A stretch of DNA of 64,000 nt from Acetomicrobium flavidum (lineage in GTDB: Bacteria; Synergistota; Synergistia; Synergistales; Acetomicrobiaceae). Below are positions 1 through 64,000 of this stretch, one piece after another (position 1 is the first letter of the stretch; each line of letters opens with the position of its first letter). Where the stretch lies: positions 1,574,001-1,638,000 of the forward strand of contig NZ_FSQZ01000001.1 of assembly GCF_900129645.1 (NCBI RefSeq), given 5' to 3'. Position numbers and translations under genes: made by a program. Below the pieces are notes generated by a model. It was not told the origin of the DNA, made no database searches, and worked only from the letters and a program-made list of their open reading frames with translations.

Positions 1-1587
1 AAGACCGTTGGATTTCAGTATGTGCCTTGCGTATAAGTATCCCGATGCGCTTTGGGGGTCAACGTAACCAAAATGCTTTCCCTTTAAATCAGATAGGGAT
101 CGTATGCCGCTGGATTTCTTGGTAATTATATATCCTCTATAAGAAAACTTGCTATTAACCCTTGGTGTTGCTATCGGTTTAACTCCTATTTTTTTGTGTG
201 CCGTTACATAGGCGAAGGGGGAAAACCATCCGACGTCGATCAAGCCCTTTGCCATCCCATCTATTAAGGCATCGTAATCCTTCACGATGATAATTCTTGC
301 CTTATATCCAATATTTTTACATAGTCTCTCAAGGATAGGGGCGTACATTTGCTTTATGTTTTCGGGGGATGTAAAGGGATTTACGCCAAATATGATTTCT
401 TTATCAGTTTTAAGATTGGCCATCAATGTCTGTAAACTTAAGGCCGTATCGCATAGCTTATCGCTAAATTGCGCTAATTGAGCGTTTTTGTCCTTTTGGA
501 TATCGATATCTTTGGAAAGATTTACAATTGTATTGTAAGTTTCTTCTACTGATTTTGCAATTGAATTTGAAGCCCCTTCGATCTCATTTAAAGCCCCCAT
601 TTGGGTTGATGACATATCTGTCAACTCGGTCAAGGCAGCTCCGATTTTTTCTATGGCGTTTTCTATTTTTGTAATAATTTCCCTGGAAAAAGCTGATACT
701 TTTTCAACTTCTTTAAGCTTATCTATACATGAGTTCATGGCTGTATTTGATCTCGATACTCGGTCATTGATCTCCTTGATTATGGGTGAGATTTCGGCCA
801 CAGAGTTCTTGGTTTCATCTGCAAGTTTTTTGATTTCCAACGATACTACGGAGAATCCCTTACCTGTCTCTCCAGCTCTGGCTGCCTCTATGGAGGCGTT
901 TAGAGATAACAAGTTTGTTTGTTTTGCTATCGAGCTAATATATTCTATTATCTTATTGATCTTTTTGGATGATTCCTGAAGCTTTAGGTTATCATCTGAG
1001 GCCATACGGATGACTTCTATCAATTCGTTCAAAAGAGGGCTTAAGTTGTCTAGCGTATCCTTGTCTTGTTTCAACATGTCTCTTGCTTGTATGGAGCTGT
1101 TTTCTATATTTAGAATACTATCACGTATTTTGGATGTTATGCTGGATAATTCATTTATACTGGCAGTTATTTCTTCCGTGCTGGCGGCATTTTGGTGGCT
1201 GTATTCCTCAATTTGCGCAAATATCTTTGAGATTTGGTCGAAGGTTTTCTTGGTATCTTTGGAAAGCCAGGAAATTTGTTGGGTGTCGAACCCCATTGTC
1301 TCGGCTACGGAAAAAAGTCTGTCGTAAACTTTTTCGTCGAGATTAAATGTTTGTCGACCTTGGTCTGGGGACCTTAATTCAAGCGTTGCCGTCAGTTGAG
1401 GCTTGAGGGGCATTAAGGGTTTGACCCCTTCTTTAAGATGCCACTTAAATGATGCAAAAAAGATTAGAGGACCTGTCAAGACTGTTGCAACGGCCATTAT
1501 GAACTTGGTGATGGGAAGAAGATACAAGATTAACTCCAATATGGCTATGCAGATTATGCTTAAAAGCCAAACCTTTTTCGATGGCAC
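1..1587 (-). CDS. Chemoreceptor-like protein: two TM helices, MCP signalling domain, C-terminal PhnD-like binding domain (3' end outside window)
   Basis: Read on the minus strand; 529 codons are visible and the C-terminus lies beyond position 1. Residues 6-24 and 29-47 form two hydrophobic helices with no periplasmic domain and no clear HAMP. Residues about 100-390 are a coiled-coil MCP signalling domain with the hairpin-tip sequence [20 protein letters not shown] near 221-240. From about residue 397 the sequence changes to a periplasmic-binding-protein-like fold of the PhnD phosphonate/phosphite type (IFGVNPFTSPENIKQMYAPI, then VGWFSPFAY and GYVDPQSASGYLYAR). In known PhnD transport proteins this domain is secreted; here topology predicts it is cytoplasmic (inference). 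GTG 1587 is chosen because GAGGTGAG precedes it at about 7 nt; GTG 1596 in the same frame is possible. Ligand unknown. Confidence 0.8.
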   Translation of the reverse strand, partial: MPSKKVWLLSIICIAILELILYLLPITKFIMAVATVLTGPLIFFASFKWHLKEGVKPLMPLKPQLTATLELRSPDQGRQTFNLDEKVYDRLFSVAETMGFDTQQISWLSKDTKKTFDQISKIFAQIEEYSHQNAASTEEITASINELSSITSKIRDSILNIENSSIQARDMLKQDKDTLDNLSPLLNELIEVIRMASDDNLKLQESSKKINKIIEYISSIAKQTNLLSLNASIEAARAGETGKGFSVVSLEIKKLADETKNSVAEISPIIKEINDRVSRSNTAMNSCIDKLKEVEKVSAFSREIITKIENAIEKIGAALTELTDMSSTQMGALNEIEGASNSIAKSVEETYNTIVNLSKDIDIQKDKNAQLAQFSDKLCDTALSLQTLMANLKTDKEIIFGVNPFTSPENIKQMYAPILERLCKNIGYKARIIIVKDYDALIDGMAKGLIDVGWFSPFAYVTAHKKIGVKPIATPRVNSKFSYRGYIITKKSSGIRSLSDLKGKHFGYVDPQSASGYLYARHILKSNGL

Positions 1588-1732
1588 CTCGCTCACCTCA
1601 ATCCATTAGGCAATCATTGATATTCATCGGGTATTAAAACAAATTTGCATTATATTATACTATATCTTAATGTGAACTAAAATTACAATTTATTGATCCC
1701 TCGTAATTTATGATTACTCCGGTAATTTCTTT

Positions 1733-2533
1733 TTATTTTGTAATGTCCACATAAAGAGTCGGCACCCTATCTTTAAAGACGGGGACTGTAGACCTTGCTT
1801 GGTCAACCTTGCAAACGTCTATATCTACGAACCATAACCCCTCCAAATTGCCGGCGTCCAGCAAGACTTCACCCCATGGATCTACCACCAATGACCCGCC
1901 GTCAAAGGCGTCCTTTCCCGTAGCGCCACATCTATTGCAAGATATCACGTACATCTGGTTTTCGATAGCCCTCGCCTTAAGCAGGATATCCCAATGCTTG
2001 GCCCTGGCGGCTGGCCACTCAGCGCTGATGAAGAGAGCCTTTACGCCTTTTAATGCATAACACCTTATCCACTCGCAGAAACGTAAATCGTAACAGATCA
2101 CGCAGCCGCTTTTAAAACCTTCCCAGTTGAATGTGCAGTCCCTATCTCCTGAAGCGAGGTATTTGTCCTCGTCCATTAATGGGAATCTGTGGACCTTATC
2201 ATAATAGGCGATCAACTCACCGCGGGGGTCGATGACTTGAGCTCTATTTTTGATGCCTGCTGAAGTTTTGGCTAAAGTGGAGCCGCCTATAAACCATATG
2301 TTGTATTTTTTAGCCAGATCACCTAAGAATGTAGCTGTCTCGTTGCCTTCATCTGAAGCGAGTGCTTGGGCTTTCTCCAAGGCGTAACCGGTATCCCAAA
2401 GCTCAGGAAGTACGATAGCTGTAGGTGATTTAGATGGAACGAAAGCTCGGCTGAGCAACTCGTTTACGCGCGAGAAGTTGGCCTTCCTATCACCGACTTG
2501 GACATCTAGCTGCAATATTCCCACTCGAAGCAT
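1733..2533 (-). CDS. Carbon-nitrogen hydrolase (nitrilase superfamily), amidase-like
   Basis: 266 aa. Members of this superfamily hydrolyse non-peptide C-N bonds, for example omega-amides, through a Glu-Lys-Cys triad. The triad is visible: Glu44 in LPELWDTGY, Lys113 in YYDKVHRF and Cys147 in CVICYDLRF. Length and the single-domain layout resemble the omega-amidase/Nit2 and predicted amidohydrolase branches; the substrate cannot be fixed from sequence. An upstream in-frame ATG would add 31 residues, but these are unlike the family and run across the hairpin at 2602-2636, whereas ATG 2533 begins the conserved LRVGILQLD strand and follows a purine-rich GGGGGGAAA. The gene stands alone, downstream of the DUF364/ModA pair and separated from it by that hairpin. 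Confidence 0.88.
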   Translation of the reverse strand: MLRVGILQLDVQVGDRKANFSRVNELLSRAFVPSKSPTAIVLPELWDTGYALEKAQALASDEGNETATFLGDLAKKYNIWFIGGSTLAKTSAGIKNRAQVIDPRGELIAYYDKVHRFPLMDEDKYLASGDRDCTFNWEGFKSGCVICYDLRFCEWIRCYALKGVKALFISAEWPAARAKHWDILLKARAIENQMYVISCNRCGATGKDAFDGGSLVVDPWGEVLLDAGNLEGLWFVDIDVCKVDQARSTVPVFKDRVPTLYVDITK

Positions 2534-2601
2534 AAGTTTCCCCCCTATCTTAATTTGGAAAAGGCACCTAATTAAATGTAATTGTTGAGGAGGTTTATGT
2601 G

Positions 2602-2636
2602 AAGGGGCCATTTCAGCAGAATGCAAATGGCCCCTT
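2602..2636 (-). terminator. Intrinsic terminator-like hairpin after the DUF364 gene
   Basis: Perfect 12-bp inverted repeat (2602-2613 with 2625-2636; 11-nt loop). It sits between the end of the DUF364 gene and the start of the amidase gene, both on the minus strand. The T tract is only moderate, and is better on the plus strand, so efficiency is uncertain. Confidence 0.6.
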
Positions 2637-2664
2637 TTGAGGTATTAAATGACACTATTATATA

Positions 2665-3450
2665 TTATATTGCTTCGAAGCATAGCCTTTCGATGCCAAG
2701 TATTTTGGGTGGCAGCGCTGCAGTTGTGCCGTAAATGTAAGGTTTTACGCCGTATTCTTTGAAAACGTCCAATATTTCGTTTAATGTGCCGTTGATTAAA
2801 GTAGAACCCGTTATAAGGCCTATATGACAGTTTTTTGCCAATTCAACGAGGCATGATGAGCCGTTCAATATCTTTACGCCAAAAACTTCATTGCCTATGT
2901 TGTCAGGATTTAAGTCTGTCACAAAAACCCTATCATTTCCGAAAAAATTTACCATGTGCTTTACGATGGCCGGCTGGTATCCGATTATGCCTATGTTGAT
3001 CTCGGATCCAAATTGGGAGGCTATATATTCAGCCATTTCTCGTCCGCATTTATCAGGGCCTTGGTCTTTGCAGTGGATTGTACGATCGCATAAATTAAGC
3101 AACCGCCCCAAGGCGTTAGCTGTGGCGACGAAAATAGCTCTATTTTTCTCCGAATCCAATGATAAATTTAATGCTTCATCCAGCGTACCGCGCCAACGAG
3201 AGGGGTATGAAGTGAAGGCCTGTCCCTTAAAGCCAATTATAGTGGCTTCTGTTAATCTCTCTTCGCCTCGCTGCAAGGCAAAATCCTTATAAGGAGTCGG
3301 ATCGCCTATGGCTTCCTTTACGCCCAACGGTTCTATGTGGACAATTTGCATCAAAAGGTTTGGTCGATTTACAATTTCTGCCAACAGCTTTTTTCTGATT
3401 GCTGTGAGTAAATTCAATTGCTCATCTTTATTAGCGGGTTTAAAAGTCAT
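2665..3450 (-). CDS. DUF364/DUF4213-family Rossmann-like protein (putative metal-chelation family)
   Basis: 261 aa, soluble, no signal peptide. The C-terminal half carries IGIIGYQPAIVKHM and FVTDLNPDNIG, then a segment around GLITGSTLINGTLNEIL, all typical of the DUF364 Rossmann-like fold with its DUF4213 enolase-like N-terminal part. Family proteins have been proposed to bind heavy metals, but no reaction is established. Its start codon overlaps the end of the molybdate-binding-protein gene by 4 nt (ATGA), so the two are translationally coupled. This suggests, without proof, a role in molybdenum or tungsten handling. Several cysteines are present (NLCDRTIHCKDQGPDKCGR) that could bind a metal or disulfide. 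Confidence 0.75.
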   Translation of the reverse strand: MTFKPANKDEQLNLLTAIRKKLLAEIVNRPNLLMQIVHIEPLGVKEAIGDPTPYKDFALQRGEERLTEATIIGFKGQAFTSYPSRWRGTLDEALNLSLDSEKNRAIFVATANALGRLLNLCDRTIHCKDQGPDKCGREMAEYIASQFGSEINIGIIGYQPAIVKHMVNFFGNDRVFVTDLNPDNIGNEVFGVKILNGSSCLVELAKNCHIGLITGSTLINGTLNEILDVFKEYGVKPYIYGTTAALPPKILGIERLCFEAI

Positions 3451-4190
3451 TTTGAGATCTTCCCCTTTTGCGACTTATCAGGGATTACAAATCCCCACTT
3501 GACCCAAATGGGAGTTGCGTTTTCAGAACGACAAAATGCCCAAAACTTACGCGCACCATCATCGGCTTTAGCTGTAAGTCCTCCTACTTGTTCTATGACC
3601 ATATCGGGAATAGATGTATAGCTGCCTCCGGCCTTGATAGCCATGCTTAATGGTATAAACGCCATTTCGGCGGTTCGGGCTTTTACCGCCGCTACTGCCT
3701 GTGGTGCACTTCCAACAAGTATAATCCTTTTTTCATTCATTTTTCTATCCCATAGGCCTATTTTGTCAAGATATTGTTTCGCTAAGTTGCCGTAGGCTGT
3801 GGTTTCTGGGTCCGGGATCGCGATTACCGCTGTTTCTGTCTGGCTTACGTCAATAGGATCGGATGAAACATGCCACAGGGTGAGTTGTCCTATGGCAAAA
3901 GTATCGACTTCAGTTAATAATCCTTTGTCCTTTAACCAAATTGGCCAGCGTGGCTCGGAAGCCAAAAATAGTTCGTATGGTGCTCCTAATGCTATTTGTC
4001 GTGCCAGGGGACCGCATGCTTCTTTTACTAATTCAACAGGTTCTCCTCCTGCTTTTACGTAAAGATCTACGACCTCTTCCACGCAAGGGGCTATCCCTGC
4101 GGCTACGGCTACTACATTTGCCATCACGGGTGAACTGACTAGAAACAAAAATACCGATGCTACCGCGAAGATCTTGCCGGATCGTTTCAT
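3447..4190 (-). CDS. modA: Molybdate/tungstate ABC transporter substrate-binding protein (ModA family)
   Basis: 247 aa with a clear Sec signal peptide (MKRSGKIFAV followed by a hydrophobic core to about residue 24, cleavage after VMA). The mature part follows the ModA pattern: VAAGIAPCVEEVVDLYVKAG, then a segment resembling GPLARQIALGAPYELFLASE, and later IAIPDPETTAYGNLAKQYLD. ModA proteins bind molybdate or tungstate in the periplasm and deliver it to ModBC. No modB or modC lies in this window, so the permease must be elsewhere, or this is an orphan binder. ATG 4190 is preceded by AAGGAGG at good spacing. It leads a two-gene operon with the DUF364 protein. The exact oxyanion preference is not readable. 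Confidence 0.85.
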   Translation of the reverse strand: MKRSGKIFAVASVFLFLVSSPVMANVVAVAAGIAPCVEEVVDLYVKAGGEPVELVKEACGPLARQIALGAPYELFLASEPRWPIWLKDKGLLTEVDTFAIGQLTLWHVSSDPIDVSQTETAVIAIPDPETTAYGNLAKQYLDKIGLWDRKMNEKRIILVGSAPQAVAAVKARTAEMAFIPLSMAIKAGGSYTSIPDMVIEQVGGLTAKADDGARKFWAFCRSENATPIWVKWGFVIPDKSQKGKISK

Positions 4191-4326
4191 GACCTATTCC
4201 TCCTTATAAAGGCTTGAAGTTTGAATGGTGATTATGAATTAAGATAACACGGCCAATTATAAATTGCAACAGTGTTGCAATATTTGGTAGGCTGCATCGT
4301 TATTAACTCAGCTTTTTGTTGCTAAA

Positions 4327-4513
4327 GTGATTAAATATTCTGAACTTGCTTGCAAAGACGATTTTTTGCTTTGTTTCCCCGTGGACCATGAGGGTTCTAT
4401 GATCGAGATAAAGGATTTTATAGAAAAAGAGGTAGGCAAATAATGTCGACGGAGTTATCATCTACAAACTGGAGGATAACAAATTTATACTTTGGCAGCC
4501 CTTTATTATTTAA
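4327..4513 (+). pseudogene. Possible decayed small gene with one frameshift
   Basis: In the 352-nt gap between modA and panB, one frame reads 38 codons from GTG 4327 (VIKYSELACKDDFLLCFPVD ... FIEKEVGK) to a TAA at 4441-4443. A second frame, offset by one base, continues with DGVIIYKLEDNKFILWQPFI up to a TAA at 4511-4513. Both pieces have protein-like composition and together look like one small protein broken by a single indel near 4435-4444. No family is recognised, no good ribosome binding site is seen, and the upstream part could extend further. It may be chance. Confidence 0.3.
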
Positions 4514-4542
4514 ACGAATAAATAAAATAGGAGGTCATTAAA

Positions 4543-5382
4543 GTGGACAAGAAAAAAATTCCAATCCCAGATTTCAAAGAGCTTAAAAGGCAGGGCAAGA
4601 AAATTAGGATGGTAACGGCCTATGATTATCCAACTGCTGTCATAATAGAAAAGACTGACATTGAGATGATATTGGTAGGCGATTCGCTTGGCATGGTAGT
4701 TCTGGGTTATGATGGCACTGTGCCGGTTACGGTAGAGGATATAATTCACCACGCAAAGCCCGTCGTCAAGGGCGCACCAAATACCCACATAGTTGCCGAT
4801 ATGCCATTTATGTCTTATCAGGTATCCATTGAGGATGCCATTAGAAACGCAGGAAGACTCATAAAGGAATCAGGTGCAGATAGCGTTAAGCTTGAAGGGG
4901 GCCTGGATTATGCCCCAACTGTTAAGGCAATAGTAAAAGCAGGTATACCCGTTATGGGACACATTGGCCTAACTCCGCAGACAGCAGGAAGCCTAGGTGG
5001 CTTTAAAGTGCAGGGCAAAGACGCAAAAGCAGCTCAAAATCTAATAGACAGCGCTATAGCTTTGGAGGATGCAGGGGCCTTTGCCATTGTCCTTGAATGC
5101 ATTCCTGCACCGTTGGCGAAGATCATCTCTCAAAAGCTCACTATTCCTACGATTGGCATTGGCGCCGGCGTGTATTGTGATGGACAGGTCTTGGTGACTC
5201 AGGATATGCTGGGATTATTTGATAGGTTTGTTCCAAAATTTGTCAAGCAATACGCGCAGATTGGCCAATTAGAGCTGGAGGCCTTTAATAAATATGCAGA
5301 AGAGGTTGCACTGGGCGTCTTTCCCGATGATGCTCATAGCTTCAGCATGAAAGAGGAAGTAATAAAACAGTTAGAATGTTAA
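4543..5382 (+). CDS. panB: 3-methyl-2-oxobutanoate hydroxymethyltransferase
   Basis: 279 aa, normal for PanB. The enzyme transfers a hydroxymethyl group from 5,10-methylene-tetrahydrofolate to 2-oxoisovalerate, giving ketopantoate, the first committed step of pantothenate and CoA synthesis, in the cytoplasm. Family landmarks visible are RMVTAYDYPTA, LVGDSLGMVVLGYDGTVPVT, VADMPFMSYQ, KLEGG, MGHIGLTPQ, VLECIP, and TIGIGAGVYCDGQVLV with DMLG. Translation starts at GTG 4543 behind AGGAGG. panE follows 68 nt downstream beyond a strong hairpin, and panC lies 26 kb away on the opposite strand, so the pathway genes are split. No panD is seen. Confidence 0.97.
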   Translation: MDKKKIPIPDFKELKRQGKKIRMVTAYDYPTAVIIEKTDIEMILVGDSLGMVVLGYDGTVPVTVEDIIHHAKPVVKGAPNTHIVADMPFMSYQVSIEDAIRNAGRLIKESGADSVKLEGGLDYAPTVKAIVKAGIPVMGHIGLTPQTAGSLGGFKVQGKDAKAAQNLIDSAIALEDAGAFAIVLECIPAPLAKIISQKLTIPTIGIGAGVYCDGQVLVTQDMLGLFDRFVPKFVKQYAQIGQLELEAFNKYAEEVALGVFPDDAHSFSMKEEVIKQLEC

Positions 5383-5387
5383 TTTAT

Positions 5388-5430
5388 AGCTGTACTGCTA
5401 CACTTGATGTTGAGGTGTAGCGGTACAGCT
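5388..5430 (+). promoter_or_regulatory. Strong intergenic hairpin between panB and panE
   Basis: 16-bp stem (5388-5403 with 5415-5430; one G-U pair; 11-nt loop) directly after the panB stop and 20 nt before the panE start. No T run follows, so it is not a standard terminator. It could stabilise the panB message 3' end or modulate read-through into panE. Confidence 0.55.
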
Positions 5431-5450
5431 TCAAAAGGAGAAGGATTACC

Positions 5451-6365
5451 ATGAAAATTGCCGTCTTAGGATCCGGAGCTATGGGTTCAGTCTTTGGGGG
5501 CTTACTGGCCGAACATGGTCAAGATGTGGTGTTGATAGATACGTGGAAAGAGCATATCAATGCAATAAACAAAAATGGGCTGCATTTAGAAGGCATTGGC
5601 GGCGATAGGTTTATAAACGTCAAGGGAGTTTCTCCGGCAGATGAAATTAAGGATCATGTTGATCTCGTGATCGTCTTTGTCAAATCGCCCTTTACCGAGT
5701 CTGCAGTAAAGGGAGCTTCACACATAATTGGCGAAAACACCATGATTATGACATTGCAAAATGGGCTGGGAAATGCAGAAAAGATCGCCGAGATAACTGG
5801 TAGCAGTAGGATCATAGTTGGCATTACCAATAACGGTGCAACCCTTATTGAGCCGGGTCGCGTAAGGCATGCCGGATTGGGCGAAACTGTGATCAGCCCA
5901 TTTGATGGAAAAATATTTCAGAGAATAAAAGAAATTGCACAGATATTCACCGAAGCAGGGCTTCCAATGAGAGTTTCGGATGAAGTTACAGTTCTTGTAT
6001 GGGATAAGCTTATGGTCAATGTCGGCATTAATGCTCTGACCGCTGTTCTTAAAGTTCCAAACGGTTATCTCGTTGAACATACAAGCTCAGAAAAGCTTCT
6101 CGAATATGCCGTAAGGGAAGCCGAGAAGATATGTAAGGCAAAAGGCATACAATTGAAACATGATCCCGTCCAACATTGCAAAGACGTTGCAAGGGCAACT
6201 GCCGCAAATTATTCTTCGATGTATCAGGATGTGGCCAAAAAAAGAATTACGGAGATCGATTATATAAATGGTGCCGTAGTTAACGAGGGCAAAAAACTGG
6301 GCATTCCCACCCCCGTGAACGAAACCCTTGTTTTGCTCATAAGGGCCATTGAAGAGGGGTATTAG
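5451..6365 (+). CDS. panE: 2-dehydropantoate 2-reductase (ketopantoate reductase)
   Basis: 304 aa, usual PanE length. It reduces ketopantoate to pantoate with NADPH, the step after PanB. The N-terminal Rossmann domain opens with AVLGSGAMGSVFGGLLAEHG (GxGxxG) and continues to VKSPFTESAV and MTLQNGLGN. The C-terminal helical domain carries the catalytic-lysine region WDKLMVNVGINALTA and the late TEIDYINGAVVNEGKKLGI. AAAGGAGAAGG precedes ATG 5451. It sits 68 nt behind panB, and the two probably share a transcript. The convergent neighbour is the radical SAM gene ending at 6402. Confidence 0.95.
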   Translation: MKIAVLGSGAMGSVFGGLLAEHGQDVVLIDTWKEHINAINKNGLHLEGIGGDRFINVKGVSPADEIKDHVDLVIVFVKSPFTESAVKGASHIIGENTMIMTLQNGLGNAEKIAEITGSSRIIVGITNNGATLIEPGRVRHAGLGETVISPFDGKIFQRIKEIAQIFTEAGLPMRVSDEVTVLVWDKLMVNVGINALTAVLKVPNGYLVEHTSSEKLLEYAVREAEKICKAKGIQLKHDPVQHCKDVARATAANYSSMYQDVAKKRITEIDYINGAVVNEGKKLGIPTPVNETLVLLIRAIEEGY

Positions 6366-6401
6366 ATTGATCTAAATTACGCCAAGCTACGCGATCTTGC
6401 G

Positions 6402-7577
6402 TTAAAACAAAACAAGTTGCTTTGAATAGGGGCGAGGAGTCCTTTTAAGCCGTTTTTGTGAAGGAGGTTCTTCCGGAAGCAATTTTCCGCCAATCGTAAT
6501 GAAGTTCCTTGCCCGTTTAAGGGATATGCCTAATGCCCTTAATCCCTGTTCGTCAAGGTAGTCTTCTCGCCTTGCCTTTATTATCTTTTTGGCCGTTTTC
6601 GTGCCGATGCCCGGGACAAGTATGAGCCTTTCATAGGGAGCCTTCTTGATGTCCACGGGAAACAGGTGCATGTTTCTCAATGCCCAACACATCTTGGGGT
6701 CCATGTCTTGCGATAGGTTTTCGGAGCCCTCGAAGATGTCTTCGGCTTTAAAGCCGTAAAACCTCATGAGCCAGTCTGCCTGATACAGCCTGTGTTCCCT
6801 CAAAAGGGGAGGATGTTCGATCTTAGGCAGGACGTCGTTTGAGTTGATCGGGATATAGGCAGAGTAATAGACCCGCTTTACCAACCTGTTTGCGTAAAGC
6901 TCGTGAGAAAGCTTGAGAATAGTTTTGTCCGACTCCGAAGTTGCTCCTACTATCAACTGCGTCGAGGCCGATATTTGTTTTTCGAGCTCCAGGGTGTAGT
7001 TTTTGGCAGATTTTAAGGCGTTAAGGATATCATTTTTCGATTTTTCCGGAGCCAAAAGCTTTAAGCTGCTTTCTGTGGGCAGCTCGATGTTGCAGCTAAC
7101 TCTATCGGCAAGGATCATGGCCTTCCTTATTAAATCGTAAGAAGTCCCAGGGATGATTTTAAGATGTATGTATCCTTTAAAGCCGTATTCGTTCCGGAGC
7201 ATTTGCGCCGTGGAAATGATTAACTCCATTGTATAGTCAGCGTTCCTGAAGATGCCGGAGCTTAAGAACAATCCTTCTATATAGTTTTTCCTGTAAAGGT
7301 CATAGGCCAGCTGAGCCAACTCTTTAGGTTCAAAAATAGCCCTCTCTATATCATTTGAACGTCTGTTATAACAATACATGCAGTCATTTACACAATAATT
7401 GGTAAAAAGCACCTTCAATAGAGGAATGTATCTTCCGCTGGCACATGGGCTGTAGAAGATAAAGTCCTTTATGTTGTTACTGCAGCTTTTATTTTGAAGC
7501 TCTTCTTTGCCCTTTCCGCACACTCTATCGTATTTGGCAGCCTGGGCCAGTAATATCAGCTTATATTCTGTTCTCAA
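6402..7577 (-). CDS. Putative DNA modification/repair radical SAM protein (rSAM_link_UDG family)
   Basis: 391 aa. The radical SAM cluster motif Cys62-x3-Cys66-x2-Cys69 is in NYCVNDCMYCYNRR. The barrel follows, and a helix-hairpin-helix motif sits near the C-terminus (RLILVPGIGTKTAKKIIKAR), as in DNA-binding proteins. This layout matches the family whose genes normally sit beside a uracil-DNA-glycosylase-like partner; the chemistry is unproven. No such partner is next to it here: the neighbours are panE (convergent) and a chemoreceptor. Translation begins at TTG 7577 with GGAG about 11 nt upstream; no in-frame ATG is available nearby. It ends in a basic tail rich in Lys, Arg and Pro. Confidence 0.88.
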   Translation of the reverse strand: MRTEYKLILLAQAAKYDRVCGKGKEELQNKSCSNNIKDFIFYSPCASGRYIPLLKVLFTNYCVNDCMYCYNRRSNDIERAIFEPKELAQLAYDLYRKNYIEGLFLSSGIFRNADYTMELIISTAQMLRNEYGFKGYIHLKIIPGTSYDLIRKAMILADRVSCNIELPTESSLKLLAPEKSKNDILNALKSAKNYTLELEKQISASTQLIVGATSESDKTILKLSHELYANRLVKRVYYSAYIPINSNDVLPKIEHPPLLREHRLYQADWLMRFYGFKAEDIFEGSENLSQDMDPKMCWALRNMHLFPVDIKKAPYERLILVPGIGTKTAKKIIKARREDYLDEQGLRALGISLKRARNFITIGGKLLPEEPPSQKRLKRTPRPYSKQLVLF

Positions 7578-7719
7578 TCGTATTCATTCTCCAGTTATGC
7601 TTTTAGTTTTTTAATTCCATTTCCCTAATTTATAAATCAACCCCCACGTTTCCTTCTATTTTACCCTACATAAGAGCGCGTGGTAATCTAGGTATGTCAT
7701 TGCAATCTGTGAGAAAAGA

Positions 7720-7755
7720 GATAGGCCATCCAAACACAAGTTTGGATGGCCTATC
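7720..7755 (-). terminator. Intrinsic terminator of the chemoreceptor gene at 7756
   Basis: Perfect 16-bp inverted repeat (7720-7735 with 7740-7755) with a 4-nt loop. It begins directly at the stop codon of the minus-strand chemoreceptor and is followed on that strand by TCTTTTCTC. Confidence 0.85.
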
Positions 7756-9870
7756 TTAACGCCTCGCAATGGCAGTAGACTCAGGTGTATTGATCTCAGC
7801 TGAATCAATTTTAAACTGGGCTGCCATTTTGTTAAGATCTTCCACGAACCCTCGCAAGTTTTCGGCTTGTAATTTTATTTGGACGACTTCATTTTCTGCT
7901 GCTACTAGAGTGTTATGGACATCTGATGCTAAATGTGCAGTTTCCGATGTATGACTTGCTATCTGATCTATACCTGATGCGATTTCCTCTATGGATGCCG
8001 ATTGCTCCTCTGCAGCAGCTGCGATGCTCTGAATAACATCAGTGATTTTAGAAATTTCCTGCAAAAATTCATAAATTTTGTTCTTTGTATTGAAGATTTT
8101 ATTTATGATCAAGTCAAGTTCTTTAGTGGATTCCTGAGATGATGTTACTGTTTCCTGTGATTTTTCCAAAAGCCTATTCATGGTTGTAGAGATTTCCGAA
8201 GCTGCCTCGCTTGATTTTTCAGCAAGCTTTCGTACTTCTTCAGCCACAACAGCGAACCCTCGGCCTGCGTCACCGGCTCTTGCAGCTTCTATGGCTGCAT
8301 TTAATGCTAATAAATTGGTTTGAGAAGCTATATTAGAGATAACGTTCACAAATTCTGATATCTTGGATACCGTTTCAACCAGGTCTTGAACATTCTGCAT
8401 GCTTTGTTGGGAATATTGTCCTACGGCTCGTAATTCCTTTACCGATTCATCCATTACCGAAGCCGTGATCTTGGCGGTCTCGAAGACATTAGAGGCTGCA
8501 TTGGCTCCTCTAGTGGTCTCACGTGCAGATGTTTGGGCGGCAGAGCTTACTTCCTCAATCCCGGCATTTGTTTCTTCTACTGCTGAGGCGTTTGATTCGG
8601 CTATGCTGTTTAGGTTGTTCATATTCTTCCGAATCTTTTGCATGACTTCTGTGGTGTTTTGACAAACCTTAAAAAGAGTGGACGCATTTTCCGTCAGTTT
8701 ATTGCTAATGGGTATTATCCTTTTGACAATCTCTTTCATTGATATAGAAACCTTTCTAAATGCCTCAAAAATTTCGCCAATCTCGTCATTTCTGCTAATG
8801 TCAAGTGATACAGTCAGATCACCATTAGAGACTTTGTCGGCGTAAGCAAGTAAATTTGCTAGGGGGCGGTTTACTCTGACTTTAATAACATACCATATTA
8901 CTAAAGATAGAAGCACGATGGCAATTAGTACAGAAGTCACAACAACTTTCAATACGGCATCACGCGTGTCGTAAAATTCAGCTTTTGGCATCATGGCTAT
9001 CATCTTTATGTTAGTATTGCCAACTGGTTGAATGGCGGCCACGTAAGTATCATTTAATGCATTACCTGAATATATTTTATCCGCTGAACCATTGGATATG
9101 GCTTTGCCTATTTCGGCAAAAAGTCCCTCTTTTTCCTCCGTAATTTTGGCTTTAAGGTTTTTGTCTTTATCCGGAAAACACATATAGTATCCTGCCCCTG
9201 TAACCAGGAAAGCTAAGCCCTTTCGACCAAATTTAATTTCGCCTATATATTGATCAAGATTTGCCAGGCTGATGTCCATGGTCGTAACGCCTATACGTTT
9301 CCCGTCTTTTATGATTGGCGCTACCGAAGTTATCATTAATACGTTCGATACGGGATCAATATAAGGTTCGGACCATTTAAGACCTTCATCGCCGGTAAAT
9401 CCCAATTTGTACCAATCTGCATTTAGGTAGTTAACTGCATCAGTATTATATTCCCATGACAGTATTATGTTATTGTTTTCCTTATAATAAAAAGGACCAT
9501 AATACTTTGAGTCAGCCTTATAAATATAGGGTTCAAGCCAATACCCACCACTGACAACTTCATCGTGTTTTTCAAGGAATTTTTTCATAATTGGTCCGAT
9601 TAAGTCTACGTCATAGTTATCGAGTGCCTCAATGTCATAAGCAAGGTAGGACGCTGCCTTGCCTGCTGAAAGAAAGTCATTCATCATCGCTGCCTTAACC
9701 TTAACCTGTTCTACGAGCTGCGCGCTCATTGACCTAGTAAGAGCTTTTTGAAATAATGTAACAGTGGATAACGCAAGCATACAGAATATTAATATTAAGA
9801 CTGGAATGACGAGAAAAAGGATGCTCCAGCTTAACCTTCGGCACCCCTTTTTATCAATCTTAGTTTCCAT
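7756..9870 (-). CDS. Methyl-accepting chemotaxis protein with dCache sensor domain
   Basis: 704 aa from ATG 9870. An N-terminal membrane helix (about 15-40) is followed by a periplasmic double-Cache domain to about residue 305 ([28 protein letters not shown] and [14 protein letters not shown] are typical). A second helix at about 310-335, HAMP, and an MCP signalling domain with [20 protein letters not shown] near residue 527 follow. Such receptors bind small ligands, often amino acids or carboxylates, outside and control CheA inside. An upstream in-frame GTG (9879) is less likely because AAGGGGTG lies at the right distance from ATG 9870. It is a single gene with its own terminator. No che genes are in the window. 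Confidence 0.95.
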
Positions 9871-10208
9871 CAGAAACACCCCTTTTGTTTTTTGATTTTA
9901 AGATTATGCTTTAAAAAGCTGTGTTAAAATATTATAAAATACGTTTCATTGGTTTACAATATCACTTTTAGCAATGGATTCTTTCTAGGCAAGGCATAAC
10001 TGAAGGATTGATTCCTTTGGGGCAAATTGTTTTTATTGGAAATATGTTAAGAAAATAGCATTGAAAATTCGGATAATTTCCCCAATGAAAGTTTTTCGGT
10101 ATCAATTTCTTTGGCCTCTAAAATCCTATACTTACGGCCTAAAATTGGACATTCGAACTTAAGAACCATTGATAGTTCATTTAATATAGAGAAAGGAGAT
10201 CGTTAATA
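9871..10208 (+). other. Intergenic region between divergent chemoreceptor and trehalose operon
   Basis: 338 nt without a supported gene. AT-rich, and must hold the promoters of both divergent transcription units. AAAGGAGAT at about 10193-10200 is the ribosome binding site for the TTG start at 10209. No riboswitch or repeat recognised. Confidence 0.6.
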
Positions 10209-12440
10209 TTGAGCAGTGCAAGGCTAATAATTGCGTCCAACAGGTTGCCATTTACCGTTGTAGATAGCAACGGGAGATTGGAGTTGAAGGCGAGCGCTGG
10301 AGGGTTGGTGACGGGCTTAAGTGCCTATCTTGACTCGCTTCAGCATTCGGCATTTACGAATCTTGTCGAATATGTATGGCTTGGATGGCCCGGCGCATCC
10401 ATAGATGATGAGCATAAAGATGGCATAAAGGAGGTTGCCGCAACCAGGTTTAATGCCTATCCCGTATTTGTACAGGAAGAGACAATGGAGGCCTTTTATC
10501 ACGGTTTTTGCAATAAGACGATATGGCCCTTGTTTCATTATTTTCCAAGTTACGTGGTTTATGAAAGCGAGAGCTGGGAATCCTACAGGGAGGTAAATCA
10601 ATATTTTTGCGACGCCATCATGGAGGTGCTTCGCCCAAGTGATATACTTTGGATCCATGACTATCATTTGATGTTGCTTCCCCGCATGATAAGGCAAAGG
10701 ATGCCAGATGTTCCCATAGGATTTTTCCTTCATATCCCCTTTCCGTCTTTCGAACTGTTTCGTCTATTACCCAAAAAATGGGCAGCGGGGATACTTGAGG
10801 GGCTTTTGGGGGCAGATCTGATTGGTTTTCACACTCACGATTACACTCAGTATTTTTTAAGATCGGTGCTTCGTATTTTAGGCATCGAGGCGAACATGGG
10901 ACAGATGTTCGTCGATGGAAGGATGGTCCAAGCCGATACCTTTCCTATGGGCATAGATTTCCATAGGTTTAATGACGCCGTGGTCTCAAAGGAAACCGAG
11001 ATGGAAAGAGAGAAGCTGAAAAATACGCTTTCCGATTTTAAGACGATTATCTCGGTGGATAGGCTTGATTACTCGAAGGGGGTTTTAAACCGGCTTGAGG
11101 GCTTCGAGCTTTTTCTGAAAGACAACCCGCAATGGCACAAGAAAGTGGTACTGTTGCTTGTGATCGTGCCTTCCAGGATTGGCGTCGACCGTTATCAGAC
11201 AATAAAGACTCAGATAGATCAGATGGTGGGTAACATTAACGGTAGATTTGGAACGTTTAATTGGATGCCTATCATATATAAATATGGCCACGTACCATTT
11301 CATCAACTTGTTGCCCTTTATAATATGAGCGACGTTGCATTGATAACGCCACTCAGGGATGGGATGAACTTGGTATCCAAAGAATATGTAGCTTCCAGAA
11401 AGGATGCAACAGGTGTATTGATATTAAGCGAGCTTGCGGGTGCCTCTAAGGAATTGGTCGAAGCTGTGTTGATTAACCCTAACGACAGGGGAGAAATTGC
11501 CATAGCCATTAAAAATGCCCTTGAGATGCCCTTGGAAGAACAAAAAAGCAGGATTGAAAAGATGCAAAGCAGGTTAAAGAAATATGACGTTGTTAAATGG
11601 GCAACGGATTTTATCGATGAATTAAAGGATGTCAAAGAAGGGCAAAGCCGATTTCGAACCAGGATGCTATCCGATGTAGTTAGAAGAAAGATCATAGATG
11701 ATTTCGTTGGAGCCAACCGATGTATGATTTTTTTGGATTACGATGGGACTTTAGTACCTTTTGCAGATAGCCCCGAAAAGGCAGTACCCTCCAACGAAGT
11801 TTTGGATCTTTTGAAAGATTTATCCGAGATTCCCGAGGTTGATCTCGTGATCATCAGTGGTAGGGATAGAGATACGCTCCAAAAATGGCTGGGAAACCTA
11901 AACGTGGGCTTTGTCGCCGAACACGGTGTTTGGCTTAAAGAGAAGGGAAAGGAATGGCAGTTGCTGAAGCCTATGAGCGCTGAGTGGAAAAATAAGTTAA
12001 AGCCATTACTGCTGCGTTATGTTGATAAAGTCCCTGGATCCTTTTTAGAGGAAAAGGAATACTCTTTAAGTTGGCATTACAGGAAATGTGATCCCGAACA
12101 GGCAGTCGATGCTGCCAAAGAACTAACGGATCTATTGCTGCAGGTAGTGGCCAATACTGAAGTGCAGGTAATTCAGGGCCATAAGCTGATCGAATTAAGG
12201 CCATCTGGCATAGACAAGGGAAAGGCAGCGCTTCATTTTCTTTCAAGGGCCGATTACGACTTCATCTTGGCAATTGGAGACGATAGAACCGATGAAGATC
12301 TCTTTAAAGAACTGCCTTCTCATGCCTGGACCGTTCGCGTGGGGATAGTTACATCTATAGCAAGGCTTAACGCCGTAAGTTATAGAGATGTTAGGAGCTT
12401 GCTGAAAGAGCTTAAAAATTGCATAAGAGGTGAAAGGTGA
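10209..12440 (+). CDS. Bifunctional trehalose-6-phosphate synthase / trehalose-6-phosphate phosphatase
   Basis: 743 aa fusion. Residues 1-about 465 are a GT20 trehalose-6-phosphate synthase (IASNRLPF at the start, SAGGLVTGL, WIHDYHLMLLPRMIR, GFFLHIPFPS, SVDRLDYSKGV, LITPLRDGMNLVSKEY). Residues about 495-743 are a HAD-type phosphatase opening with FLDYDGTLVPFADSP and ending with AIGDDRTDEDLF. Together they make trehalose from an NDP-glucose and glucose-6-phosphate. Translation starts at TTG 10209 behind AAAGGAGAT. The stop overlaps the next gene's start, and all three trehalose genes are packed without gaps. Related GT20 enzymes can make other glucosides, but the attached TPP domain supports trehalose. 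Confidence 0.93.
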   Translation: MSSARLIIASNRLPFTVVDSNGRLELKASAGGLVTGLSAYLDSLQHSAFTNLVEYVWLGWPGASIDDEHKDGIKEVAATRFNAYPVFVQEETMEAFYHGFCNKTIWPLFHYFPSYVVYESESWESYREVNQYFCDAIMEVLRPSDILWIHDYHLMLLPRMIRQRMPDVPIGFFLHIPFPSFELFRLLPKKWAAGILEGLLGADLIGFHTHDYTQYFLRSVLRILGIEANMGQMFVDGRMVQADTFPMGIDFHRFNDAVVSKETEMEREKLKNTLSDFKTIISVDRLDYSKGVLNRLEGFELFLKDNPQWHKKVVLLLVIVPSRIGVDRYQTIKTQIDQMVGNINGRFGTFNWMPIIYKYGHVPFHQLVALYNMSDVALITPLRDGMNLVSKEYVASRKDATGVLILSELAGASKELVEAVLINPNDRGEIAIAIKNALEMPLEEQKSRIEKMQSRLKKYDVVKWATDFIDELKDVKEGQSRFRTRMLSDVVRRKIIDDFVGANRCMIFLDYDGTLVPFADSPEKAVPSNEVLDLLKDLSEIPEVDLVIISGRDRDTLQKWLGNLNVGFVAEHGVWLKEKGKEWQLLKPMSAEWKNKLKPLLLRYVDKVPGSFLEEKEYSLSWHYRKCDPEQAVDAAKELTDLLLQVVANTEVQVIQGHKLIELRPSGIDKGKAALHFLSRADYDFILAIGDDRTDEDLFKELPSHAWTVRVGIVTSIARLNAVSYRDVRSLLKELKNCIRGER

Positions 12441-13078
12441 TGGAAAACGGGTTCAGGTTTTGTACGGAATCACACCTCGTTAAGATGCTTGCGATAAGGG
12501 CCAAAAATCCCATTCAGCTTTTAGAAGGCATTAAAAAAGTGCCGTCTGCTTCGATATATTATCACACCCACAGGTTTCTCCAGCAGCACTATTACGCCTC
12601 TCCGGAACCACCTAACGACTTTGCCTACTGGATATCTAACGTCCTTGGCCTGAGGGAATTAGGAGAGAGCATTGCAAGTGTGGAGATAGTAGATTTCGAT
12701 TCTTTAGATGAAATTAGGAAGGAGTATATCAAAAGGTTGGAAGAGCATATCTTTGGCGGCAGGAGCATGATAGATTGCGTTGAAGGGCATGAATTTCACT
12801 TCTTGAGCTGCAAGACATTTGTCCATCCTACTCCCTTTGTTGCGACAAATTTAGATGAATTTAAGGACATCGTCGGAAAAATATACATAAACTCCATTTA
12901 TTTTCACATCTTTGAACCAAGATTGCGGTTTCAAAGAAAAGAGAATGATTTTTCTGCATGGCTGAGAAGCATTGGAGAGGAAATGTCAGCTGATCGGATA
13001 AGCAAACTGGATCCATACGCATTTACCATCGAGGGCCTGAGGAAAAGGATCGTAAATATATTGGAAAGAGATGATTAA
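12440..13078 (+). CDS. DUF5752 family protein, trehalose-operon associated
   Basis: 212 aa, soluble, no signal peptide or membrane helix. The sequence (FRFCTESHLVKMLAIRAKNP, SASIYYHTHRFLQQHYYASP, NDFAYWISNVLGLRELGESI) matches the DUF5752 family, which often lies beside trehalose or glycosyltransferase genes; no activity is known. His, Tyr and Phe are abundant near the start (YYHTHRFLQQHYY). GTG 12437 would add one residue; ATG 12440 has AGAGG at better spacing. It overlaps both neighbours, so all three proteins are probably made in step, which suggests a partner or regulatory function for TreT or the synthase (inference). Confidence 0.8.
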   Translation: MENGFRFCTESHLVKMLAIRAKNPIQLLEGIKKVPSASIYYHTHRFLQQHYYASPEPPNDFAYWISNVLGLRELGESIASVEIVDFDSLDEIRKEYIKRLEEHIFGGRSMIDCVEGHEFHFLSCKTFVHPTPFVATNLDEFKDIVGKIYINSIYFHIFEPRLRFQRKENDFSAWLRSIGEEMSADRISKLDPYAFTIEGLRKRIVNILERDD

Positions 13079-14306
13079 GATGGTAGCCGATATCAGGGAA
13101 TATTCTTCAATTGTAGGGCAAGCAGTCATTGACGAGCTTTTCTACTTGGGGGACAAACTTAAAGGCAAGATAGTGCAAAACATAAATTCAACGGCAGTTG
13201 GCGGAGGAGTAGCTGAGATATTATCCAGGATGGTCCCGTTGCTGAAACAGCTTGGAGTGGACGCTCGCTGGGATGTCATCAAGGGTAACGAGGAATTTTT
13301 TACTATAACAAAAAAAATTCATAATGCCTTGCATGGTGTAGATATACCGATATCGCTTGATGAACTTTTGTACTTTCAGGAAGTTAATCGGCAAAATGCC
13401 GATGAAATGGACCTTTGCGGGGATGTGATGTTCATCCACGACCCCCAGCCGATTGTATTAATCGAAAGACGCGAGGCCATAGGTAAAAAGTGGGCGTGGA
13501 GATGTCACGTCGATTTCACTACTCCAAAGGAAGGCGTTATGGCCTTTTTGAAATCGTACATCGAGAGGTACGATTGTGCTGTTTTTTCTGCCCCGGCATT
13601 TGCCAGAAAGTTGAGCATACCCCAAGCTTTGATCTCCCCTTCCATAGACCCCTTAAGCGACAAGAACAAGGAGTTGCCTCAGGAAACGATAAACTCCGTG
13701 CTGGATCAGTTTGGCATCGACAAGATGCGCCCAATCGTGACGCAAATATCCCGATTCGATTATTTGAAGGATCCCATAGGCGTTATCGAGGTATATAAGA
13801 GGGTTAAACGGCACATAGATTGCCAATTGGTTCTGGCGGGTGGCGGCGCGACCGATGACCCGGAAGGAGCAAAGGTCCTGGAAGACGTCAGAAACGCCGC
13901 TGCAGATGACCCCGATATACATGTGCTGCTGCTTCCGCCAGCAAAGGACATCGAGATCAACGCACTTCAAAGGGCCTCAAGCGTAATTTTGCAAAAATCG
14001 CTGAAAGAGGGCTTTGGCCTGACTGTTGCAGAGGGCCTGTGGAAGGCAAAGCCGGTCATTGCCTCTGCGGTTGGGGGGATCCCTCTTCAAATAGCGCATA
14101 AGTATTCGGGAATCCTGACGTACTCAATCGATGGGACTGTCCATTACTTGAAGCAGCTTTTAAATGAGCCCGAATATGCAAAAAAGCTGGGCATCAACGG
14201 TAGGGAACACATCAAAAACAACTTCCTAATAACGAGGCACATACGGGACTATTTGCTCCTCTTTTTGTCGTTATACCATGAAGACGAGATAGTTGGGTTG
14301 AACTGA
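13071..14306 (+). CDS. treT: Trehalose glycosyltransferring synthase (TreT-like), GT4 family
   Basis: 411 aa GT-B glycosyltransferase. The N-terminal half has KIVQNINSTAVGGGVAEILS, typical of TreT, and HVDFTTP. The C-terminal half has TQISRFDYLKDPIG, VLAGGGATDDPEGAKVLEDV, and the GT4 Glu-x7-Glu motif in LKEGFGLTVAEGLWKAKPVI. Known TreT enzymes from thermophiles make trehalose directly from NDP-glucose and glucose, reversibly. The operon therefore encodes two trehalose routes. It overlaps the DUF5752 gene by 8 nt. ATG 13071 is used; ATG 13080 is also possible. No clear terminator follows within 90 nt. Confidence 0.88.
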   Translation: MIKMVADIREYSSIVGQAVIDELFYLGDKLKGKIVQNINSTAVGGGVAEILSRMVPLLKQLGVDARWDVIKGNEEFFTITKKIHNALHGVDIPISLDELLYFQEVNRQNADEMDLCGDVMFIHDPQPIVLIERREAIGKKWAWRCHVDFTTPKEGVMAFLKSYIERYDCAVFSAPAFARKLSIPQALISPSIDPLSDKNKELPQETINSVLDQFGIDKMRPIVTQISRFDYLKDPIGVIEVYKRVKRHIDCQLVLAGGGATDDPEGAKVLEDVRNAAADDPDIHVLLLPPAKDIEINALQRASSVILQKSLKEGFGLTVAEGLWKAKPVIASAVGGIPLQIAHKYSGILTYSIDGTVHYLKQLLNEPEYAKKLGINGREHIKNNFLITRHIRDYLLLFLSLYHEDEIVGLN

Positions 14307-14400
14307 ATGAGTCTATGCTATGGTCTTCGGACTAAAGTGAAATGTGGCGTGGATTATCAGATATAAAGTACTAATTTGAGTTATAATTAATGTACTTAAC

Positions 14401-14775
14401 TATAATGACATTAAGGGTAAGTCTTTACCGGCGAGGAGGGGAGACGGAAAAACGAAGAGGATGTTGCGTGAAAAGCAGGCAGAAGCTCGAAATCATGGCG
14501 CGTCGAAGTAGAAAGAGCCCGCACCGGACGGTCCTGCCAAGGGGTGTGTAGTAAACCAGGATAGGTTGCTCGACCTCATTTACGAGGCCAAGGGGTGAGA
14601 TTCACAAGGGATGCCTACGCGACAAAGACTTGACGAGCTTGGGCTTTAAAATTGTTAATTGTTTTTGATTTTTATTTGAAATACGCTATCTACGAGAGCT
14701 AAAGGAGTTTGTTTTCGCCAAATATAACCTATTAAGCAGGGAAATATAGCCTTTTCATTTCCCTGCCAATTTTAT
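14401..14775 (+). ncRNA. Candidate structured RNA (alternatively a decayed gene) in the 546-nt gap after treT
   Basis: The gap 14307-14852 contains no intact gene, yet 14413-14650 is clearly GC-richer than its flanks. A TATAAT lies at 14401-14406 (weak TTGAGT 19 nt upstream) and a terminator-like hairpin at 14736-14766 closes the region, so a transcript of about 330-360 nt is plausible. Nested pairings can be drawn: 14483-14489 with 14634-14640, and inside it 14502-14511 with 14615-14623, plus local stems 14532-14536/14557-14561 and 14563-14566/14573-14576. No RNase P, tmRNA or SRP signature is present. The same stretch read as codons from 14413 gives protein-like text broken by an in-frame TAG (14509) and TGA (14596), so a pseudogene is the alternative. 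Confidence 0.35.
14736..14775 (+). terminator. Terminator-like hairpin upstream of the YjiH gene
   Basis: Perfect 10-bp inverted repeat (14736-14745 with 14757-14766) followed by CAATTTTATTT. It ends whatever transcript arrives from the treT side or from the candidate RNA. Confidence 0.65.
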
Positions 14776-14852
14776 TTACCACTTGATATTCGGCCAAATT
14801 ATGCGGATTATATTACTAGCAAACAATTCGACACAGATAGGGGTGTTGGTAT

Positions 14853-16208
14853 ATGACCGGATCAAGGACAAAGTATTCGATGGCTGAGATTTTGCGCTTT
14901 ATAATTCCATCAGCGTTGGGCATCATTTTGTTTTTGGTTCCTGTTCCTCAGGATGGCACTCTTAACACAATACTGGGAATCATTATTGATTGGGCAAAAG
15001 AAACCTTTAAACCTTTCCTTACTGTAGCGGCAATGGTTTTAGTGGTATTGAGCGCAGTTATTACGTTATATGCTTCTCTTGCAAGACCTAATTTCATAGT
15101 CAAAAGCCAATTTTTTAAAGATCTTTTTGTAACTCGTCCTCTTTGGATTACTTCGAGGGTCTTAGGGGCTGTATTTTTCGTCATGATTTATTTTAAAATA
15201 GGCCCTGAAGCGATATGGAGCATGGACACGGGTGGAACGCCTGCATTGGTATTAGCGCCTTCTTTATTGGTAATTTTTAGCGTTCTGGCCGCAGCGGTTT
15301 CGCTTCTCACGGATTTTGGATTAATGGAGTATATTGGTACCTTAGCACGTCCGCTGATGCATCCTCTTTTTAAGCTTCCGGGCAGATCTGCTATCGATTG
15401 TCTTGCATCTTGGCTGGGAAGCAACTCTGTAGGCGTAGTGATAACCACTAGATTGCATGATGCGGGATATTATAGTGATCGCGAGGCCTCCATCATATCG
15501 ATTTCTTTCTCAGTAATAAGCGTTGCCTACATTTACGTCATGGCGGATTTTGTGGGATTGTCTAACATGTATTTCCAAATCTTGATCTCAATCTATGCGG
15601 TCTGCTTCATACTTGCCGTGCTTACCCCACGCATATGGCCCTTTAAAAACATTCCCGATACGTATTCCGGAAGATCAGGACAAAGAATTCCAGAAAGGGA
15701 AATCCCTGCCGGATATTCGTTAAAGGATTGGGCTTTGACGTCCGCCGTAGAGAGGGCAAAAGGGGAAGGGCTTAATACGATACTTAAGACATGCTATCAG
15801 ACTTTTTCGTTTCTTATCGTTAGCACGATGCCGCTTGTCGTATCTTGGGGAACCATTGTGCTCATAATTGCGACCTATACTCCAGTGTTTCAATGGATTT
15901 CCTTGCCCTTTGCCTGGTTGCTTGAATTGGTTAAAATACCTGAAGCGTATAAGGTGGCCCCTGCCTTTGTTCTTGCCTATGCGGATCAATTCTTGGCCGC
16001 AGTCATCGGAGCCACTTGCAGCACAGTCGCCGGTAAGTTTATGTGTGCCTGCATATCTGCTACAGGCATAATTTATATGACTGAGATTGGGGTTCTGATA
16101 TTGAATTCTTCCATACCACTAAATTTTTGGAAGCTTACTGCAATATACTTTGTCAGGGCTGTATTATCCGTGTTTTTATTGGCACCATTTGTGTTTCTCT
16201 TTTGTTGA
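14853..16208 (+). CDS. YjiH-family membrane protein (nucleoside-recognition GATE domain transporter)
   Basis: 451 aa polytopic membrane protein with about 10-11 hydrophobic segments. It matches the YjiH branch of the nucleoside recognition (GATE) superfamily: RFIIPSALGIILFLVPVPQD at the start, then LPGRSAIDCLASWLGSNSVG and a late VIGATCSTVAGKFMCACISA. These proteins are thought to transport a small solute, but the substrate is not established; the nucleoside name comes from distant relatives. It is preceded by a terminator-like hairpin and stands alone, 117 nt upstream of pstS. GGGGTGTTGG upstream of ATG 14853 is a modest ribosome binding site. Confidence 0.85.
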   Translation: MTGSRTKYSMAEILRFIIPSALGIILFLVPVPQDGTLNTILGIIIDWAKETFKPFLTVAAMVLVVLSAVITLYASLARPNFIVKSQFFKDLFVTRPLWITSRVLGAVFFVMIYFKIGPEAIWSMDTGGTPALVLAPSLLVIFSVLAAAVSLLTDFGLMEYIGTLARPLMHPLFKLPGRSAIDCLASWLGSNSVGVVITTRLHDAGYYSDREASIISISFSVISVAYIYVMADFVGLSNMYFQILISIYAVCFILAVLTPRIWPFKNIPDTYSGRSGQRIPEREIPAGYSLKDWALTSAVERAKGEGLNTILKTCYQTFSFLIVSTMPLVVSWGTIVLIIATYTPVFQWISLPFAWLLELVKIPEAYKVAPAFVLAYADQFLAAVIGATCSTVAGKFMCACISATGIIYMTEIGVLILNSSIPLNFWKLTAIYFVRAVLSVFLLAPFVFLFC

Positions 16209-16247
16209 TGGGGCTTTCGGTTTGTCGATGTAACGGGTTCGTTACTC

Positions 16248-16283
16248 AAACGTCACGTAAACGTCAGATCGATTTGTTATCAT
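16248..16283 (+). promoter_or_regulatory. Pho-box-like tandem repeat and -10 element of pstS
   Basis: Two direct copies of AAACGTCA spaced 11 bp (16248-16258 and 16259-16269) lie 8 nt upstream of a TATCAT (16278-16283). There is no -35 hexamer: the repeats occupy its place. An 11-bp period, GTCA core and position over the -35 are the pattern of PhoB-type activator sites, and the gene served encodes a phosphate-binding protein. Confidence 0.6.
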
Positions 16284-16325
16284 TTACCTGAAGTTAAAAG
16301 ATCGAAAGCGAGAAGGGGGATAACA

Positions 16326-17141
16326 ATGAGAAAATTTTTAGTGTTTTTGTTGCTGTCAGTTTTGGCGTTGGGCCAGTTGAATGGGATTGCTTCGGCTGCA
16401 GGCCTAACTTTAAAGGGATCCACGACTGTTTTGCCGATAGCACAGGCGGCTATGGAAGCGTATGTCGCACTGTATCCAAATACCAAATTTTCGATATCCG
16501 GTGAGGGCAGTGGAAACGGGATCAAGGCATTGATTGATGGAACTTGCGATATCGCAAATTCATCTAGATTTATCAAGCAGGAGGAAGCTAAACTGGCCTT
16601 TGAAAAGGGGGCATACCCGGTACCCTTTGGAGTTGCCATAGATGCAATTGTTCCTATAGTGCATCCCAAAAATACCGTAAACAACCTTACTTTACAACAG
16701 CTTAAGGATATATATAGCGGCAAAATCACCAATTGGAAGGAAGTTGGGGGGGCAGATAAAAAGATAGCTGTCATAACAAGAGATACCAGCTCCGGGACAT
16801 TTGAAATTTGGGAAGAAAAAATAATGAAAGGCGAGAAGATAACGCCCAGAGCTCAGGTATTGGCATCCAATGGTGCAATCGTGCAGGCGGTGTCCATGAA
16901 TCCATTGGCCATAGGGTATATAGGAATAGGATATTTAAATAACAGCGTAAAAGGCGTCAGCGTGGAGAAGGTAAAGGCAACTCCCGAGACGGCACGAACA
17001 GGGGAGTATCCCATTTCTAGGTATCTTTTTATGTTTACAAGAGGTTGGCCAACGGGAGAAACGATGAGGTTCATAAACTTCATCTTGAGCGACGAGGGAC
17101 AAAAGATTGTTACTAAGACTGGCTTTGTCCCAATAAGATAG
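16326..17141 (+). CDS. pstS: Phosphate ABC transporter substrate-binding protein
   Basis: 271 aa with a Sec signal peptide (MRKFLVFLLLSVLALGQ, cleavage near IASA). The mature protein has the PstS phosphate-site pattern: LKGSTTVLPIAQAAMEAY, SGEGSGNGIKALIDGTCDIA, then VITRDTSSGTFEIWEEKI. PstS binds inorganic phosphate in the periplasm for the PstCAB permease. No pstC, pstA, pstB or phoU follows; a terminator closes the gene directly, so it is an orphan binder or the permease is elsewhere. The tandem repeat upstream suggests induction under phosphate starvation by a PhoB/PhoP-type regulator (inference). AGAAGGGGG precedes ATG 16326. Confidence 0.93.
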   Translation: MRKFLVFLLLSVLALGQLNGIASAAGLTLKGSTTVLPIAQAAMEAYVALYPNTKFSISGEGSGNGIKALIDGTCDIANSSRFIKQEEAKLAFEKGAYPVPFGVAIDAIVPIVHPKNTVNNLTLQQLKDIYSGKITNWKEVGGADKKIAVITRDTSSGTFEIWEEKIMKGEKITPRAQVLASNGAIVQAVSMNPLAIGYIGIGYLNNSVKGVSVEKVKATPETARTGEYPISRYLFMFTRGWPTGETMRFINFILSDEGQKIVTKTGFVPIR

Positions 17142-17149
17142 ATATTTTA

Positions 17150-17192
17150 GCGGCAGGGCCTGCTGTATTTATAGGCCCTGCCGCTAGTTTTT
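17150..17192 (+). terminator. Intrinsic terminator of pstS
   Basis: 12-bp perfect GC-rich stem (17150-17161 with 17173-17184), extendable by two A-T pairs, followed by AGTTTTTTGG. It separates pstS from the convergent chemoreceptor gene. Confidence 0.9.
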
Positions 17193-17194
17193 GG

Positions 17195-19243
17195 TTAATC
17201 TAAAGGAACGAGTCCTGTTGATTGGGCGGCGGTTACCGAAGAATCTAGTTTGTATAGTTTAATCTCTGCGTGCAACTCCTTGGCAAGTGCTTCCAGCTCT
17301 TCGGAGGCATGCTTTAAAGTTGTCACCCGTTCTTCCAATTCTTTGACCGATTTAGTCATTTCATCTGCTTTCTTGCGTGTTGTCTCAACTCCCTGAGCAA
17401 CCCTGTCTATTGAGGCGGCCATTTCCTGAGTGCTTGCTGATTGTTCCTCGGCTGTAGCGGCTACGTTTTGAATCTGATCTACTATGAGCTCGATGGCCTT
17501 AAGCACATCGGATATGTGCGTTTCCATCATCAACGCTTCCTTTTCGCCTGCTCCTGCGAGCTCAACGCCTTTATTGGTAACTTCTACGGCTTTGGAGGTC
17601 TCTTCTATAATTGATTTAGCCAAGGCACCTATCTCCATGGCAGCCTTGTTGCTTTCTTCGGCAAGCTTTCTTACCTCGTCAGCTACTACCGCAAATCCTC
17701 TGCCATATTCGCCGGCCCTTGCAGCTTCTATAGCCGCGTTCAAAGCAAGCAGGTTTGTCTGGTCGGCTACACCGGAAATGGTGGATACGATACTTCCTAT
17801 CTGCCCCGCCCGGTCATTCAATTGTGTGATTACTTTAGCAATCTGACGGAACGAGTCAGCCATTTCTGTCACACGCCTTGCTGCACTGGTTATCAGATTG
17901 CCGGTTTCTTGGGCATTTCCTCGTAGGATTTCGGCCTGACTGGAAGCCTCGGCAGCTGCTTTTGCAGCTCCTTGAGCAGCTGAGGCCACCTCTTCTATGC
18001 CGGCGTTTGCCGAAGAAATGGCATCTGCGTTGTCCTCGGCGATTTCTTTTAATTCCTTTGCTTCTCTGGTTATTACCTCAACAAATTTGGCAGTGGTCTC
18101 GGAAATCTCATCCAGGGAATCTGCATCACGTGACAGCTTGTCGCTTCTGGCTCTTAGATCAAGGAGTATTTGTCTCTGGTGCTCAATTAGTTGATCCAAT
18201 GCCTTTCCTACCTGGGCAAGCTCATCATTTCCCTGCAGAGAGGCCCTTGCGGTCAGCTCGCCCTTGGTCACACTTTGAGCTACGCTTAAAAGCTTGGAGA
18301 TGGGATTCGTTATGGCCCTAGCTGTGAAGAATATAAATAGCCCTAAGGCTATTAGACATACCACGCTGATTATGAGCAATGTGATTCCAAGTTTTATCAG
18401 AGGGTTAAAAATCTCCTTGGTAGTAGCTGTGATCCCTACGGACCAGCCATTGTTGAGGGGGGCAAAAAATATCCTTCTTTGTTCCCCGTTTAGCGTGTAT
18501 GTGCCGTCAGATTTCTCTCCTTTGATCATCTTTTGAGCGATCGAAACGAGATCTTGCGATACGACGTTGGATGGTTGTGTTAGATTAAGCTTCATGATGT
18601 AATCCTTATTTGGGTGAGCTATAAGATTACCCTTTTGATCTAGAAGCATGCCGTAGCCATAACCAAGCAGTTTCTGGGAAGTCACGAAATTTATTACATC
18701 ATCGATTAAAATATCAGCAGCCACAACGCCTAACAGCTCTCCTTTTCTGTCTCTCGCCGCGATGGCCGCGGTGACTACCAGGCCCTTCACATTCACCGCT
18801 TCGTAGGGCTCTGTGAAGATTGCGTCGCTTGATTTTTCTGCTGCTACATACCAGGGACGCTGGCGCATGTCCATCCCAGCAGGTGGCTCCCAACCGGTAG
18901 CGCTCATGAATTCATTTCTGGTGGTACACATGTAAATTTCAATAAAGCCCAAGTCCTTATGTTTATCCAAGGTCTTCGTTAGATAATCCTTAATGAGGTA
19001 ACCGGAAATTCCGTAGTTTTCCCACATGTATGTTATATTTTCCGCCATGAGTTTTACTATATTAGTGTGAATGTCTATCCAGTTGGAAAGCGACGCAGTA
19101 GCTGTATCGGCCGCCATTCTTCCGCCTTGATCGATTTGGTCGATAATAATTGCACGGCTTCCCCTATAAAACAATAACCCAACCACGCACAAAGCTATCA
19201 AAATTCCAGCTGACAGCAAGATGAGCCTGCGCTTAACGGTCAA
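17195..19243 (-). CDS. Methyl-accepting chemotaxis protein with dCache sensor domain
   Basis: 682 aa. N-terminal helix (about 7-27), periplasmic double-Cache domain to about residue 280 ([40 protein letters not shown]), second helix near 283-310, HAMP, and an MCP domain with [20 protein letters not shown] near residue 508. The Cache part resembles the amino-acid-sensing type, although ligand residues cannot be assigned with confidence. Translation starts at TTG 19243, eight bases behind AGGAGG; the nearby ATG is in another frame and stops at once. It shows the same signalling-tip sequence as the receptor at 7756-9870 but a different sensor, so the pair report different ligands. Confidence 0.95.
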
Positions 19244-19619
19244 TTGGCATTCCTCCTATTCATTAAAAATTAGCGGGGTGTTGTGAAGTGTGGATTATTT
19301 CCCATGGTGGCAACATGGATAATTATACCTCTGTCGTGAGTTAAGGTTAAATTTGCTCTTATCAGTAATATTGTTACACATGTTCTAAATCTTGTAAAAT
19401 ACAAAATTTAAAAACAAGTCTTCTATGAGGGCGCATCATGTATTATAATATAATAAATTAAAATGAAGGCTAATAAAGAAACTATTCTATTAATTACAGC
19501 GTTATTATAATGTTGCAGTAGTAATAGAGAGGATGTTCTATCCTGTCAATATAAGGCGGGTGTGGGTCAAATGTGATGGTAGTCTATCTCCTCATAGTAT
19601 TACAAGCGGAGGCAATTTC
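19244..19619 (+). other. Intergenic region between divergent chemoreceptor and GGDEF sensor
   Basis: 376 nt, strongly AT-rich, with several TATAAT-like sequences around 19440-19515 that could drive the plus-strand sensor gene. No gene, repeat or RNA structure recognised. An in-frame extension of the sensor gene reaches back to 19533, but GCGGAGGC before ATG 19620 marks the likely start. Confidence 0.55.
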
Positions 19620-22034
19620 ATGTGGCGTCTTTGGATTAAGGGCAAATTGAGAAATAGAATATGTCTATCCATATTATTACTGTTGTCGTTCAGCACGGTT
19701 GCTATATGTGGGGAACGACGAATCCTAGTATTGCATTCATATGATCCGAAATATATTTACACTAGGATATTTAACGATACTCTTGAAAGGGAATTGCAAG
19801 AGAAGGATTACTCGATCGACCTTTTTTATGAGTTTCTTGATGCAAAGAGGTTTGATCCTGGTGGCTATTATGATAAGTTCAAGGAATACATCAAATCCAA
19901 ATATGCGAATCAAAATATAGATATCATATTATGCTTCGATGACGATGCCTTAAATTTCTTAATTGCCCACAGAAAAGATCTCGGCAATTTATCTGATATC
20001 CCCGTTGTGTTTGGAAGCGTGGCAAATAGAGCCTTGGTATATTTTGCAGCTTTGGAGCGAAATATGACGGGAGTGTTCGAGGATTTGGATGTCGCGGCAA
20101 ATGTCGATTTAATGCTACAAATATTGTCCGTAAAACATGTGTTTGTCGTGACCGATAGGACGACATTGGGCATCGACCTGTACGAAATGGCCCGGCTTAT
20201 ATTTAAAAGATTAGGGAATCTTTCTGTGGAATATCTCATAGGATTGCCTTGGAATGAGATGAAAGAAAGGTTCGAAGACGCTCCCGAAGGGTCCGCAATT
20301 CTTCTGATTTCATACTTGAGGGATGAGCAGAACAATGTATATACAGTAGAAAGAGTTAGCGAACTGTTAAACGAAATAAATTTACCTGTTGTGACATTAC
20401 TAACTCCCCTTGTAAATTTAAAGGGAGGATTAGCCTCTTATGCTCCAACGCCTGAGACACAGATTAAAGCGGTAGTTAAGATTTTGGATTCTGTTTTGGC
20501 TGGGCAAGATATAAGGTTTATTCCCATAACAATGGAACTTCCGAAGAATTTCTTAGTAGATTTTAGTAAGTTAAAGAGGTTTCACATTAGTCCTACTTTA
20601 TTGCCAAAGAATAGTATAATATTAAATATTCCCGATAACTTCTATAGAAAGTATAAAAGCGTTCTTCTTCCTGCCATATTTATTGTTTCAATATTGTCCA
20701 TCCTTGTCTTGTTTTTGATAATTAATATCAGACAGCGAAAAATTGCCGAGAGAAAATTAAATCGTGAAGTGGCCTTTTTAATGCAGTTAGTAGAAACCAT
20801 TCCGGATGCCATATGTTATATGGATAACGATGGAAGTATAATCCTATGGAATCATGCATTCGAAAATTACCTGTTACCGACCTGCAGTAATATTAAGGGA
20901 TGTAAGATTAGCGATTGTATCGCCGATATATCCCTAGCTGGTGACATAGAATTGAGTATTTCAAATGCTATTGCAAATGATAAGGTATTGCAACCAGCTC
21001 AAATACTTTTTAAGGACAAGGCAAATGAGGCACATTATTTAGATATTCAAAAAAGGCCGATTAGAAATGGCGAGAATATTTTAGGAACGCTTGTCGTCAT
21101 GACAGATATAACTACATTAATACAGATGCAGGAATCCCTGAAAGGCCAAAAGAGACGTTTGGAATTGACCTTGATGGGAAGCAATGTGGGCTATTTTGAA
21201 CGTAATGTAAAAACGGATGAATTACACATGAATCCCTTCGGATATGAACTTTTAGGATATACTGAAGATGATATCAAAACATTTTCTCAATTTGAGGAAC
21301 TTGTGCACCCTGAAGACAGAGAGGAATTAAATCTTTCATTGAAAAGGACTTTTGAAAGTGCAAATGGAAATTATAGGATGAAATATAGACTCAGAAGGAA
21401 AAATGGCGAATATATGTGGATGGGGGCTACAGGTCTTGTTGTCGAGCGAGATCTTAAGGGTAACCCCTTAATATTTGCTGGAATATTTTGGAACATCACT
21501 GAAGAAAAACTAAAAGAGGCGGAAACGGCCCAGTTGATAGAGGGGCTTTATGTAAGCTCTATGTCTGATCCTTTGACGGGGATTTTAAACAGAAATGGGT
21601 TGCAAAACAAGCTTCCCGATCTGGTTTCTAGGTGCAAAAAGTTGGAAAAAAATCTTAGTTTAATTTTATTCGATATAGATGGTTTTAAGAAGATAAACGA
21701 TACATATGGTCACTTGGTTGGCGACTCGGTATTAAAGGAATTAAGCGAGTTAGTAAATAGTACTATCAGAAAAGATGATCTGTTCGTAAGATGGGGTGGA
21801 GACGAATTTTTAATCGTTTCGATGATAACTATGGATGAAGCTCTTTGTGTTGCAGATCGATTAAGGCGAGCAATAGAAAGTCGACCTTTTTCTGGTATTG
21901 ATGTGACAGTTAGCATAGGCATATCCATGCATTTGCCCAATGAACCCGTCGAAGAAGCAATAAAAAGGGCCGATAAAGCCCTGTATAGAGCAAAGGCTAA
22001 AGGCAAGAATTCGGTTGTAATTGAATACGATTAA
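19620..22034 (+). CDS. Membrane diguanylate cyclase with periplasmic ABC-type binding domain and two PAS domains
   Basis: 804 aa. A signal/anchor helix (to about 33) is followed by a periplasmic domain of the ABC substrate-binding (DUF534/PF04392-like) sensor type, opening with RRILVLHSYDPKYIYTRIFN and containing VFGSVANRA and VTLLTPLVNLKGG. A transmembrane helix follows near 347-370, then PAS (about 385-500), PAS with PAC (about 505-635; MGATGLVVERDLKGNPLIFA) and GGDEF (about 640-804). The active-site motif is intact (RWGGDEFLIV near 725) and RKDD five residues upstream matches the RxxD product-inhibition site. It should make cyclic di-GMP in response to an extracellular ligand. No EAL domain. 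Monocistronic. Confidence 0.9.
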   Translation: MWRLWIKGKLRNRICLSILLLLSFSTVAICGERRILVLHSYDPKYIYTRIFNDTLERELQEKDYSIDLFYEFLDAKRFDPGGYYDKFKEYIKSKYANQNIDIILCFDDDALNFLIAHRKDLGNLSDIPVVFGSVANRALVYFAALERNMTGVFEDLDVAANVDLMLQILSVKHVFVVTDRTTLGIDLYEMARLIFKRLGNLSVEYLIGLPWNEMKERFEDAPEGSAILLISYLRDEQNNVYTVERVSELLNEINLPVVTLLTPLVNLKGGLASYAPTPETQIKAVVKILDSVLAGQDIRFIPITMELPKNFLVDFSKLKRFHISPTLLPKNSIILNIPDNFYRKYKSVLLPAIFIVSILSILVLFLIINIRQRKIAERKLNREVAFLMQLVETIPDAICYMDNDGSIILWNHAFENYLLPTCSNIKGCKISDCIADISLAGDIELSISNAIANDKVLQPAQILFKDKANEAHYLDIQKRPIRNGENILGTLVVMTDITTLIQMQESLKGQKRRLELTLMGSNVGYFERNVKTDELHMNPFGYELLGYTEDDIKTFSQFEELVHPEDREELNLSLKRTFESANGNYRMKYRLRRKNGEYMWMGATGLVVERDLKGNPLIFAGIFWNITEEKLKEAETAQLIEGLYVSSMSDPLTGILNRNGLQNKLPDLVSRCKKLEKNLSLILFDIDGFKKINDTYGHLVGDSVLKELSELVNSTIRKDDLFVRWGGDEFLIVSMITMDEALCVADRLRRAIESRPFSGIDVTVSIGISMHLPNEPVEEAIKRADKALYRAKAKGKNSVVIEYD

Positions 22035-22202
22035 AATGTAGTATCCTAAAGTTAGGAGCCTTTCGTAGTGTGAGTTCTGGCTGCACCTAAGTAAGATTGA
22101 AGTGGCCTATTGCAAATACCCCAATCATAAGTTAAGGCATGGCCTATGAAAACTTAAGATTCTATCCTTCGTGTTCGGCCAAAATTTTTTTGGGTCTCTT
22201 TG

Positions 22203-22231
22203 TTGGCATACCATAGGGGGTGTAGTATAAT
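22203..22231 (+). promoter_or_regulatory. Sigma-70 type promoter of the sulfur operon
   Basis: TTGGCA (22203-22208), 17-nt spacer, TATAAT (22226-22231). The predicted start near 22238 gives a leader of about 70 nt before the transporter gene, which includes the tandem repeat at 22259-22282. Confidence 0.75.
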
Positions 22232-22258
22232 ATAACAAACACATTCACAAATACTTTA

Positions 22259-22282
22259 TAAGTATCCGAATAAGTATCCGAA
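22259..22282 (+). repeat. Exact 12-bp tandem duplication in the leader of the sulfur operon
   Basis: TAAGTATCCGAA occurs twice head to tail (22259-22270, 22271-22282), about 20-45 nt downstream of the predicted transcription start and just upstream of GGGAGG. It could be a repressor operator or a recent replication slip. Confidence 0.6.
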
Positions 22283-22305
22283 GATAGGGAGGTAAGCATG
22301 TTGCT

Positions 22306-23571
22306 ATGAAGGCGGAAAAGGTTATGGGTCTGATAGGGTTTATTTTGGTGCTCATCCTTGGGAATGTTCTTTTAAAGACCGATATGTTGTATTTTAGACT
22401 TCTCATGGGTGTTGGGTTTGGATATACCTTGTCAAGGGCTTACACCGGTTTTGCCGGCAGTGTTTATAGGGCCTACAGGACAGGTTCAACAAAACTCATG
22501 AGAGCTATGAATGCAATGTTTTTCGTGACCTCTCTGGTAGTTGCAGCCATTTTGTTTCGTTCCGACCCCACAAGTTACAAGCTTTGGATAAATCCCATCA
22601 ATATGGGGTTAATTGTGGGAGCTTTTCTTTTCGGCTTTGGCATGTGCATCGCCATGTGTTGTGCTACCGGAGTGCTTACTACACTGGCCTCGAGCTTTAC
22701 AAGAGCTTTAGTTGTTATTGTATTTTTCGGATTAGGCGTGCTGTTAGGGTTTCCGATTCAAAATAGCATGGGTTGGGTTAAAAATTCCTGGATAACCTCT
22801 CCCACTGGAGCGATGTCGGGCGGAGGAGTGTTCTTGCCGGACCTTTTTAAATGGGATGGTCTCAATGGCTATTTAGGAGCAGTCTTGTTAATAGGGCTGT
22901 TTTCTTCAATAGTGATATTCATTTCCTATCAATATGAAAAGAAACGCAAGTTGAGCAACACGTACATTGGCAATCCCATGGAGATGGAGCAGGAAAATAG
23001 AAAAAAATTCGATGCCGCCTCATTCAAATTGTTTAATGCGGAAACTTATGAACATATATTTGTTAAACCTTGGACCTTAATTGAAGGCGCCATTATATTG
23101 ACCATTCTCTTTACGATTTTGTTCAGTGTTACAAAGGCTGGTTGGGGTGCCTCAACTCCACATGGGATATTCATGGGAAAACTACTGATGTTATTTGGCG
23201 TTTCGCCAGAAACTTTGGCAAACTTCACAAAAATGCCGGCGACTGCTTATTCAACCCCATTTTTTCAAAACGAAGGTTTGGTTCAAAACTTCGGAATCGT
23301 GGTAGGAACAATTCTTTATCTCATGACTGCCGGGAAATTTGTAAAATCGTTCAAATCAGGGCTACGCATTCCGGTAAGAGAAGCCCTTTTTTATGGTTTT
23401 GGCGGCATCACCATGGGGTTGGGGACTCGCCTTGCTAACGGTTGTAATGTTGGGGCCCTGTATAGCCCAATTGCCGAGCTTTCGTTATCAGGTTGGATTT
23501 TTTTGGTCTTCATGGTATTAGGAGCAATAGTCAGCGAAAAGATGTTTTTCAAATTTCCATCTTCTAAATAG
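22306..23571 (+). CDS. YeeE/YedE-family transporter, probably thiosulfate or other sulfur species
   Basis: 421 aa, about 9-10 membrane helices arranged as two related halves. Both halves carry the conserved cysteine-containing loops of the family: FGMCIAMCCATGVLTTLA in the first and LGTRLANGCNVGALYSPI in the second. Characterised members import thiosulfate, and one branch (YedE of selenium loci) is linked to selenium. The next gene, a CoA-disulfide reductase with a rhodanese domain, favours sulfur here (inference). ATG 22306 lies somewhat far (13 nt) from GGGAGG; a shorter upstream ATG (22299) leads only to a four-codon reading frame. The two genes are 51 nt apart and form an operon behind a near-consensus promoter. 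Confidence 0.88.
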   Translation: MKAEKVMGLIGFILVLILGNVLLKTDMLYFRLLMGVGFGYTLSRAYTGFAGSVYRAYRTGSTKLMRAMNAMFFVTSLVVAAILFRSDPTSYKLWINPINMGLIVGAFLFGFGMCIAMCCATGVLTTLASSFTRALVVIVFFGLGVLLGFPIQNSMGWVKNSWITSPTGAMSGGGVFLPDLFKWDGLNGYLGAVLLIGLFSSIVIFISYQYEKKRKLSNTYIGNPMEMEQENRKKFDAASFKLFNAETYEHIFVKPWTLIEGAIILTILFTILFSVTKAGWGASTPHGIFMGKLLMLFGVSPETLANFTKMPATAYSTPFFQNEGLVQNFGIVVGTILYLMTAGKFVKSFKSGLRIPVREALFYGFGGITMGLGTRLANGCNVGALYSPIAELSLSGWIFLVFMVLGAIVSEKMFFKFPSSK

Positions 23572-23622
23572 ATGTCTAGCTATTTAGGTATGATGGCGAT
23601 TTGAATCAAAGGAGGAATTAAG

Positions 23623-25320
23623 ATGGGAAAGCGAATTTTGATAGTTGGAGGAGTGGCGGGAGGAGCCTCAGCCGCAGCAAGATTGAGAAGGCTTGATGAA
23701 TTAGCCGAAATAATAATGTTTGAGAGGGGGCCTCACGTCTCTTTTTCCAACTGTGCTCTTCCGTTTCACCTAAGCGGCATTGTCAAAAATAGCGAAGATT
23801 TAATCTTAATGACGCCGGAAAAGTTTAAAAAGCAGCATAATATTGAGGTTCGTGTCAATAGCGAAGTAGTGAGGATCAAAAGAGATGAAAAGAAAATAGT
23901 TGTTCGAAACTTGTCGACCGGCGAAGAATATGAGGAGCGTTATGATAAGTTGATTCTGGCACCAGGTGCAAGGCCTGTCTTGCCCAAGAGCATTGAGGGT
24001 TTAGATCGTCCTAACGTATTCACGCTACGAAATGTAGTAGATGTGGCTAGAATAAAGAACTACATTGAGAGCAATAAGATAAATGACATAACAGTTGTGG
24101 GCGGCGGATACGTTGGGATCGAGGTCACTGAGAACTTGAGGATAGCAGGCTACAACGTAAGTTTAATCGAGGCCATGGATCAGGTCATGGCTCCTTTTGA
24201 TTACGACATGGCCCAAATACTACACAAGGAACTTTATGATAATGGTGTCAACTTGATATTAAATGATTCTGTGGTTAAGATTTTTGACGATTCGGTGGAA
24301 TTGAAGTCCGGTAGAAAGATTAAGTCCGGTGCTGTGATAATGGCAGTTGGGGTACGCCCGGAAACCAAATTGGCTGAAGAAACTGGCCTTGAGATTGGCG
24401 AAACCGGTGGCATTAAAGTAGATGCAAATTACAGGACAAGCGATAGGGATATATATGCTGTTGGAGACGCAATTGAGATATATAACTGCATCAATCGCAA
24501 GCCAACAATATTAGCTTTGGCAGAACCGGCTCAAATGCAAGCCAGGGCTGCAGCAGACCACATATATAACATTCCTCATTCCAACAAAGGCGTAATAGGG
24601 TCCTCCGTCGTGAGGGTTTTCAGCTTGAATGCCGCATGCACGGGGATCAATGAGAAGACCGCCAAGGCCTGTGGAATTCCCTACGATTTCGTTTACATAA
24701 TACCAAATGATAAAGTGAGCTTGATGCCCAACTGCAATCCTCTTCACCTTAAGTTAATATATGAATATCCAACCGGGAAAATTTTAGGAGCACAGGCCAT
24801 AGGAAAGGGAGCTGCGGATAAGAGGATAGACGTAATCGCCGCTATGATTCGCATGGGTGCTACGTTAGAGGACTTGAAGGAGCTGGAATTGAGCTATTCG
24901 CCTTTGTATAATACGGCAAAGGATCCCGTGAATATCGCAGCGCTGGTTGGACTCAACTTGTTGCATGGCCGCTTCAGGCAGGTTCCGGTTACCAAGGTTA
25001 GGGAATTGGTGGAATCTGGTGCCTACATAATTGACGTACGAGAAAAGGATGAATACGAGAAGGGTCATCTCAAGAATGCGGTAAATATACCCTTGAGTGT
25101 GCTGAGAAATAGAATCGACGAAGTTCCTAAGGATCGTCCCGTTTACGTGCATTGCCGGTCCGGACAACGCAGTTACTACGCTGTAATGGCCTTACAGGGA
25201 AGAGGTTTTGAAAACGTTTACAATATTTCGGGATCGTTTTTAGGTATTTGTTGCTATGAATATTACATGGATCAGGTAACGGGAAGAGAAAGAATCGTCA
25301 CAGATTATAATTTTAAGTAA
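23623..25320 (+). CDS. CoA-disulfide / persulfide reductase with C-terminal rhodanese domain
   Basis: 565 aa. Residues 1-about 450 form a FAD/NAD(P)H disulfide oxidoreductase: N-terminal ILIVGGVAGGASAAARLRRL binds FAD, the redox cysteine is Cys44 in SFSNCALPFHLSG, NAD site is TVVGGGYVGIEVTENLRIAG, and a second FAD contact is in RDIYAVGDAIE. Residues about 465-560 form a rhodanese with active-site loop HCRSGQRS near 510. Known relatives reduce CoA disulfide, CoA persulfide or polysulfide, and take part in sulfur-dependent respiration in several anaerobes. With the YedE transporter upstream, a role in sulfur or thiosulfate reduction is likely. AAAGGAGG precedes ATG 23623. A terminator follows. 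Confidence 0.92.
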   Translation: MGKRILIVGGVAGGASAAARLRRLDELAEIIMFERGPHVSFSNCALPFHLSGIVKNSEDLILMTPEKFKKQHNIEVRVNSEVVRIKRDEKKIVVRNLSTGEEYEERYDKLILAPGARPVLPKSIEGLDRPNVFTLRNVVDVARIKNYIESNKINDITVVGGGYVGIEVTENLRIAGYNVSLIEAMDQVMAPFDYDMAQILHKELYDNGVNLILNDSVVKIFDDSVELKSGRKIKSGAVIMAVGVRPETKLAEETGLEIGETGGIKVDANYRTSDRDIYAVGDAIEIYNCINRKPTILALAEPAQMQARAAADHIYNIPHSNKGVIGSSVVRVFSLNAACTGINEKTAKACGIPYDFVYIIPNDKVSLMPNCNPLHLKLIYEYPTGKILGAQAIGKGAADKRIDVIAAMIRMGATLEDLKELELSYSPLYNTAKDPVNIAALVGLNLLHGRFRQVPVTKVRELVESGAYIIDVREKDEYEKGHLKNAVNIPLSVLRNRIDEVPKDRPVYVHCRSGQRSYYAVMALQGRGFENVYNISGSFLGICCYEYYMDQVTGRERIVTDYNFK

Positions 25321-25341
25321 ACTGAGTAGGACCAATTTAAT

Positions 25342-25380
25342 AAAAAGGGCTATCCATAAGATGGAGGCCCTTTTTATTTT
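25342..25380 (+). terminator. Intrinsic terminator of the sulfur operon
   Basis: Stem 25342-25350 with 25367-25375, extended inward by 25353-25357 with 25361-25365, ending in TTTTTATTTT. Confidence 0.85.
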
Positions 25381-25530
25381 CCCTACAGATATCCAAGCAT
25401 ATGATTGACTCAAAACCTTTCGTAAATTTTATTCGTCATCTTCAAATATAAGATATACTGTGTATAGTAGAGGCATAGCAGTTGTTTTGCGTGAAAAAGA
25501 AAAGCCATTAGACAGGGGAGGCATTTGAGG

Positions 25531-26628
25531 ATGCTGGACAGAAATAAGGTGCAGGAAATTTCGAAGGACCTGCAAATTAAGGGAATTGATGCCCTTCTTT
25601 TGGGGCCGGGGGATGATTTGGAATATTTAGGCGGACTTAAAACTGGAGAATGCGAACGATTTAAGGGGCTTTTTATATTGTCGAACGGTAAATACTTTTA
25701 CGTCACGCCCTATTTATACTTGGAAGAATTTGAGGCTGCTTTTGGCAAGGACACACCGGCATATATATGGGAAGATAAAGATTGGTTTTATCCAACATTA
25801 GCAAGAGCCATGGACGATTTTGATCTTAACGGTAAACAAATTGCGGTTAACTATGGGATACGTGCGGTGGATGCTATCGAGATAGCCGATAGACACAGAG
25901 TAAAGTTGGTAAATGGCTGGCATTTTCTGGACAAGATGAGGATAATCAAAAGCCCCTCTGAAGTAGAGAAACTTGAAAGGGCAACTCAAATTTCCGATGC
26001 GGCCTTTAAGGAACTTTTAGGTTTTATAAGACCAGGAATGACGGAGGGTGAGATCAAGAAGCAACTTATCGATCTTTTTGAGAAGCATGGAGCTGACGGC
26101 CCTGCCTTTGATATCATAGTCGCGCGAAGGGAAAATGCATCAAAGCCCCATTACAACGGCTCAAAAGGAGTTATAGGGGAACGCGATCTTGTGCTCGTTG
26201 ACTTTGGGTGTAGGTATGAAAGCTACTGTTCGGACACTACCCGTACCGTTTTCGTAGGCGAGCCGACAGAAGAAGAAAAGAAGCTTTACGAGATAGTCTT
26301 GCAGGCCCAGGAGGCTGGTGAAGCTGCGGTAAGGCCTGGAGTTCCGGCCGAAGAGGTGGACAGGGCGGCAAGGAAGGTCATAGAAGATACTGGTTACGGT
26401 AAATATTTCAACACCAGGCTGGGCCACGGCATAGGCGTTGCAGTTCACGAGGCTCCATATATTATGGAAGGCAACAAGATGCCCCTGGAACCGGGCATGG
26501 CCTTCAGCATAGAGCCTGGAATTTACATCCCTGGCAAGATAGGGATTCGCATCGAAAATATCGTTGTCGTGACAAAGGATGGTTGCAAGCCTCTTTCCAA
26601 ACTACCTAAGGAAATCACGGTTATTTGA
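25531..26628 (+). CDS. Xaa-Pro dipeptidase/aminopeptidase, M24 family
   Basis: 365 aa from ATG 25531 (AGGGGAGG at 9 nt; a TTG at 25525 is too close). N-terminal creatinase-like domain to about 125, then the pita-bread M24 catalytic domain. All five metal ligands are visible: the two Asp in VDFGCRYESYCSDTTRTVF, His in GHGIGVAVHEAPY, Glu in FSIEPGIYIPGKIGIR and Glu in IRIENIVVV. The enzyme removes residues next to proline in peptides and works in the cytoplasm. Placed directly before the Liv operon, whose promoter overlaps its stop codon, it fits peptide and amino acid fermentation. Confidence 0.93.
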   Translation: MLDRNKVQEISKDLQIKGIDALLLGPGDDLEYLGGLKTGECERFKGLFILSNGKYFYVTPYLYLEEFEAAFGKDTPAYIWEDKDWFYPTLARAMDDFDLNGKQIAVNYGIRAVDAIEIADRHRVKLVNGWHFLDKMRIIKSPSEVEKLERATQISDAAFKELLGFIRPGMTEGEIKKQLIDLFEKHGADGPAFDIIVARRENASKPHYNGSKGVIGERDLVLVDFGCRYESYCSDTTRTVFVGEPTEEEKKLYEIVLQAQEAGEAAVRPGVPAEEVDRAARKVIEDTGYGKYFNTRLGHGIGVAVHEAPYIMEGNKMPLEPGMAFSIEPGIYIPGKIGIRIENIVVVTKDGCKPLSKLPKEITVI

Positions 26629-26653
26629 CGTCTCTTTAATTGGTCTATATACT
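26625..26653 (+). promoter_or_regulatory. Promoter of the liv operon overlapping the end of the M24 peptidase gene
   Basis: TTGACG (26625-26630), 17-nt spacer, TATACT (26648-26653), about 50 nt before livK. The -35 overlaps the peptidase stop codon. Confidence 0.65.
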
Positions 26654-26700
26654 ATTGTGTAAGCAGCATTTAGAGATAATCTTGGGGAGGTGTTGTTGGT

Positions 26701-27975
26701 ATGGGCAAGCGGTTAGGCAAAAAAGTTATGTGGCTAACGGCCATTGCGCTGTTGGTTGGGTTTATGTCCTGCGGCGCTGCTTACTGTGAGGAAAAGGTGA
26801 TAAAGATCGGTACGCTTTTTCCTCTAACGGGACCCGTGGCGCTGGCAGGGCAAAGATGCAAGGCAGCGGTAGAAGCTGCGGTTGACCTCATAAACAACTC
26901 CTATCCGAACATTCCTGTACCCCTAGCTGCCCAAAAGGGCTTATTGGGTGGACACAAGATCGTCTTAGTCCATGCAGACCACCAGGGCAAACCAGACGTC
27001 GGTAAAAGCGAGGCCGAGCGCCTTTATGATCAGGAAGGAGTCTTTGCCGTCATTGGAAGTTATAACAGCGCCGTCACAAAACCGGCAAGCCTCGTGGCAG
27101 AGCGTAGAAAGAAAATATTTATGTGCGGCTGCTCCAGCTCTGCCGAACTGACCAAGAGAGGAACTAGGTACTTTTTCCGCATAGCTCCAACGGATGAGAC
27201 GGAATCCATCGAATTCGTGAATTTCATTAAATGGCTCAACGAGACTAAGGGGACCAACTATAAGACCTTTGGAGTAATTTATGAAAATACCGAGTTCGGC
27301 AAGCATGCCGCTCAAGAAGCAAAGAAAGCCATAGAGGCAGCAGGATTCCAGTATGTTGCTGATGTTGCTTTCAATCCGGGTGCCACAAACCTAAATAGCG
27401 AAGTGCAGATGCTAAAGGGTAAAAACCCTGACGTGGTATTTGGAGCTTGCCTTGGCGCCGACTACATCCTTTGGATTAAGACCATGAAGCAGATGTCATG
27501 GCTTCCCAAGGTTTCTCTCAACTATTGTTCCGGGTATCAAGATCCTCTGATTGCAAAACAATTGGGAGGGGACGGAGATTACTTCATGGGGACAACGGGT
27601 TATTCTCCTGAATTGGCAGAACTGATGCCGGCTGTTGCCCCTGTCGAGGAAATCTACAAAAAGAAGATAAACCCCCCAGTTCCATTTGATAGCGATAGTA
27701 TCCAGGAAGCCGTGGCAATGCTAGTTTTAGCGCAGGCAATAGAAAAGGTGGGTTCGCTTGATACGGAAAAGATCGTGGATGCCTTGTATGCTAACGAGTG
27801 GGATTCGCCGCTATCTCTAGGCGGCAAGGTGGCCTTTGCCCCAGGTGGCCAGAATATAAAGGCCATGAGCATAGTTACCCAGCTCGTCGGCGGACAATAT
27901 AAGCGCGTATTCCCCGAGCAATTTGCCAACTTTGAGCCAGTAGTTCCTATGCCTTCTTGGGATAAGCGCAAATAA
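26701..27975 (+). CDS. livK: Branched-chain amino acid ABC transporter substrate-binding protein
   Basis: 424 aa with a hydrophobic signal sequence ending near GFMSCGAAYC; the cysteine context is only a weak lipobox. The mature part has the type I binding-protein pattern of Leu/Ile/Val receptors: KIGTLFPLTGPVALAGQRCK, AVIGSYNSAVTKPASLVAER, FRIAPTDETESIEFVNFI, and GVIYENTEFGKHAAQEAKKA. It delivers amino acids (possibly other amides, since the family is broad) to LivHMGF encoded just downstream. Somewhat longer than E. coli LivK (about 370 aa). A GGGGAGGTG lies before ATG 26701. A GC-rich hairpin follows the stop. Confidence 0.93.
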   Translation: MGKRLGKKVMWLTAIALLVGFMSCGAAYCEEKVIKIGTLFPLTGPVALAGQRCKAAVEAAVDLINNSYPNIPVPLAAQKGLLGGHKIVLVHADHQGKPDVGKSEAERLYDQEGVFAVIGSYNSAVTKPASLVAERRKKIFMCGCSSSAELTKRGTRYFFRIAPTDETESIEFVNFIKWLNETKGTNYKTFGVIYENTEFGKHAAQEAKKAIEAAGFQYVADVAFNPGATNLNSEVQMLKGKNPDVVFGACLGADYILWIKTMKQMSWLPKVSLNYCSGYQDPLIAKQLGGDGDYFMGTTGYSPELAELMPAVAPVEEIYKKKINPPVPFDSDSIQEAVAMLVLAQAIEKVGSLDTEKIVDALYANEWDSPLSLGGKVAFAPGGQNIKAMSIVTQLVGGQYKRVFPEQFANFEPVVPMPSWDKRK

Positions 27976-27994
27976 CGGTTTATTTGAACAGGCC

Positions 27995-28032
27995 CAAGGG
28001 GGAGGGCTTCGTCATAGAGGCCTTCTCCCTTG
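27995..28032 (+). promoter_or_regulatory. Intercistronic hairpin between livK and livH
   Basis: 13-bp stem with two G-U pairs (27995-28007 with 28020-28032) lacking a T run. Such hairpins after binding-protein genes usually protect the upstream message and lower expression of the permease genes. Confidence 0.6.
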
Positions 28033-28056
28033 ATTAAAACTGGGGAGGAGTCGACG

Positions 28057-28920
28057 ATGGCCGTATTTCTTCAGGTTGTGCTCGATGGCTTGCTCAACGG
28101 CATGCTTTACGCGCTCGTAACTATTGGACTGTCTTTGATATGGGGCGTCATGGACATCATCAATTTTGCCCATGGCGAATTTTTAATGATAGCCATGTAT
28201 GTAAGTTATTGGCTAGGTTTTTTGATGCACGTGGATCCATTAATTTCCTGGATCGCTTCGGGGATATTCGTCTTTTTGTTATCTGTGATAGTTTATAAAT
28301 TGATAGTTAGTCAGCTAATCGGTAAACCTGCCCTTTCGGCATTACTTGCTACTTTTGGGCTATCTATGCTCCTTAAAAACATATGTCTGAACAGGTTTTC
28401 GCCAAATTTTAAGCTTTTGTCCGATACTTATCTGGGAGGTAAGGTCATACAGCTTGGAAATAATTTAATTCTTTCTTTGCCTCAATTTATAATTGCCGTT
28501 GCTTCAATGGTGATAATTTTACTAACTTACCATTTTATGACACGCACCAAAATCGGTTGGGCTATACAGGCTACAGCCATGGATAGGGATGCCGCTGAGC
28601 TGATGGGTATAGATACGAACAAAATTTATGCCTTGGTCTTCGGCATTGGAGGAGCATGTGTAGGCATAGCCGGCGGTTTGCTTCCAATGTATATGCCTGT
28701 GCATCCTGAAGTGGGAAGCCTATTTAGCCTTATAGCCTTTATTTGCGTCGCCATGGGGGGATTTGGTAGCATTATAGGCTCTTTGCTTGCAGCGTTGCTC
28801 GTTGGGTTGATTGAAGCGCTGGTAGGGTTTTACATAGCGCCAATATTTAAGTATGTTGCGGTCTTTGGGCTCTATTTAATTGTCATATTGATCAAGCCCA
28901 GAGGCTTGTTTGGGTGGTGA
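28057..28920 (+). CDS. livH: Branched-chain amino acid ABC transporter permease LivH
   Basis: 287 aa, about 8 membrane helices. Typical LivH features: LDGLLNGMLYALVTIGLSLI at the start, then MDIINFAHGEFLMIAMYVSY, and near the C-terminus the EAA-like coupling region with AMDRDAAELMGIDTNKIYAL followed by GGFGSIIGSLLAALLVGLIE. It pairs with LivM to form the inner-membrane channel. ATG 28057 is taken as the start because GGGGAGGAG is 7-8 nt upstream; an in-frame codon at 28030 would add nine polar residues and lie inside the intercistronic hairpin. It is followed by livM after 6 nt. Confidence 0.93.
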   Translation: MAVFLQVVLDGLLNGMLYALVTIGLSLIWGVMDIINFAHGEFLMIAMYVSYWLGFLMHVDPLISWIASGIFVFLLSVIVYKLIVSQLIGKPALSALLATFGLSMLLKNICLNRFSPNFKLLSDTYLGGKVIQLGNNLILSLPQFIIAVASMVIILLTYHFMTRTKIGWAIQATAMDRDAAELMGIDTNKIYALVFGIGGACVGIAGGLLPMYMPVHPEVGSLFSLIAFICVAMGGFGSIIGSLLAALLVGLIEALVGFYIAPIFKYVAVFGLYLIVILIKPRGLFGW

Positions 28921-28926
28921 TGACGC

Positions 28927-29919
28927 GTGGGTCGTTCAAGGAGAGATCGTCGCCTTTGGTACGTGATGCTTATTGTTCTTGCCCTGTTGCCGCTCATCCC
29001 GGGGCCGCTGCAGGGACCCTTTGCTCAACATGTCCTGGTATCAATATTACTTTTTGCATGCATGTCTCAGGCTTGGAATATTTTGGGGGGCTATTGCGGC
29101 CAGGTTTCATTTGGCCATTCGGTTTTTTTCGGGATTGGTGCCTATGGTACCGGTATGGCCGTCGTAACCTATGGCCTTGCTCCTTGGCCGGGCGTTATCG
29201 CTGGTGCCTTTTTGGCAATGATCGTAGCGATAGCCATGAGCTATCCCTGTTTTAGGCTCAAGGGTCATTACTTTGCCATAGCTACGTTTGCTATCGTGGA
29301 GATATTTAACAGGCTCTTTATGGTCTGGGATTGGGTAGGCGGAGCTATGGGGCTTGATTACCCCATAATAGAGGAAGGCTGGAAGAATTTTATGTGGTTT
29401 CAGAGCAAGACTCAATACTATTATGGCGCCTTCATATTGTTTCTCATAATCTTTTCCTTCGTTCGTTGGATGGAAGCTAATAAATTGGGTTACTACATGA
29501 AAGCTGTAAGGGATGGGCAAGAAGCTGCCGAGTCTCTTGGAGTTAACAGCACCTCAGTGAAACTCACAGCCATAGCCATTTCTGCTTTTTTGGCGGCTCT
29601 GTGTGGTGCCTTTTTTGTGCAATATAACTTAAGAGTTGATCCGCCAATGGTCATGTCCCTGGATATGTCCATGAGATTCGTGCTTATAACGATCCTTGGT
29701 GGGCTTGGGACTCTTTGGGGGCCACTGCTTGGTGCGGCTATATTGATCCCCTTACAAGAATACACTCGCGCCATATGGGGAGGGTTAGGTGGAGGGGTAG
29801 ATTTAATCATATTCGGCATCTTGATAATTGTTATAGTGATCAGACAGCCAAAAGGCGTTATGGGTTTCATAAGCTGGTTGGCAAGTCGCTCTAAGGCTGC
29901 CAAGGGGGGCGATGAATGA
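28927..29919 (+). CDS. livM: Branched-chain amino acid ABC transporter permease LivM
   Basis: 330 aa, 8-9 membrane helices after a short basic N-terminus (GRSRRDRR). LivM features: AWNILGGYCGQVSFGHSVFF, LKGHYFAIATFAIVEIFNRL, and the cytoplasmic loop KAVRDGQEAAESLGVNSTSV. It forms the second half of the permease with LivH. GTG 28927 is the start, only six bases after the livH stop. Its 3' end overlaps livG by 4 nt, as expected for a co-translated complex. Confidence 0.93.
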   Translation: MGRSRRDRRLWYVMLIVLALLPLIPGPLQGPFAQHVLVSILLFACMSQAWNILGGYCGQVSFGHSVFFGIGAYGTGMAVVTYGLAPWPGVIAGAFLAMIVAIAMSYPCFRLKGHYFAIATFAIVEIFNRLFMVWDWVGGAMGLDYPIIEEGWKNFMWFQSKTQYYYGAFILFLIIFSFVRWMEANKLGYYMKAVRDGQEAAESLGVNSTSVKLTAIAISAFLAALCGAFFVQYNLRVDPPMVMSLDMSMRFVLITILGGLGTLWGPLLGAAILIPLQEYTRAIWGGLGGGVDLIIFGILIIVIVIRQPKGVMGFISWLASRSKAAKGGDE

Positions 29920-30662
29920 TGGCCTTGCTTGAGGTTCGCGACTTAACGATGAAATTCGGCTCCCTAGTCGCAAATAACGATGTTTCCTTCGATGTGGAGG
30001 AAGGCACAATCGTAGGCCTCATAGGTCCAAACGGTGCCGGTAAGACCACCCTTTTTAACTGCATCTCCGGCGTATACAAGCCTACATCCGGCAAGATTTT
30101 TTACGACGGTGTCGACATCACAAAATGGCCTCCTCACAAGGTAGCCCGATTAGGAGCAGTCAGAACGTTTCAAATAGTACGCCCCTTAAATGATATGAGC
30201 GTCATTGACAACATACTTGTAGGGGCTTTTTTGAGGAATGCGAGCATCGATGCCGCCTTGGATGTTGCCGAGGCGTGTCTTAAAATGTGTCATCTGGAAG
30301 ATCATAGAAATAAGAGAGCCGGTAGCCTCACCATCGGTCTAAAAAAGCGCCTCGAATTAGCAAGAGCCTTAGCCACTCAGCCTCGACTTTTAATGCTCGA
30401 TGAAGTAATGGCAGGACTAACAGGAACAGAATTGAAGGAGGCTGTGGATTTATTAAGAAATATCAAGACAAAAGGAGTAACGCTTTTGGTAGTAGAGCAT
30501 ATTATGGAAGCGCTCATGCCTTTGGCAGATAAGGTAGTAGTCCTGGATGGCGGCGTAAAGATAGCGGAAGGTCCACCGAGCGAAGTAGTCCAAAACGAAA
30601 GGGTCATAGCCGCATATTTGGGCGAGAAATTTAGCAACCGACTGAGGGAGATGAAGGCATGA
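29916..30662 (+). CDS. livG: Branched-chain amino acid ABC transporter ATP-binding protein LivG
   Basis: 248 aa ABC ATPase. Walker A GPNGAGKTT near residue 39, Q-loop in VRTFQIVRPL, Walker B LLMLDEVMAG, H-loop His in VVEHIMEAL. The signature region reads AGSLTIGLKKRLELARAL: the usual SGGQ is replaced by TIGL, which is less canonical but tolerated in some LivG proteins. Long LivG-type insert after Walker A (KIFYDGVDITKWPPHKVARL). It energises LivHM together with LivF. Overlaps livM and livF by 4 nt each. Confidence 0.92.
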   Translation: MMALLEVRDLTMKFGSLVANNDVSFDVEEGTIVGLIGPNGAGKTTLFNCISGVYKPTSGKIFYDGVDITKWPPHKVARLGAVRTFQIVRPLNDMSVIDNILVGAFLRNASIDAALDVAEACLKMCHLEDHRNKRAGSLTIGLKKRLELARALATQPRLLMLDEVMAGLTGTELKEAVDLLRNIKTKGVTLLVVEHIMEALMPLADKVVVLDGGVKIAEGPPSEVVQNERVIAAYLGEKFSNRLREMKA

Positions 30663-31378
30663 TGGCTGACTTTGCGCTGGAAGTCAAGAATTTATGTGCC
30701 GGGTATGAGGGGGTACCTGTACTTCACGGAATTTCATTCGAAGTGAAAGAAGGCGAGATAGTTGCCATCGTTGGAGCCAATGGAGCGGGAAAAACGACAA
30801 CCCTACGCACCATAGCCGGATTGTTACGCCCAACGGATGGTTTTGTCAAATTTTATGGCGAGGATGTCACGGGGCTCCCCGCTCATATAATGGTAAGAAA
30901 GGGCCTTACCTATGTTCCCGAGGGCAGAAGGGTCTTTGGCAAGCTCTCTGTGAAAGAAAATTTGGAACTAGGAGCCTTTAAGGAAGAAAGCAAAGAAGTT
31001 GTGGAGCAGCGTTTGGAATGGGTTTATTCGCTGTTTCCCATACTCAAGGAAAGGCTTACTCAGAAGGCCGAAACAATGAGTGGCGGCGAACAGCAGATGC
31101 TTGCCATTGCAAGGGGACTCATGAGCGCGCCCAAAGTGATACTCTTGGATGAGTTGAGTTTAGGTCTGCAGCCCAGCTTGGTAGAAAAGGTATTACAAAC
31201 CGTTGTCGAAATAAGGCGACACGGAGTCACAGTGCTGATGGTGGAGCAGCGCGTTTTAGAAGCTTTAGAGATTGCGGATAGAGGCTATGTGATCCAGTCC
31301 GGCAAGGTTGTATTATCTGGCATGTCTAAGGATTTGCTTGACAGCGATGAGATAAAGCGGGCATATCTTGGGATGTAA
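30659..31378 (+). CDS. livF: Branched-chain amino acid ABC transporter ATP-binding protein LivF
   Basis: 239 aa ABC ATPase, the second nucleotide-binding subunit of the Liv importer. Walker A GANGAGKTTTLRTIAGLLRP, the LivF-typical GLTYVPEGRRVFGKLSVKEN, signature MSGGEQQMLAIARGLM, Walker B VILLDELSLGLQP and H-loop region in MVEQRVLEALE. Last gene of the livKHMGF unit; it converges with panC and a weak hairpin lies between. Confidence 0.94.
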   Translation: MMADFALEVKNLCAGYEGVPVLHGISFEVKEGEIVAIVGANGAGKTTTLRTIAGLLRPTDGFVKFYGEDVTGLPAHIMVRKGLTYVPEGRRVFGKLSVKENLELGAFKEESKEVVEQRLEWVYSLFPILKERLTQKAETMSGGEQQMLAIARGLMSAPKVILLDELSLGLQPSLVEKVLQTVVEIRRHGVTVLMVEQRVLEALEIADRGYVIQSGKVVLSGMSKDLLDSDEIKRAYLGM

Positions 31379-31384
31379 AATCAC

Positions 31385-31419
31385 AACATGGGGCCGCTCT
31401 TATACGATGATCCCATGTT
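31385..31419 (+). terminator. Weak hairpin between convergent livF and panC
   Basis: 8-bp inverted repeat AACATGGG/CCCATGTT (31385-31392 with 31412-31419) with a long loop. On the minus strand it is followed by GTGATTTTA. It may act as a bidirectional terminator. Confidence 0.4.
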
Positions 31420-31452
31420 TGCCTGTTGTTATTTAGTTGTGAGTAGGACCTT

Positions 31453-32301
31453 CTATAACATGAGGTCGATATTGTCAATGAGCCTGGTTTTCCCGACATA
31501 TACCGCGGCAGCAAGAAGCACTTTACCCTTTATCACGGAAAGATCGGACAAATCATCCCCATCTATAACCTCTACGTAGTCCACGCGAATGCCTGGCGAT
31601 GACTCCAGTATTTGTTTAATATGCAGTCTCACTTTTTGCGGATCGGTCTCGCCTTTCATGATCATATCTCTGCCTGCTGATAAAGCCCTAGGGAGGGCAA
31701 GGGCCTGGAGTCTTTCTTCCGAAGACAGATAGGTGTTGCGAGAGCTAAGTGCCAAACCGTCCTCCTCTCGGATGATGGGGCAGGTTATGATCTTTACGGG
31801 CACATTTAGATCGGTGACCATTTTTCTAATAACAATGGCCTGTTGGGCGTCCTTTTGGCCAAAGTAAGCACGGTCAGGTTGGGTAATGAGAAAGAGCTTT
31901 AATACGACGGTGGTTACACCCTTAAAATGCCCTGGTCGAGATTTTCCGCACATCTTTTCAGTAATAGGGCCTTTGACTTCAACGTAGGTGTCATAGCCTT
32001 GTGGGTACATTTCCTCAGTTGTGGGAGCAAAAACATAATCCACGCCAGCTGATTCCGCTAATTTGTTATCACGGTCTAAATCGCGCGGATAGGTGGCAAA
32101 GTCCTCTTTGGGACCGAACTGGAGAGGGTTTACGAAGTTGCTCATTATTACGATATCGTTTTCTCTCCTGGCCTTTTTGATAAGACTTAAATGTCCATCG
32201 TGAAGATATCCCATAGTTGGTACCAGTCCGATAATTCTTCCTTCCCGCTTAAGGCGAAGGGATATTTCTTGCATCTCAGCTGTACTTTTTATGACTTCCA
32301 T
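31453..32301 (-). CDS. panC: Pantothenate synthetase (pantoate--beta-alanine ligase)
   Basis: 282 aa, typical length. It joins pantoate and beta-alanine with ATP through a pantoyl-adenylate, completing the pathway begun by PanB and PanE at 4.5-6.4 kb. Nucleotidyltransferase signatures are present: the HIGH-like region GLVPTMGYLHDGHLSLIKKA, then VSNFVNPLQFGPKEDF-type sequence (NFVNPLQFGPKED), FGQKDAQQAIVIRKMV, and the KMSKS-equivalent ALSSRNTYLS. A single gene, convergent with livF. The promoter should lie in 32302-32578, shared with the divergent membrane-protein operon. Confidence 0.96.
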   Translation of the reverse strand: MEVIKSTAEMQEISLRLKREGRIIGLVPTMGYLHDGHLSLIKKARRENDIVIMSNFVNPLQFGPKEDFATYPRDLDRDNKLAESAGVDYVFAPTTEEMYPQGYDTYVEVKGPITEKMCGKSRPGHFKGVTTVVLKLFLITQPDRAYFGQKDAQQAIVIRKMVTDLNVPVKIITCPIIREEDGLALSSRNTYLSSEERLQALALPRALSAGRDMIMKGETDPQKVRLHIKQILESSPGIRVDYVEVIDGDDLSDLSVIKGKVLLAAAVYVGKTRLIDNIDLML

Positions 32302-32578
32302 GGAATGAAATCACTCCCTTCAACTATTTTATAACTTTATTATACTAATTTAACATCAAAAGTGCATTATATTTGGATGCTTTGGAATTATCCCTGAAGA
32401 TAGTTTTTGTATTATAGCTCGTGTATGTAGTAAAGACAACGAAAATGACAATGGATTGTGTACGAAAGGAATCAGACATGTAATGGGATGGCATTGCTCT
32501 AATTTCATGATACACTTAAATTCGCGTGCCAGAAAATTGTAAAGATATATTTGATGGTAGTTAAAAGGAGGAATATGG

Positions 32579-33778
32579 ATGGATGCTATAACGGCTTTAT
32601 TGATTATCGCCGTGGTATATGCTATTGGCGATTTCGTTTCTCAAAAGACTAAGGCAATTTTTTCCATGTTATTCGTTTCCGGAATCATATTCATGGTAGT
32701 CTTTTGGTTTGGAGTTCCCAAGACATTATTTGAGGATGCCGCCATTGTTAAGCTCTCTCTTGCATTGATTCCCACGCTTATGGTACATATGGGTACCTTG
32801 ATGAGGCTCAGGGATTTGCGTGAAGAGTGGAAGACCGTAATCATAGCATTAAGCGCCATAGTATTTGCGAGCATCGCTCTGTTTCTTATAGGCTCTCCTA
32901 TCATAGGTAGGGAGTTTGCTGTGCCGGCAGCTGGTCCTATCTCTGGAGGAGTGGTGGCGACCCTTATCATGAGTGAGGCGGCAAAGGCCAAGGGCCTAGA
33001 GACCGTATTGGTATTTCTGACACTTCTGTTAGTGCTTCAAAACTTCGTTGGCTTGCCAATAGCATCTATTTGTCTTTCGCGAGAGGGGCGCCGTCTTCGT
33101 GATGTTTTTAGAACCGAAGGTATTCTTAAAGGCGATCTGCCTCGGAAATCCCAGGCTAACAATGATCATAACACTGATCATAATGAACGGAAATGGAAGT
33201 TTATACCGGAAACCCCGAAGGAGTTACAGACACCCTTTATCTTGATTATGAAGACCATGCTTGTGGGATGGCTGGCAGTGATGGTCTCAAAACTTTTAGG
33301 CGGGGTCATCGATAAGTTCGTGATGGCATTGATATTTGGCATCGTGTTTTACGAGATTGGTTTCCTTGAGTCGAAGATTTTAACCAAAGCCAATTCAGAG
33401 GGCTTTACCCTTTTTGCATTGTTGGTGCCAATTTTTATGAATCTTAACAAGGCCACTCCAAGCATGGTTATATCCCTAATAGTTCCTATAGCCTTGTCCT
33501 TTGCCGTTGCTGTAGTTGGAATTGCCATCTCTTCAGTGATTTTGTCTAAAGTTTTCAGATATTCATGGGAAATGAGCCTGGCAATCGGTGTTTGTTGTCT
33601 GTTTGGCTTTCCGGGAACCTTTATAGTGTCCCAGGAAGTGGCAAATGCAGTGGGTGAGACCCCCGCAGAGAAGGAATTTGTGCTCACTAAGATATTGCCC
33701 AAGATGTTAGTTTCTGGCTTTACCACAGTCACCATTGCATCGGTCTTCTTGGCGGGATTTCTTGTAAAGCTGCTATAA
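32579..33778 (+). CDS. Uncharacterised polytopic membrane protein, possible solute carrier
   Basis: 399 aa with roughly 10 hydrophobic segments in two blocks split by a hydrophilic loop near residues 175-215 (GDLPRKSQANNDHNTDHNER). I do not recognise a family with confidence. Symmetric blocks, glycine-rich re-entrant-looking stretches (VPAAGPISGGVVATLIMSEA; GVCCLFGFPGTFIVSQEVAN) and length resemble secondary carriers of the GltS or ion-transporter type. AAAAGGAGG precedes ATG 32579; another ATG four bases upstream is out of frame. Directly downstream (13-22 nt) lies an M20 amidohydrolase, so it may import that enzyme's substrate (inference). Confidence 0.6.
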   Translation: MDAITALLIIAVVYAIGDFVSQKTKAIFSMLFVSGIIFMVVFWFGVPKTLFEDAAIVKLSLALIPTLMVHMGTLMRLRDLREEWKTVIIALSAIVFASIALFLIGSPIIGREFAVPAAGPISGGVVATLIMSEAAKAKGLETVLVFLTLLLVLQNFVGLPIASICLSREGRRLRDVFRTEGILKGDLPRKSQANNDHNTDHNERKWKFIPETPKELQTPFILIMKTMLVGWLAVMVSKLLGGVIDKFVMALIFGIVFYEIGFLESKILTKANSEGFTLFALLVPIFMNLNKATPSMVISLIVPIALSFAVAVVGIAISSVILSKVFRYSWEMSLAIGVCCLFGFPGTFIVSQEVANAVGETPAEKEFVLTKILPKMLVSGFTTVTIASVFLAGFLVKLL

Positions 33779-33800
33779 ATTCTTAAGGAGCGTGATTTTT

Positions 33801-35000
33801 TTGAAATTTGAGGAAATTTTGGAGCTTGCCGAGAGATTTGAAGAAAAGGTCATAAACTTTCGTCACGATTTTCATGCTCACCCTGAGCTTTCCTGGGAGG
33901 AGGAAAGAACGTCCAAAATTATAGAACAAGTGCTAAGAGAGCTCGGGTTTGATGGCGTACGTCGTGGCTTTGGAGGGACAGAGTCGGGGGTTGTGGGAGA
34001 TATCGCAGGAAAAAAAGAATTTCCCATTGTAGCCCTTAGGGCTGATATTGATGCCCTGCCCATTGAGGAAGAAGCGGATGTACCGTGGAAGTCCACGAAT
34101 AAAGGGGTCATGCACGCTTGTGGGCATGACGCTCATGCAGCGATACTTTTGGGCGTCGCCCATGTTCTTGCCTCTTTAAGAGATAAACTTCCGTGCAAGG
34201 TGCGTTTGATCTTTCAACCGGCGGAAGAATCGGGAGTTCGATCCGGGGCTCAGCAGCTAATTGAGGAAGGCGTATTAGATGGCGTTGAGGCTATTTGGGG
34301 TCTTCATGTATGGAGTCCGCTTCCGGCCGGAGCCATAGGCTACAGGTCAGGTCCGATAATGGCGTCGTCGGACATTTGGGAGGCAGAGATAAAGGGTAAG
34401 GGCGGCCACAGCTCAAGGCCTCACGAGGCCAAAGATCCGACCATAGCAGCTGCAAATATAATCATGTCAGTGCAGACTATCATAAGTCGTGAGTTGGATC
34501 CGCTGGAAACAGCTGTATTGAGCATCGGCAGGCTTGAAAGCGGGAGTGCCCCTAACATCATACCCGACAAGGCCTTCATCCAAGGCAGCATTCGCACCAC
34601 CAATTCGAAGGTGCGTGACGGACTGCCAGAAAAGATAGAACGAATCGCAAAAGGTATAGGCAGCGCTTTGAGGTGTGAAGTCGAAACCAACTATATTCAC
34701 GTTTACCCGGTCACCGTAAATGATCCGAACATGATTGAGACATTGAAAGAAGTTGCCTCAGCTATGTTTGGGGACAAATCTTTGGTTGAGGTACCCATTG
34801 CCATGGGTTCGGAGGATTTTAGCTTCTACCAACAGAAAGTGCCAGGCGTCATATTTTTTTTGGGCATTGCTGATCCTAGGAAAGGTACTGACGCCGAACA
34901 TCATAATCCAATGTTTAAGACCAATGATGAAGTGCTAAAAAAAGGCGTGGCGCTTCTAGCGGCTCTTGCGATGGAAGGAACGAAAAGGAGTGATCGATGA
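33801..35000 (+). CDS. M20 family metallo-amidohydrolase (hippurate/N-acyl-amino-acid hydrolase type)
   Basis: 399 aa. Members hydrolyse N-acyl or peptide bonds of small amino acid conjugates using two metal ions. Visible motifs: [51 protein letters not shown] with metal ligands, [38 protein letters not shown], and [20 protein letters not shown]. No signal peptide, so cytoplasmic. TTG 33801 is preferred (AAGGAG 10 nt upstream); GTG 33792 is in frame but too close to that site. It follows a membrane protein and overlaps by 4 nt a D-2-hydroxyacid dehydrogenase, a possible route from an imported conjugate to a 2-oxo/2-hydroxy acid. Confidence 0.92.
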
Positions 35001-35983
35001 TGGATTGCAAGCTCAAGGTTCTGGTGACAAGTCGTATTCCCGAAGAAGGAATGTGCATGTTGGATGAACATTGTGATGTCAAAGTCTTCGACTACGAAGG
35101 GGTTTTTCCGAGAGATTTGCTTTTAAAGGAAGTTAAAGGGGTAAATGCCATCGTATGCCTGCTTGCCGATAAAATCGATGGCGAGGTGATGGACGCAGCT
35201 GGCCCTCAGCTAAAAATCATTGCTAACTATGCCGTAGGCTTTGATAATATAGACGTAGAGGCAGCCACAAAGCGTGGCATCATGGTGACTAACACCCCTG
35301 GCGTGCTAACCGATACGACGGCAGATCTAGCATGGGCATTGATTCTAGCCACGGCTCGCAGGGTAGTTGAGGGCGATAAATTCCTGCGTCAGGGGAAGTT
35401 CAAAGGATGGAAGCCAATGCTTCTTTTGGGCACCGACGTACATCATGCGACGCTTGGCATCATCGGCTTTGGAAGCATCGGAAGGGCAGTGGCGCGCAGG
35501 GCAATGGGGTTCGATATGAAGGTCATATATTACAGTGCCCATAGAGCCTCCGAAGAGGTGGAAAAGAAGTTAAACGCCGAATATAGGTCGCTTGATGACC
35601 TGCTTAGGGAGGCGGACTTCATATCTATTCATGTTCCTCTCACCAAAGAAACCCGGCATATGATAGGTGAGCGGGAATTGAAGATGATGAAAAAAGAAGC
35701 CTACCTAATAAATACAGCAAGGGGGCCAATTGTGGATGAAAAGGCCTTGGCGAAGGCGCTGAAAGAAGGTTGGATCAGGGGAGCCGGCCTTGACGTCTTT
35801 GAGCGAGAACCAGAGGTGGATCCCGAGCTTCTTGAGCTTGAAAACGTGGTCCTGCTGCCGCACCTAGGTTCGGCATCATACGCCACTCGCGCCAAGATGG
35901 CCACCATGGCGGCAGAAAATGTCATTAAAGCGCTAAAAGGAGAAGTGCCGCCTAATTTGGTAAATCCCGAAGTAATAAAATAG
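34997..35983 (+). CDS. D-isomer-specific 2-hydroxyacid dehydrogenase (glyoxylate/hydroxypyruvate reductase-like)
   Basis: 328 aa, NAD(P)-dependent. Substrate domain [20 protein letters not shown]; nucleotide-binding motif [20 protein letters not shown] (GxGxxG). Catalytic Arg in [18 protein letters not shown], Glu in [20 protein letters not shown], and His in [15 protein letters not shown]. It interconverts 2-oxo and D-2-hydroxy acids; the closest pattern is the glyoxylate reductase branch ([37 protein letters not shown]). ATG 34997 overlaps the amidohydrolase stop. Last gene of its operon; the hairpin at 36179-36233 is the likely terminator. Confidence 0.92.
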
Positions 35984-36152
35984 GTAAGGATCAAAAAGTC
36001 TTTGAGGATAAATGCCAGTGATCCGACGAATGGGTCTTCAATAGTTGGAATAGCGGTGACATTTTAAAAGGGGGAGCAATGTCATTTGATAATAGCGATA
36101 TCCAGTTAGTAGCTATTGTGTTGCGATCGTAATACCTGTAAATGTTTTACCG

Positions 36153-36181
36153 TTGACACCCGTCGGTGTCAGATATATAAT
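36153..36181 (+). promoter_or_regulatory. Consensus promoter with a dyad in the spacer, upstream of ylxM-ffh
   Basis: TTGACA (36153-36158), 17-nt spacer and TATAAT (36176-36181), a perfect sigma-70 consensus. TGACACC (36154-36160) and GGTGTCA (36165-36171) form a perfect 7-bp inverted repeat across the -35 and spacer, placed where a repressor would block polymerase. The predicted start (about 36188) lies only some 47 nt before ylxM. Confidence 0.75.
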
Positions 36182-36233
36182 CTTCCCGCTTAAGTCTGGC
36201 TTGCGTCAGGCTCACATAAGCGGGGAGATTTTT
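36179..36233 (+). terminator. Hairpin with T run overlapping the -10 and the ylxM ribosome binding site
   Basis: 14-bp stem (36179-36192 with 36217-36230, one G-U pair) containing a smaller inner stem (36193-36198/36207-36212), then TTTTTA. It should terminate transcripts from the upstream operon. Its left arm overlaps the -10, so transcripts from the local promoter would lack most of it. The right arm holds GGGGAG, the ylxM Shine-Dalgarno sequence. Confidence 0.7.
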
Positions 36234-36234
36234 A

Positions 36235-36615
36235 ATGCCTAAGGAACATGAAGATTTATTAAAATCACGTCTGGATATAAATGTGCTTTACGATTTATAT
36301 GGGGGTCTTTTGACAGACAAGCAAAGAAAGGCCTTTGAGCTCCATGAGATGGCGGATTGTTCCTTGTCCGAAGTGGCTGACGCCTTAAAGATGAGTCGGC
36401 AAGGGGCATTTGAGCTGTTACAGCGTGCAAAAAGGCGGCTTGTAGAGGTTGAGGAAATAGTGGGGTTTAAGAGCACCTTGTCGGCCTTTGATAAATACAA
36501 GATTGACGTTGAAAGGTTGTTGGATCAATACGACGATAAACTCCCAAAAGAATTTAAATCTGAGATGCTAAAATTGCTATCGGATTTGGAAGAGACAGGT
36601 GATCAGGATGTTTGA
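36235..36615 (+). CDS. ylxM: YlxM family DNA-binding protein (UPF0122), SRP operon
   Basis: 126 aa. N-terminal two-thirds resemble sigma-70 region 4: LYDLYGGLLTDKQRKAFELH followed by a helix-turn-helix ADCSLSEVADALKMSRQGAF and LLQRAKRRLVEVEEI. YlxM almost always precedes ffh; in studied Gram-positives it modulates SRP assembly or activity, although the fold suggests nucleic acid binding. The C-terminal 45 residues are a charged helix unique to this protein. It overlaps ffh by 8 nt, so both are co-translated. The start codon lies just behind the unusual hairpin described at 36179-36233. Confidence 0.9.
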   Translation: MPKEHEDLLKSRLDINVLYDLYGGLLTDKQRKAFELHEMADCSLSEVADALKMSRQGAFELLQRAKRRLVEVEEIVGFKSTLSAFDKYKIDVERLLDQYDDKLPKEFKSEMLKLLSDLEETGDQDV

Positions 36616-37945
36616 TTCCTTAAAAGAGCGGTTGGAAGGGATTTTCTCTAAACTTAGAGGCAAAGGCAGGCTTACCGAAGAGGATGTAAATGATGCCTTA
36701 CGCGAAGTGCGAAGGGCACTTCTTGAAGCTGACGTTAACTATAAGATTGCAAAAGATTTGGTCGAGCGCATAAAAGAACGTTGCCTTGGACAGGAAGTGT
36801 TATCGTCAATAACCCCAGCGCAGCAAGTGTATGTAGTTGTATATGAGGAACTTTGCAACCTAATGGGCGGCAAGAAAGAAAGGCTGAACTTCGCTTCCAA
36901 GCCGCCATCGGTATTCATGCTTGTCGGATTACAAGGTTCCGGTAAGACTACAACTGCCGTAAAACTTGCCTTGAAAATTTCGGACAGCCATAAGCCAATG
37001 GTCGTGGCTTGTGATTTAAGACGTCCAGCCGCAGTAAAACAGCTAAAGGTTTTAGCTGAAAAGGCCGGCATTCCCTTTTTTGGACCAGATGAAGCAGGTT
37101 CCGGCGATGTGCTTGGGGTCGCAAAGAAGGCTCTTAGATATGCTGATGATCATCTTATTGATGTAGTTATCTTTGATACAGCGGGACGTTTGCATATAGA
37201 TGAAGATCTCATGGCAGAACTGGAACAGATGCATAAAACGCTTAACCCTCACGAGGTTTTGCTCGTCATAGACGCCATGACCGGCCAGGAGGGCGTCAAC
37301 GTTGCTCAGATGTTCAAAGAGAAAGCAGGCATTACGGGGGTAATATTGACCAAACTCGATGGTGATGCTCGTGGTGGAGCAGCTCTTGCGGTAAAGGCTG
37401 CAACCGGAGTCCCCGTCAAGCTTGTTGGCGTTGGCGAACACTTAGAAGATCTGGAAGAATTTGACGCCGCAAGGATGGCCCAGAGGATATTGGGCATGGG
37501 AGATATGGAGGGATTGCTCGAAAAGATACAAAAGTCGAGCGATACCAAGGAGATCGAACGAGTTCAAAAGAATCTTCAGGACAACAAATTTACTCTTGAA
37601 GATTTATTGGTTCAACTTAGGCAGATTCAGAAGCTTGGTCCACTTGACAAGGTCATGGATATGCTTCCCTTGCCCGGTAAGGTTAAATCCCAGGTGTCAG
37701 ATATAGATTTTAGGCGCATCAAGCATGTGGAAGCCGTCATACTTTCGATGACGCCTGAGGAAAGAAGAAAACCCGAGATAATAAAGGGCAGCAGAAAGCG
37801 TCGAATCGCCATGGGTTCGGGGACAAACGTCCAAATGGTCAATCAGGTATTAAGGCAATATGAACAGATGAAGGAGATCTTTAAACGCTTTGGAAAGAAT
37901 AAAGGCAAATTAAGAGGCCTTAAACTTCCCAAGGGATTATTTTAG
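36608..37945 (+). CDS. ffh: Signal recognition particle protein (SRP54)
   Basis: 445 aa from ATG 36608 (a GTG at 36599 is in frame but closer to ylxM sequence). N domain [21 protein letters not shown] domain with P-loop [19 protein letters not shown] near 100, then [29 protein letters not shown] and [21 protein letters not shown] domain from about 300 with the hydrophobic signal-binding finger region [15 protein letters not shown] and the RNA-binding [20 protein letters not shown]. With 4.5S RNA and FtsY it delivers nascent membrane proteins to SecYEG. The SRP RNA gene is not in this window. Confidence 0.98.
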
Positions 37946-37959
37946 GAGGTGTAGAACAT

Positions 37960-38229
37960 ATGGTAGTTAGGATAAGACTGGCACGTCATGGACGCAAAAA
38001 AAGGCCCTTTTATCGTTTGGTGGTTGCCGATTCTCGTTCTCCTCGGGACGGGAAGTTCATCGAGATGATAGGCAGTTATAATCCGTTGACTGACCCTGCA
38101 GAGGTTAAAGTCGACGAAGAAAGGGCCATTTATTGGCTGAAAGTGGGTGCACAACCCTCGGATACGGCCAGATCATTGTTGAGAAAGGCTGGCGTGTGGG
38201 ACAAATTTATCGAAAGCAAGAAGGCTTGA
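37960..38229 (+). CDS. rpsP: 30S ribosomal protein S16
   Basis: 89 aa, normal size. The opening [20 protein letters not shown] is diagnostic for S16, followed by [20 protein letters not shown] and a basic C-terminus with [20 protein letters not shown]. It binds 16S rRNA early in 30S assembly. TAGGAGGTG precedes ATG 37960, the strongest ribosome binding site of the operon, as expected for a ribosomal protein. Located in the conserved ffh-rpsP-khpA-rimM-trmD-rplS order. Confidence 0.98.
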
Positions 38230-38234
38230 TGTAA

Positions 38235-38474
38235 ATGGTAGATTACGCTGATCTGGTGAAAACAATAGTGACGCGATTGGTCACTAAGCCGGAGGATGTA
38301 GAGGTAAAACAAGAGGTAGCGGATGGCAAGGTCAAAGTATCTATAAAAGTAAACCCCGAAGATATGGGCCGGGTTATCGGGAAAGCAGGAGCAACCATCA
38401 AATCGATAAGGGTAATTGCCAAAGCGGCAGCTATAAAATCCAAAGATAAGGTGGATGTAGTTGTCGAGGAATGA
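38235..38474 (+). CDS. khpA: KH-domain RNA-binding protein KhpA
   Basis: 79 aa single KH domain. VNPEDMGRVIGKAGATIKSI contains the GxxG loop (GKAG) that grips single-stranded RNA. Small KH proteins of this operon position (KhpA/YlqC) bind many RNAs and, with KhpB/Jag, affect cell division and elongation in Gram-positives. It starts 5 nt after rpsP and overlaps the upstream in-frame extension of rimM. Confidence 0.94.
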   Translation: MVDYADLVKTIVTRLVTKPEDVEVKQEVADGKVKVSIKVNPEDMGRVIGKAGATIKSIRVIAKAAAIKSKDKVDVVVEE

Positions 38475-38500
38475 GAGATTTAAACGAGGTGAATGGTTCA

Positions 38501-39031
38501 ATGAGTTGCAAAGAGTTGGTCACCATTGGGAGGATAGTGGGGGCTCACGGAATTAGAGGGGAGCTTAGGCTCTTGCCTTTGACGGATTTTCCGGATCGCT
38601 TTAACCATATGAATCACCTTAACGTTTATCGTCCCAACGGGTCCTTTTGGTGCCGGCTCACGATAAATTCTTTAAGGGAGCATGTAGGCAAAAAACAGTT
38701 CATCGTAGGGGTGGATGAAATTGCCGACAGAGATGAGGCTGAGAATTTGCGCGGCGGCATCGTCATGATAGACCCCGAGGAAAGGGTCGAACTCCCCGAG
38801 GGTTTTTATTGGGTTGACGATTTGATCGGGCTAGATGTCATGGACGTTGAAAGGGGCGACCGCTTAGGCGTGCTCGTTGAGATAATGCCGACAGGAAGCA
38901 ATGATGTATACGTAGTTGAGGCCTGTGACGGCAAAAGGCACATGCTTCCGGCCATATCTGAAGTGGTCAAGGAGATAAACGTAGAGGAAGGTTTTATAAA
39001 AGTGCATTTAATGGAGGGTCTGTGGGAGTAG
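38501..39031 (+). CDS. rimM: Ribosome maturation factor RimM
   Basis: 176 aa from ATG 38501, with GAGGTG about 10 nt upstream; an in-frame ATG at 38471 would add ten residues and overlap khpA. N-terminal RimM domain VTIGRIVGAHGIRGELRLLP and C-terminal PRC-barrel with GFYWVDDLIGLDVMD and IMPTGSNDVYVVEACDGKRH, ending LPAISEVVKEINVEEGFIKV. It helps assemble the 30S head together with S19. It overlaps trmD by about 10 nt. Confidence 0.95.
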   Translation: MSCKELVTIGRIVGAHGIRGELRLLPLTDFPDRFNHMNHLNVYRPNGSFWCRLTINSLREHVGKKQFIVGVDEIADRDEAENLRGGIVMIDPEERVELPEGFYWVDDLIGLDVMDVERGDRLGVLVEIMPTGSNDVYVVEACDGKRHMLPAISEVVKEINVEEGFIKVHLMEGLWE

Positions 39032-40278
39032 TGCGTTTTAGCATAGTTACTGCTTTTCCAGAATACTTTGATGCTTTTTTAAATACTAGCATTGTTGGCA
39101 GAGCCGTCAAGGAAGGCAAAATAGAAATCGATATAGTAAACCTGCGGGATTACGCTATTAATAGCTATGGTCAAATTGACGACTACTCCTATGGTGGCGG
39201 GGGAATGGTCATTAGGCCTGAACCTTTATACAATGCCTTGAAAAGCATCAAATCCGAAAAATCTTTTGTAGTATATACTTCACCGCAAGGCGTTGTTTTC
39301 AACCAAGATACGGTGGAGGCATTAGCTGCAAAGGATCACGTGATATTGATATGCGGGCATTATGAGGGCATCGATGAGCGTTTTGCGGAAAAATGTGTGG
39401 ACCTTGAAATCTCTATAGGCGATTATGTGTTGACCGGCGGCGAGCTTCCTGCCATGGTCATTGTCGATGCCGTTTCAAGGCTTGTCCCGGGAGTTGTAGG
39501 AAGAGGAGAAGCCGTCTTAGAGGATTCTTTCTATAGAGGAATGCTGGATCACCCCCATTATACAAGGCCTTCGGTGTGGTGCGGCCTGGAAGTGCCGGAG
39601 GAACTGGTATCGGGGGATCACGAGAAGACGGCGAGGTGGCGCAGAAGGCAGGCTGTCGTAAGGACCTTGAAACGTCGCCCTGATCTTTTGGCCAGGGCCA
39701 ATATTAGGCCATACTTGAGTCAAGGTGTCTATGTCATGCTCGTTCATCATCCGGTATTAAATAAAGACGGCAAGACAGTTACATCAGCTGTGACGGGGTT
39801 GGACCTTCATGATATTAGCAGAAGTTGCATGACTTATGGAATAAATAAGTTCATAGTAGTTACGCCCCTTAAGTCGCAGCAAGAAATGGTATGTAAAATC
39901 GTGAATCATTGGGAAAAAGCTCCGGAAGGGCTTAATCCGATGAGGTCCGAGGCATTGAGCTTGCTTAAGGCCTTCGATTCCATTGAAGATTGCCTTGCCT
40001 GGATAGAAAAGAAGGAAAAAAAGAAACCTTTGACTGTCGCAACTACGGCCAAAAAGAGAGCCGGGGCGTTGCCCGTCTTTGAGCTAAAAAGGATTCTGCT
40101 TGAAAGAGATCTTCCGGTGTGTATTCTTTTTGGCACAAGTTGGGGGCTTGCCGATGAAGTTTTTAGCGGGGTTGATGTAGTATTAAGCCCCATATTGGGA
40201 GGAAAGGGAGATTACAACCACTTGTCCGTGAGAAGCGCGGTTGCTATTTTACTAGATCGCCTCTTCGGATGGAGGTAA
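39022..40278 (+). CDS. trmD: tRNA (guanine37-N1)-methyltransferase TrmD fused to a second SPOUT-type RNA methyltransferase domain
   Basis: 418 aa against about 240-250 for ordinary TrmD. Residues 1-about 235 are complete TrmD: SIVTAFPEYFDAFLNTSIVG, YGGGGMVIRPEPLYNAL, and the trefoil knot LICGHYEGIDERF with SIGDYVLTGGELPAMVIVDA, plus HPHYTRPSVW. It methylates G37 of tRNAs to prevent frameshifting. From about residue 238 a second domain follows (VYVMLVHHPVLNKDGKTVTS, TGLDLHDISRSCMTYGINKF, ILFGTSWGLADEVFSGVDVV, GDYNHLSVRSAVAILLDRLF), which matches the RNA_Me_trans family (PF09936), also SPOUT-like. Its RNA target is unknown. Start GTG 39022; GTG 39031 is also possible. Confidence 0.93.
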   Translation: MGVVRFSIVTAFPEYFDAFLNTSIVGRAVKEGKIEIDIVNLRDYAINSYGQIDDYSYGGGGMVIRPEPLYNALKSIKSEKSFVVYTSPQGVVFNQDTVEALAAKDHVILICGHYEGIDERFAEKCVDLEISIGDYVLTGGELPAMVIVDAVSRLVPGVVGRGEAVLEDSFYRGMLDHPHYTRPSVWCGLEVPEELVSGDHEKTARWRRRQAVVRTLKRRPDLLARANIRPYLSQGVYVMLVHHPVLNKDGKTVTSAVTGLDLHDISRSCMTYGINKFIVVTPLKSQQEMVCKIVNHWEKAPEGLNPMRSEALSLLKAFDSIEDCLAWIEKKEKKKPLTVATTAKKRAGALPVFELKRILLERDLPVCILFGTSWGLADEVFSGVDVVLSPILGGKGDYNHLSVRSAVAILLDRLFGWR

Positions 40279-40306
40279 AAGTTTTTAAGCGAGGGAGGAA
40301 AACGAT

Positions 40307-40654
40307 ATGGATCCTAGGATTTCTTTAGTAGAAAGACAATATCAAAAACGCGAAGTACCGGATTTCAGGCCAGGAGATACCGTTAAAGTGCACGTTAAAG
40401 TAAGAGAGGCTGGCAAGGAAAGAATCCAGATATTCGAAGGAATCGTCATCGCAAGAAAAAATGGCGGGTTGAGGGAGACTTTTACAGTTAGAAAAGTCTC
40501 TGGCGGCATTGGCGTTGAGAGGATATTCCCTCTTTACTGCCCTAATGTAGAAAAAATAGAGGTCGTTCGCTATGGAAGGGTAAGGAGGGCGAAGCTTTAT
40601 TATTTGAGAAAGTTGTCCGGCAAAGCTGCACGTATTAAGGAACGCCGCAGATAA
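40307..40654 (+). CDS. rplS: 50S ribosomal protein L19
   Basis: 115 aa. Clear L19: [40 protein letters not shown], and [20 protein letters not shown], with a basic C-terminus ([20 protein letters not shown]). It lies at the 30S-50S interface. GAGGGAGG precedes ATG 40307. Last gene of the SRP/tRNA-modification operon; a strong terminator follows at 40687. Confidence 0.98.
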
Positions 40655-40686
40655 AATCGAGATCTAGTGTCGTACGTGTTTAAGCT

Positions 40687-40726
40687 AAGGGCCTGTAACT
40701 TTTAGATTTAGGTTACGGGCCCTTTT
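40687..40726 (+). terminator. Intrinsic terminator of the ylxM-rplS operon
   Basis: 13-bp stem with one G-U pair (40687-40699 with 40712-40724) followed by TTTT. Confidence 0.9.
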
Positions 40727-40850
40727 GGTTTGTCTGCTTCAAGAACTGACGTGATTGGGTAAATGTTCGCATGTAATATATGATATGCAATGATATAATA
40801 AAAATGCTAATCCATTCGAAAAGTTCGAAGAGCAGAAGGGAGGAGTTCAA

Positions 40851-41810
40851 TTGAAGAGGATCTTAGTTACAGGTGGGACGGGGCAAATAGGCTCGGAACT
40901 GGTACCTGCATTAAGAGAGGTATATGGCAATGAAAATGTGGTCTGTGGTGGCCACAAGAGAAATCCTAGCGAAGACTTGATCGAGGCCGGCCCCTATGAG
41001 GTTGTAGATGCAGTCGATGCAAAAGCCTACGCCGAAGTTGTCAAGAAGTACAAGATTGATACCATATATCACCTTCCTGCGATATTGTCAGCCAAGGCTG
41101 AGGAAAATCCGATGCGGGCATGGGAGGTAAATATAAGTGGCTTGATAAATGCCCTGGAGATAGCAAGGGAGTTTAAGTGTGCCATATTTGTGCCAAGCTC
41201 AATAGCTGCTTTTGGACCCAACTCTCCAAAGTGGAAGACCCCTCAAGACACCATACAGCGCCCTAGGACAATGTATGGCGTTACAAAGGTTACGGGTGAA
41301 CTTTTATGTGATTATTATTACTTCAAATATGGAGTAGATACCCGTGGCGTGAGGTATCCCGGTTTGATTTCTTACAAGACTCTGCCTGGAGGAGGAACAA
41401 CGGACTACGCGGTTGAAATATTTTACGAGGCTTTGAAGAACAAAAAATATACCTGCTACTTAAAAGAAGACACTCGTATGGATATGATGTATATGCCCGA
41501 TGCCTTAAAAGCAGCTATACAACTCATGGAGGCAGACCCGAATCGTTTAATCCATCGTAATGCCTTTAATGTCACAGCCATGGCCTTTACGCCAAAAGAG
41601 CTCGCCGAGGAGATCAGAAAGCATATTCCCGAATTTCAGATAACCTATAATGTTGATCCGGTGAGGCAAAATATAGCAGATTCGTGGCCTGACATGTTGG
41701 ACGACAGCTGTGCCAAGCAAGAATGGGGTTGGAATCCCGAATATGACCTCCCTTCCATGGTAAGTGATATGCTAGAAAAACTTTCCAAGAAACTGGGAGT
41801 AAGTTATTAG
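40851..41810 (+). CDS. L-threonine 3-dehydrogenase, short-chain (SDR/GalE-like) type
   Basis: 319 aa extended SDR. NAD-binding ILVTGGTGQIGSELVPALRE, catalytic Tyr-x3-Lys in TMYGVTKVTGELLCDYYYFK with Ser in VPSSIAAFGP, and family-specific VRYPGLISYKTLPGGGTTDY, which marks the SDR-type threonine dehydrogenases rather than sugar epimerases. It oxidises L-threonine to 2-amino-3-oxobutyrate, which is cleaved to glycine and acetyl-CoA. No kbl (2-amino-3-ketobutyrate CoA ligase) is next to it. Translation starts at TTG 40851 behind GGGAGGAG. Flanked by terminators, so monocistronic. Consistent with amino acid fermentation. Confidence 0.87.
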   Translation: MKRILVTGGTGQIGSELVPALREVYGNENVVCGGHKRNPSEDLIEAGPYEVVDAVDAKAYAEVVKKYKIDTIYHLPAILSAKAEENPMRAWEVNISGLINALEIAREFKCAIFVPSSIAAFGPNSPKWKTPQDTIQRPRTMYGVTKVTGELLCDYYYFKYGVDTRGVRYPGLISYKTLPGGGTTDYAVEIFYEALKNKKYTCYLKEDTRMDMMYMPDALKAAIQLMEADPNRLIHRNAFNVTAMAFTPKELAEEIRKHIPEFQITYNVDPVRQNIADSWPDMLDDSCAKQEWGWNPEYDLPSMVSDMLEKLSKKLGVSY

Positions 41811-41835
41811 AGGTATTGAACTGGAAATTAAAATG

Positions 41836-41870
41836 GGCGGGAATTTAAAAGGCAGTTCCCGCCTCTTTTT
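41836..41870 (+). terminator. Intrinsic terminator of the threonine dehydrogenase gene
   Basis: GGCGGGAA/TTCCCGCC stem (41836-41843 with 41856-41863) followed by TCTTTTT. Confidence 0.85.
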
Positions 41871-41897
41871 GTATTTAGAAGTCGGAGGTGTTGAAAA

Positions 41898-43067
41898 TTG
41901 AGTAAAAAGTCTATATTGCTCAGGGGAGGAACGCTTTTTACGATCACTCAAGGGATCTTAGAGAAATCTGACATTTTGGTCGAAGATGGGATTATAAAGG
42001 ATATTGGAGAAGGACTTAGCATTTCTAATGATGTCAAGGTAGTAGATGTAACCGGATGCATGGTAACGCCTGGATTTATAGATCCTCATACGCACATTGG
42101 ATTGATAGAGGAAGGTTATCCAGAAGATGAAGAAAGCGTTAATGAGGCCACAAACCCAATTACACCTCACCTTCGGGTAATAGATGCCATAAACCCTTAC
42201 GATAGGGCCTTCGATGATGCGCTTTTAGGCGGTGTTACTACAGTACAGGTTCTTCCAGGGAGCGCTAATGTGCTTGGCGGTCAGGGGGCTATCATAAAGA
42301 CATACGGAAAGATCATAGATCGCATGGTTCGTAAGTTTCCTTCAGGAATGAAGGCGGCCTTCGGCGAGAACCCAAAAAACTTATATAGAAAAAAGGATCG
42401 TTCTCCTGCCACGCGTATGGCTGTAGCTGCCATTTTACGAGAAGCACTGATGTCGGCTCAAGACTATGGAAGAAAGAAAACAGAAGCAGAAAGAGAAGGA
42501 AAGACCTTCGATAGGGACATGAAGCGCGAAGCCCTATTGCCTGTGTTAAATCAAGAGCTACCCTTGAGAATTCATGCCCATAGGGCAGATGATATCTTGA
42601 CGGCAATCCGCATAGCTGATGAGTTCAATATAAAGATCACCTTGGAGCATGGCACAGAAGGCGACAAAATCGCAGGCTTGCTGGCAGAAAGACAAATACC
42701 GGTTGCTTACGGACCGGCCATAACCTCACGATCTAAGCTGGAGTTACAAAACAGGTCATGGGAAGGGGCCGTCAAACAATTTAGACAAGGGGTGCATTTA
42801 TGTTTTACCACTGATCACCCTGTCGTGCCAATAAACCACCTTGTTTTACATGCCTCACTGGCGGCCTCGGCTGGAATTCCGCCAAATGATGCCTTGGCTT
42901 CTATAACCATAAAAGCTGCCGAACATATTGGCATGGAGGACCAGTTGGGTTCCATCGATAGAGGTAAGGTTGCCGATTTGCTTGTCTGGGACGGAGATCC
43001 TCTGGATTACATGAGCCATCTCCTAATAGTGATTGTTGAGGGAGAAGTTGTAATTCGACGGGATTAA
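41898..43067 (+). CDS. Metal-dependent amidohydrolase, imidazolonepropionase-like
   Basis: 389 aa. Composite beta-sandwich plus TIM-barrel amidohydrolase fold: ILVEDGIIKDIGEGLSI, VTPGFIDPHTHIGLIEEGYP with the His-x-His metal motif, later PLRIHAHRADDILTAIRIAD (His), TLEHGTEGDKIAG (His), CFTTDHPVVPINHLVLHASL (Asp), and the closing DRGKVADLLVWDGDPLDYMS. The pattern is that of uncharacterised imidazolonepropionase-like or Xaa-Pro-dipeptidase-like amidohydrolases; the substrate cannot be named. TTG 41898 is used, with GGAGGTG 7 nt upstream. Single gene between two terminators. Confidence 0.87.
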   Translation: MSKKSILLRGGTLFTITQGILEKSDILVEDGIIKDIGEGLSISNDVKVVDVTGCMVTPGFIDPHTHIGLIEEGYPEDEESVNEATNPITPHLRVIDAINPYDRAFDDALLGGVTTVQVLPGSANVLGGQGAIIKTYGKIIDRMVRKFPSGMKAAFGENPKNLYRKKDRSPATRMAVAAILREALMSAQDYGRKKTEAEREGKTFDRDMKREALLPVLNQELPLRIHAHRADDILTAIRIADEFNIKITLEHGTEGDKIAGLLAERQIPVAYGPAITSRSKLELQNRSWEGAVKQFRQGVHLCFTTDHPVVPINHLVLHASLAASAGIPPNDALASITIKAAEHIGMEDQLGSIDRGKVADLLVWDGDPLDYMSHLLIVIVEGEVVIRRD

Positions 43068-43090
43068 TCCAGTTATAGTAATTACATGCA

Positions 43091-43140
43091 AAAACGTACG
43101 CACATAAGCAGGAGGGTTGCGCTTATGCGCGTACGTTTTT
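43091..43140 (+). terminator. Intrinsic terminator of the amidohydrolase gene
   Basis: 18-bp stem with one mismatch (43092-43109 with 43121-43138), 11-nt loop, followed by TTTTT. Confidence 0.9.
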
Positions 43141-43484
43141 GAGGAAGGGTTTTTTCTGATATATATTTTACACCCAATTATTTGTGGGAGTCGAGTTGCC
43201 TTATCTAAAAATTAAGAAAAATTATATTCCTTAAGCCACTTCAAGGATGGGGGTAGCAATATCCTTGCAAGGGATTATCGGTTTTGGGATCTCATTGCGC
43301 TATATAATAATAACTTCCATCGCTAATATTTTTGCTAATTTATAATTTTTATAGCTACCCGAAAATAAGGTTCCCTGAAATATACTGGATGCTGTTCTGG
43401 AAAATTCCATAAAAACTTGGCGCGGTCGATAGATCAATTTGCCTTGACGAAATTATGTCAGTTACCGTATAATGCTGTTGCAAT
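43141..43484 (+). other. AT-rich non-coding stretch upstream of tRNA-Leu
   Basis: 344 nt with no supported gene. Apart from the tRNA promoter at its right end I see no repeat, operator or conserved RNA motif. Confidence 0.55.
43444..43473 (+). promoter_or_regulatory. Promoter of the tRNA-Leu gene
   Basis: TTGACG (43444-43449), 18-nt spacer and TATAAT (43468-43473), 11 nt upstream of the mature tRNA 5' end. Confidence 0.75.
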
Positions 43485-43569
43485 GCCGAGGTGGTGGAAT
43501 AGGTAGACACGCACGTTTGAGGGGCGTGTGGGGTTTCCCGTGGGGGTTCAAATCCCCCCCTCGGCACCA
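43485..43569 (+). tRNA. tRNA-Leu (anticodon GAG)
   Basis: 85 nt including an encoded CCA. Acceptor stem GCCGAGG pairs with CCTCGGC, with discriminator A. Class II tRNA with a long variable arm (GGGGTTTCCCG region). Anticodon stem CACGT/GCGTG flanks the loop TTGAGGG with GAG at 43519-43521, reading CUC and CUU codons. T arm GGGGG-TTCAAAT-CCCCC is present. It has its own promoter and terminator. Confidence 0.97.
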
Positions 43570-43590
43570 TACAGCAAATTTAAAGGTAGA

Positions 43591-43614
43591 AAGGGCTCAA
43601 GTGAGCCCTTTTTT
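43591..43614 (+). terminator. Intrinsic terminator of tRNA-Leu
   Basis: 9-bp stem AAGGGCTCA/TGAGCCCTT (43591-43599 with 43602-43610), continuing into TTTT. Confidence 0.9.
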
Positions 43615-43744
43615 CATTATATGGCATTATTATGTTCTCCCATCGCTGATTAAAAATTCTTTTTGCAACCTCAATAAATTTATAGTATATAATGATTACA
43701 GTCATGATCGGACACGTTCTTTTAGCCGATAGGGAGGGATAGAA

Positions 43745-45847
43745 ATGTCATCATATGTGGATCTAGGACGTCTCTTTAGGCCAAAGAATATTGCAATAGT
43801 CGGAGCTTCTTCGAATTTGGATAGCATTTCTGGCAGACCATTGAAATTGCTGAATCGGTATAACTATAAAGGTGGAATATTTCCCGTAAATCCCAAATAT
43901 GATTCCCTTCACGGTTTTGTCTGTTACCCCGATGTCCGTTCACTTCCAGTATCTCCAGATGTGGTAATAATTGGAGTAAGAGCTAATCTTGTACCTGATG
44001 TTTTAGAGCAATGCGGTGAAAAAAACGTCCCTTTTGTAGTGATATTTTCCTCAGGCTTCGCAGAAGCTGATGATCCTTACCTTCAGGAAAAGATAGTATC
44101 GATCGCTAAAAAGTGGAACATTCACATAGTTGGCCCCAACTGCCAGGGGTTGGTTAACTTTGTAGATGGTGTACCTTTGAGCTTTTCAGCATCGCTTGAT
44201 GGCGAACCGTTAAAGCCTGGGAATATAGCCTACGTTTCGCAAAGCGGTGCCTTTGGATTCGCATCTTTTGCTTTAAGCGTAGATAGTGGTGTTAATTTCC
44301 GCTATGTCGTCACAACCGGTAATCAGGTAGATTTAGATGTTGTAGACTTTGGACGTTACATAATAGAAGATAAAGAAGTAAAACTTCTTATACTTTACCT
44401 GGAAGGCTTAGAGGATGGCTCAAAGTTTTTAGATCTTGTCCAGAGGGCAAAGGAACGAGAAATCCCGGTTGCCGTGTTGAAGGTCGGAAGAAGTGAAGTG
44501 GCCAAGAAGGCCGCAAAAAGCCATACAGCTGCCTTGACAGGCGATAAAGCAGTATGGGATGCCGTATTTAAACAGTATGGAGTGATAAGCATATCCGATG
44601 TCGAGGATATAATAGACCTTGGCACGATCTTCTCTTCTCCCAAGAGAGCCAGAGGCAAAAATGTGGCTGTTTTAACTACTTCGGGTGGGGCGGGCATAAT
44701 AATGACGGATTTACTGGACGATTTTGGCTTGGAGGTTCCCATCCTAAGCCCTGAAATACAAGAAAAGATAAAACCCTACATTCCCCCCTTCGGCTCTTGC
44801 TTGAACCCCGTAGATATGACTGCTCAGGTCATAAACGATCCCAAAGGTTTTCCGGGATGTTTGGATGCAGTGCTTGAATGCCCCGACATAGATATGGTGA
44901 CGGTGATCATATCCATGATAACTGGCGAATCGGGCAGGCAGATGACCGAAGATCTGATAGCGGCAAACAAACACACCATCAAGCCCATAAATTGCAGTTG
45001 GTTGATAGATAACAAACATGGTGAGGCTTTTTTAAGGCAGCTTAAGGCTGAGGGCATTCCGCTCTTTCAAAGCTTAAGGAGAAGTGCTTTTGCCTTAAGT
45101 GCCTTAGGCAAATGGAATGAGGTGTTATCGAAGCCAGCTACTGAAATCATGGTAAAGGGGTCGCCTTATCTGCCTAATCTGCCCTTTATGATGACGGAGT
45201 ATGATTCTAAAAGGCTGTTGGCATATTGGGGTGTTCCAGTTACTAAAGAGCGTCTTTGTTTATCGTTGGAGGAGGCCCTTGATGCTAGTGAAGAAATAGG
45301 ATATCCGATAGCCTTAAAAGTAATGTCTCCTCAGATTCTTCATAAGACTGAAGCTGGAGCCGTAGCTCTAAATTTGAACGGCGAAGAGCAAATCCGAAAC
45401 GCCTATGGCAGAATATTGGAAAATGCCCGAAAGCATTGTCCCGATGCGCAAATCGAAGGGGTTTTGGTCCAGGAAATGGTAAGTGATGGGTTAGAGTGTA
45501 TGATTGGCATTAAAAGAGATCCCATATTTGGTCCCATTATTGTCGTTGGATTAGGTGGCATTTACGTCGAAGTCTTGAAAGACGTTTCCATGCGGCGAGC
45601 ACCAATTGACGAAAATATGGCATATGAGATGATAGGGGAACTAAAAGGTTATCCGTTGCTTGCGGGGGCAAGAGGGCAAAAAAGGAAGGACGTAAAGGCG
45701 TTGGCAGAGGTTGTGAGCTTGGTGTCTAAACTTGCGTGCATTGAAAACGAGCTTGAAGAGTTGGATATTAATCCTATATTTGTATTAGATGAAGGGAAAG
45801 GAGTGCTAGTGGCAGACGCCTTAGTGTTGAGAAAGACAAAGGAGTGA
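43745..45847 (+). CDS. Acetyl/acyl-CoA synthetase (ADP-forming), fused alpha and beta subunits
   Basis: 700 aa. CoA-binding domain (NIAIVGASSNLDSISGRPLK), succinyl-CoA-synthetase-like domain with VGPNCQGLVNF and YVSQSGAFGFASFALSVDSG, phosphorylatable His in KSHTAALTGDKAVWDAVFKQ near 259, then from about 475 the ATP-grasp beta part (LLAYWGVPVTKERL, LKVMSPQILHKTEAGAVALN). The enzyme converts acyl-CoA, ADP and phosphate to the free acid and ATP, the main substrate-level phosphorylation of amino acid and sugar fermenters of this type. In some organisms the two parts are separate genes; here they are one chain. Acyl preference is not readable. GGGAGGG precedes ATG 43745; plsY follows almost without gap. 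Confidence 0.92.
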   Translation: MSSYVDLGRLFRPKNIAIVGASSNLDSISGRPLKLLNRYNYKGGIFPVNPKYDSLHGFVCYPDVRSLPVSPDVVIIGVRANLVPDVLEQCGEKNVPFVVIFSSGFAEADDPYLQEKIVSIAKKWNIHIVGPNCQGLVNFVDGVPLSFSASLDGEPLKPGNIAYVSQSGAFGFASFALSVDSGVNFRYVVTTGNQVDLDVVDFGRYIIEDKEVKLLILYLEGLEDGSKFLDLVQRAKEREIPVAVLKVGRSEVAKKAAKSHTAALTGDKAVWDAVFKQYGVISISDVEDIIDLGTIFSSPKRARGKNVAVLTTSGGAGIIMTDLLDDFGLEVPILSPEIQEKIKPYIPPFGSCLNPVDMTAQVINDPKGFPGCLDAVLECPDIDMVTVIISMITGESGRQMTEDLIAANKHTIKPINCSWLIDNKHGEAFLRQLKAEGIPLFQSLRRSAFALSALGKWNEVLSKPATEIMVKGSPYLPNLPFMMTEYDSKRLLAYWGVPVTKERLCLSLEEALDASEEIGYPIALKVMSPQILHKTEAGAVALNLNGEEQIRNAYGRILENARKHCPDAQIEGVLVQEMVSDGLECMIGIKRDPIFGPIIVVGLGGIYVEVLKDVSMRRAPIDENMAYEMIGELKGYPLLAGARGQKRKDVKALAEVVSLVSKLACIENELEELDINPIFVLDEGKGVLVADALVLRKTKE

Positions 45848-45852
45848 GGCCG

Positions 45853-46446
45853 ATGTCAGTTTTTTTGGTTTTACTGGCTTACATCCTGGGCTCAATGCCA
45901 ATGGGCTATTTGGTCGTTAAGTTGATGAGAGGCGAAGATATCAGGAAATATGGCTCCGGCAACATAGGTGCAACAAACGTAGGTAGGGTGATGGGAAGGA
46001 AATGGGCCGTAATTGTCGGTTTCTTCGACATAAGCAAAGGGGCTTTAGCCATATTAATTGCCAGATGTTTGGGGGTTACTTCGCCTGATTTTCTGGCTTT
46101 TATTGGGGTTATAGCGGTGTTGGGGCATAACTTTCCCGTTTGGTTGAAATTTAAAGGAGGAAAGGGAGTTGCTACATCGTTCGGTGTAGTATTTATGTTT
46201 CACCCCTTAGCTTCGATTTTGGGTGGAATTATATGGTATTGTGTCATGAGGCTAAGCCGCTATGTCTCGTTGGGATCAATGGTTTCTCTCTCTTCTGTGC
46301 CCTTTTTGCTGATATTGCTTGGTTCAAATAGAGCTTATATTGTGGCCTCAACTTTTTTGGCGGTTCTTACTATCTTAAGACACCGCGCAAATATAAAGAG
46401 GCTCCTTATGGGAACTGAACATAAAGTAGGAGAACGGGTTGCCTAG
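45853..46446 (+). CDS. plsY: Glycerol-3-phosphate acyltransferase PlsY
   Basis: 197 aa, five membrane helices. Motifs of acylphosphate-dependent PlsY are present: LAYILGSMPMGYLVVKLMRG, IRKYGSGNIGATNVGRVMGR, and LKFKGGKGVATSFGVVF. It makes lysophosphatidic acid from acyl phosphate and glycerol-3-phosphate. ATG 45853 is chosen (AAGGAG 8 nt upstream); an in-frame GTG at 45844 overlaps the stop of the preceding gene. Sharing a transcript with ADP-forming acyl-CoA synthetase may be incidental. Confidence 0.96.
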   Translation: MSVFLVLLAYILGSMPMGYLVVKLMRGEDIRKYGSGNIGATNVGRVMGRKWAVIVGFFDISKGALAILIARCLGVTSPDFLAFIGVIAVLGHNFPVWLKFKGGKGVATSFGVVFMFHPLASILGGIIWYCVMRLSRYVSLGSMVSLSSVPFLLILLGSNRAYIVASTFLAVLTILRHRANIKRLLMGTEHKVGERVA

Positions 46447-46489
46447 GCCGATAATGCGAGTGGATTGAACTTTTTAGGGGGCAGAAATT

Positions 46490-47035
46490 GTGTCTATTGT
46501 CTATGCATTTTTGATTGGTCTGTCGTTGTCCATGGATGCTTTTTCTGTGTGCGTTAGTGCAGGTGCTTGCAGAAGGGATAGTTGTTTTTATGTTGCCTTG
46601 AGGATGAGCAGCATCTTCGGTTTTTTCCAGTTTGCCATGCCTATTTTTGGTTATTTTTTAGGTTGCTATGCATTACGTAAATTTTCGCCATACGATGAAT
46701 GGATAGCCTCCTTTATTCTTTTCTTTGTTGGCTTAAAGATGGCCATTGATTCAAGAAAAGCGCAACAATGCGACTCAAAGGATTTCACCAAAGGTGTTGC
46801 CTTGCTGGCGCTTGCTATTGCGACATCGATTGATGCTTTGTCCGTAGGAGTGGGAGTTGCTGTAACCAACGTATCTATAGTTTTTTTGTCTTCGATCATA
46901 GGGATCGTTACAATGGGCATGTGCTTGCTAGGAGTATATTTTGGCCATACTTTAGGGCTTCTTTTCGGACGCTTTGCCTGTATTTTTAGCGGGTTAGTGA
47001 TTTGTGCCATAGGGCTTAAAATATTGTTGTTGTAG
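46490..47035 (+). CDS. mntP: Putative manganese efflux pump MntP
   Basis: 181 aa, six membrane helices, the usual MntP size. Two inverted halves each hold a conserved Asp motif: GLSLSMDAFSVCVSAGAC and IATSIDALSVGVGVAVTN. In E. coli the family exports Mn2+. Translation begins at GTG 46490 behind AGGGGG. No yybP-ykoY manganese riboswitch is recognisable in the 43-nt gap to plsY, so it probably belongs to the same transcript. Confidence 0.9.
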   Translation: MSIVYAFLIGLSLSMDAFSVCVSAGACRRDSCFYVALRMSSIFGFFQFAMPIFGYFLGCYALRKFSPYDEWIASFILFFVGLKMAIDSRKAQQCDSKDFTKGVALLALAIATSIDALSVGVGVAVTNVSIVFLSSIIGIVTMGMCLLGVYFGHTLGLLFGRFACIFSGLVICAIGLKILLL

Positions 47036-47141
47036 ATACCTCAAGGAAAATCAGGGCATTTATCCCCCAGAAGTTCAAGACATGTCCTTCCTGCTTGGTC
47101 ATACTCGGCGATGTAAAATGTTTGGCACTCCTAACATAATC

Positions 47142-47172
47142 CTTGACATTTTCTGACCTTTATGCGTATAAT
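47142..47172 (+). promoter_or_regulatory. ctsR operon promoter with overlapping CtsR box
   Basis: TTGACA (47143-47148), 18-nt spacer and TATAAT (47167-47172). On the minus strand 47142-47158 reads GGTCAGA-AAA-TGTCAAG, close to the CtsR operator (two RGTCAAA heptads separated by NAN), and it covers the -35. A further perfect GGTCAAA heptad lies at 47179-47185 at the expected start of transcription. This predicts autoregulation by CtsR. Confidence 0.75.
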
Positions 47173-47216
47173 GCTTCTGGTCAAAGTCAGAGTTGCAAGA
47201 TAAGGGGTGCTGCAGT

Positions 47217-47696
47217 ATGGGAAGCTTGACCGAAAAGATAGAAAAATACATTCGTAGTTTGCTCGAGTCCAACTCTACTGACGAGATTATCTTGCGACGC
47301 AAGGAACTGGCAAGTGTTTTCGGTTGCGTGCCAAGTCAGATCAATTATGTATTGCAAAGTAGGTTCACTCCTGAGAGGGGATTTATCGTCGAGAGTCAAA
47401 GGGGAGGCCATGGATATATACGCATCATCAGAGTTTGCCTCTCCGATGTGGAAGATAGGCTAAATCACATAGAAGAGATAGTAGATGACGCAATGCCATC
47501 GCAGGATATCAGGCGATTGTTGAAAAATTTAGAAGAGCGAGGCTTGCTTACGCTAAGGGAACGGACGATTTTTGAAGTTATGCTGAGGTTTATGGACGAA
47601 ATGCTGACTTCTCTTTTCGATCTTCCGGCATATAAAAGGGATGAGCTTAACACCGAACTGGTAAGAAGGTTGCTGAAGAGCCTCGCTATTATATAG
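47217..47696 (+). CDS. ctsR: Transcriptional repressor of class III stress genes
   Basis: 159 aa from ATG 47217 (AAGGGGTG upstream; the reading frame extends back to 47193 without family similarity). The winged helix-turn-helix reads LRRKELASVFGCVPSQINYV followed by the wing with the tetraglycine-like heat-sensing loop in VESQRGGHGYIRIIRV. CtsR represses clp genes, releases DNA on heat, and is removed when McsB is active. It heads ctsR-mcsA-mcsB-clpC, whose promoter carries a CtsR box. Confidence 0.95.
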   Translation: MGSLTEKIEKYIRSLLESNSTDEIILRRKELASVFGCVPSQINYVLQSRFTPERGFIVESQRGGHGYIRIIRVCLSDVEDRLNHIEEIVDDAMPSQDIRRLLKNLEERGLLTLRERTIFEVMLRFMDEMLTSLFDLPAYKRDELNTELVRRLLKSLAII

Positions 47697-47701
47697 GGGG
47701 A

Positions 47702-48247
47702 ATGGCTATGCTGTGTGAACATTGCAACGAACGGGAGGCCGAGGTGCACATTAAGCAAATGATCGACGGAGAGGTAAAGGAATACCATCTCTGTAGAGAG
47801 TGTGCTCAAGCCATGAGTTTGGAGTTGGACCTGTTTCCCCATTTTAACTTCGATCTCTCTTGGGAAAATTTGTTAGGGCCTTTATTTGAGCCTTTCGCTT
47901 CGACAGGTAGGCGCAGAGCCACTGAAACTGAAATTAGATGTCAAGAATGTGGCTTGGATTATTCGAGCTTTCAAAAAAGCGGCAAATTTGGATGTCCGAA
48001 ATGTTACGAATCTTTTAGGGAATCTATCAGGCCTCTGCTTCGTAAAATACATGGTGCTGACCGCCATAGGGGGAATAAACCGGAAATGGACGTTGCTGTG
48101 GACAGGGGAGCAGAAAACGAACTAGAGCGACTTCAAATGGAGCTTAAGGAGGCAATTGAGAAGGAGGAGTATGAGCGCGCTGCAAAGATCCGTGATCGTA
48201 TACGCGAACTGACGTCGAAAGGTGATGGTAATAATGGCAAGGCGTGA
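47702..48247 (+). CDS. mcsA: McsA, activator of the protein-arginine kinase (zinc and UVR motifs)
   Basis: 181 aa. Two zinc-ribbon-like units with paired CxxC: CEHCNEREAEVHIK with CREC, and CQECGLDYSSFQKSGKFGCP with KCY. A C-terminal UVR helix follows (LKEAIEKEEYERAAKIRDRI). McsA binds and activates McsB and delivers it to CtsR and ClpC. Starts 5 nt after ctsR and overlaps mcsB by about 14 nt. Confidence 0.95.
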   Translation: MAMLCEHCNEREAEVHIKQMIDGEVKEYHLCRECAQAMSLELDLFPHFNFDLSWENLLGPLFEPFASTGRRRATETEIRCQECGLDYSSFQKSGKFGCPKCYESFRESIRPLLRKIHGADRHRGNKPEMDVAVDRGAENELERLQMELKEAIEKEEYERAAKIRDRIRELTSKGDGNNGKA

Positions 48248-49292
48248 TTTGTTGACGCATCCCATAGAATGGATAAAAGGCAAGGGCAGCAGCTCTAATA
48301 TTGCGGTTTCTAGCAGGATCAGGCTGGCGAGGAACTTAAGGGATTTTCCCTTTACCCATCGTTGCGATGAAGAAAAACTCCTTGTCATTGCAGATAAGGT
48401 GAAACAGGTTATATCCAAATCTGATCTTCTTAAAAATAGCGACGTCATAGAGATGGATTCGCTAGATCCTCTTTCACGATGGATCTTAGTAGAGAGGCAT
48501 TTGATCAGTCCACCCTTTGCTAACGGCGGCCCTGGACGCATTGCTGTCATAGATCCAAAGGGCGTCATATCTGTAATGGTGAACGAAGAGGACCATCTTA
48601 GAATACAGGTGATCTTAGCTGGGCTGGAGCTAAGTGAAGTGTGGCGTATTGCAAATAAAGTTGAAAAGGTGTTCGAAGAGCTGAATTACGCCTTCGATCG
48701 CGACTTTGGCTATCTTACAGCTTGTCCAACGAACGTCGGAACCGGAATGCGAGCTTCTGTAATGGTTCACATTCCTGCCCTTGAAATGTCAAAGCAAGTT
48801 ACTACACTGATAAATGAATGCAATCGTATTGGTCTGACTGTTAGGGGGACTTATGGCGAAGGAAGTGACGTTTTGGGTTCATTGTACCAAATCTCAAATC
48901 AGATAACCCTGGGCCTCAGTGAGGAGGAGCTAATAGATAAGGTGTCGTCAGCGGTGAGCCAGGTAGTTGCAGAGGAAGAACGTGCAAGGACCGTCATGAA
49001 GCACAAATTAGGCATATCGTTAGATGACAGGATATGGAGGGCTTTTGGCATATTATGCTACTCGAGGATGATAACAAGCAAAGAAGCCTTGGAATTGATT
49101 TCCCTAGTCAAAATGGGAAGCGACATGGAAATAACTCCTAAGATTTCGGTCGAAGAATGGAATAATCTCGTGTTGGGCGTACAGCCAAACCATGTCCAGG
49201 TGTATGCGGGTAAACAATTGTCTCCAAGTGAAAGAGATGTGTTCAGGGCAACATTTTTGCGGGAGCGTCTTAAAACTATCGTAGGCAAATAG
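48234..49292 (+). CDS. mcsB: Protein-arginine kinase McsB
   Basis: 352 aa from ATG 48234 (AAGGTG 9 nt upstream; GTG 48222 and ATG 48225 are in frame). Phosphagen-kinase fold without the N-terminal creatine-kinase domain. ATP and catalytic residues are in VSSRIRLARNLRDFPFTHRC, ACPTNVGTGMRASVMVHIPA and GLTVRGTYGEGSDVLGSLYQ. McsB phosphorylates arginines on proteins, tagging them for ClpC-ClpP. With McsA, CtsR and ClpC this gives the complete arginine-phosphate degradation module, best known from Gram-positive bacteria. Confidence 0.96.
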   Translation: MARRDLLTHPIEWIKGKGSSSNIAVSSRIRLARNLRDFPFTHRCDEEKLLVIADKVKQVISKSDLLKNSDVIEMDSLDPLSRWILVERHLISPPFANGGPGRIAVIDPKGVISVMVNEEDHLRIQVILAGLELSEVWRIANKVEKVFEELNYAFDRDFGYLTACPTNVGTGMRASVMVHIPALEMSKQVTTLINECNRIGLTVRGTYGEGSDVLGSLYQISNQITLGLSEEELIDKVSSAVSQVVAEEERARTVMKHKLGISLDDRIWRAFGILCYSRMITSKEALELISLVKMGSDMEITPKISVEEWNNLVLGVQPNHVQVYAGKQLSPSERDVFRATFLRERLKTIVGK

Positions 49293-49312
49293 AGCAAAAG
49301 GGGTGAACGAGG

Positions 49313-51802
49313 ATGTGGCAATTTTTTACGGAGCGAGCAAGGAGGGTAATTCAATTAGCTCATCGTGAAGCCTTGAGATTGGGTCACGATGTGATCGGCA
49401 CGGAACATATATTGCTTGGGCTGTTAGCCGAAGGCGATGGAGTGGCGGCTCATGTGTTGATGTCACTGGGTATAGATTTAGATGAAGTTAGAAAAAGAGT
49501 GGAACAACTCGTGGGCAAAGGTCAGCCAAAGGATAAACCAATAGATCTTCCCTTAAGCCCAAGGGCTAAGCGTGTCTTGGATTTAGCCATGAGGGAAGCC
49601 CGCAACATGGGCGTCAATTATGTCGGCACTGAACATATACTGCTTGGGCTGTTAGCCGAAGGCGAAGGCATAGCTGCTCAAGTGCTCATGAGCATGGGCC
49701 TTGACACGCAAAAAGTATATCAGGAAGTTATTCGTTACCTTTCTGGAGGGGAGGTGGATCAAATGAGCCAATCTCCTGGGTTATCCAAGAAGAAATCTCA
49801 CACAAAGACGCCTACGCTTGATCAGCTGGGCATCGATTTGGTTGAAATGGCGCGTCGCGGCGAACTTGATCCCGTCATCGGAAGGGAAAAGGAAATACAG
49901 CGCGTCATTCAAATTTTGTCACGCAGGACCAAAAATAACCCCTGCCTCATTGGAGATCCTGGGGTCGGTAAAACTGCAATAGTAGAGGGCTTGGCTCAAA
50001 AGATTGCCCTTGGTGAGGTGCCCGAGTTGCTGAAGAACAAGCGCATTGTGCAGCTTAATATCGGGAACCTTGTTGCGGGCACCAAATACAGGGGCGAATT
50101 TGAAGAGCGGATGAGGAAGTTGATAAAGGAAGTTCGCGATTCAAGGGACGTTATTGTGTTCATCGATGAAATTCATACCTTGGTTGGCGCTGGAGGAGCA
50201 GAAGGAGCTGTCGATGCAGCTAATATCTTGAAGCCAAGCCTTGCTAAGGGAGAGTTTCAGGTGATTGGGGCAACGACGCTTGATGAATATAGAAAATACA
50301 TTGAAAAGGATGCCGCCCTGGAACGCAGGTTCCAGCCTGTTTACGTTGGCGAGCCCACAATAGAAGATACCATTGAGATCCTAAAGGGCCTTCGGGATAA
50401 GTACGAAGCGCACCATAGGGTGAAATATACCGATGCTGCCCTTGAAGCAGCTGCCAAGCTATCCGCCCGATACATAAGCGACAGATTTTTGCCCGATAAG
50501 GCCATAGATCTTATCGATGAAGCCGGGGCGAGGGTGCGGCTTTCTGCCATGAATCCTCCTGACTTCATAAAGGAGCTTGAAAAAAAGCTTGAGACGGTCA
50601 GAAAGGAAAAGGAAGCCGCCGTGGCATCTCAGGAGTTTGAAAAAGCTGCTGCTTTAAGAGATCAAGAAAGAAAGCTCTCCGAAGAGCTCGAGGAGAAGCG
50701 CAAGGCATGGCAAGCCAAGAACTCGCAAGAAGAGCCGATTGTCGATGAAGAGGATATAGCCTTGATTGTTTCCGAATGGACAGGCATTCCCGTAATGCAG
50801 CTTACTGAGGAAGAAAGCCAAAGGCTCCTGCGTATGGAAGAGGAGATCCATAAACGCATAATCGATCAGGAGGAGGCGGTCTCAGTCGTTGCCAGGGCAA
50901 TAAGGAGGGCCAGAAGCGGTCTGAAGGATCCCAAGCGACCCATCGGAAGTTTCCTCTTCTTAGGGCCTACGGGTGTTGGCAAGACTGAGCTGAGCAAGGC
51001 GTTGGCCGAATTCCTATTTGGCGATGAGAATTCCATGATTAGGCTCGACATGAGCGAGTTCATGGAGCGCCACGAGGTATCAAAACTAATTGGTGCACCT
51101 CCTGGCTACGTCGGTTACGAAGAGGGAGGTAAGCTGACCGAAGCAGTCAGAAGGCGTCCATATGCTGTAGTGCTCTTCGACGAGATAGAAAAGGCTCATC
51201 CTGACGTATTTAACATACTTTTGCAGATACTAGAGGATGGGAGGTTGACCGACGGACAGGGTCGCGTGGTAGATTTTAAGAATACGGTGATCATAATGAC
51301 CAGTAACCTTGGTGCCCAGGACCTGATGAAGGGACCAAGCATAGGATTTAGCGTCACTTCTGAGAGCGGTCTAGACTTTGAAGATGCAAAGAAAAACATC
51401 CTTGAAGCTGTTAGAAGGACGTTTAGGCCGGAGTTTATAAACAGGATCGACGAGATAGTTGTCTTTAAACCTTTGGCCGAAAAGGAACTGTTGCAAATTG
51501 TGGACCTCATGATAAAGGATGTGGCGAAAAGGTTAGCAGAAAAGGGCTTGATAATTGAAGTTACTGACGCAGCGAAGAATTTCTTGCTCAAAAAGGGATA
51601 CGAGCCTAAATTTGGTGCACGCCCATTAAGGCGTACGATACAACGATATATTGAGGATAAGTTGGCCGATATATTGCTCGAGGGCAAGATAAAGCCCGGT
51701 GAGGTGATCAAAGTAGATGTTGCCGATGATGATATAGCGTTTACGCCCATTCAAGATGAAGGCCCAATTAAGGCAAGCGGTCAAGGGGTTGCGCAAGCCT
51801 AA
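49313..51802 (+). CDS. clpC: ATP-dependent Clp protease ATPase subunit ClpC
   Basis: 829 aa. Two Clp_N repeats (HDVIGTEHILLGLLAEGDGV and MGVNYVGTEHILLGLLAEGE), AAA1 with Walker A LIGDPGVGKTAIVEGLA near 215, an M domain with UVR motif (KEAAVASQEFEKAAALRDQE), and AAA2 with Walker A LGPTGVGKTELSKALAEF near 552. The ClpP-docking tripeptide IGF is in MKGPSIGFSVTS. ClpC unfolds proteins, including those with phosphoarginine, and feeds ClpP. clpP is not in this window. Operon end; terminator at 51821. Confidence 0.97.
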   Translation: MWQFFTERARRVIQLAHREALRLGHDVIGTEHILLGLLAEGDGVAAHVLMSLGIDLDEVRKRVEQLVGKGQPKDKPIDLPLSPRAKRVLDLAMREARNMGVNYVGTEHILLGLLAEGEGIAAQVLMSMGLDTQKVYQEVIRYLSGGEVDQMSQSPGLSKKKSHTKTPTLDQLGIDLVEMARRGELDPVIGREKEIQRVIQILSRRTKNNPCLIGDPGVGKTAIVEGLAQKIALGEVPELLKNKRIVQLNIGNLVAGTKYRGEFEERMRKLIKEVRDSRDVIVFIDEIHTLVGAGGAEGAVDAANILKPSLAKGEFQVIGATTLDEYRKYIEKDAALERRFQPVYVGEPTIEDTIEILKGLRDKYEAHHRVKYTDAALEAAAKLSARYISDRFLPDKAIDLIDEAGARVRLSAMNPPDFIKELEKKLETVRKEKEAAVASQEFEKAAALRDQERKLSEELEEKRKAWQAKNSQEEPIVDEEDIALIVSEWTGIPVMQLTEEESQRLLRMEEEIHKRIIDQEEAVSVVARAIRRARSGLKDPKRPIGSFLFLGPTGVGKTELSKALAEFLFGDENSMIRLDMSEFMERHEVSKLIGAPPGYVGYEEGGKLTEAVRRRPYAVVLFDEIEKAHPDVFNILLQILEDGRLTDGQGRVVDFKNTVIIMTSNLGAQDLMKGPSIGFSVTSESGLDFEDAKKNILEAVRRTFRPEFINRIDEIVVFKPLAEKELLQIVDLMIKDVAKRLAEKGLIIEVTDAAKNFLLKKGYEPKFGARPLRRTIQRYIEDKLADILLEGKIKPGEVIKVDVADDDIAFTPIQDEGPIKASGQGVAQA

Positions 51803-51820
51803 GTACAATTAAACAATCCC

Positions 51821-51853
51821 AGGCCACGGATAGTTACTTTTCCGTGGCCTTTT
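51821..51853 (+). terminator. Intrinsic terminator of the ctsR-clpC operon
   Basis: 10-bp stem AGGCCACGGA/TCCGTGGCCT (51821-51830 with 51841-51850) followed by TTTT. Confidence 0.9.
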
Positions 51854-51921
51854 GCTATTATAATAAATGAAGCTCGGATAAACGTGTGATATTATTTTAT
51901 TGCTAAGGTGGTGTGATTGTT

Positions 51922-52761
51922 ATGTATGGATTTGATATTTTCTGGTTATTGTTCTTTTTCATGTTGGTCCTTCCCTCTCTGAGACAGTGGAACATAGAGC
52001 GGTTAAGGCAAAATTTGATAAAAAAGATAGAGCAAAACCGCAAAAGTCGCGTGATCACCCTCATACACAGACAGGAATCCATAGGTTTTTTGGGAATGTT
52101 TGCGAGAAACTTTATAAGCATCGAGGATTCCGAAGAAGTGCTGCGGGCGATTAAGCTGACGCCCAAGGATATGCCTATCGACCTCATAGTCCATACACCT
52201 GGAGGAATACTTTTGGCTGCCGAACAGATCGCCAGTGCTTTATCAAAGCATGATGCGAAAGTAACTGTATTCGTTCCCCACTACGCTATGTCTGGTGGCA
52301 CGCTAATTGCCCTTGCTGCCGATGAGATAGTTATGGATGAAAACGCAGTGTTGGGCCCTGTAGATCCGCAGATTGGCCAGTTCGCTGCCGTATCTATATT
52401 AAAAGTCTTAGAACAAAAACCCATATCGGAAATCGATGATAACACTATCATACTAGCTGACATGTCAAAAAAAGCCATCTCTCAGACGCGACAGTTCGTC
52501 TACGATCTCTTGATAAGCAACGATGTTCCAGAGGAAAAGGCTAACGAATTGGCAACCACTTTAACAGATGGAAGATGGACCCATGATTACCCAATAATGT
52601 TTGAAGAGGCGAAGCAGCTTGGTCTAAACGTAACTTGTGGCATACCCAATGAGGTGTCTGCCTTGATGCATCTCTATCCTCAGGCAAGTCAAAGGCGCCC
52701 ATCCGTGCAGTATGTCCCCCTTCCCTATCAGCGACCGACATCCAATGGTAAAGAAAAATAA
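51922..52761 (+). CDS. Membrane-anchored serine dehydrogenase proteinase (SDH family, Clp/crotonase fold)
   Basis: 279 aa. One N-terminal membrane helix (about 5-20) and a cytoplasmic ClpP/SppA-like domain: IDLIVHTPGGILLAAEQIAS carries the oxyanion-loop TPGG, YAMSGGTLIALAADEIVMDE the nucleophile Ser in AMSGGT, and VLGPVDPQIGQFAAVSIL follows. Family PF01972; members are poorly characterised, named after serine-dehydratase-degrading activity. It lies just behind the ClpC operon but beyond a terminator. ATG 51922 is chosen; GTG 51913 is too close to AAGGTGG. Pro-rich, polar C-terminus. Confidence 0.85.
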   Translation: MYGFDIFWLLFFFMLVLPSLRQWNIERLRQNLIKKIEQNRKSRVITLIHRQESIGFLGMFARNFISIEDSEEVLRAIKLTPKDMPIDLIVHTPGGILLAAEQIASALSKHDAKVTVFVPHYAMSGGTLIALAADEIVMDENAVLGPVDPQIGQFAAVSILKVLEQKPISEIDDNTIILADMSKKAISQTRQFVYDLLISNDVPEEKANELATTLTDGRWTHDYPIMFEEAKQLGLNVTCGIPNEVSALMHLYPQASQRRPSVQYVPLPYQRPTSNGKEK

Positions 52762-52949
52762 TTATATAAGCCACAAACAAACTTATATGTTTATACGATG
52801 TAGTATGATTAACGTATAATATGTATGTGTTTGTTTTTGATGAACACGTGAGGAGGTGGTTAGGAAAAGCTACAGCTATAAAGTATTTCTAGATTTCAAA
52901 ACAATGCTATATTAGAAACTTATCTTCCTATAAGAGGAGGGGGGAAGAG

Positions 52950-54461
52950 ATGCCTGAAGCAGAAGTTCCTTCCAGGAAGCCAACGTTGTTTGAGGCTATC
53001 GTCGCCATCGCAGCTGCAGCTTTGTGTATAGGGATAGGGGTTTTGGTTCTAGAGGTCGATGTGCATGTTCCTCTGGTATTTGCTACAGCCTTTGTTTGTT
53101 TGATGGGCCGTTACCTGCTTCATTTTCAGTGGAAAGATATGGAAGATGGGATTTTTCGCGGCATCCTTGCCGGGCTTCAAGCGGTTTTGATCCTGATGAT
53201 AGTCGGCATGATCATAGGTTCCTGGATACAGGGAGGAGTTGTGCCGACCCTGATTTATTACGGCTTAAGCTTATTGTCGCCTGCCATATTCCTGCTTGCC
53301 ACGCTTTTGATATGCTCAATAGTTTCCCTGGCAACGGGCACGTCTTGGGGTACATCAGGCACTGTGGGGCTGGCCTTGATGGGAATAGCCGCCGGTCTAG
53401 GCGTTCCTGCACCGCTGGCCGCAGGCGTGGTAATATCCGGAGCTTACTTTGGAGATAAGATGTCCCCCTTGTCGGATACGACAAACCTGGCACCTGCCGT
53501 GGCAGGCACTACTCTTTTCAGCCATATCAGGGCCATGATATCCACAACAATGATAACGTACGCCATTGTAATTATAATAACATTGGTTATAGGTTTTAAG
53601 TTTGCGGGTGGCACTTTGGATGTATCAAGGATACAGGCCTTTCAAAAGCTACTGGCCACAGAGTTTCATATCTCGCCTTTAGGGCTTATCCCACCCATCG
53701 TAGTAATACTTCTTGCTGCTTTGAGATTTCCTGCAATCCCCAGTCTATTTGCAGGCGTCGTATTGGGAAGCATAATGATACTCTTTCAGGGAAGCGGATT
53801 GGCCACCATGGTCACTGCCATCCATTACGGCTACACTCCTGTTTTGAGCGCCGAGATTGCCGGAGCTGAAAGCTTAGATGCCGTATCTGCTTTGCTTGCA
53901 TCAAAGGGCATCGCGGATGTTGCTCCCGAGCTTGCAAAGGAAGTCGCTCAGATGTTAAGTGAATTACTGCAACGCGGCGGACTGGATTCCATGATGTGGA
54001 CGGTATCGTTGATATTTTGCGCCCTTTCCTTCGGCGGAGTCATGGAGCGCTGCGGGTTCTTGGAAGTTTTGCTGGATTCGCTTTTGCGCCACGTGGAAAG
54101 CGTCACTGGCCTAATCACCTCTGTGATATTTGCTTGTATCTTTACGAATATACTTTTGGCAGATCAATATGTAGCGATTGTCCTTCCAGGTAGGATGTTT
54201 AAATCTGCCTTCGACAAAAAGGGCTTGCATCCAAGGATGTTATCCAGGACGCTGGAGGACAGCGGCACGCTCACGTCCGTATTGGTTCCATGGAACACGT
54301 GCGGAGCTTATCACACAGGGGTATTGGGTGTTTCCACATTGCAATATCTCCCTTATGCTTTTTTGAATTATCTTAATCCTATTGTTGCTATTGTTCTGAC
54401 GGCTATGGGAAAATTCATATTCTGGCGCAAGGAGACGGATGAAGACGTAATAAATGTCTAA
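52950..54461 (+). CDS. nhaC: Na+/H+ antiporter NhaC family
   Basis: 503 aa, about 11-12 membrane helices. Family features: SLATGTSWGTSGTVGLALMG, VVISGAYFGDKMSPLSDTTN with LAPAVAGTTLFSHI, and near the end LEDSGTLTSVLVPWNTCGAY. NhaC proteins exchange sodium (sometimes with malate/lactate) for protons, suiting a sodium-using amino acid fermenter. A TATAAT-type -10 lies near 52815, giving a long leader. AGGAGGGGGG precedes ATG 52950. A short PH-domain-like gene follows after 25 nt. Confidence 0.93.
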   Translation: MPEAEVPSRKPTLFEAIVAIAAAALCIGIGVLVLEVDVHVPLVFATAFVCLMGRYLLHFQWKDMEDGIFRGILAGLQAVLILMIVGMIIGSWIQGGVVPTLIYYGLSLLSPAIFLLATLLICSIVSLATGTSWGTSGTVGLALMGIAAGLGVPAPLAAGVVISGAYFGDKMSPLSDTTNLAPAVAGTTLFSHIRAMISTTMITYAIVIIITLVIGFKFAGGTLDVSRIQAFQKLLATEFHISPLGLIPPIVVILLAALRFPAIPSLFAGVVLGSIMILFQGSGLATMVTAIHYGYTPVLSAEIAGAESLDAVSALLASKGIADVAPELAKEVAQMLSELLQRGGLDSMMWTVSLIFCALSFGGVMERCGFLEVLLDSLLRHVESVTGLITSVIFACIFTNILLADQYVAIVLPGRMFKSAFDKKGLHPRMLSRTLEDSGTLTSVLVPWNTCGAYHTGVLGVSTLQYLPYAFLNYLNPIVAIVLTAMGKFIFWRKETDEDVINV

Positions 54462-54486
54462 GGTGTAGTGTGGGGAGAGATCTTTA

Positions 54487-54927
54487 ATGGAGGCCATCAT
54501 CGAATCGCAATCAAGTTATTCGGCTTCGCTTAAAATGAAAGTGGTGTTGTTCCTATTTGGGGTATATTGCATTTATTCGGCCTTTTCTGCGTTTGAGATT
54601 TACAAGATCATAGTAGCTGTTGTGGCTTTCTATGGGATCGTTTATAAGAAGAAAATATATGTTTCTTCCAATGGCCTGGTAAGAGAGGTTAGAGGTGTTC
54701 TTGGCACCTCGGTAGAAGTTCTTCCCTGGGAAGATGTCAAGGGTGTAACTATTGTGTATAAGGGCGATTCGATGATGGCCTTCTTTGAGAAGGGAATTAC
54801 CGGATGGAAAATTTTATTCAAGCGAGAGGATGAAAGATTGCTTAGGGAGTTGCTTGATAAACACGCTCCAGATGTTGAAGTGACCGTTGTAAGCAATGTT
54901 CGTTCTAAGCCAAAGCGAAAAGGATAA
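54487..54927 (+). CDS. Small membrane protein with bacterial PH-like domain
   Basis: 146 aa. Residues about 15-55 form two closely spaced membrane helices (VVLFLFGVYCIYSAFSAFEI, then IVAVVAFYGIVY). The rest is a beta-rich cytoplasmic domain (KIYVSSNGLVREVRGVLGTS, VEVLPWEDVKGVTIVYK) like bacterial PH domains, with a basic C-terminus (RSKPKRKG). Function unknown. It is 25 nt downstream of nhaC and may be cotranscribed. AGAGATCTTT before ATG 54487 is a poor ribosome binding site. Confidence 0.65.
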   Translation: MEAIIESQSSYSASLKMKVVLFLFGVYCIYSAFSAFEIYKIIVAVVAFYGIVYKKKIYVSSNGLVREVRGVLGTSVEVLPWEDVKGVTIVYKGDSMMAFFEKGITGWKILFKREDERLLRELLDKHAPDVEVTVVSNVRSKPKRKG

Positions 54928-54928
54928 G

Positions 54929-54969
54929 ACATAACAAATCCCGCCATAGAATAGCGGGATTTGTTATGT
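54929..54969. terminator. Perfect 16-bp inverted repeat between convergent genes
   Basis: 54929-54944 pairs with 54954-54969; 9-nt loop. It lies exactly between a plus-strand and a minus-strand stop codon and probably serves both, although neither side has a long T run. Confidence 0.65.
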
Positions 54970-54977
54970 AAAATTAT

Positions 54978-55286
54978 CTAGACATTTAGCTTATCTTCAA
55001 CAGCTTTAACCTTGCCTTCCATGGTCAGATTTTTATCTCGCCTTTCATCGATGCGAAGCGTAGTCGATACCCTTAAAGCCCCTCTTTCAAAAAGGCAGTT
55101 ATGGGCTGCCTTGGCTGCTTTAAGAACTTCGTCAAATTCGCCTTCAAGGATGGTGCTCATTGGGGTTAATTGTATTTTGAGATTGAAACTCCTCAGTGTT
55201 TTCTCTACTTCTGCTACATAGGAACTTATGCTGGGACCGTTTGTACCAATTGGTACCACAGTAATTTCTGCCACGACCTTTCCCAT
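54978..55286 (-). CDS. MTH1187/YqgV-family thiamine-binding protein
   Basis: 102 aa. Ferredoxin-like small protein of the DUF77/thiamine-binding family: VVAEITVVPIGTNGPSISSY, LTPMSTILEGEFDEVLKAAK and RGALRVSTTLRIDERRDKNL. Structures of relatives bind thiamine or a pyrimidine precursor; the cellular role is unclear. GGAGGTGATC precedes ATG 55286. No TPP riboswitch is recognisable upstream. Monocistronic and divergent from ridA. Confidence 0.9.
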   Translation of the reverse strand: MGKVVAEITVVPIGTNGPSISSYVAEVEKTLRSFNLKIQLTPMSTILEGEFDEVLKAAKAAHNCLFERGALRVSTTLRIDERRDKNLTMEGKVKAVEDKLNV

Positions 55287-55453
55287 TTTTTGATCACCTC
55301 CGGTAGGGTAGCTAATTATATGGTAATTAGTTATCGTTTAGTTGTAAAGCTAAAAAAGTAGATCTCTTTGGGGCAGCATTTCTTTTTAAATGGAGCCTCA
55401 GGTGCGATAATATACCTTAGTCTTATAAACAAAATGCACAGGAGGCGATATTC

Positions 55454-55831
55454 ATGCAATATGTAACGAGTGAAAGGGCTCCTAAGGCCATAGGTCCCTA
55501 TTCTCAGGCAGTTAAGGCAAACGGATTTGTATTTGTGTCGGGCCAATTGCCCTTTGATCCGGCGACTGGACAGATAGTGGATGGGTCGGTGGAGGATCAA
55601 ACCCTTGCGGTTTTGAGAAACATCGCTGCCATATTAGAGGCAGCGGATTCAAGCGTGTCAAAAGTAGTAAAGACTACCGTTTTTGTGACGGATATGGCTA
55701 ATTTTCAGGCTATTAATAAAGTATATTCTGAGTTTTTCGGGGACCATAAGCCGGCAAGATCTCTGGTGGAGGTAAGCTGCCTGCCCAGGAAAGAGGCCAT
55801 GCTGGAAATGGAAGTCATTGCAATACAGTAA
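55454..55831 (+). CDS. ridA: RidA family enamine/imine deaminase
   Basis: 125 aa. RidA signatures: RAPKAIGPYSQAVKANGFVF, VSGQLPFDPATGQIVDG, TTVFVTDMANFQAIN, and the substrate-binding Arg in KPARSLVEVSCLPRKEAMLE. It hydrolyses reactive 2-aminoacrylate and similar imines formed by PLP enzymes acting on serine, threonine and cysteine, which matches the threonine and cysteine catabolic genes in this window. ACAGGAGGCG precedes ATG 55454. Confidence 0.95.
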   Translation: MQYVTSERAPKAIGPYSQAVKANGFVFVSGQLPFDPATGQIVDGSVEDQTLAVLRNIAAILEAADSSVSKVVKTTVFVTDMANFQAINKVYSEFFGDHKPARSLVEVSCLPRKEAMLEMEVIAIQ

Positions 55832-55899
55832 ACTGATTTCGTAAGAAGAAGTTGAAATATGTGAAAATAATGAGAAAATATAGAATATATCTTTTCAAC

Positions 55900-55928
55900 T
55901 TGACAAAATACCGGTAGGTGTTTAGACT
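55900..55928 (+). promoter_or_regulatory. Promoter in the ridA-56133 gap, driving a candidate small RNA
   Basis: TTGACA (55900-55905), 17-nt spacer, TAGACT (55923-55928). The predicted start near 55935 is followed within 100 nt by a terminator and precedes no ORF. Confidence 0.65.
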
Positions 55929-55934
55929 CGTTCG

Positions 55935-56030
55935 TGCTGGGTGCGGTCAGAAAGGTGTAAACCCGAGAATCCGTATCCAAACCCTATCTCCTCCTCAAGA
56001 AAGGGACCCATTGGGTCCCTTTTACATTTT
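55935..56030 (+). ncRNA. Candidate small RNA with CCUCCU-type anti-Shine-Dalgarno stretch
   Basis: About 95 nt between a good promoter and a strong terminator (stem 56000-56009 with 56013-56022, then TTTACATTTTTT). The 5' part can fold through GGGT (55939-55942) with ACCC (55960-55963), or through TGCGG with CCGTA. Between this fold and the terminator lies an apparently unpaired TATCTCCTCCTCAAG (55985-55999), complementary to ribosome binding sites of the GAGGAG type used throughout the window. The SRP RNA signature is absent. No ORF of useful length. Confidence 0.5.
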
Positions 56031-56132
56031 TTGTTTCAACCTAAGTGTTTTTCTGTTAAAATACACGTGCTTTGAGGAGTGCAAATGATTTGGTAATTGG
56101 GGTAAATTTTTGCCATAAGGGGGTAATACATA

Positions 56133-56576
56133 ATGCAACCCAGGACAATGCAGATGACCTTGGAGGATATGCTCTCTTTGATGATGGCACGGATAGATAG
56201 CGTAGCCATGTCTGAGGAGAGCATGAAGACGAAATTCGATGTATTAGGTCGGGCTCTTTACAAAAAGGGGATCATAACCGACGATGACATAATTGATGCC
56301 GTAAGGGAGCAGGGAAGGTTAATGAAGGCCGTTGGAATTGCTCAAAACGAGCTGACAGAGGATGAAATTAAGGCGATAGCTGACAATATACTTGTATGGC
56401 TGAAAGGCGATGCCGCGACCATAAGAAAAAGCATGGAAGAATATGAGCAAAAGCTTCGTGAACTCGCGTCTCAGGAAGTGAAAAAACCACGTCTCGATGT
56501 TGCCTCCCCGGCAGTTTTGAGCGAACTTGACAAAATCACAAAGGGCGGTAAAACTGGTAGCAAGTTGCTTAGATAG
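56133..56576 (+). CDS. Hypothetical helical protein, 147 aa
   Basis: No family recognised. Soluble, strongly helical and charged, no signal peptide or cysteine. Segment FDVLGRALYKKGIITDDDII with AVREQGRLMKAVG resembles helical repeats, then a likely coiled coil near 95-120 (IRKSMEEYEQKLRELASQEV) and a basic tail. AAGGGGGT precedes ATG 56133; a second Met at residue 6 is possible. It is a single gene between the candidate small RNA and a very strong terminator, so it is probably a real expressed gene. Confidence 0.65.
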   Translation: MQPRTMQMTLEDMLSLMMARIDSVAMSEESMKTKFDVLGRALYKKGIITDDDIIDAVREQGRLMKAVGIAQNELTEDEIKAIADNILVWLKGDAATIRKSMEEYEQKLRELASQEVKKPRLDVASPAVLSELDKITKGGKTGSKLLR

Positions 56577-56581
56577 GCAAG

Positions 56582-56626
56582 AAGTATACTACCGTGAGTT
56601 TCGCATGAACTCACGGTAGTATACTT
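56582..56626. terminator. Perfect 19-bp hairpin between convergent genes
   Basis: 56582-56600 pairs exactly with 56608-56626 around a 7-nt loop, with T-rich sequence on both exits. It lies 5 nt from the stop codons on each side and should terminate both directions. Confidence 0.85.
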
Positions 56627-56630
56627 GATT

Positions 56631-57932
56631 TTAGCAAAATAACCCGGATATTAGTTTTACAATCATGGCATCAACTTTATCAAATCCTTTATTATTGAGC
56701 ACTGCAATGTTTTCTACCGTCTCTTCTAATGTATTGCCCAAGATGCCTTGTGGTGCTTCGAGCTTGGTTCCTTCTATTGCCATCGTTGCAGCCATGAAGG
56801 CTTCATATGCACCGGTGCCGACCTTAAGGGCACAGGTGCCTTTGGCGCCATCGCATATCATGCCAACGAGGTTGCTGAGGTGAATTTTTATCGCCTCTTC
56901 AACTTTAGCCATATCTTTTGATAAAAGATATGTAATTCCAGCAGCTGCTCCAGCTCCAGCTGCTACAGTGCACCCACAGATTGGGCTTAATCGCCCTATC
57001 CTGCTTTTTAGGAAGCTTGTGGTTAGGTGACTTAGTGCCACGGCTGTTGCAGTTTCTTCTTTTGTTTTACCATAGTGTTCTGCGGTCAAATAGACGGGCA
57101 ATATAGCCGTTATGCCATGATTTCCGCTACCTGCACTGCTCATCACAGGTAAGGGGGATCCCGACATTCTAGCATCTGCAGCCGCTGCAGCATGAGCTTT
57201 TATTTTGTAGGGAAGGCTGGAGATATCGTTGTCATTTACAAGCTTCAATATCGTTCTTCCAACACCTAAACCAAGGTTTTGGTTGGGGTCTAAACCTGCT
57301 AGAGATATATCCATATTCATTTTTATTCCTTCAAAAATGTAATCTATATCTTCACTATCAATATTATCTAGCAGATTAGTTACATCATTGAATGTCATTG
57401 TATTTAATTGGTCGATTATGTTTGTATCTTTGAGGTTATGATGCAATCTGGATCTTTTCTTTTTATTTAGTATGAGCCTTCCATCGAGCATGATCTTTGT
57501 AATATTGCTGTGTGTACCTTCAATTATACATCTACATTCGTGCTCATCTGTAGTTACCGTTGCCTGGACATATACGCCCTTTTTTTGAAAATCCGGATGT
57601 AGTTCTACGCGACCCTCATCTATAAGGCGTAAGGCCTTATTCAGGCATTCATCGTCGCAAAATTTAAGTGCTTGAAGGCTATATTTGCTGTTTCCACAGA
57701 CGGCCCCCAGGGCTGCTGCCAGTATATTTCCCCTCAAACCATTAGTACCGGGAATTCCTACGGAATAACCGTTTTTATAAATATTTATGCTGGTTGTAAC
57801 GTCTATTTTTTTAAGCTCGCCAGAACTTATCTCTTCTCTGGCCCGGGCCACGGCTAAAGCCACAGCTCCGGGCTCTGTACACCCTAATGCAGGTACCACT
57901 TCCGATCTGAGAAATTCTTTTAAGGTGAACAA
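56631..57932 (-). CDS. cyuA: L-cysteine desulfidase family protein (CyuA/UPF0597)
   Basis: 433 aa. Matches the iron-sulfur family of cysteine desulfidases, related to the alpha part of serine dehydratase: VVPALGCTEPGAVALAVARA at the N-terminus, YSVGIPGTNGLRGNILAAAL, SAGSGNHGITAILPVYLTA, and the cluster cysteines in LSPICGCTVAAGAGAA and MICDGAKGTCALKVGTGAYE. It would split L-cysteine into pyruvate, ammonia and sulfide. Starts at TTG 57932 behind GGGGGGATC. Monocistronic, convergent with the hypothetical gene. Fits sulfur-amino-acid fermentation; serine as alternative substrate cannot be excluded. Confidence 0.87.
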   Translation of the reverse strand: MFTLKEFLRSEVVPALGCTEPGAVALAVARAREEISSGELKKIDVTTSINIYKNGYSVGIPGTNGLRGNILAAALGAVCGNSKYSLQALKFCDDECLNKALRLIDEGRVELHPDFQKKGVYVQATVTTDEHECRCIIEGTHSNITKIMLDGRLILNKKKRSRLHHNLKDTNIIDQLNTMTFNDVTNLLDNIDSEDIDYIFEGIKMNMDISLAGLDPNQNLGLGVGRTILKLVNDNDISSLPYKIKAHAAAAADARMSGSPLPVMSSAGSGNHGITAILPVYLTAEHYGKTKEETATAVALSHLTTSFLKSRIGRLSPICGCTVAAGAGAAAGITYLLSKDMAKVEEAIKIHLSNLVGMICDGAKGTCALKVGTGAYEAFMAATMAIEGTKLEAPQGILGNTLEETVENIAVLNNKGFDKVDAMIVKLISGLFC

Positions 57933-58105
57933 ACTGATCCCCCCTCATATGGTTTGCCATGTCTTGATTTACTGCCATGGATTATCCTTTAAAAATTAAG
58001 CGACGGCAAGCTAACTGTAAATTTTCTGAAAGAAAAAACCACAGTTGCTTGGCCTGTAACAATTATTGCGCGCTTAAATTTCCATGCGCGCAATAGCAAT
58101 AAATG

Positions 58106-58660
58106 TCACTTATTTATATTTATCCCTAATTCTTTTGCACGGTCAAGCCAATCGCCCTGTTCAATATCTCCAATATCATAGACATTATATGCGCATATCT
58201 TGCCCCTTTCCTTAAGGCCCAAAAGGGAGATTGATCTGTCGAAGGATTCCAGGACCCCGTTAAAGGCACTTTCATATACGTCTCCGGCTGTGGCCAGTAG
58301 TATGCACTCTTTATCTTTGAGGGTAAATTTTGCCTTTTCGGAGATGTAGGGCAACATCCTGTCCCAAACCACCTTAATTTGAGCGCTCCAACTGTACCAA
58401 TACACAGGCGTGACGAATACTATCACGTTACATTCGTCGATAGCTTCATATATTTGAGCCATGTCGTCATTGATAACACAATGTTTGCCATTCTCCCAAC
58501 ACCGTCTGCAATCAATGCATCCTTTGATGTTCATATTTTGCAATCTGAAGAACCTTACCTTGGCGCCCTGCGATTCGGCCCCTATGACAAATGCCTTGGC
58601 CAATCTCTCGCTATTTCCATTAACCCTTGGACTTCCTAGAAGGCATACTATTTTTTTCAT
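58106..58660 (-). CDS. Flavodoxin-fold NAD(P)H/FMN oxidoreductase, iron-sulfur flavoprotein-like
   Basis: 184 aa from ATG 58660 (an ATG five codons earlier is possible; neither has a strong ribosome binding site). FMN phosphate loop CLLGSPRVNGNSERLAKAF, a Cys-rich loop GCIDCRRCWENGKHCVINDD that in relatives may hold an Fe-S cluster, and VFVTPVYWYSWSAQIKVVWD. Typical of small redox flavoproteins of anaerobes, whose partner is usually unknown. Single gene, divergent from the nickel/cobalt transporter operon. Confidence 0.85.
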   Translation of the reverse strand: MKKIVCLLGSPRVNGNSERLAKAFVIGAESQGAKVRFFRLQNMNIKGCIDCRRCWENGKHCVINDDMAQIYEAIDECNVIVFVTPVYWYSWSAQIKVVWDRMLPYISEKAKFTLKDKECILLATAGDVYESAFNGVLESFDRSISLLGLKERGKICAYNVYDIGDIEQGDWLDRAKELGININK

Positions 58661-58773
58661 GATATCCGCTGGCATATGAGGTACCAGCTTTTCATCTCCC
58701 TTCGTATGTAACGATAATCTTGTGTTGCTATCATTATAACCTTAATAATTTTTTATCTGTCATTCAAAATTTC

Positions 58774-58801
58774 TTGACATATCCGATGCAATGCGTAATA
58801 C
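58774..58801 (+). promoter_or_regulatory. Promoter of the nickel/cobalt ECF operon
   Basis: TTGACA (58774-58779), 16-nt spacer, TAATAC (58796-58801). Downstream, AATCG (58812-58816) and CGATT (58823-58827) form a short dyad that touches the ribosome binding site. No cobalamin riboswitch or NikR-type operator is recognisable. Confidence 0.55.
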
Positions 58802-58839
58802 TAAATAAACAAATCGTAACATCGATTGGAGGAAGCATG

Positions 58840-59634
58840 ATGAAGCATATATCGAGCAGAGTCATATGTTTTATAATGGCGTTGGCCTTTTATATTTCCC
58901 TTTTAGCTTCACCTCTGTGGGCACATTTTCAGGTCGTATTGCCTAGTAAAAATCTTGTGTCTCAGGGCGATAATTCTAACGTAGAATTAAAGTTATGCTT
59001 TGCCCATCCCTTCGAGCAACAATTGATGAATATGGAAAGACCTCGTCAATTCGGTGTCGTGATACGCTCTGAAAAAATAAACCTCCTCGATACCTTGAGA
59101 AAAAAGGCCTCCGGTAAGGGGTTAAATTTCTGGCAAGCAACTTATAAGGTAAAACGGCCCGGAGATCACGTATTTTTCGTAGAACCCGCTCCCTATTGGG
59201 AACCTGCCGAAGATAAATATATAATTCATTACGCTAAGACTGTCGTGAATGCATATGGTCTGGAAGATGCTTGGCATCAACCGCTTGGCCTTAGGATGGA
59301 AATAGTACCTCTTACCAGACCATATGGCCTGTGGGCAGGCAATTTGTTTCAGGGTAAGGTTCTATTTGACGGCAAACCATTGAAAAATGCAGATGTGGAA
59401 GTTGAGTACTATAACGAAAATCTAAAGATAAAAGCTCCATCGAATGCCTACGTAACTCAGGTAGTACGTACGGATGAACGGGGAATCTTTACTTATGCTA
59501 TGCCTTGGGAAGGTTGGTGGGGGTTTGCTGCTTTAACGGAAGCCCCGGAAAGGCGAAAGTCTCCTGATGGGAAAAGGGATGTAGCGACGGAGATCGGAGC
59601 AGTTTTTTGGGTAAAGACCGAGAAGGGAAAGTAG
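58840..59634 (+). CDS. nikK: DUF4198 periplasmic protein of the nickel/cobalt ECF transporter (NikK-like)
   Basis: 264 aa from ATG 58840 (GGAGG 7 nt upstream; an adjacent ATG 58837 is too close). Signal peptide to about residue 28, ending [13 protein letters not shown]; the mature N-terminal His is typical and may bind metal. The rest is the DUF4198 beta-rich fold with ECYFAHPF-type sequence ([17 protein letters not shown]), [20 protein letters not shown], and a C-terminal Cna-B-like part ([20 protein letters not shown]). NikK proteins assist metal capture for NikMQO transporters. First gene of a five-gene operon. Confidence 0.85.
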
Positions 59635-60237
59635 ATGCATATTTCGGAAGGAGTTCTTTCTGGTTATCCTTTAGTTGTTGGAGCTGTCGGTGCTGCCGTT
59701 GGCGTTGCGGTTGGCCTCAAGAAAATTGAGATGAATGATATTCCTCGCGTTGGCATCGTCTCTGCTGCGCTGTTTGTAGCATCGTTGATCCATATCAATG
59801 TAGGCCCAGTCAGCGTCCACCTGATACTTAACGGTGTAGGTGGGATTATCCTTGGGATGCAATTGTTTCCTGCCTATTTTGTGGCCTTATTGTTGCAAGT
59901 CCTCTTGTTCCAGTTCGGCGGAATAACGGTCCTAGGCGTTAATATATGCACCATGGCTTTCTCCGGTGTTATAGGGGGTTATCTGGGCAGGTATATTATT
60001 AAAAGGGGAATTCAACCTTGGATAGGCGGTGCGATTTCTGGTGGTACAGGCGTTATTATGGCTGGCATTTTTACTGCCATGGCCCTTGTCTTCAGTGGGG
60101 ATGTCTTTATCGTAACGGCAAAGCTTGTACTAATTGCACATTTGCCCGTAGTAGTGATTGAGTCTATAGTAGGCGGCTTTGTGATTGCCTACCTATACAA
60201 GATTATGCCTTCGTCGTTGGGGGTTTGTAAGAGATGA
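59635..60237 (+). CDS. nikM: Nickel/cobalt ECF transporter substrate-binding membrane subunit (CbiM/NikM)
   Basis: 200 aa, about 7 membrane helices. The N-terminus MHISEGVLSGYP is the CbiM/NikM metal site: Met1 amine and His2 are ligands in solved structures, so the start codon is fixed at 59635, directly after the nikK stop. Further motifs: HINVGPVSVHLILNGVGGII, LFQFGGITVLGVNICTMAFS. It binds Ni2+ or Co2+ and hands it through the membrane with NikQ and NikO. Association with NikK and NikL favours nickel, but cobalt is not excluded. Confidence 0.92.
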   Translation: MHISEGVLSGYPLVVGAVGAAVGVAVGLKKIEMNDIPRVGIVSAALFVASLIHINVGPVSVHLILNGVGGIILGMQLFPAYFVALLLQVLLFQFGGITVLGVNICTMAFSGVIGGYLGRYIIKRGIQPWIGGAISGGTGVIMAGIFTAMALVFSGDVFIVTAKLVLIAHLPVVVIESIVGGFVIAYLYKIMPSSLGVCKR

Positions 60238-60794
60238 AAAGTGGGTTAAAAGCATTATTTATCATGATTGCTTTAATGTCTTTTGCTTTAGCTCAACCTC
60301 ATATAGCTGATGCACATAAATTAAACGTGTTTGCCTATATGGAAGATAGCACCGTGGTTGGTGAAGCTTATTTCAATGATGGATCCACGGTAAAAAACTG
60401 TGAAGTGTTGGTAAAAGACATGGATGGCCATGTAATCGGCCAGGGTAATACTGATGAATCGGGCGCATTTTCCGTGAGGGTAGGTAGTTTAGAAGGTAAA
60501 AGCATCTCAGTGATTGTGAATGCCGGCATGGGGCACGTAGGACAAGCTCTTATAAACGGTGATGCCTTGCGGCCTGTTCAACAGAACGTCCCTGATGAAG
60601 AAGATAAACTGATCGCAACAATACGAGAGATCGTTCATAGCGAAATAGAGCCGCTTCGTGGTGAATTAATGCAGATGCATAGGGGGTTATCAAAGCCGAG
60701 GTTCAGCGAAATTATTGGAGGAATTGGATATATCTTCGGCCTTGTCGGGATCATCCTTTGGATCAAAGAGAGGAGGGCTGGAAAGAATGATTGA
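60234..60794 (+). CDS. nikL: NikL-like accessory protein of the nickel/cobalt ECF transporter
   Basis: 186 aa. Signal peptide (to about residue 28, IADAHKLNVFAY), a periplasmic carboxypeptidase-regulatory-like beta domain (GEAYFNDGSTVKNCEVLVKD, DESGAFSVRVGSLEGKSISV), a polar linker and a C-terminal membrane helix (IGGIGYIFGLVGIILWIKER). This is the NikL/CbiN-replacing layout. The His after cleavage (AHKLN) resembles the first residue of mature NikK. Overlaps nikM by 4 nt and nikQ by 8 nt. Confidence 0.8.
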   Translation: MKSGLKALFIMIALMSFALAQPHIADAHKLNVFAYMEDSTVVGEAYFNDGSTVKNCEVLVKDMDGHVIGQGNTDESGAFSVRVGSLEGKSISVIVNAGMGHVGQALINGDALRPVQQNVPDEEDKLIATIREIVHSEIEPLRGELMQMHRGLSKPRFSEIIGGIGYIFGLVGIILWIKERRAGKND

Positions 60795-61503
60795 TGTTCG
60801 GGGAATCAGTTATTACGATGATATTCCTGACAGCTTCATGAGCCGCTCCCCAGCAGTTTTAAAAGTAATCTTAGCTGTGCTTGTGTCCATTTGCGTTGCC
60901 TTGGTAAATTCGTTTTCTATACAATTGTTTTTACTCGCGTACGCGATAGTTTTAGCTTTAATCTCAAGAGTGCCCATGATCGCTTTGCTGAAGCGCTTAG
61001 CCCTTATAGATGGCTTTGTGCTGACTCTATGGCTCACGCTTCCTTTCTTTTGCGAAGATGGAGTGAGAACGGCAGCAATTATTACGGTTCGCGTTCATGC
61101 TGCGATATTGGCTTTCATTTCCCTTCTGCAAACCACATCCATGCCTGAAATTTTGGAAGCTTTGGATCAACTTCACTTTCCTCGCAAATTGATAGTGTTA
61201 CTTCACTTCACTTATAGGTATATACACGTCCTGGCCGATGAAGCCATCAAAATTTATCAAAGTATGACGTTGAGAGGTTTTGAACCTTCCATTAAATTCT
61301 CCGCGTTGCGTACTTATGGCAATTTAGTAGGCATATTAGTGGTCAAAGGCACGATGAGATCTCAGCGCGTCTATAATGCAATGCTCCTTAGGGGATTCAA
61401 TGGCTCTTATCCGTTCTTTGCGCCTCGTTGTCGACATTCTTTTTCTGACATCTTAAAGATGGTAACGCTTTACGCTCTGTTTTTGGGGTGTTTAATGGTA
61501 TGA
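60787..61503 (+). CDS. nikQ: ECF transporter transmembrane coupling subunit (CbiQ/NikQ)
   Basis: 238 aa from ATG 60787 with GAGAGGAGGG upstream; an in-frame ATG at 60715 lies inside nikL. T-component of energy-coupling factor transporters: helices in the first half, then ALDQLHFPRKLIVLLHFTYR and two coupling motifs of the x-R-G type (QSMTLRGFEPS and YNAMLLRGFNGSYPF) that dock into the ATPase. Overlaps nikO by 4 nt. Confidence 0.92.
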   Translation: MIDVRGISYYDDIPDSFMSRSPAVLKVILAVLVSICVALVNSFSIQLFLLAYAIVLALISRVPMIALLKRLALIDGFVLTLWLTLPFFCEDGVRTAAIITVRVHAAILAFISLLQTTSMPEILEALDQLHFPRKLIVLLHFTYRYIHVLADEAIKIYQSMTLRGFEPSIKFSALRTYGNLVGILVVKGTMRSQRVYNAMLLRGFNGSYPFFAPRCRHSFSDILKMVTLYALFLGCLMV

Positions 61504-62189
61504 TCCCTTTATTGCAGGTTAAGGATCTTTGTTTCGCTTATCCTAACGGTCATGATGTGTTTAAAAATCTTTCATTTGAGATATTCCCACGGGAAAAAGT
61601 ATGCATAGTCGGGAAAAACGGTGCCGGGAAAACGACCCTTTTTTATATAATAATGGGCTTGTTGCGTCCGGTTAAGGGTGAAATCATCCTTGATGGAAAG
61701 GTCATTCGGACTAAGGACGATCTAAGGTATTTGCGCAAAAAAATTGGTTTTCTCTTCCAAGACCCGGAAGATCAGTTATTTTGCCCCACCTTGCTTGACG
61801 ATGTCATGTTTGGCCCTTTAAATATGGGGTTCAGTAGAGATGACGCTTTTGATAAGGCACATAAGGTTTTAAGCATGTTGGGCATCGCACATCTTGCACA
61901 TAAACCGCCTTATGCCCTATCTGGAGGTCAGAAGCGCCTGGGTGCCCTAGCTTCCGTGCTTGTCATGGAGCCCGAGCTTCTCTTGCTGGACGAACCGTCA
62001 AGTGGTCTAGATGAAGAGGCCTGGCTCAATTTGGTTCTCTTGCTCCAAAACCTCAATAAGGCCATGATCATCGCTTCCCATGACACGGGTTTTCTTGAAC
62101 GCGTAACTCCCAATTGGTACGAGCTTGCCGATGGGAAGTTGATTCCTCTTAAAAATTGCTGCAATAAAGCGACGGAAACCTTCAAATAA
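61500..62189 (+). CDS. nikO: ECF transporter ATP-binding subunit (CbiO/NikO)
   Basis: 229 aa from ATG 61500 in an ATGA overlap with nikQ. Walker A IVGKNGAGKTTLFYIIMGLL, Q-loop FLFQDPEDQLFCPTLLDDVM (typical for CbiO), signature ALSGGQKRLGALASVLVM, Walker B LLLLDEPSSGLDEEAW and H-loop ASHDTGFLERV. It powers the nickel/cobalt importer. Last gene of the operon; no strong terminator follows, so read-through into the small genes at 62.2 kb is possible. Confidence 0.94.
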   Translation: MIPLLQVKDLCFAYPNGHDVFKNLSFEIFPREKVCIVGKNGAGKTTLFYIIMGLLRPVKGEIILDGKVIRTKDDLRYLRKKIGFLFQDPEDQLFCPTLLDDVMFGPLNMGFSRDDAFDKAHKVLSMLGIAHLAHKPPYALSGGQKRLGALASVLVMEPELLLLDEPSSGLDEEAWLNLVLLLQNLNKAMIIASHDTGFLERVTPNWYELADGKLIPLKNCCNKATETFK

Positions 62190-62236
62190 ATGCGTTTTGT
62201 CAATTCATGAGATAGCCAGCGGGAAATAGCTGCAAA

Positions 62237-62431
62237 ATTGCTTTTATCGTAGTATTATTAAAGTCACACTATTCCGCTAAAAAATCTGTAGTTATATTAG
62301 TTTTTGTACTTGCATTGGTGGCTTGCTACATTATTACATTGTTTAAAACTCAAGTACCATCTTTTGTGATTTCATACAAAAACATGGATATATGCTTGCC
62401 AGAACAAGGAAGGTGTGATATTTATTTATGA
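62237..62431 (+). CDS. Small single-pass membrane protein without a canonical start codon
   Basis: An open frame runs from a TAG at 62213-62215 to a TGA at 62429-62431. It encodes KSHYSAKKSVVILVFVLALV followed by ACYIITLFKTQVPSFVISYK and NMDICLPEQGRCDIYL, a basic-hydrophobic anchor plus a short outside tail with two cysteines. Its stop overlaps the ATG of the next gene (ATGA). No ATG, GTG or TTG precedes the helix in frame; ATT 62237 (as in infC) or an unrecognised frameshift would be needed. Start position is therefore only nominal. It could be a decayed gene. Confidence 0.4.
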   Translation: MAFIVVLLKSHYSAKKSVVILVFVLALVACYIITLFKTQVPSFVISYKNMDICLPEQGRCDIYL

Positions 62432-62868
62432 GTAGTGCGGCTAGAAGACCTTTGACGATCATATTTATAGTCGCTTTTGTTTTGGTTCCTTCCTTCGTTG
62501 CTACAGTGCGTAGCACAATGGTTTGCAGTGCAACCAAAATTACCGATATTGTTGTGTGTGAAGATTTAGACAGCAACCTGACTCCTGTCGGGAGAGCTTC
62601 AGATTCTCTAAAGTTTCCCTATGGCATAACACAAGTGTGTGTTGTTTTTGCGTTTCAGGGGAGAAGCTATTTTGAAACTTATGTTGAGTGGTTTCACGAG
62701 GGTACATTGATACATAACGAGACAGTAGATTTAAGCGGGGAAGGCAAAAAGGTCTTTTATCTTTTGCGTGATGATGGAGCGCCGCTCAAAAAAGGATTGT
62801 ACCGGTTTTCGATCATTTGCATGGGAGAACAGTTGGCCAATATTTCTTTTACGGTAGGGGAGGTATAA
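62428..62868 (+). CDS. Exported beta-rich hypothetical protein, 146 aa
   Basis: N-terminal anchor or signal sequence (PLTIIFIVAFVLVPSFVATV), then a beta-sandwich-like domain: ITDIVVCEDLDSNLTPVGRA, TQVCVVFAFQGRSYFETYVE, WFHEGTLIHNETVDLSGEGK, and a final YRFSIICMGEQLANISFTVG. The pattern resembles Ig-like proteins of the DUF2914 type, but I cannot assign it firmly. Several cysteines could form disulfides outside the cytoplasm. Its start overlaps the small membrane ORF and it ends 3 nt before the transaldolase gene. GGAAGGTGTG upstream of ATG 62428 is a usable ribosome binding site. Confidence 0.65.
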   Translation: MSSAARRPLTIIFIVAFVLVPSFVATVRSTMVCSATKITDIVVCEDLDSNLTPVGRASDSLKFPYGITQVCVVFAFQGRSYFETYVEWFHEGTLIHNETVDLSGEGKKVFYLLRDDGAPLKKGLYRFSIICMGEQLANISFTVGEV

Positions 62869-62871
62869 TTC

Positions 62872-63531
62872 GTGAAGTTTTTTCTTGATACAGCCAATAT
62901 TTCCGAGATAAAAAAAGGTTTGGAATGGGGAGTAGTGTCTGGCGTCACGACGAACCCATCCTTGGTAGCAAAGGAAAATGCGGACTCATTTCATGATCAT
63001 GTCAAAAAGATAGCAGAAATTGTGCAAGGTCCCGTAAGTGCCGAAGTGATATCAACGAATGTCGATGAAATGGTCGAGGAAGCCAGATTGCTTAGCTCCT
63101 TGGATAAAAATATAGTAATAAAGATTCCGATGACTAAAGATGGTATGTCAGCTACAAAAAAGCTTGTCTCAGAAGGCATTCCAGTTAACGTTACTCTTGT
63201 TTTTTCTCCGCAGCAGGCCTTGTTGGCAGCATTGGCAGGAGCTAGCTATGTTAGCCCTTTTGTTGGTCGTCTGGATGACATAGGCGAGGACGGCATAGGA
63301 GTTGTCAGGGACATGGCGAAGCTTTTCTCCATCCATGAGTTCGATACCAAAATTATTGCAGCAAGCATCAGGCATCCTCGCCATGTTTTTGAGGCAGCCC
63401 TTGCAGGAGCTCACATAATCACTCTTCCTTTTAAGGTTTTAGAGCAAATGTTTAACCATCCTTTAACGGATATAGGGATAAAGAAGTTCTTAGATGATTG
63501 GGAGGTATATATTAAGCATCATGGGTACTAA
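62872..63531 (+). CDS. tal: Small transaldolase (TalC/FSA family)
   Basis: 219 aa. Schiff-base Lys84 in [44 protein letters not shown] and [20 protein letters not shown] are typical. At the position that separates fructose-6-phosphate aldolases (Tyr) from transaldolases (Phe) this protein has Phe ([11 protein letters not shown]), supporting transaldolase activity in the non-oxidative pentose phosphate pathway. Starts at GTG 62872 behind AGGGGAGG. The last residues overlap the start of rho by 11 nt. Confidence 0.92.
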
Positions 63532-64000
63532 TACTATAGAAAATCAGACAACAGATGAAACGAAGAAATTAGCCACTGAGGAAGATCAAGAGGTGGTTAC
63601 TCCAGTTCCCCGCCCCAGATATACTTTCAGGGAGTTGATGAAAGCGACAATTCAAGATTTGAGGCAGATCGCTAAGGAGATTTCCGTCCCCTCCGTTACG
63701 ACCCTTAGGCGAAAGGATGACTTGGTTGTCGCCATTCTGGCAAGACAAGCTGATAAGCTGGGGTTGCGCTTTAGCGGTGGTACATTGGAGATCTTGCCTG
63801 AGGGATATGGATTTTTGAGGCCTGCCGGGTTGCTGCCCAGTGACCATGATATTTATGTTTCTGCATCTCAAATCAGGCGCTTTGATCTGCGAAACGGCGA
63901 TGTGGTATGGGGTTTGGTCAGGCCTCCGAAAGATCAGGAGCATTACGATGCATTGTTAAGGGTTGAGATGGTAAACTTCTCCGATCCTGAGATGGCAAGA
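63521..64000 (+). CDS. rho: Transcription termination factor Rho (5' part, continues beyond window)
   Basis: 160 codons visible from ATG 63521. An acidic, Thr-rich extension (to about residue 30) precedes the Rho N-terminal helical domain ([20 protein letters not shown]) and the RNA-binding cold-shock-like domain ([60 protein letters not shown]). The ATPase domain lies outside. Rho is the hexameric helicase that ends transcription. GGAGG is 16 nt upstream of ATG 63521, rather far; initiation may be coupled to the overlapping transaldolase gene. The minus-strand frame here is a shadow. Confidence 0.93.

Follow-up and report, generated by a model that had tools for sequence, protein, structure and literature searches.

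A GC-rich intergenic segment of Acetomicrobium flavidum: very likely the ends of a decayed aldehyde:ferredoxin oxidoreductase gene once under riboswitch control

The intergenic locus next to treT

The segment described here is intergenic, with treT on one side and a YjiH-like gene on the other, and belongs to a stretch of 64,000 nucleotides of Acetomicrobium flavidum DNA (the window). The initial annotation had singled out 14413-14650 as GC-rich between AT-rich flanks and had offered two readings of it, as the relic of a gene or as a non-coding RNA of a new kind. The contrast in composition is borne out, with a GC content of 53.4% compared with 30.2% (14307-14412) and 33.2% (14651-14852) in the flanks and 43.9% in the window. 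We attribute this rise to the old coding tail of an aldehyde:ferredoxin oxidoreductase (AOR) gene that sits amid AT-rich spacers; the tail has 54.3% GC here versus 52.9% in the intact copy of the congener G001. The features of the segment are collected in Table 1.

Signals reminiscent of a transcription unit are found on both sides. The TATAAT hexamer that had been pointed out at 14401-14406 is present, and a second copy at 14382-14387 is the better conserved of the two. A -35 box was sought upstream of TATAAT and no good one was found. The hairpin terminator that had been placed 3' of the region is real, consisting of a 10-bp stem followed by AATTTTATTT.

The wider neighbourhood differs among the genomes. 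The spacer 3' of the relic (14652-14852) has no match in congeners. A distance of about 12-14 kb separates treT from the YjiH-like gene in G003, G004 and G005, where glgB and other genes adjoin treT; in this genome, glgB sits elsewhere (G000:C1:754320). Therefore, the locus has been rearranged. A 213-aa reading frame (12437-13078), flanked by the otsBA fusion gene and treT, is kept in G001, G003 and G005.

Table 1. Features of the segment between treT and the YjiH-like gene, in window coordinates.
Feature	Position	Strand	Basis
Promoter and upstream leader remnant of the AOR gene, the part preceding the riboswitch	14352-14487	+	Alignments to G004 and G001
TATAAT, probable -10 box	14382-14387	+	Invariant in 3/3 leaders (here, G001, G004)
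Junction zone, not confidently alignable, probably diverged leader	14488-14511	+	Alignments; deletion junction 14511/14512
3' end of the AOR gene (45 codons plus stop)	14512-14649	+	DNA identity, tblastn
In-frame TGA at W598, where G001 and G004 have TGG (Trp)	14596-14598	+	Alignment
Intrinsic-terminator-like hairpin with a T-rich tract 3' of it	14736-14767	+	Folding z = -3.73; sequence

Two pieces of an AOR gene

A DNA search with the whole region against 60 related genomes gave two good matches, G001:C25 (94%) and G004:C24 (74%), both within the genus and both restricted to the 3' part, which exposed the two-piece origin of the region. At the DNA level, the 3' piece is 93.5% identical to the G001:C25 copy and 73.2% identical to the intact AOR gene of G004. 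Its frame matches residues 571-615 of the G004 protein with 82% identity over 45 aa (tblastn, E 2e-22) and terminates at the same stop position, and an AOR homologue was also recovered in the genome search (E 2.8e-17). Hence, the gene-relic option is upheld by an AOR homologue that a relative carries at this locus, whereas the option of a new non-coding RNA has to face a clear protein homologue, the very finding that the initial annotation had named as speaking against it.

The peptide frame KEPAPDGPAKGCVVNQDRLL...MPTRQRLDELGL does exist and is broken once, by the TGA codon. It had been thought to be interrupted by a TAG as well, but the in-frame TAG (14509-14511) directly precedes the frame, and the TAG inside GTGTAGTAA (14546-14551) belongs to a different one. 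The tail thus resembles AOR proteins (PF02730 AFOR_N, PF01314 AFOR_C) in frame and in its C-terminal 45 residues; unlike them, it is without 570 of the 615 codons and carries a stop in the remainder. The intact G004 protein has both the AFOR_N and the AFOR_C domain, whereas residues 571-615 alone remain here, with the TGA, and the enzyme cannot be made. In-frame homology at the orthologous locus is found together with disabling lesions.

Within 14401-14511, tblastn returned chance-level matches only for further AOR segments, and therefore the 5' part is leader rather than coding sequence. Positions 14352-14477 share 68% identity with the start of the G004 AOR leader (L032:1603-1726; E 6e-12), and positions 14378-14485 share 75% identity with the G001 leader (G001:C19:1754-1861; E 5e-11). 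A three-way alignment of the leaders retains GTTATAATTAAT and an AGGAGG element. A leader peptide 3' of the conserved AGGAGG(T/G)GAG, judged by eye, was dropped because its frame is not common to the genomes. The exact position of the junction between the two pieces is uncertain within about 25 nt. Measured in G004 coordinates, about 1.9 kb is absent, which takes in the remaining leader with its riboswitch and codons 1-570.

The lost riboswitch is known from the intact loci. Both AOR leaders, in G001 and G004, contain a Moco/Tuco riboswitch (RF01055; 58.3 bits in one and 62.8 bits in the other) in which the P3 stem of the model is missing. P3-less forms have been associated with the tungsten cofactor (Regulski et al., 2008; PMC2408646), and this fits an AOR. 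The part of the leader that comes before the riboswitch in these two genomes is still present in the window, whereas the riboswitch itself is deleted, and RF01055 is absent from 14290-14860 not only at the gathering threshold, but even at E <= 5. Elsewhere in this genome, three strong RF01055 riboswitches (71-77 bits) are found at G000:C1:43972, 143866 and 1513376.

One could imagine that the relic, expressed by its surviving promoter and terminator, still yields a functional small product newly put to use: a short transcript, or else a chimeric peptide such as that of the reading frame 14390-14551 (53 aa). The conservation of TATAAT and of part of the leader would suit such a product, as would the good terminator hairpin downstream. 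However, this reading frame is made by the junction, lies out of the AOR frame and is without counterpart in relatives, and the AOR frame itself is interrupted. We therefore consider a functional small product very unlikely.

Folding and the question of a non-coding RNA

The region had been described as structure-prone, with nested long-range pairings and without a known RNA family. The latter holds, since an Rfam search of the window and of the region gave no family at the gathering score and none at E <= 5. A general tendency to fold is not seen. On the + strand the folding z is +1.42, and 189 of 200 shuffled sequences reach a fold that is equally good or better; the - strand (z = -1.08) is not clearly better than shuffles. 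The proposed 7-bp pair 14483-14489/14634-14640 does exist, and perfect long-range 7-bp pairs occur in weak excess (three, compared with 0.45 expected from shuffles; P 0.04). However, the proposed fold reaches across the deletion junction, and relatives have no homologous equivalent of it. The first arm of this pair lies in leader-derived sequence, with the last bases at the alignable edge, its partner lies in the AOR tail, and a second arm (14502-14511) is found right at the junction. In relatives the sources of the leader arm and the tail arm are about 2 kb apart, and thus the pairs arose by fusion and cannot be a conserved fold.

These results bear directly on the idea of a new structured non-coding RNA that is transcribed from TATAAT to the hairpin terminator. 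Promoter-like and terminator-like signals are in line with it, and so is the surplus of long-range pairs. Against it stand the homology of the two halves to separate pieces of another gene, the crossing of the junction by the proposed pairs, the poor folding and the empty Rfam search. The whole segment is conserved as a unit in none of the 60 related genomes; the search with the region as one unit gave matches to the 3' part only, and a conserved, covarying structure was not found. Such an RNA is, in our judgement, extremely improbable. A note of caution follows for similar cases, as fused fragments of a dead gene between a surviving promoter and terminator can mimic a GC-rich structured RNA.

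Intact loci in the genus and the origin of the relic

In G004 an intact AOR gene of 615 codons directly follows treT, as the relic does here, and in G001 the order is treT, two genes, AOR. No AOR is found after treT in G003 and G005, and therefore the gene comes and goes in the genus. The treT relatives named in the contig search all belong to other phyla and are uninformative on this locus.

Taken together, we are confident that the region is what is left of a riboswitch-controlled AOR gene, now a pseudogene of which both ends were kept and the middle was lost. The ancestral locus would have comprised treT, a promoter, a leader of about 0.3 kb with a P3-less Moco riboswitch of the tungsten-cofactor type, and the 615-codon AOR gene. 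In this genome, comparison with two congeners shows that about 1.9 kb is gone, beginning inside the leader and extending through codon 570, and that the start of the leader is fused to the last 45 codons. At the level of sequence, the alignments show that both pieces are homologous, that the middle is missing, that a nonsense change is present and that the riboswitch is absent. Probably the middle was removed by a deletion in this lineage and not by some more intricate rearrangement. Presumably, neither a working AOR nor a riboswitch nor a conserved RNA is left, and any transcript that may still run from the surviving promoter as far as the hairpin would be short and either untranslated or mistranslated. 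That the orphaned promoter-leader-terminator unit, having lost riboswitch and coding body, makes a constitutive short RNA with an acquired regulatory role seems exceedingly unlikely. As in bacterial pseudogenes formed by internal deletion, the ends are retained, the middle is gone and a nonsense change has been added, and nothing unusual sets the relic apart from them. It is an ordinary gene relic, recording the lineage-specific loss of a riboswitch-controlled AOR inside one genus.

One observation counts against the pseudogene remnant. The 93.5% identity of the tail to G001 is surprising for a relic under neutral decay, as 138-nt windows of the neighbouring otsBA-treT genes, compared with G001, average 74.5% and reach 86.2% at most. 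Between G001 and G004 the AOR likeness is 83-84% and that of treT 75%. A plausible cause of the excess likeness of the tail would be that strains have recently exchanged AOR sequences.

Two AOR sequences are present in G001, on different contigs (L062, G001:C19; L033, G001:C25), and they are 96.7% identical over 333 nt. One of them is treT-linked, and the C25 copy is followed by a gamma-glutamyltranspeptidase-like gene. The pair is either a duplication or a strain mixture in the assembly. In the genome studied here, a further AOR-family gene outside the window (L117, G000:C1:971906-973756, - strand) has a single mid-gene in-frame TAG (...YETLASFG*LCMIDDVE...), and may be a second decaying AOR or reflect a sequencing error; similar genes are open in G002, G003, G004 and G005.
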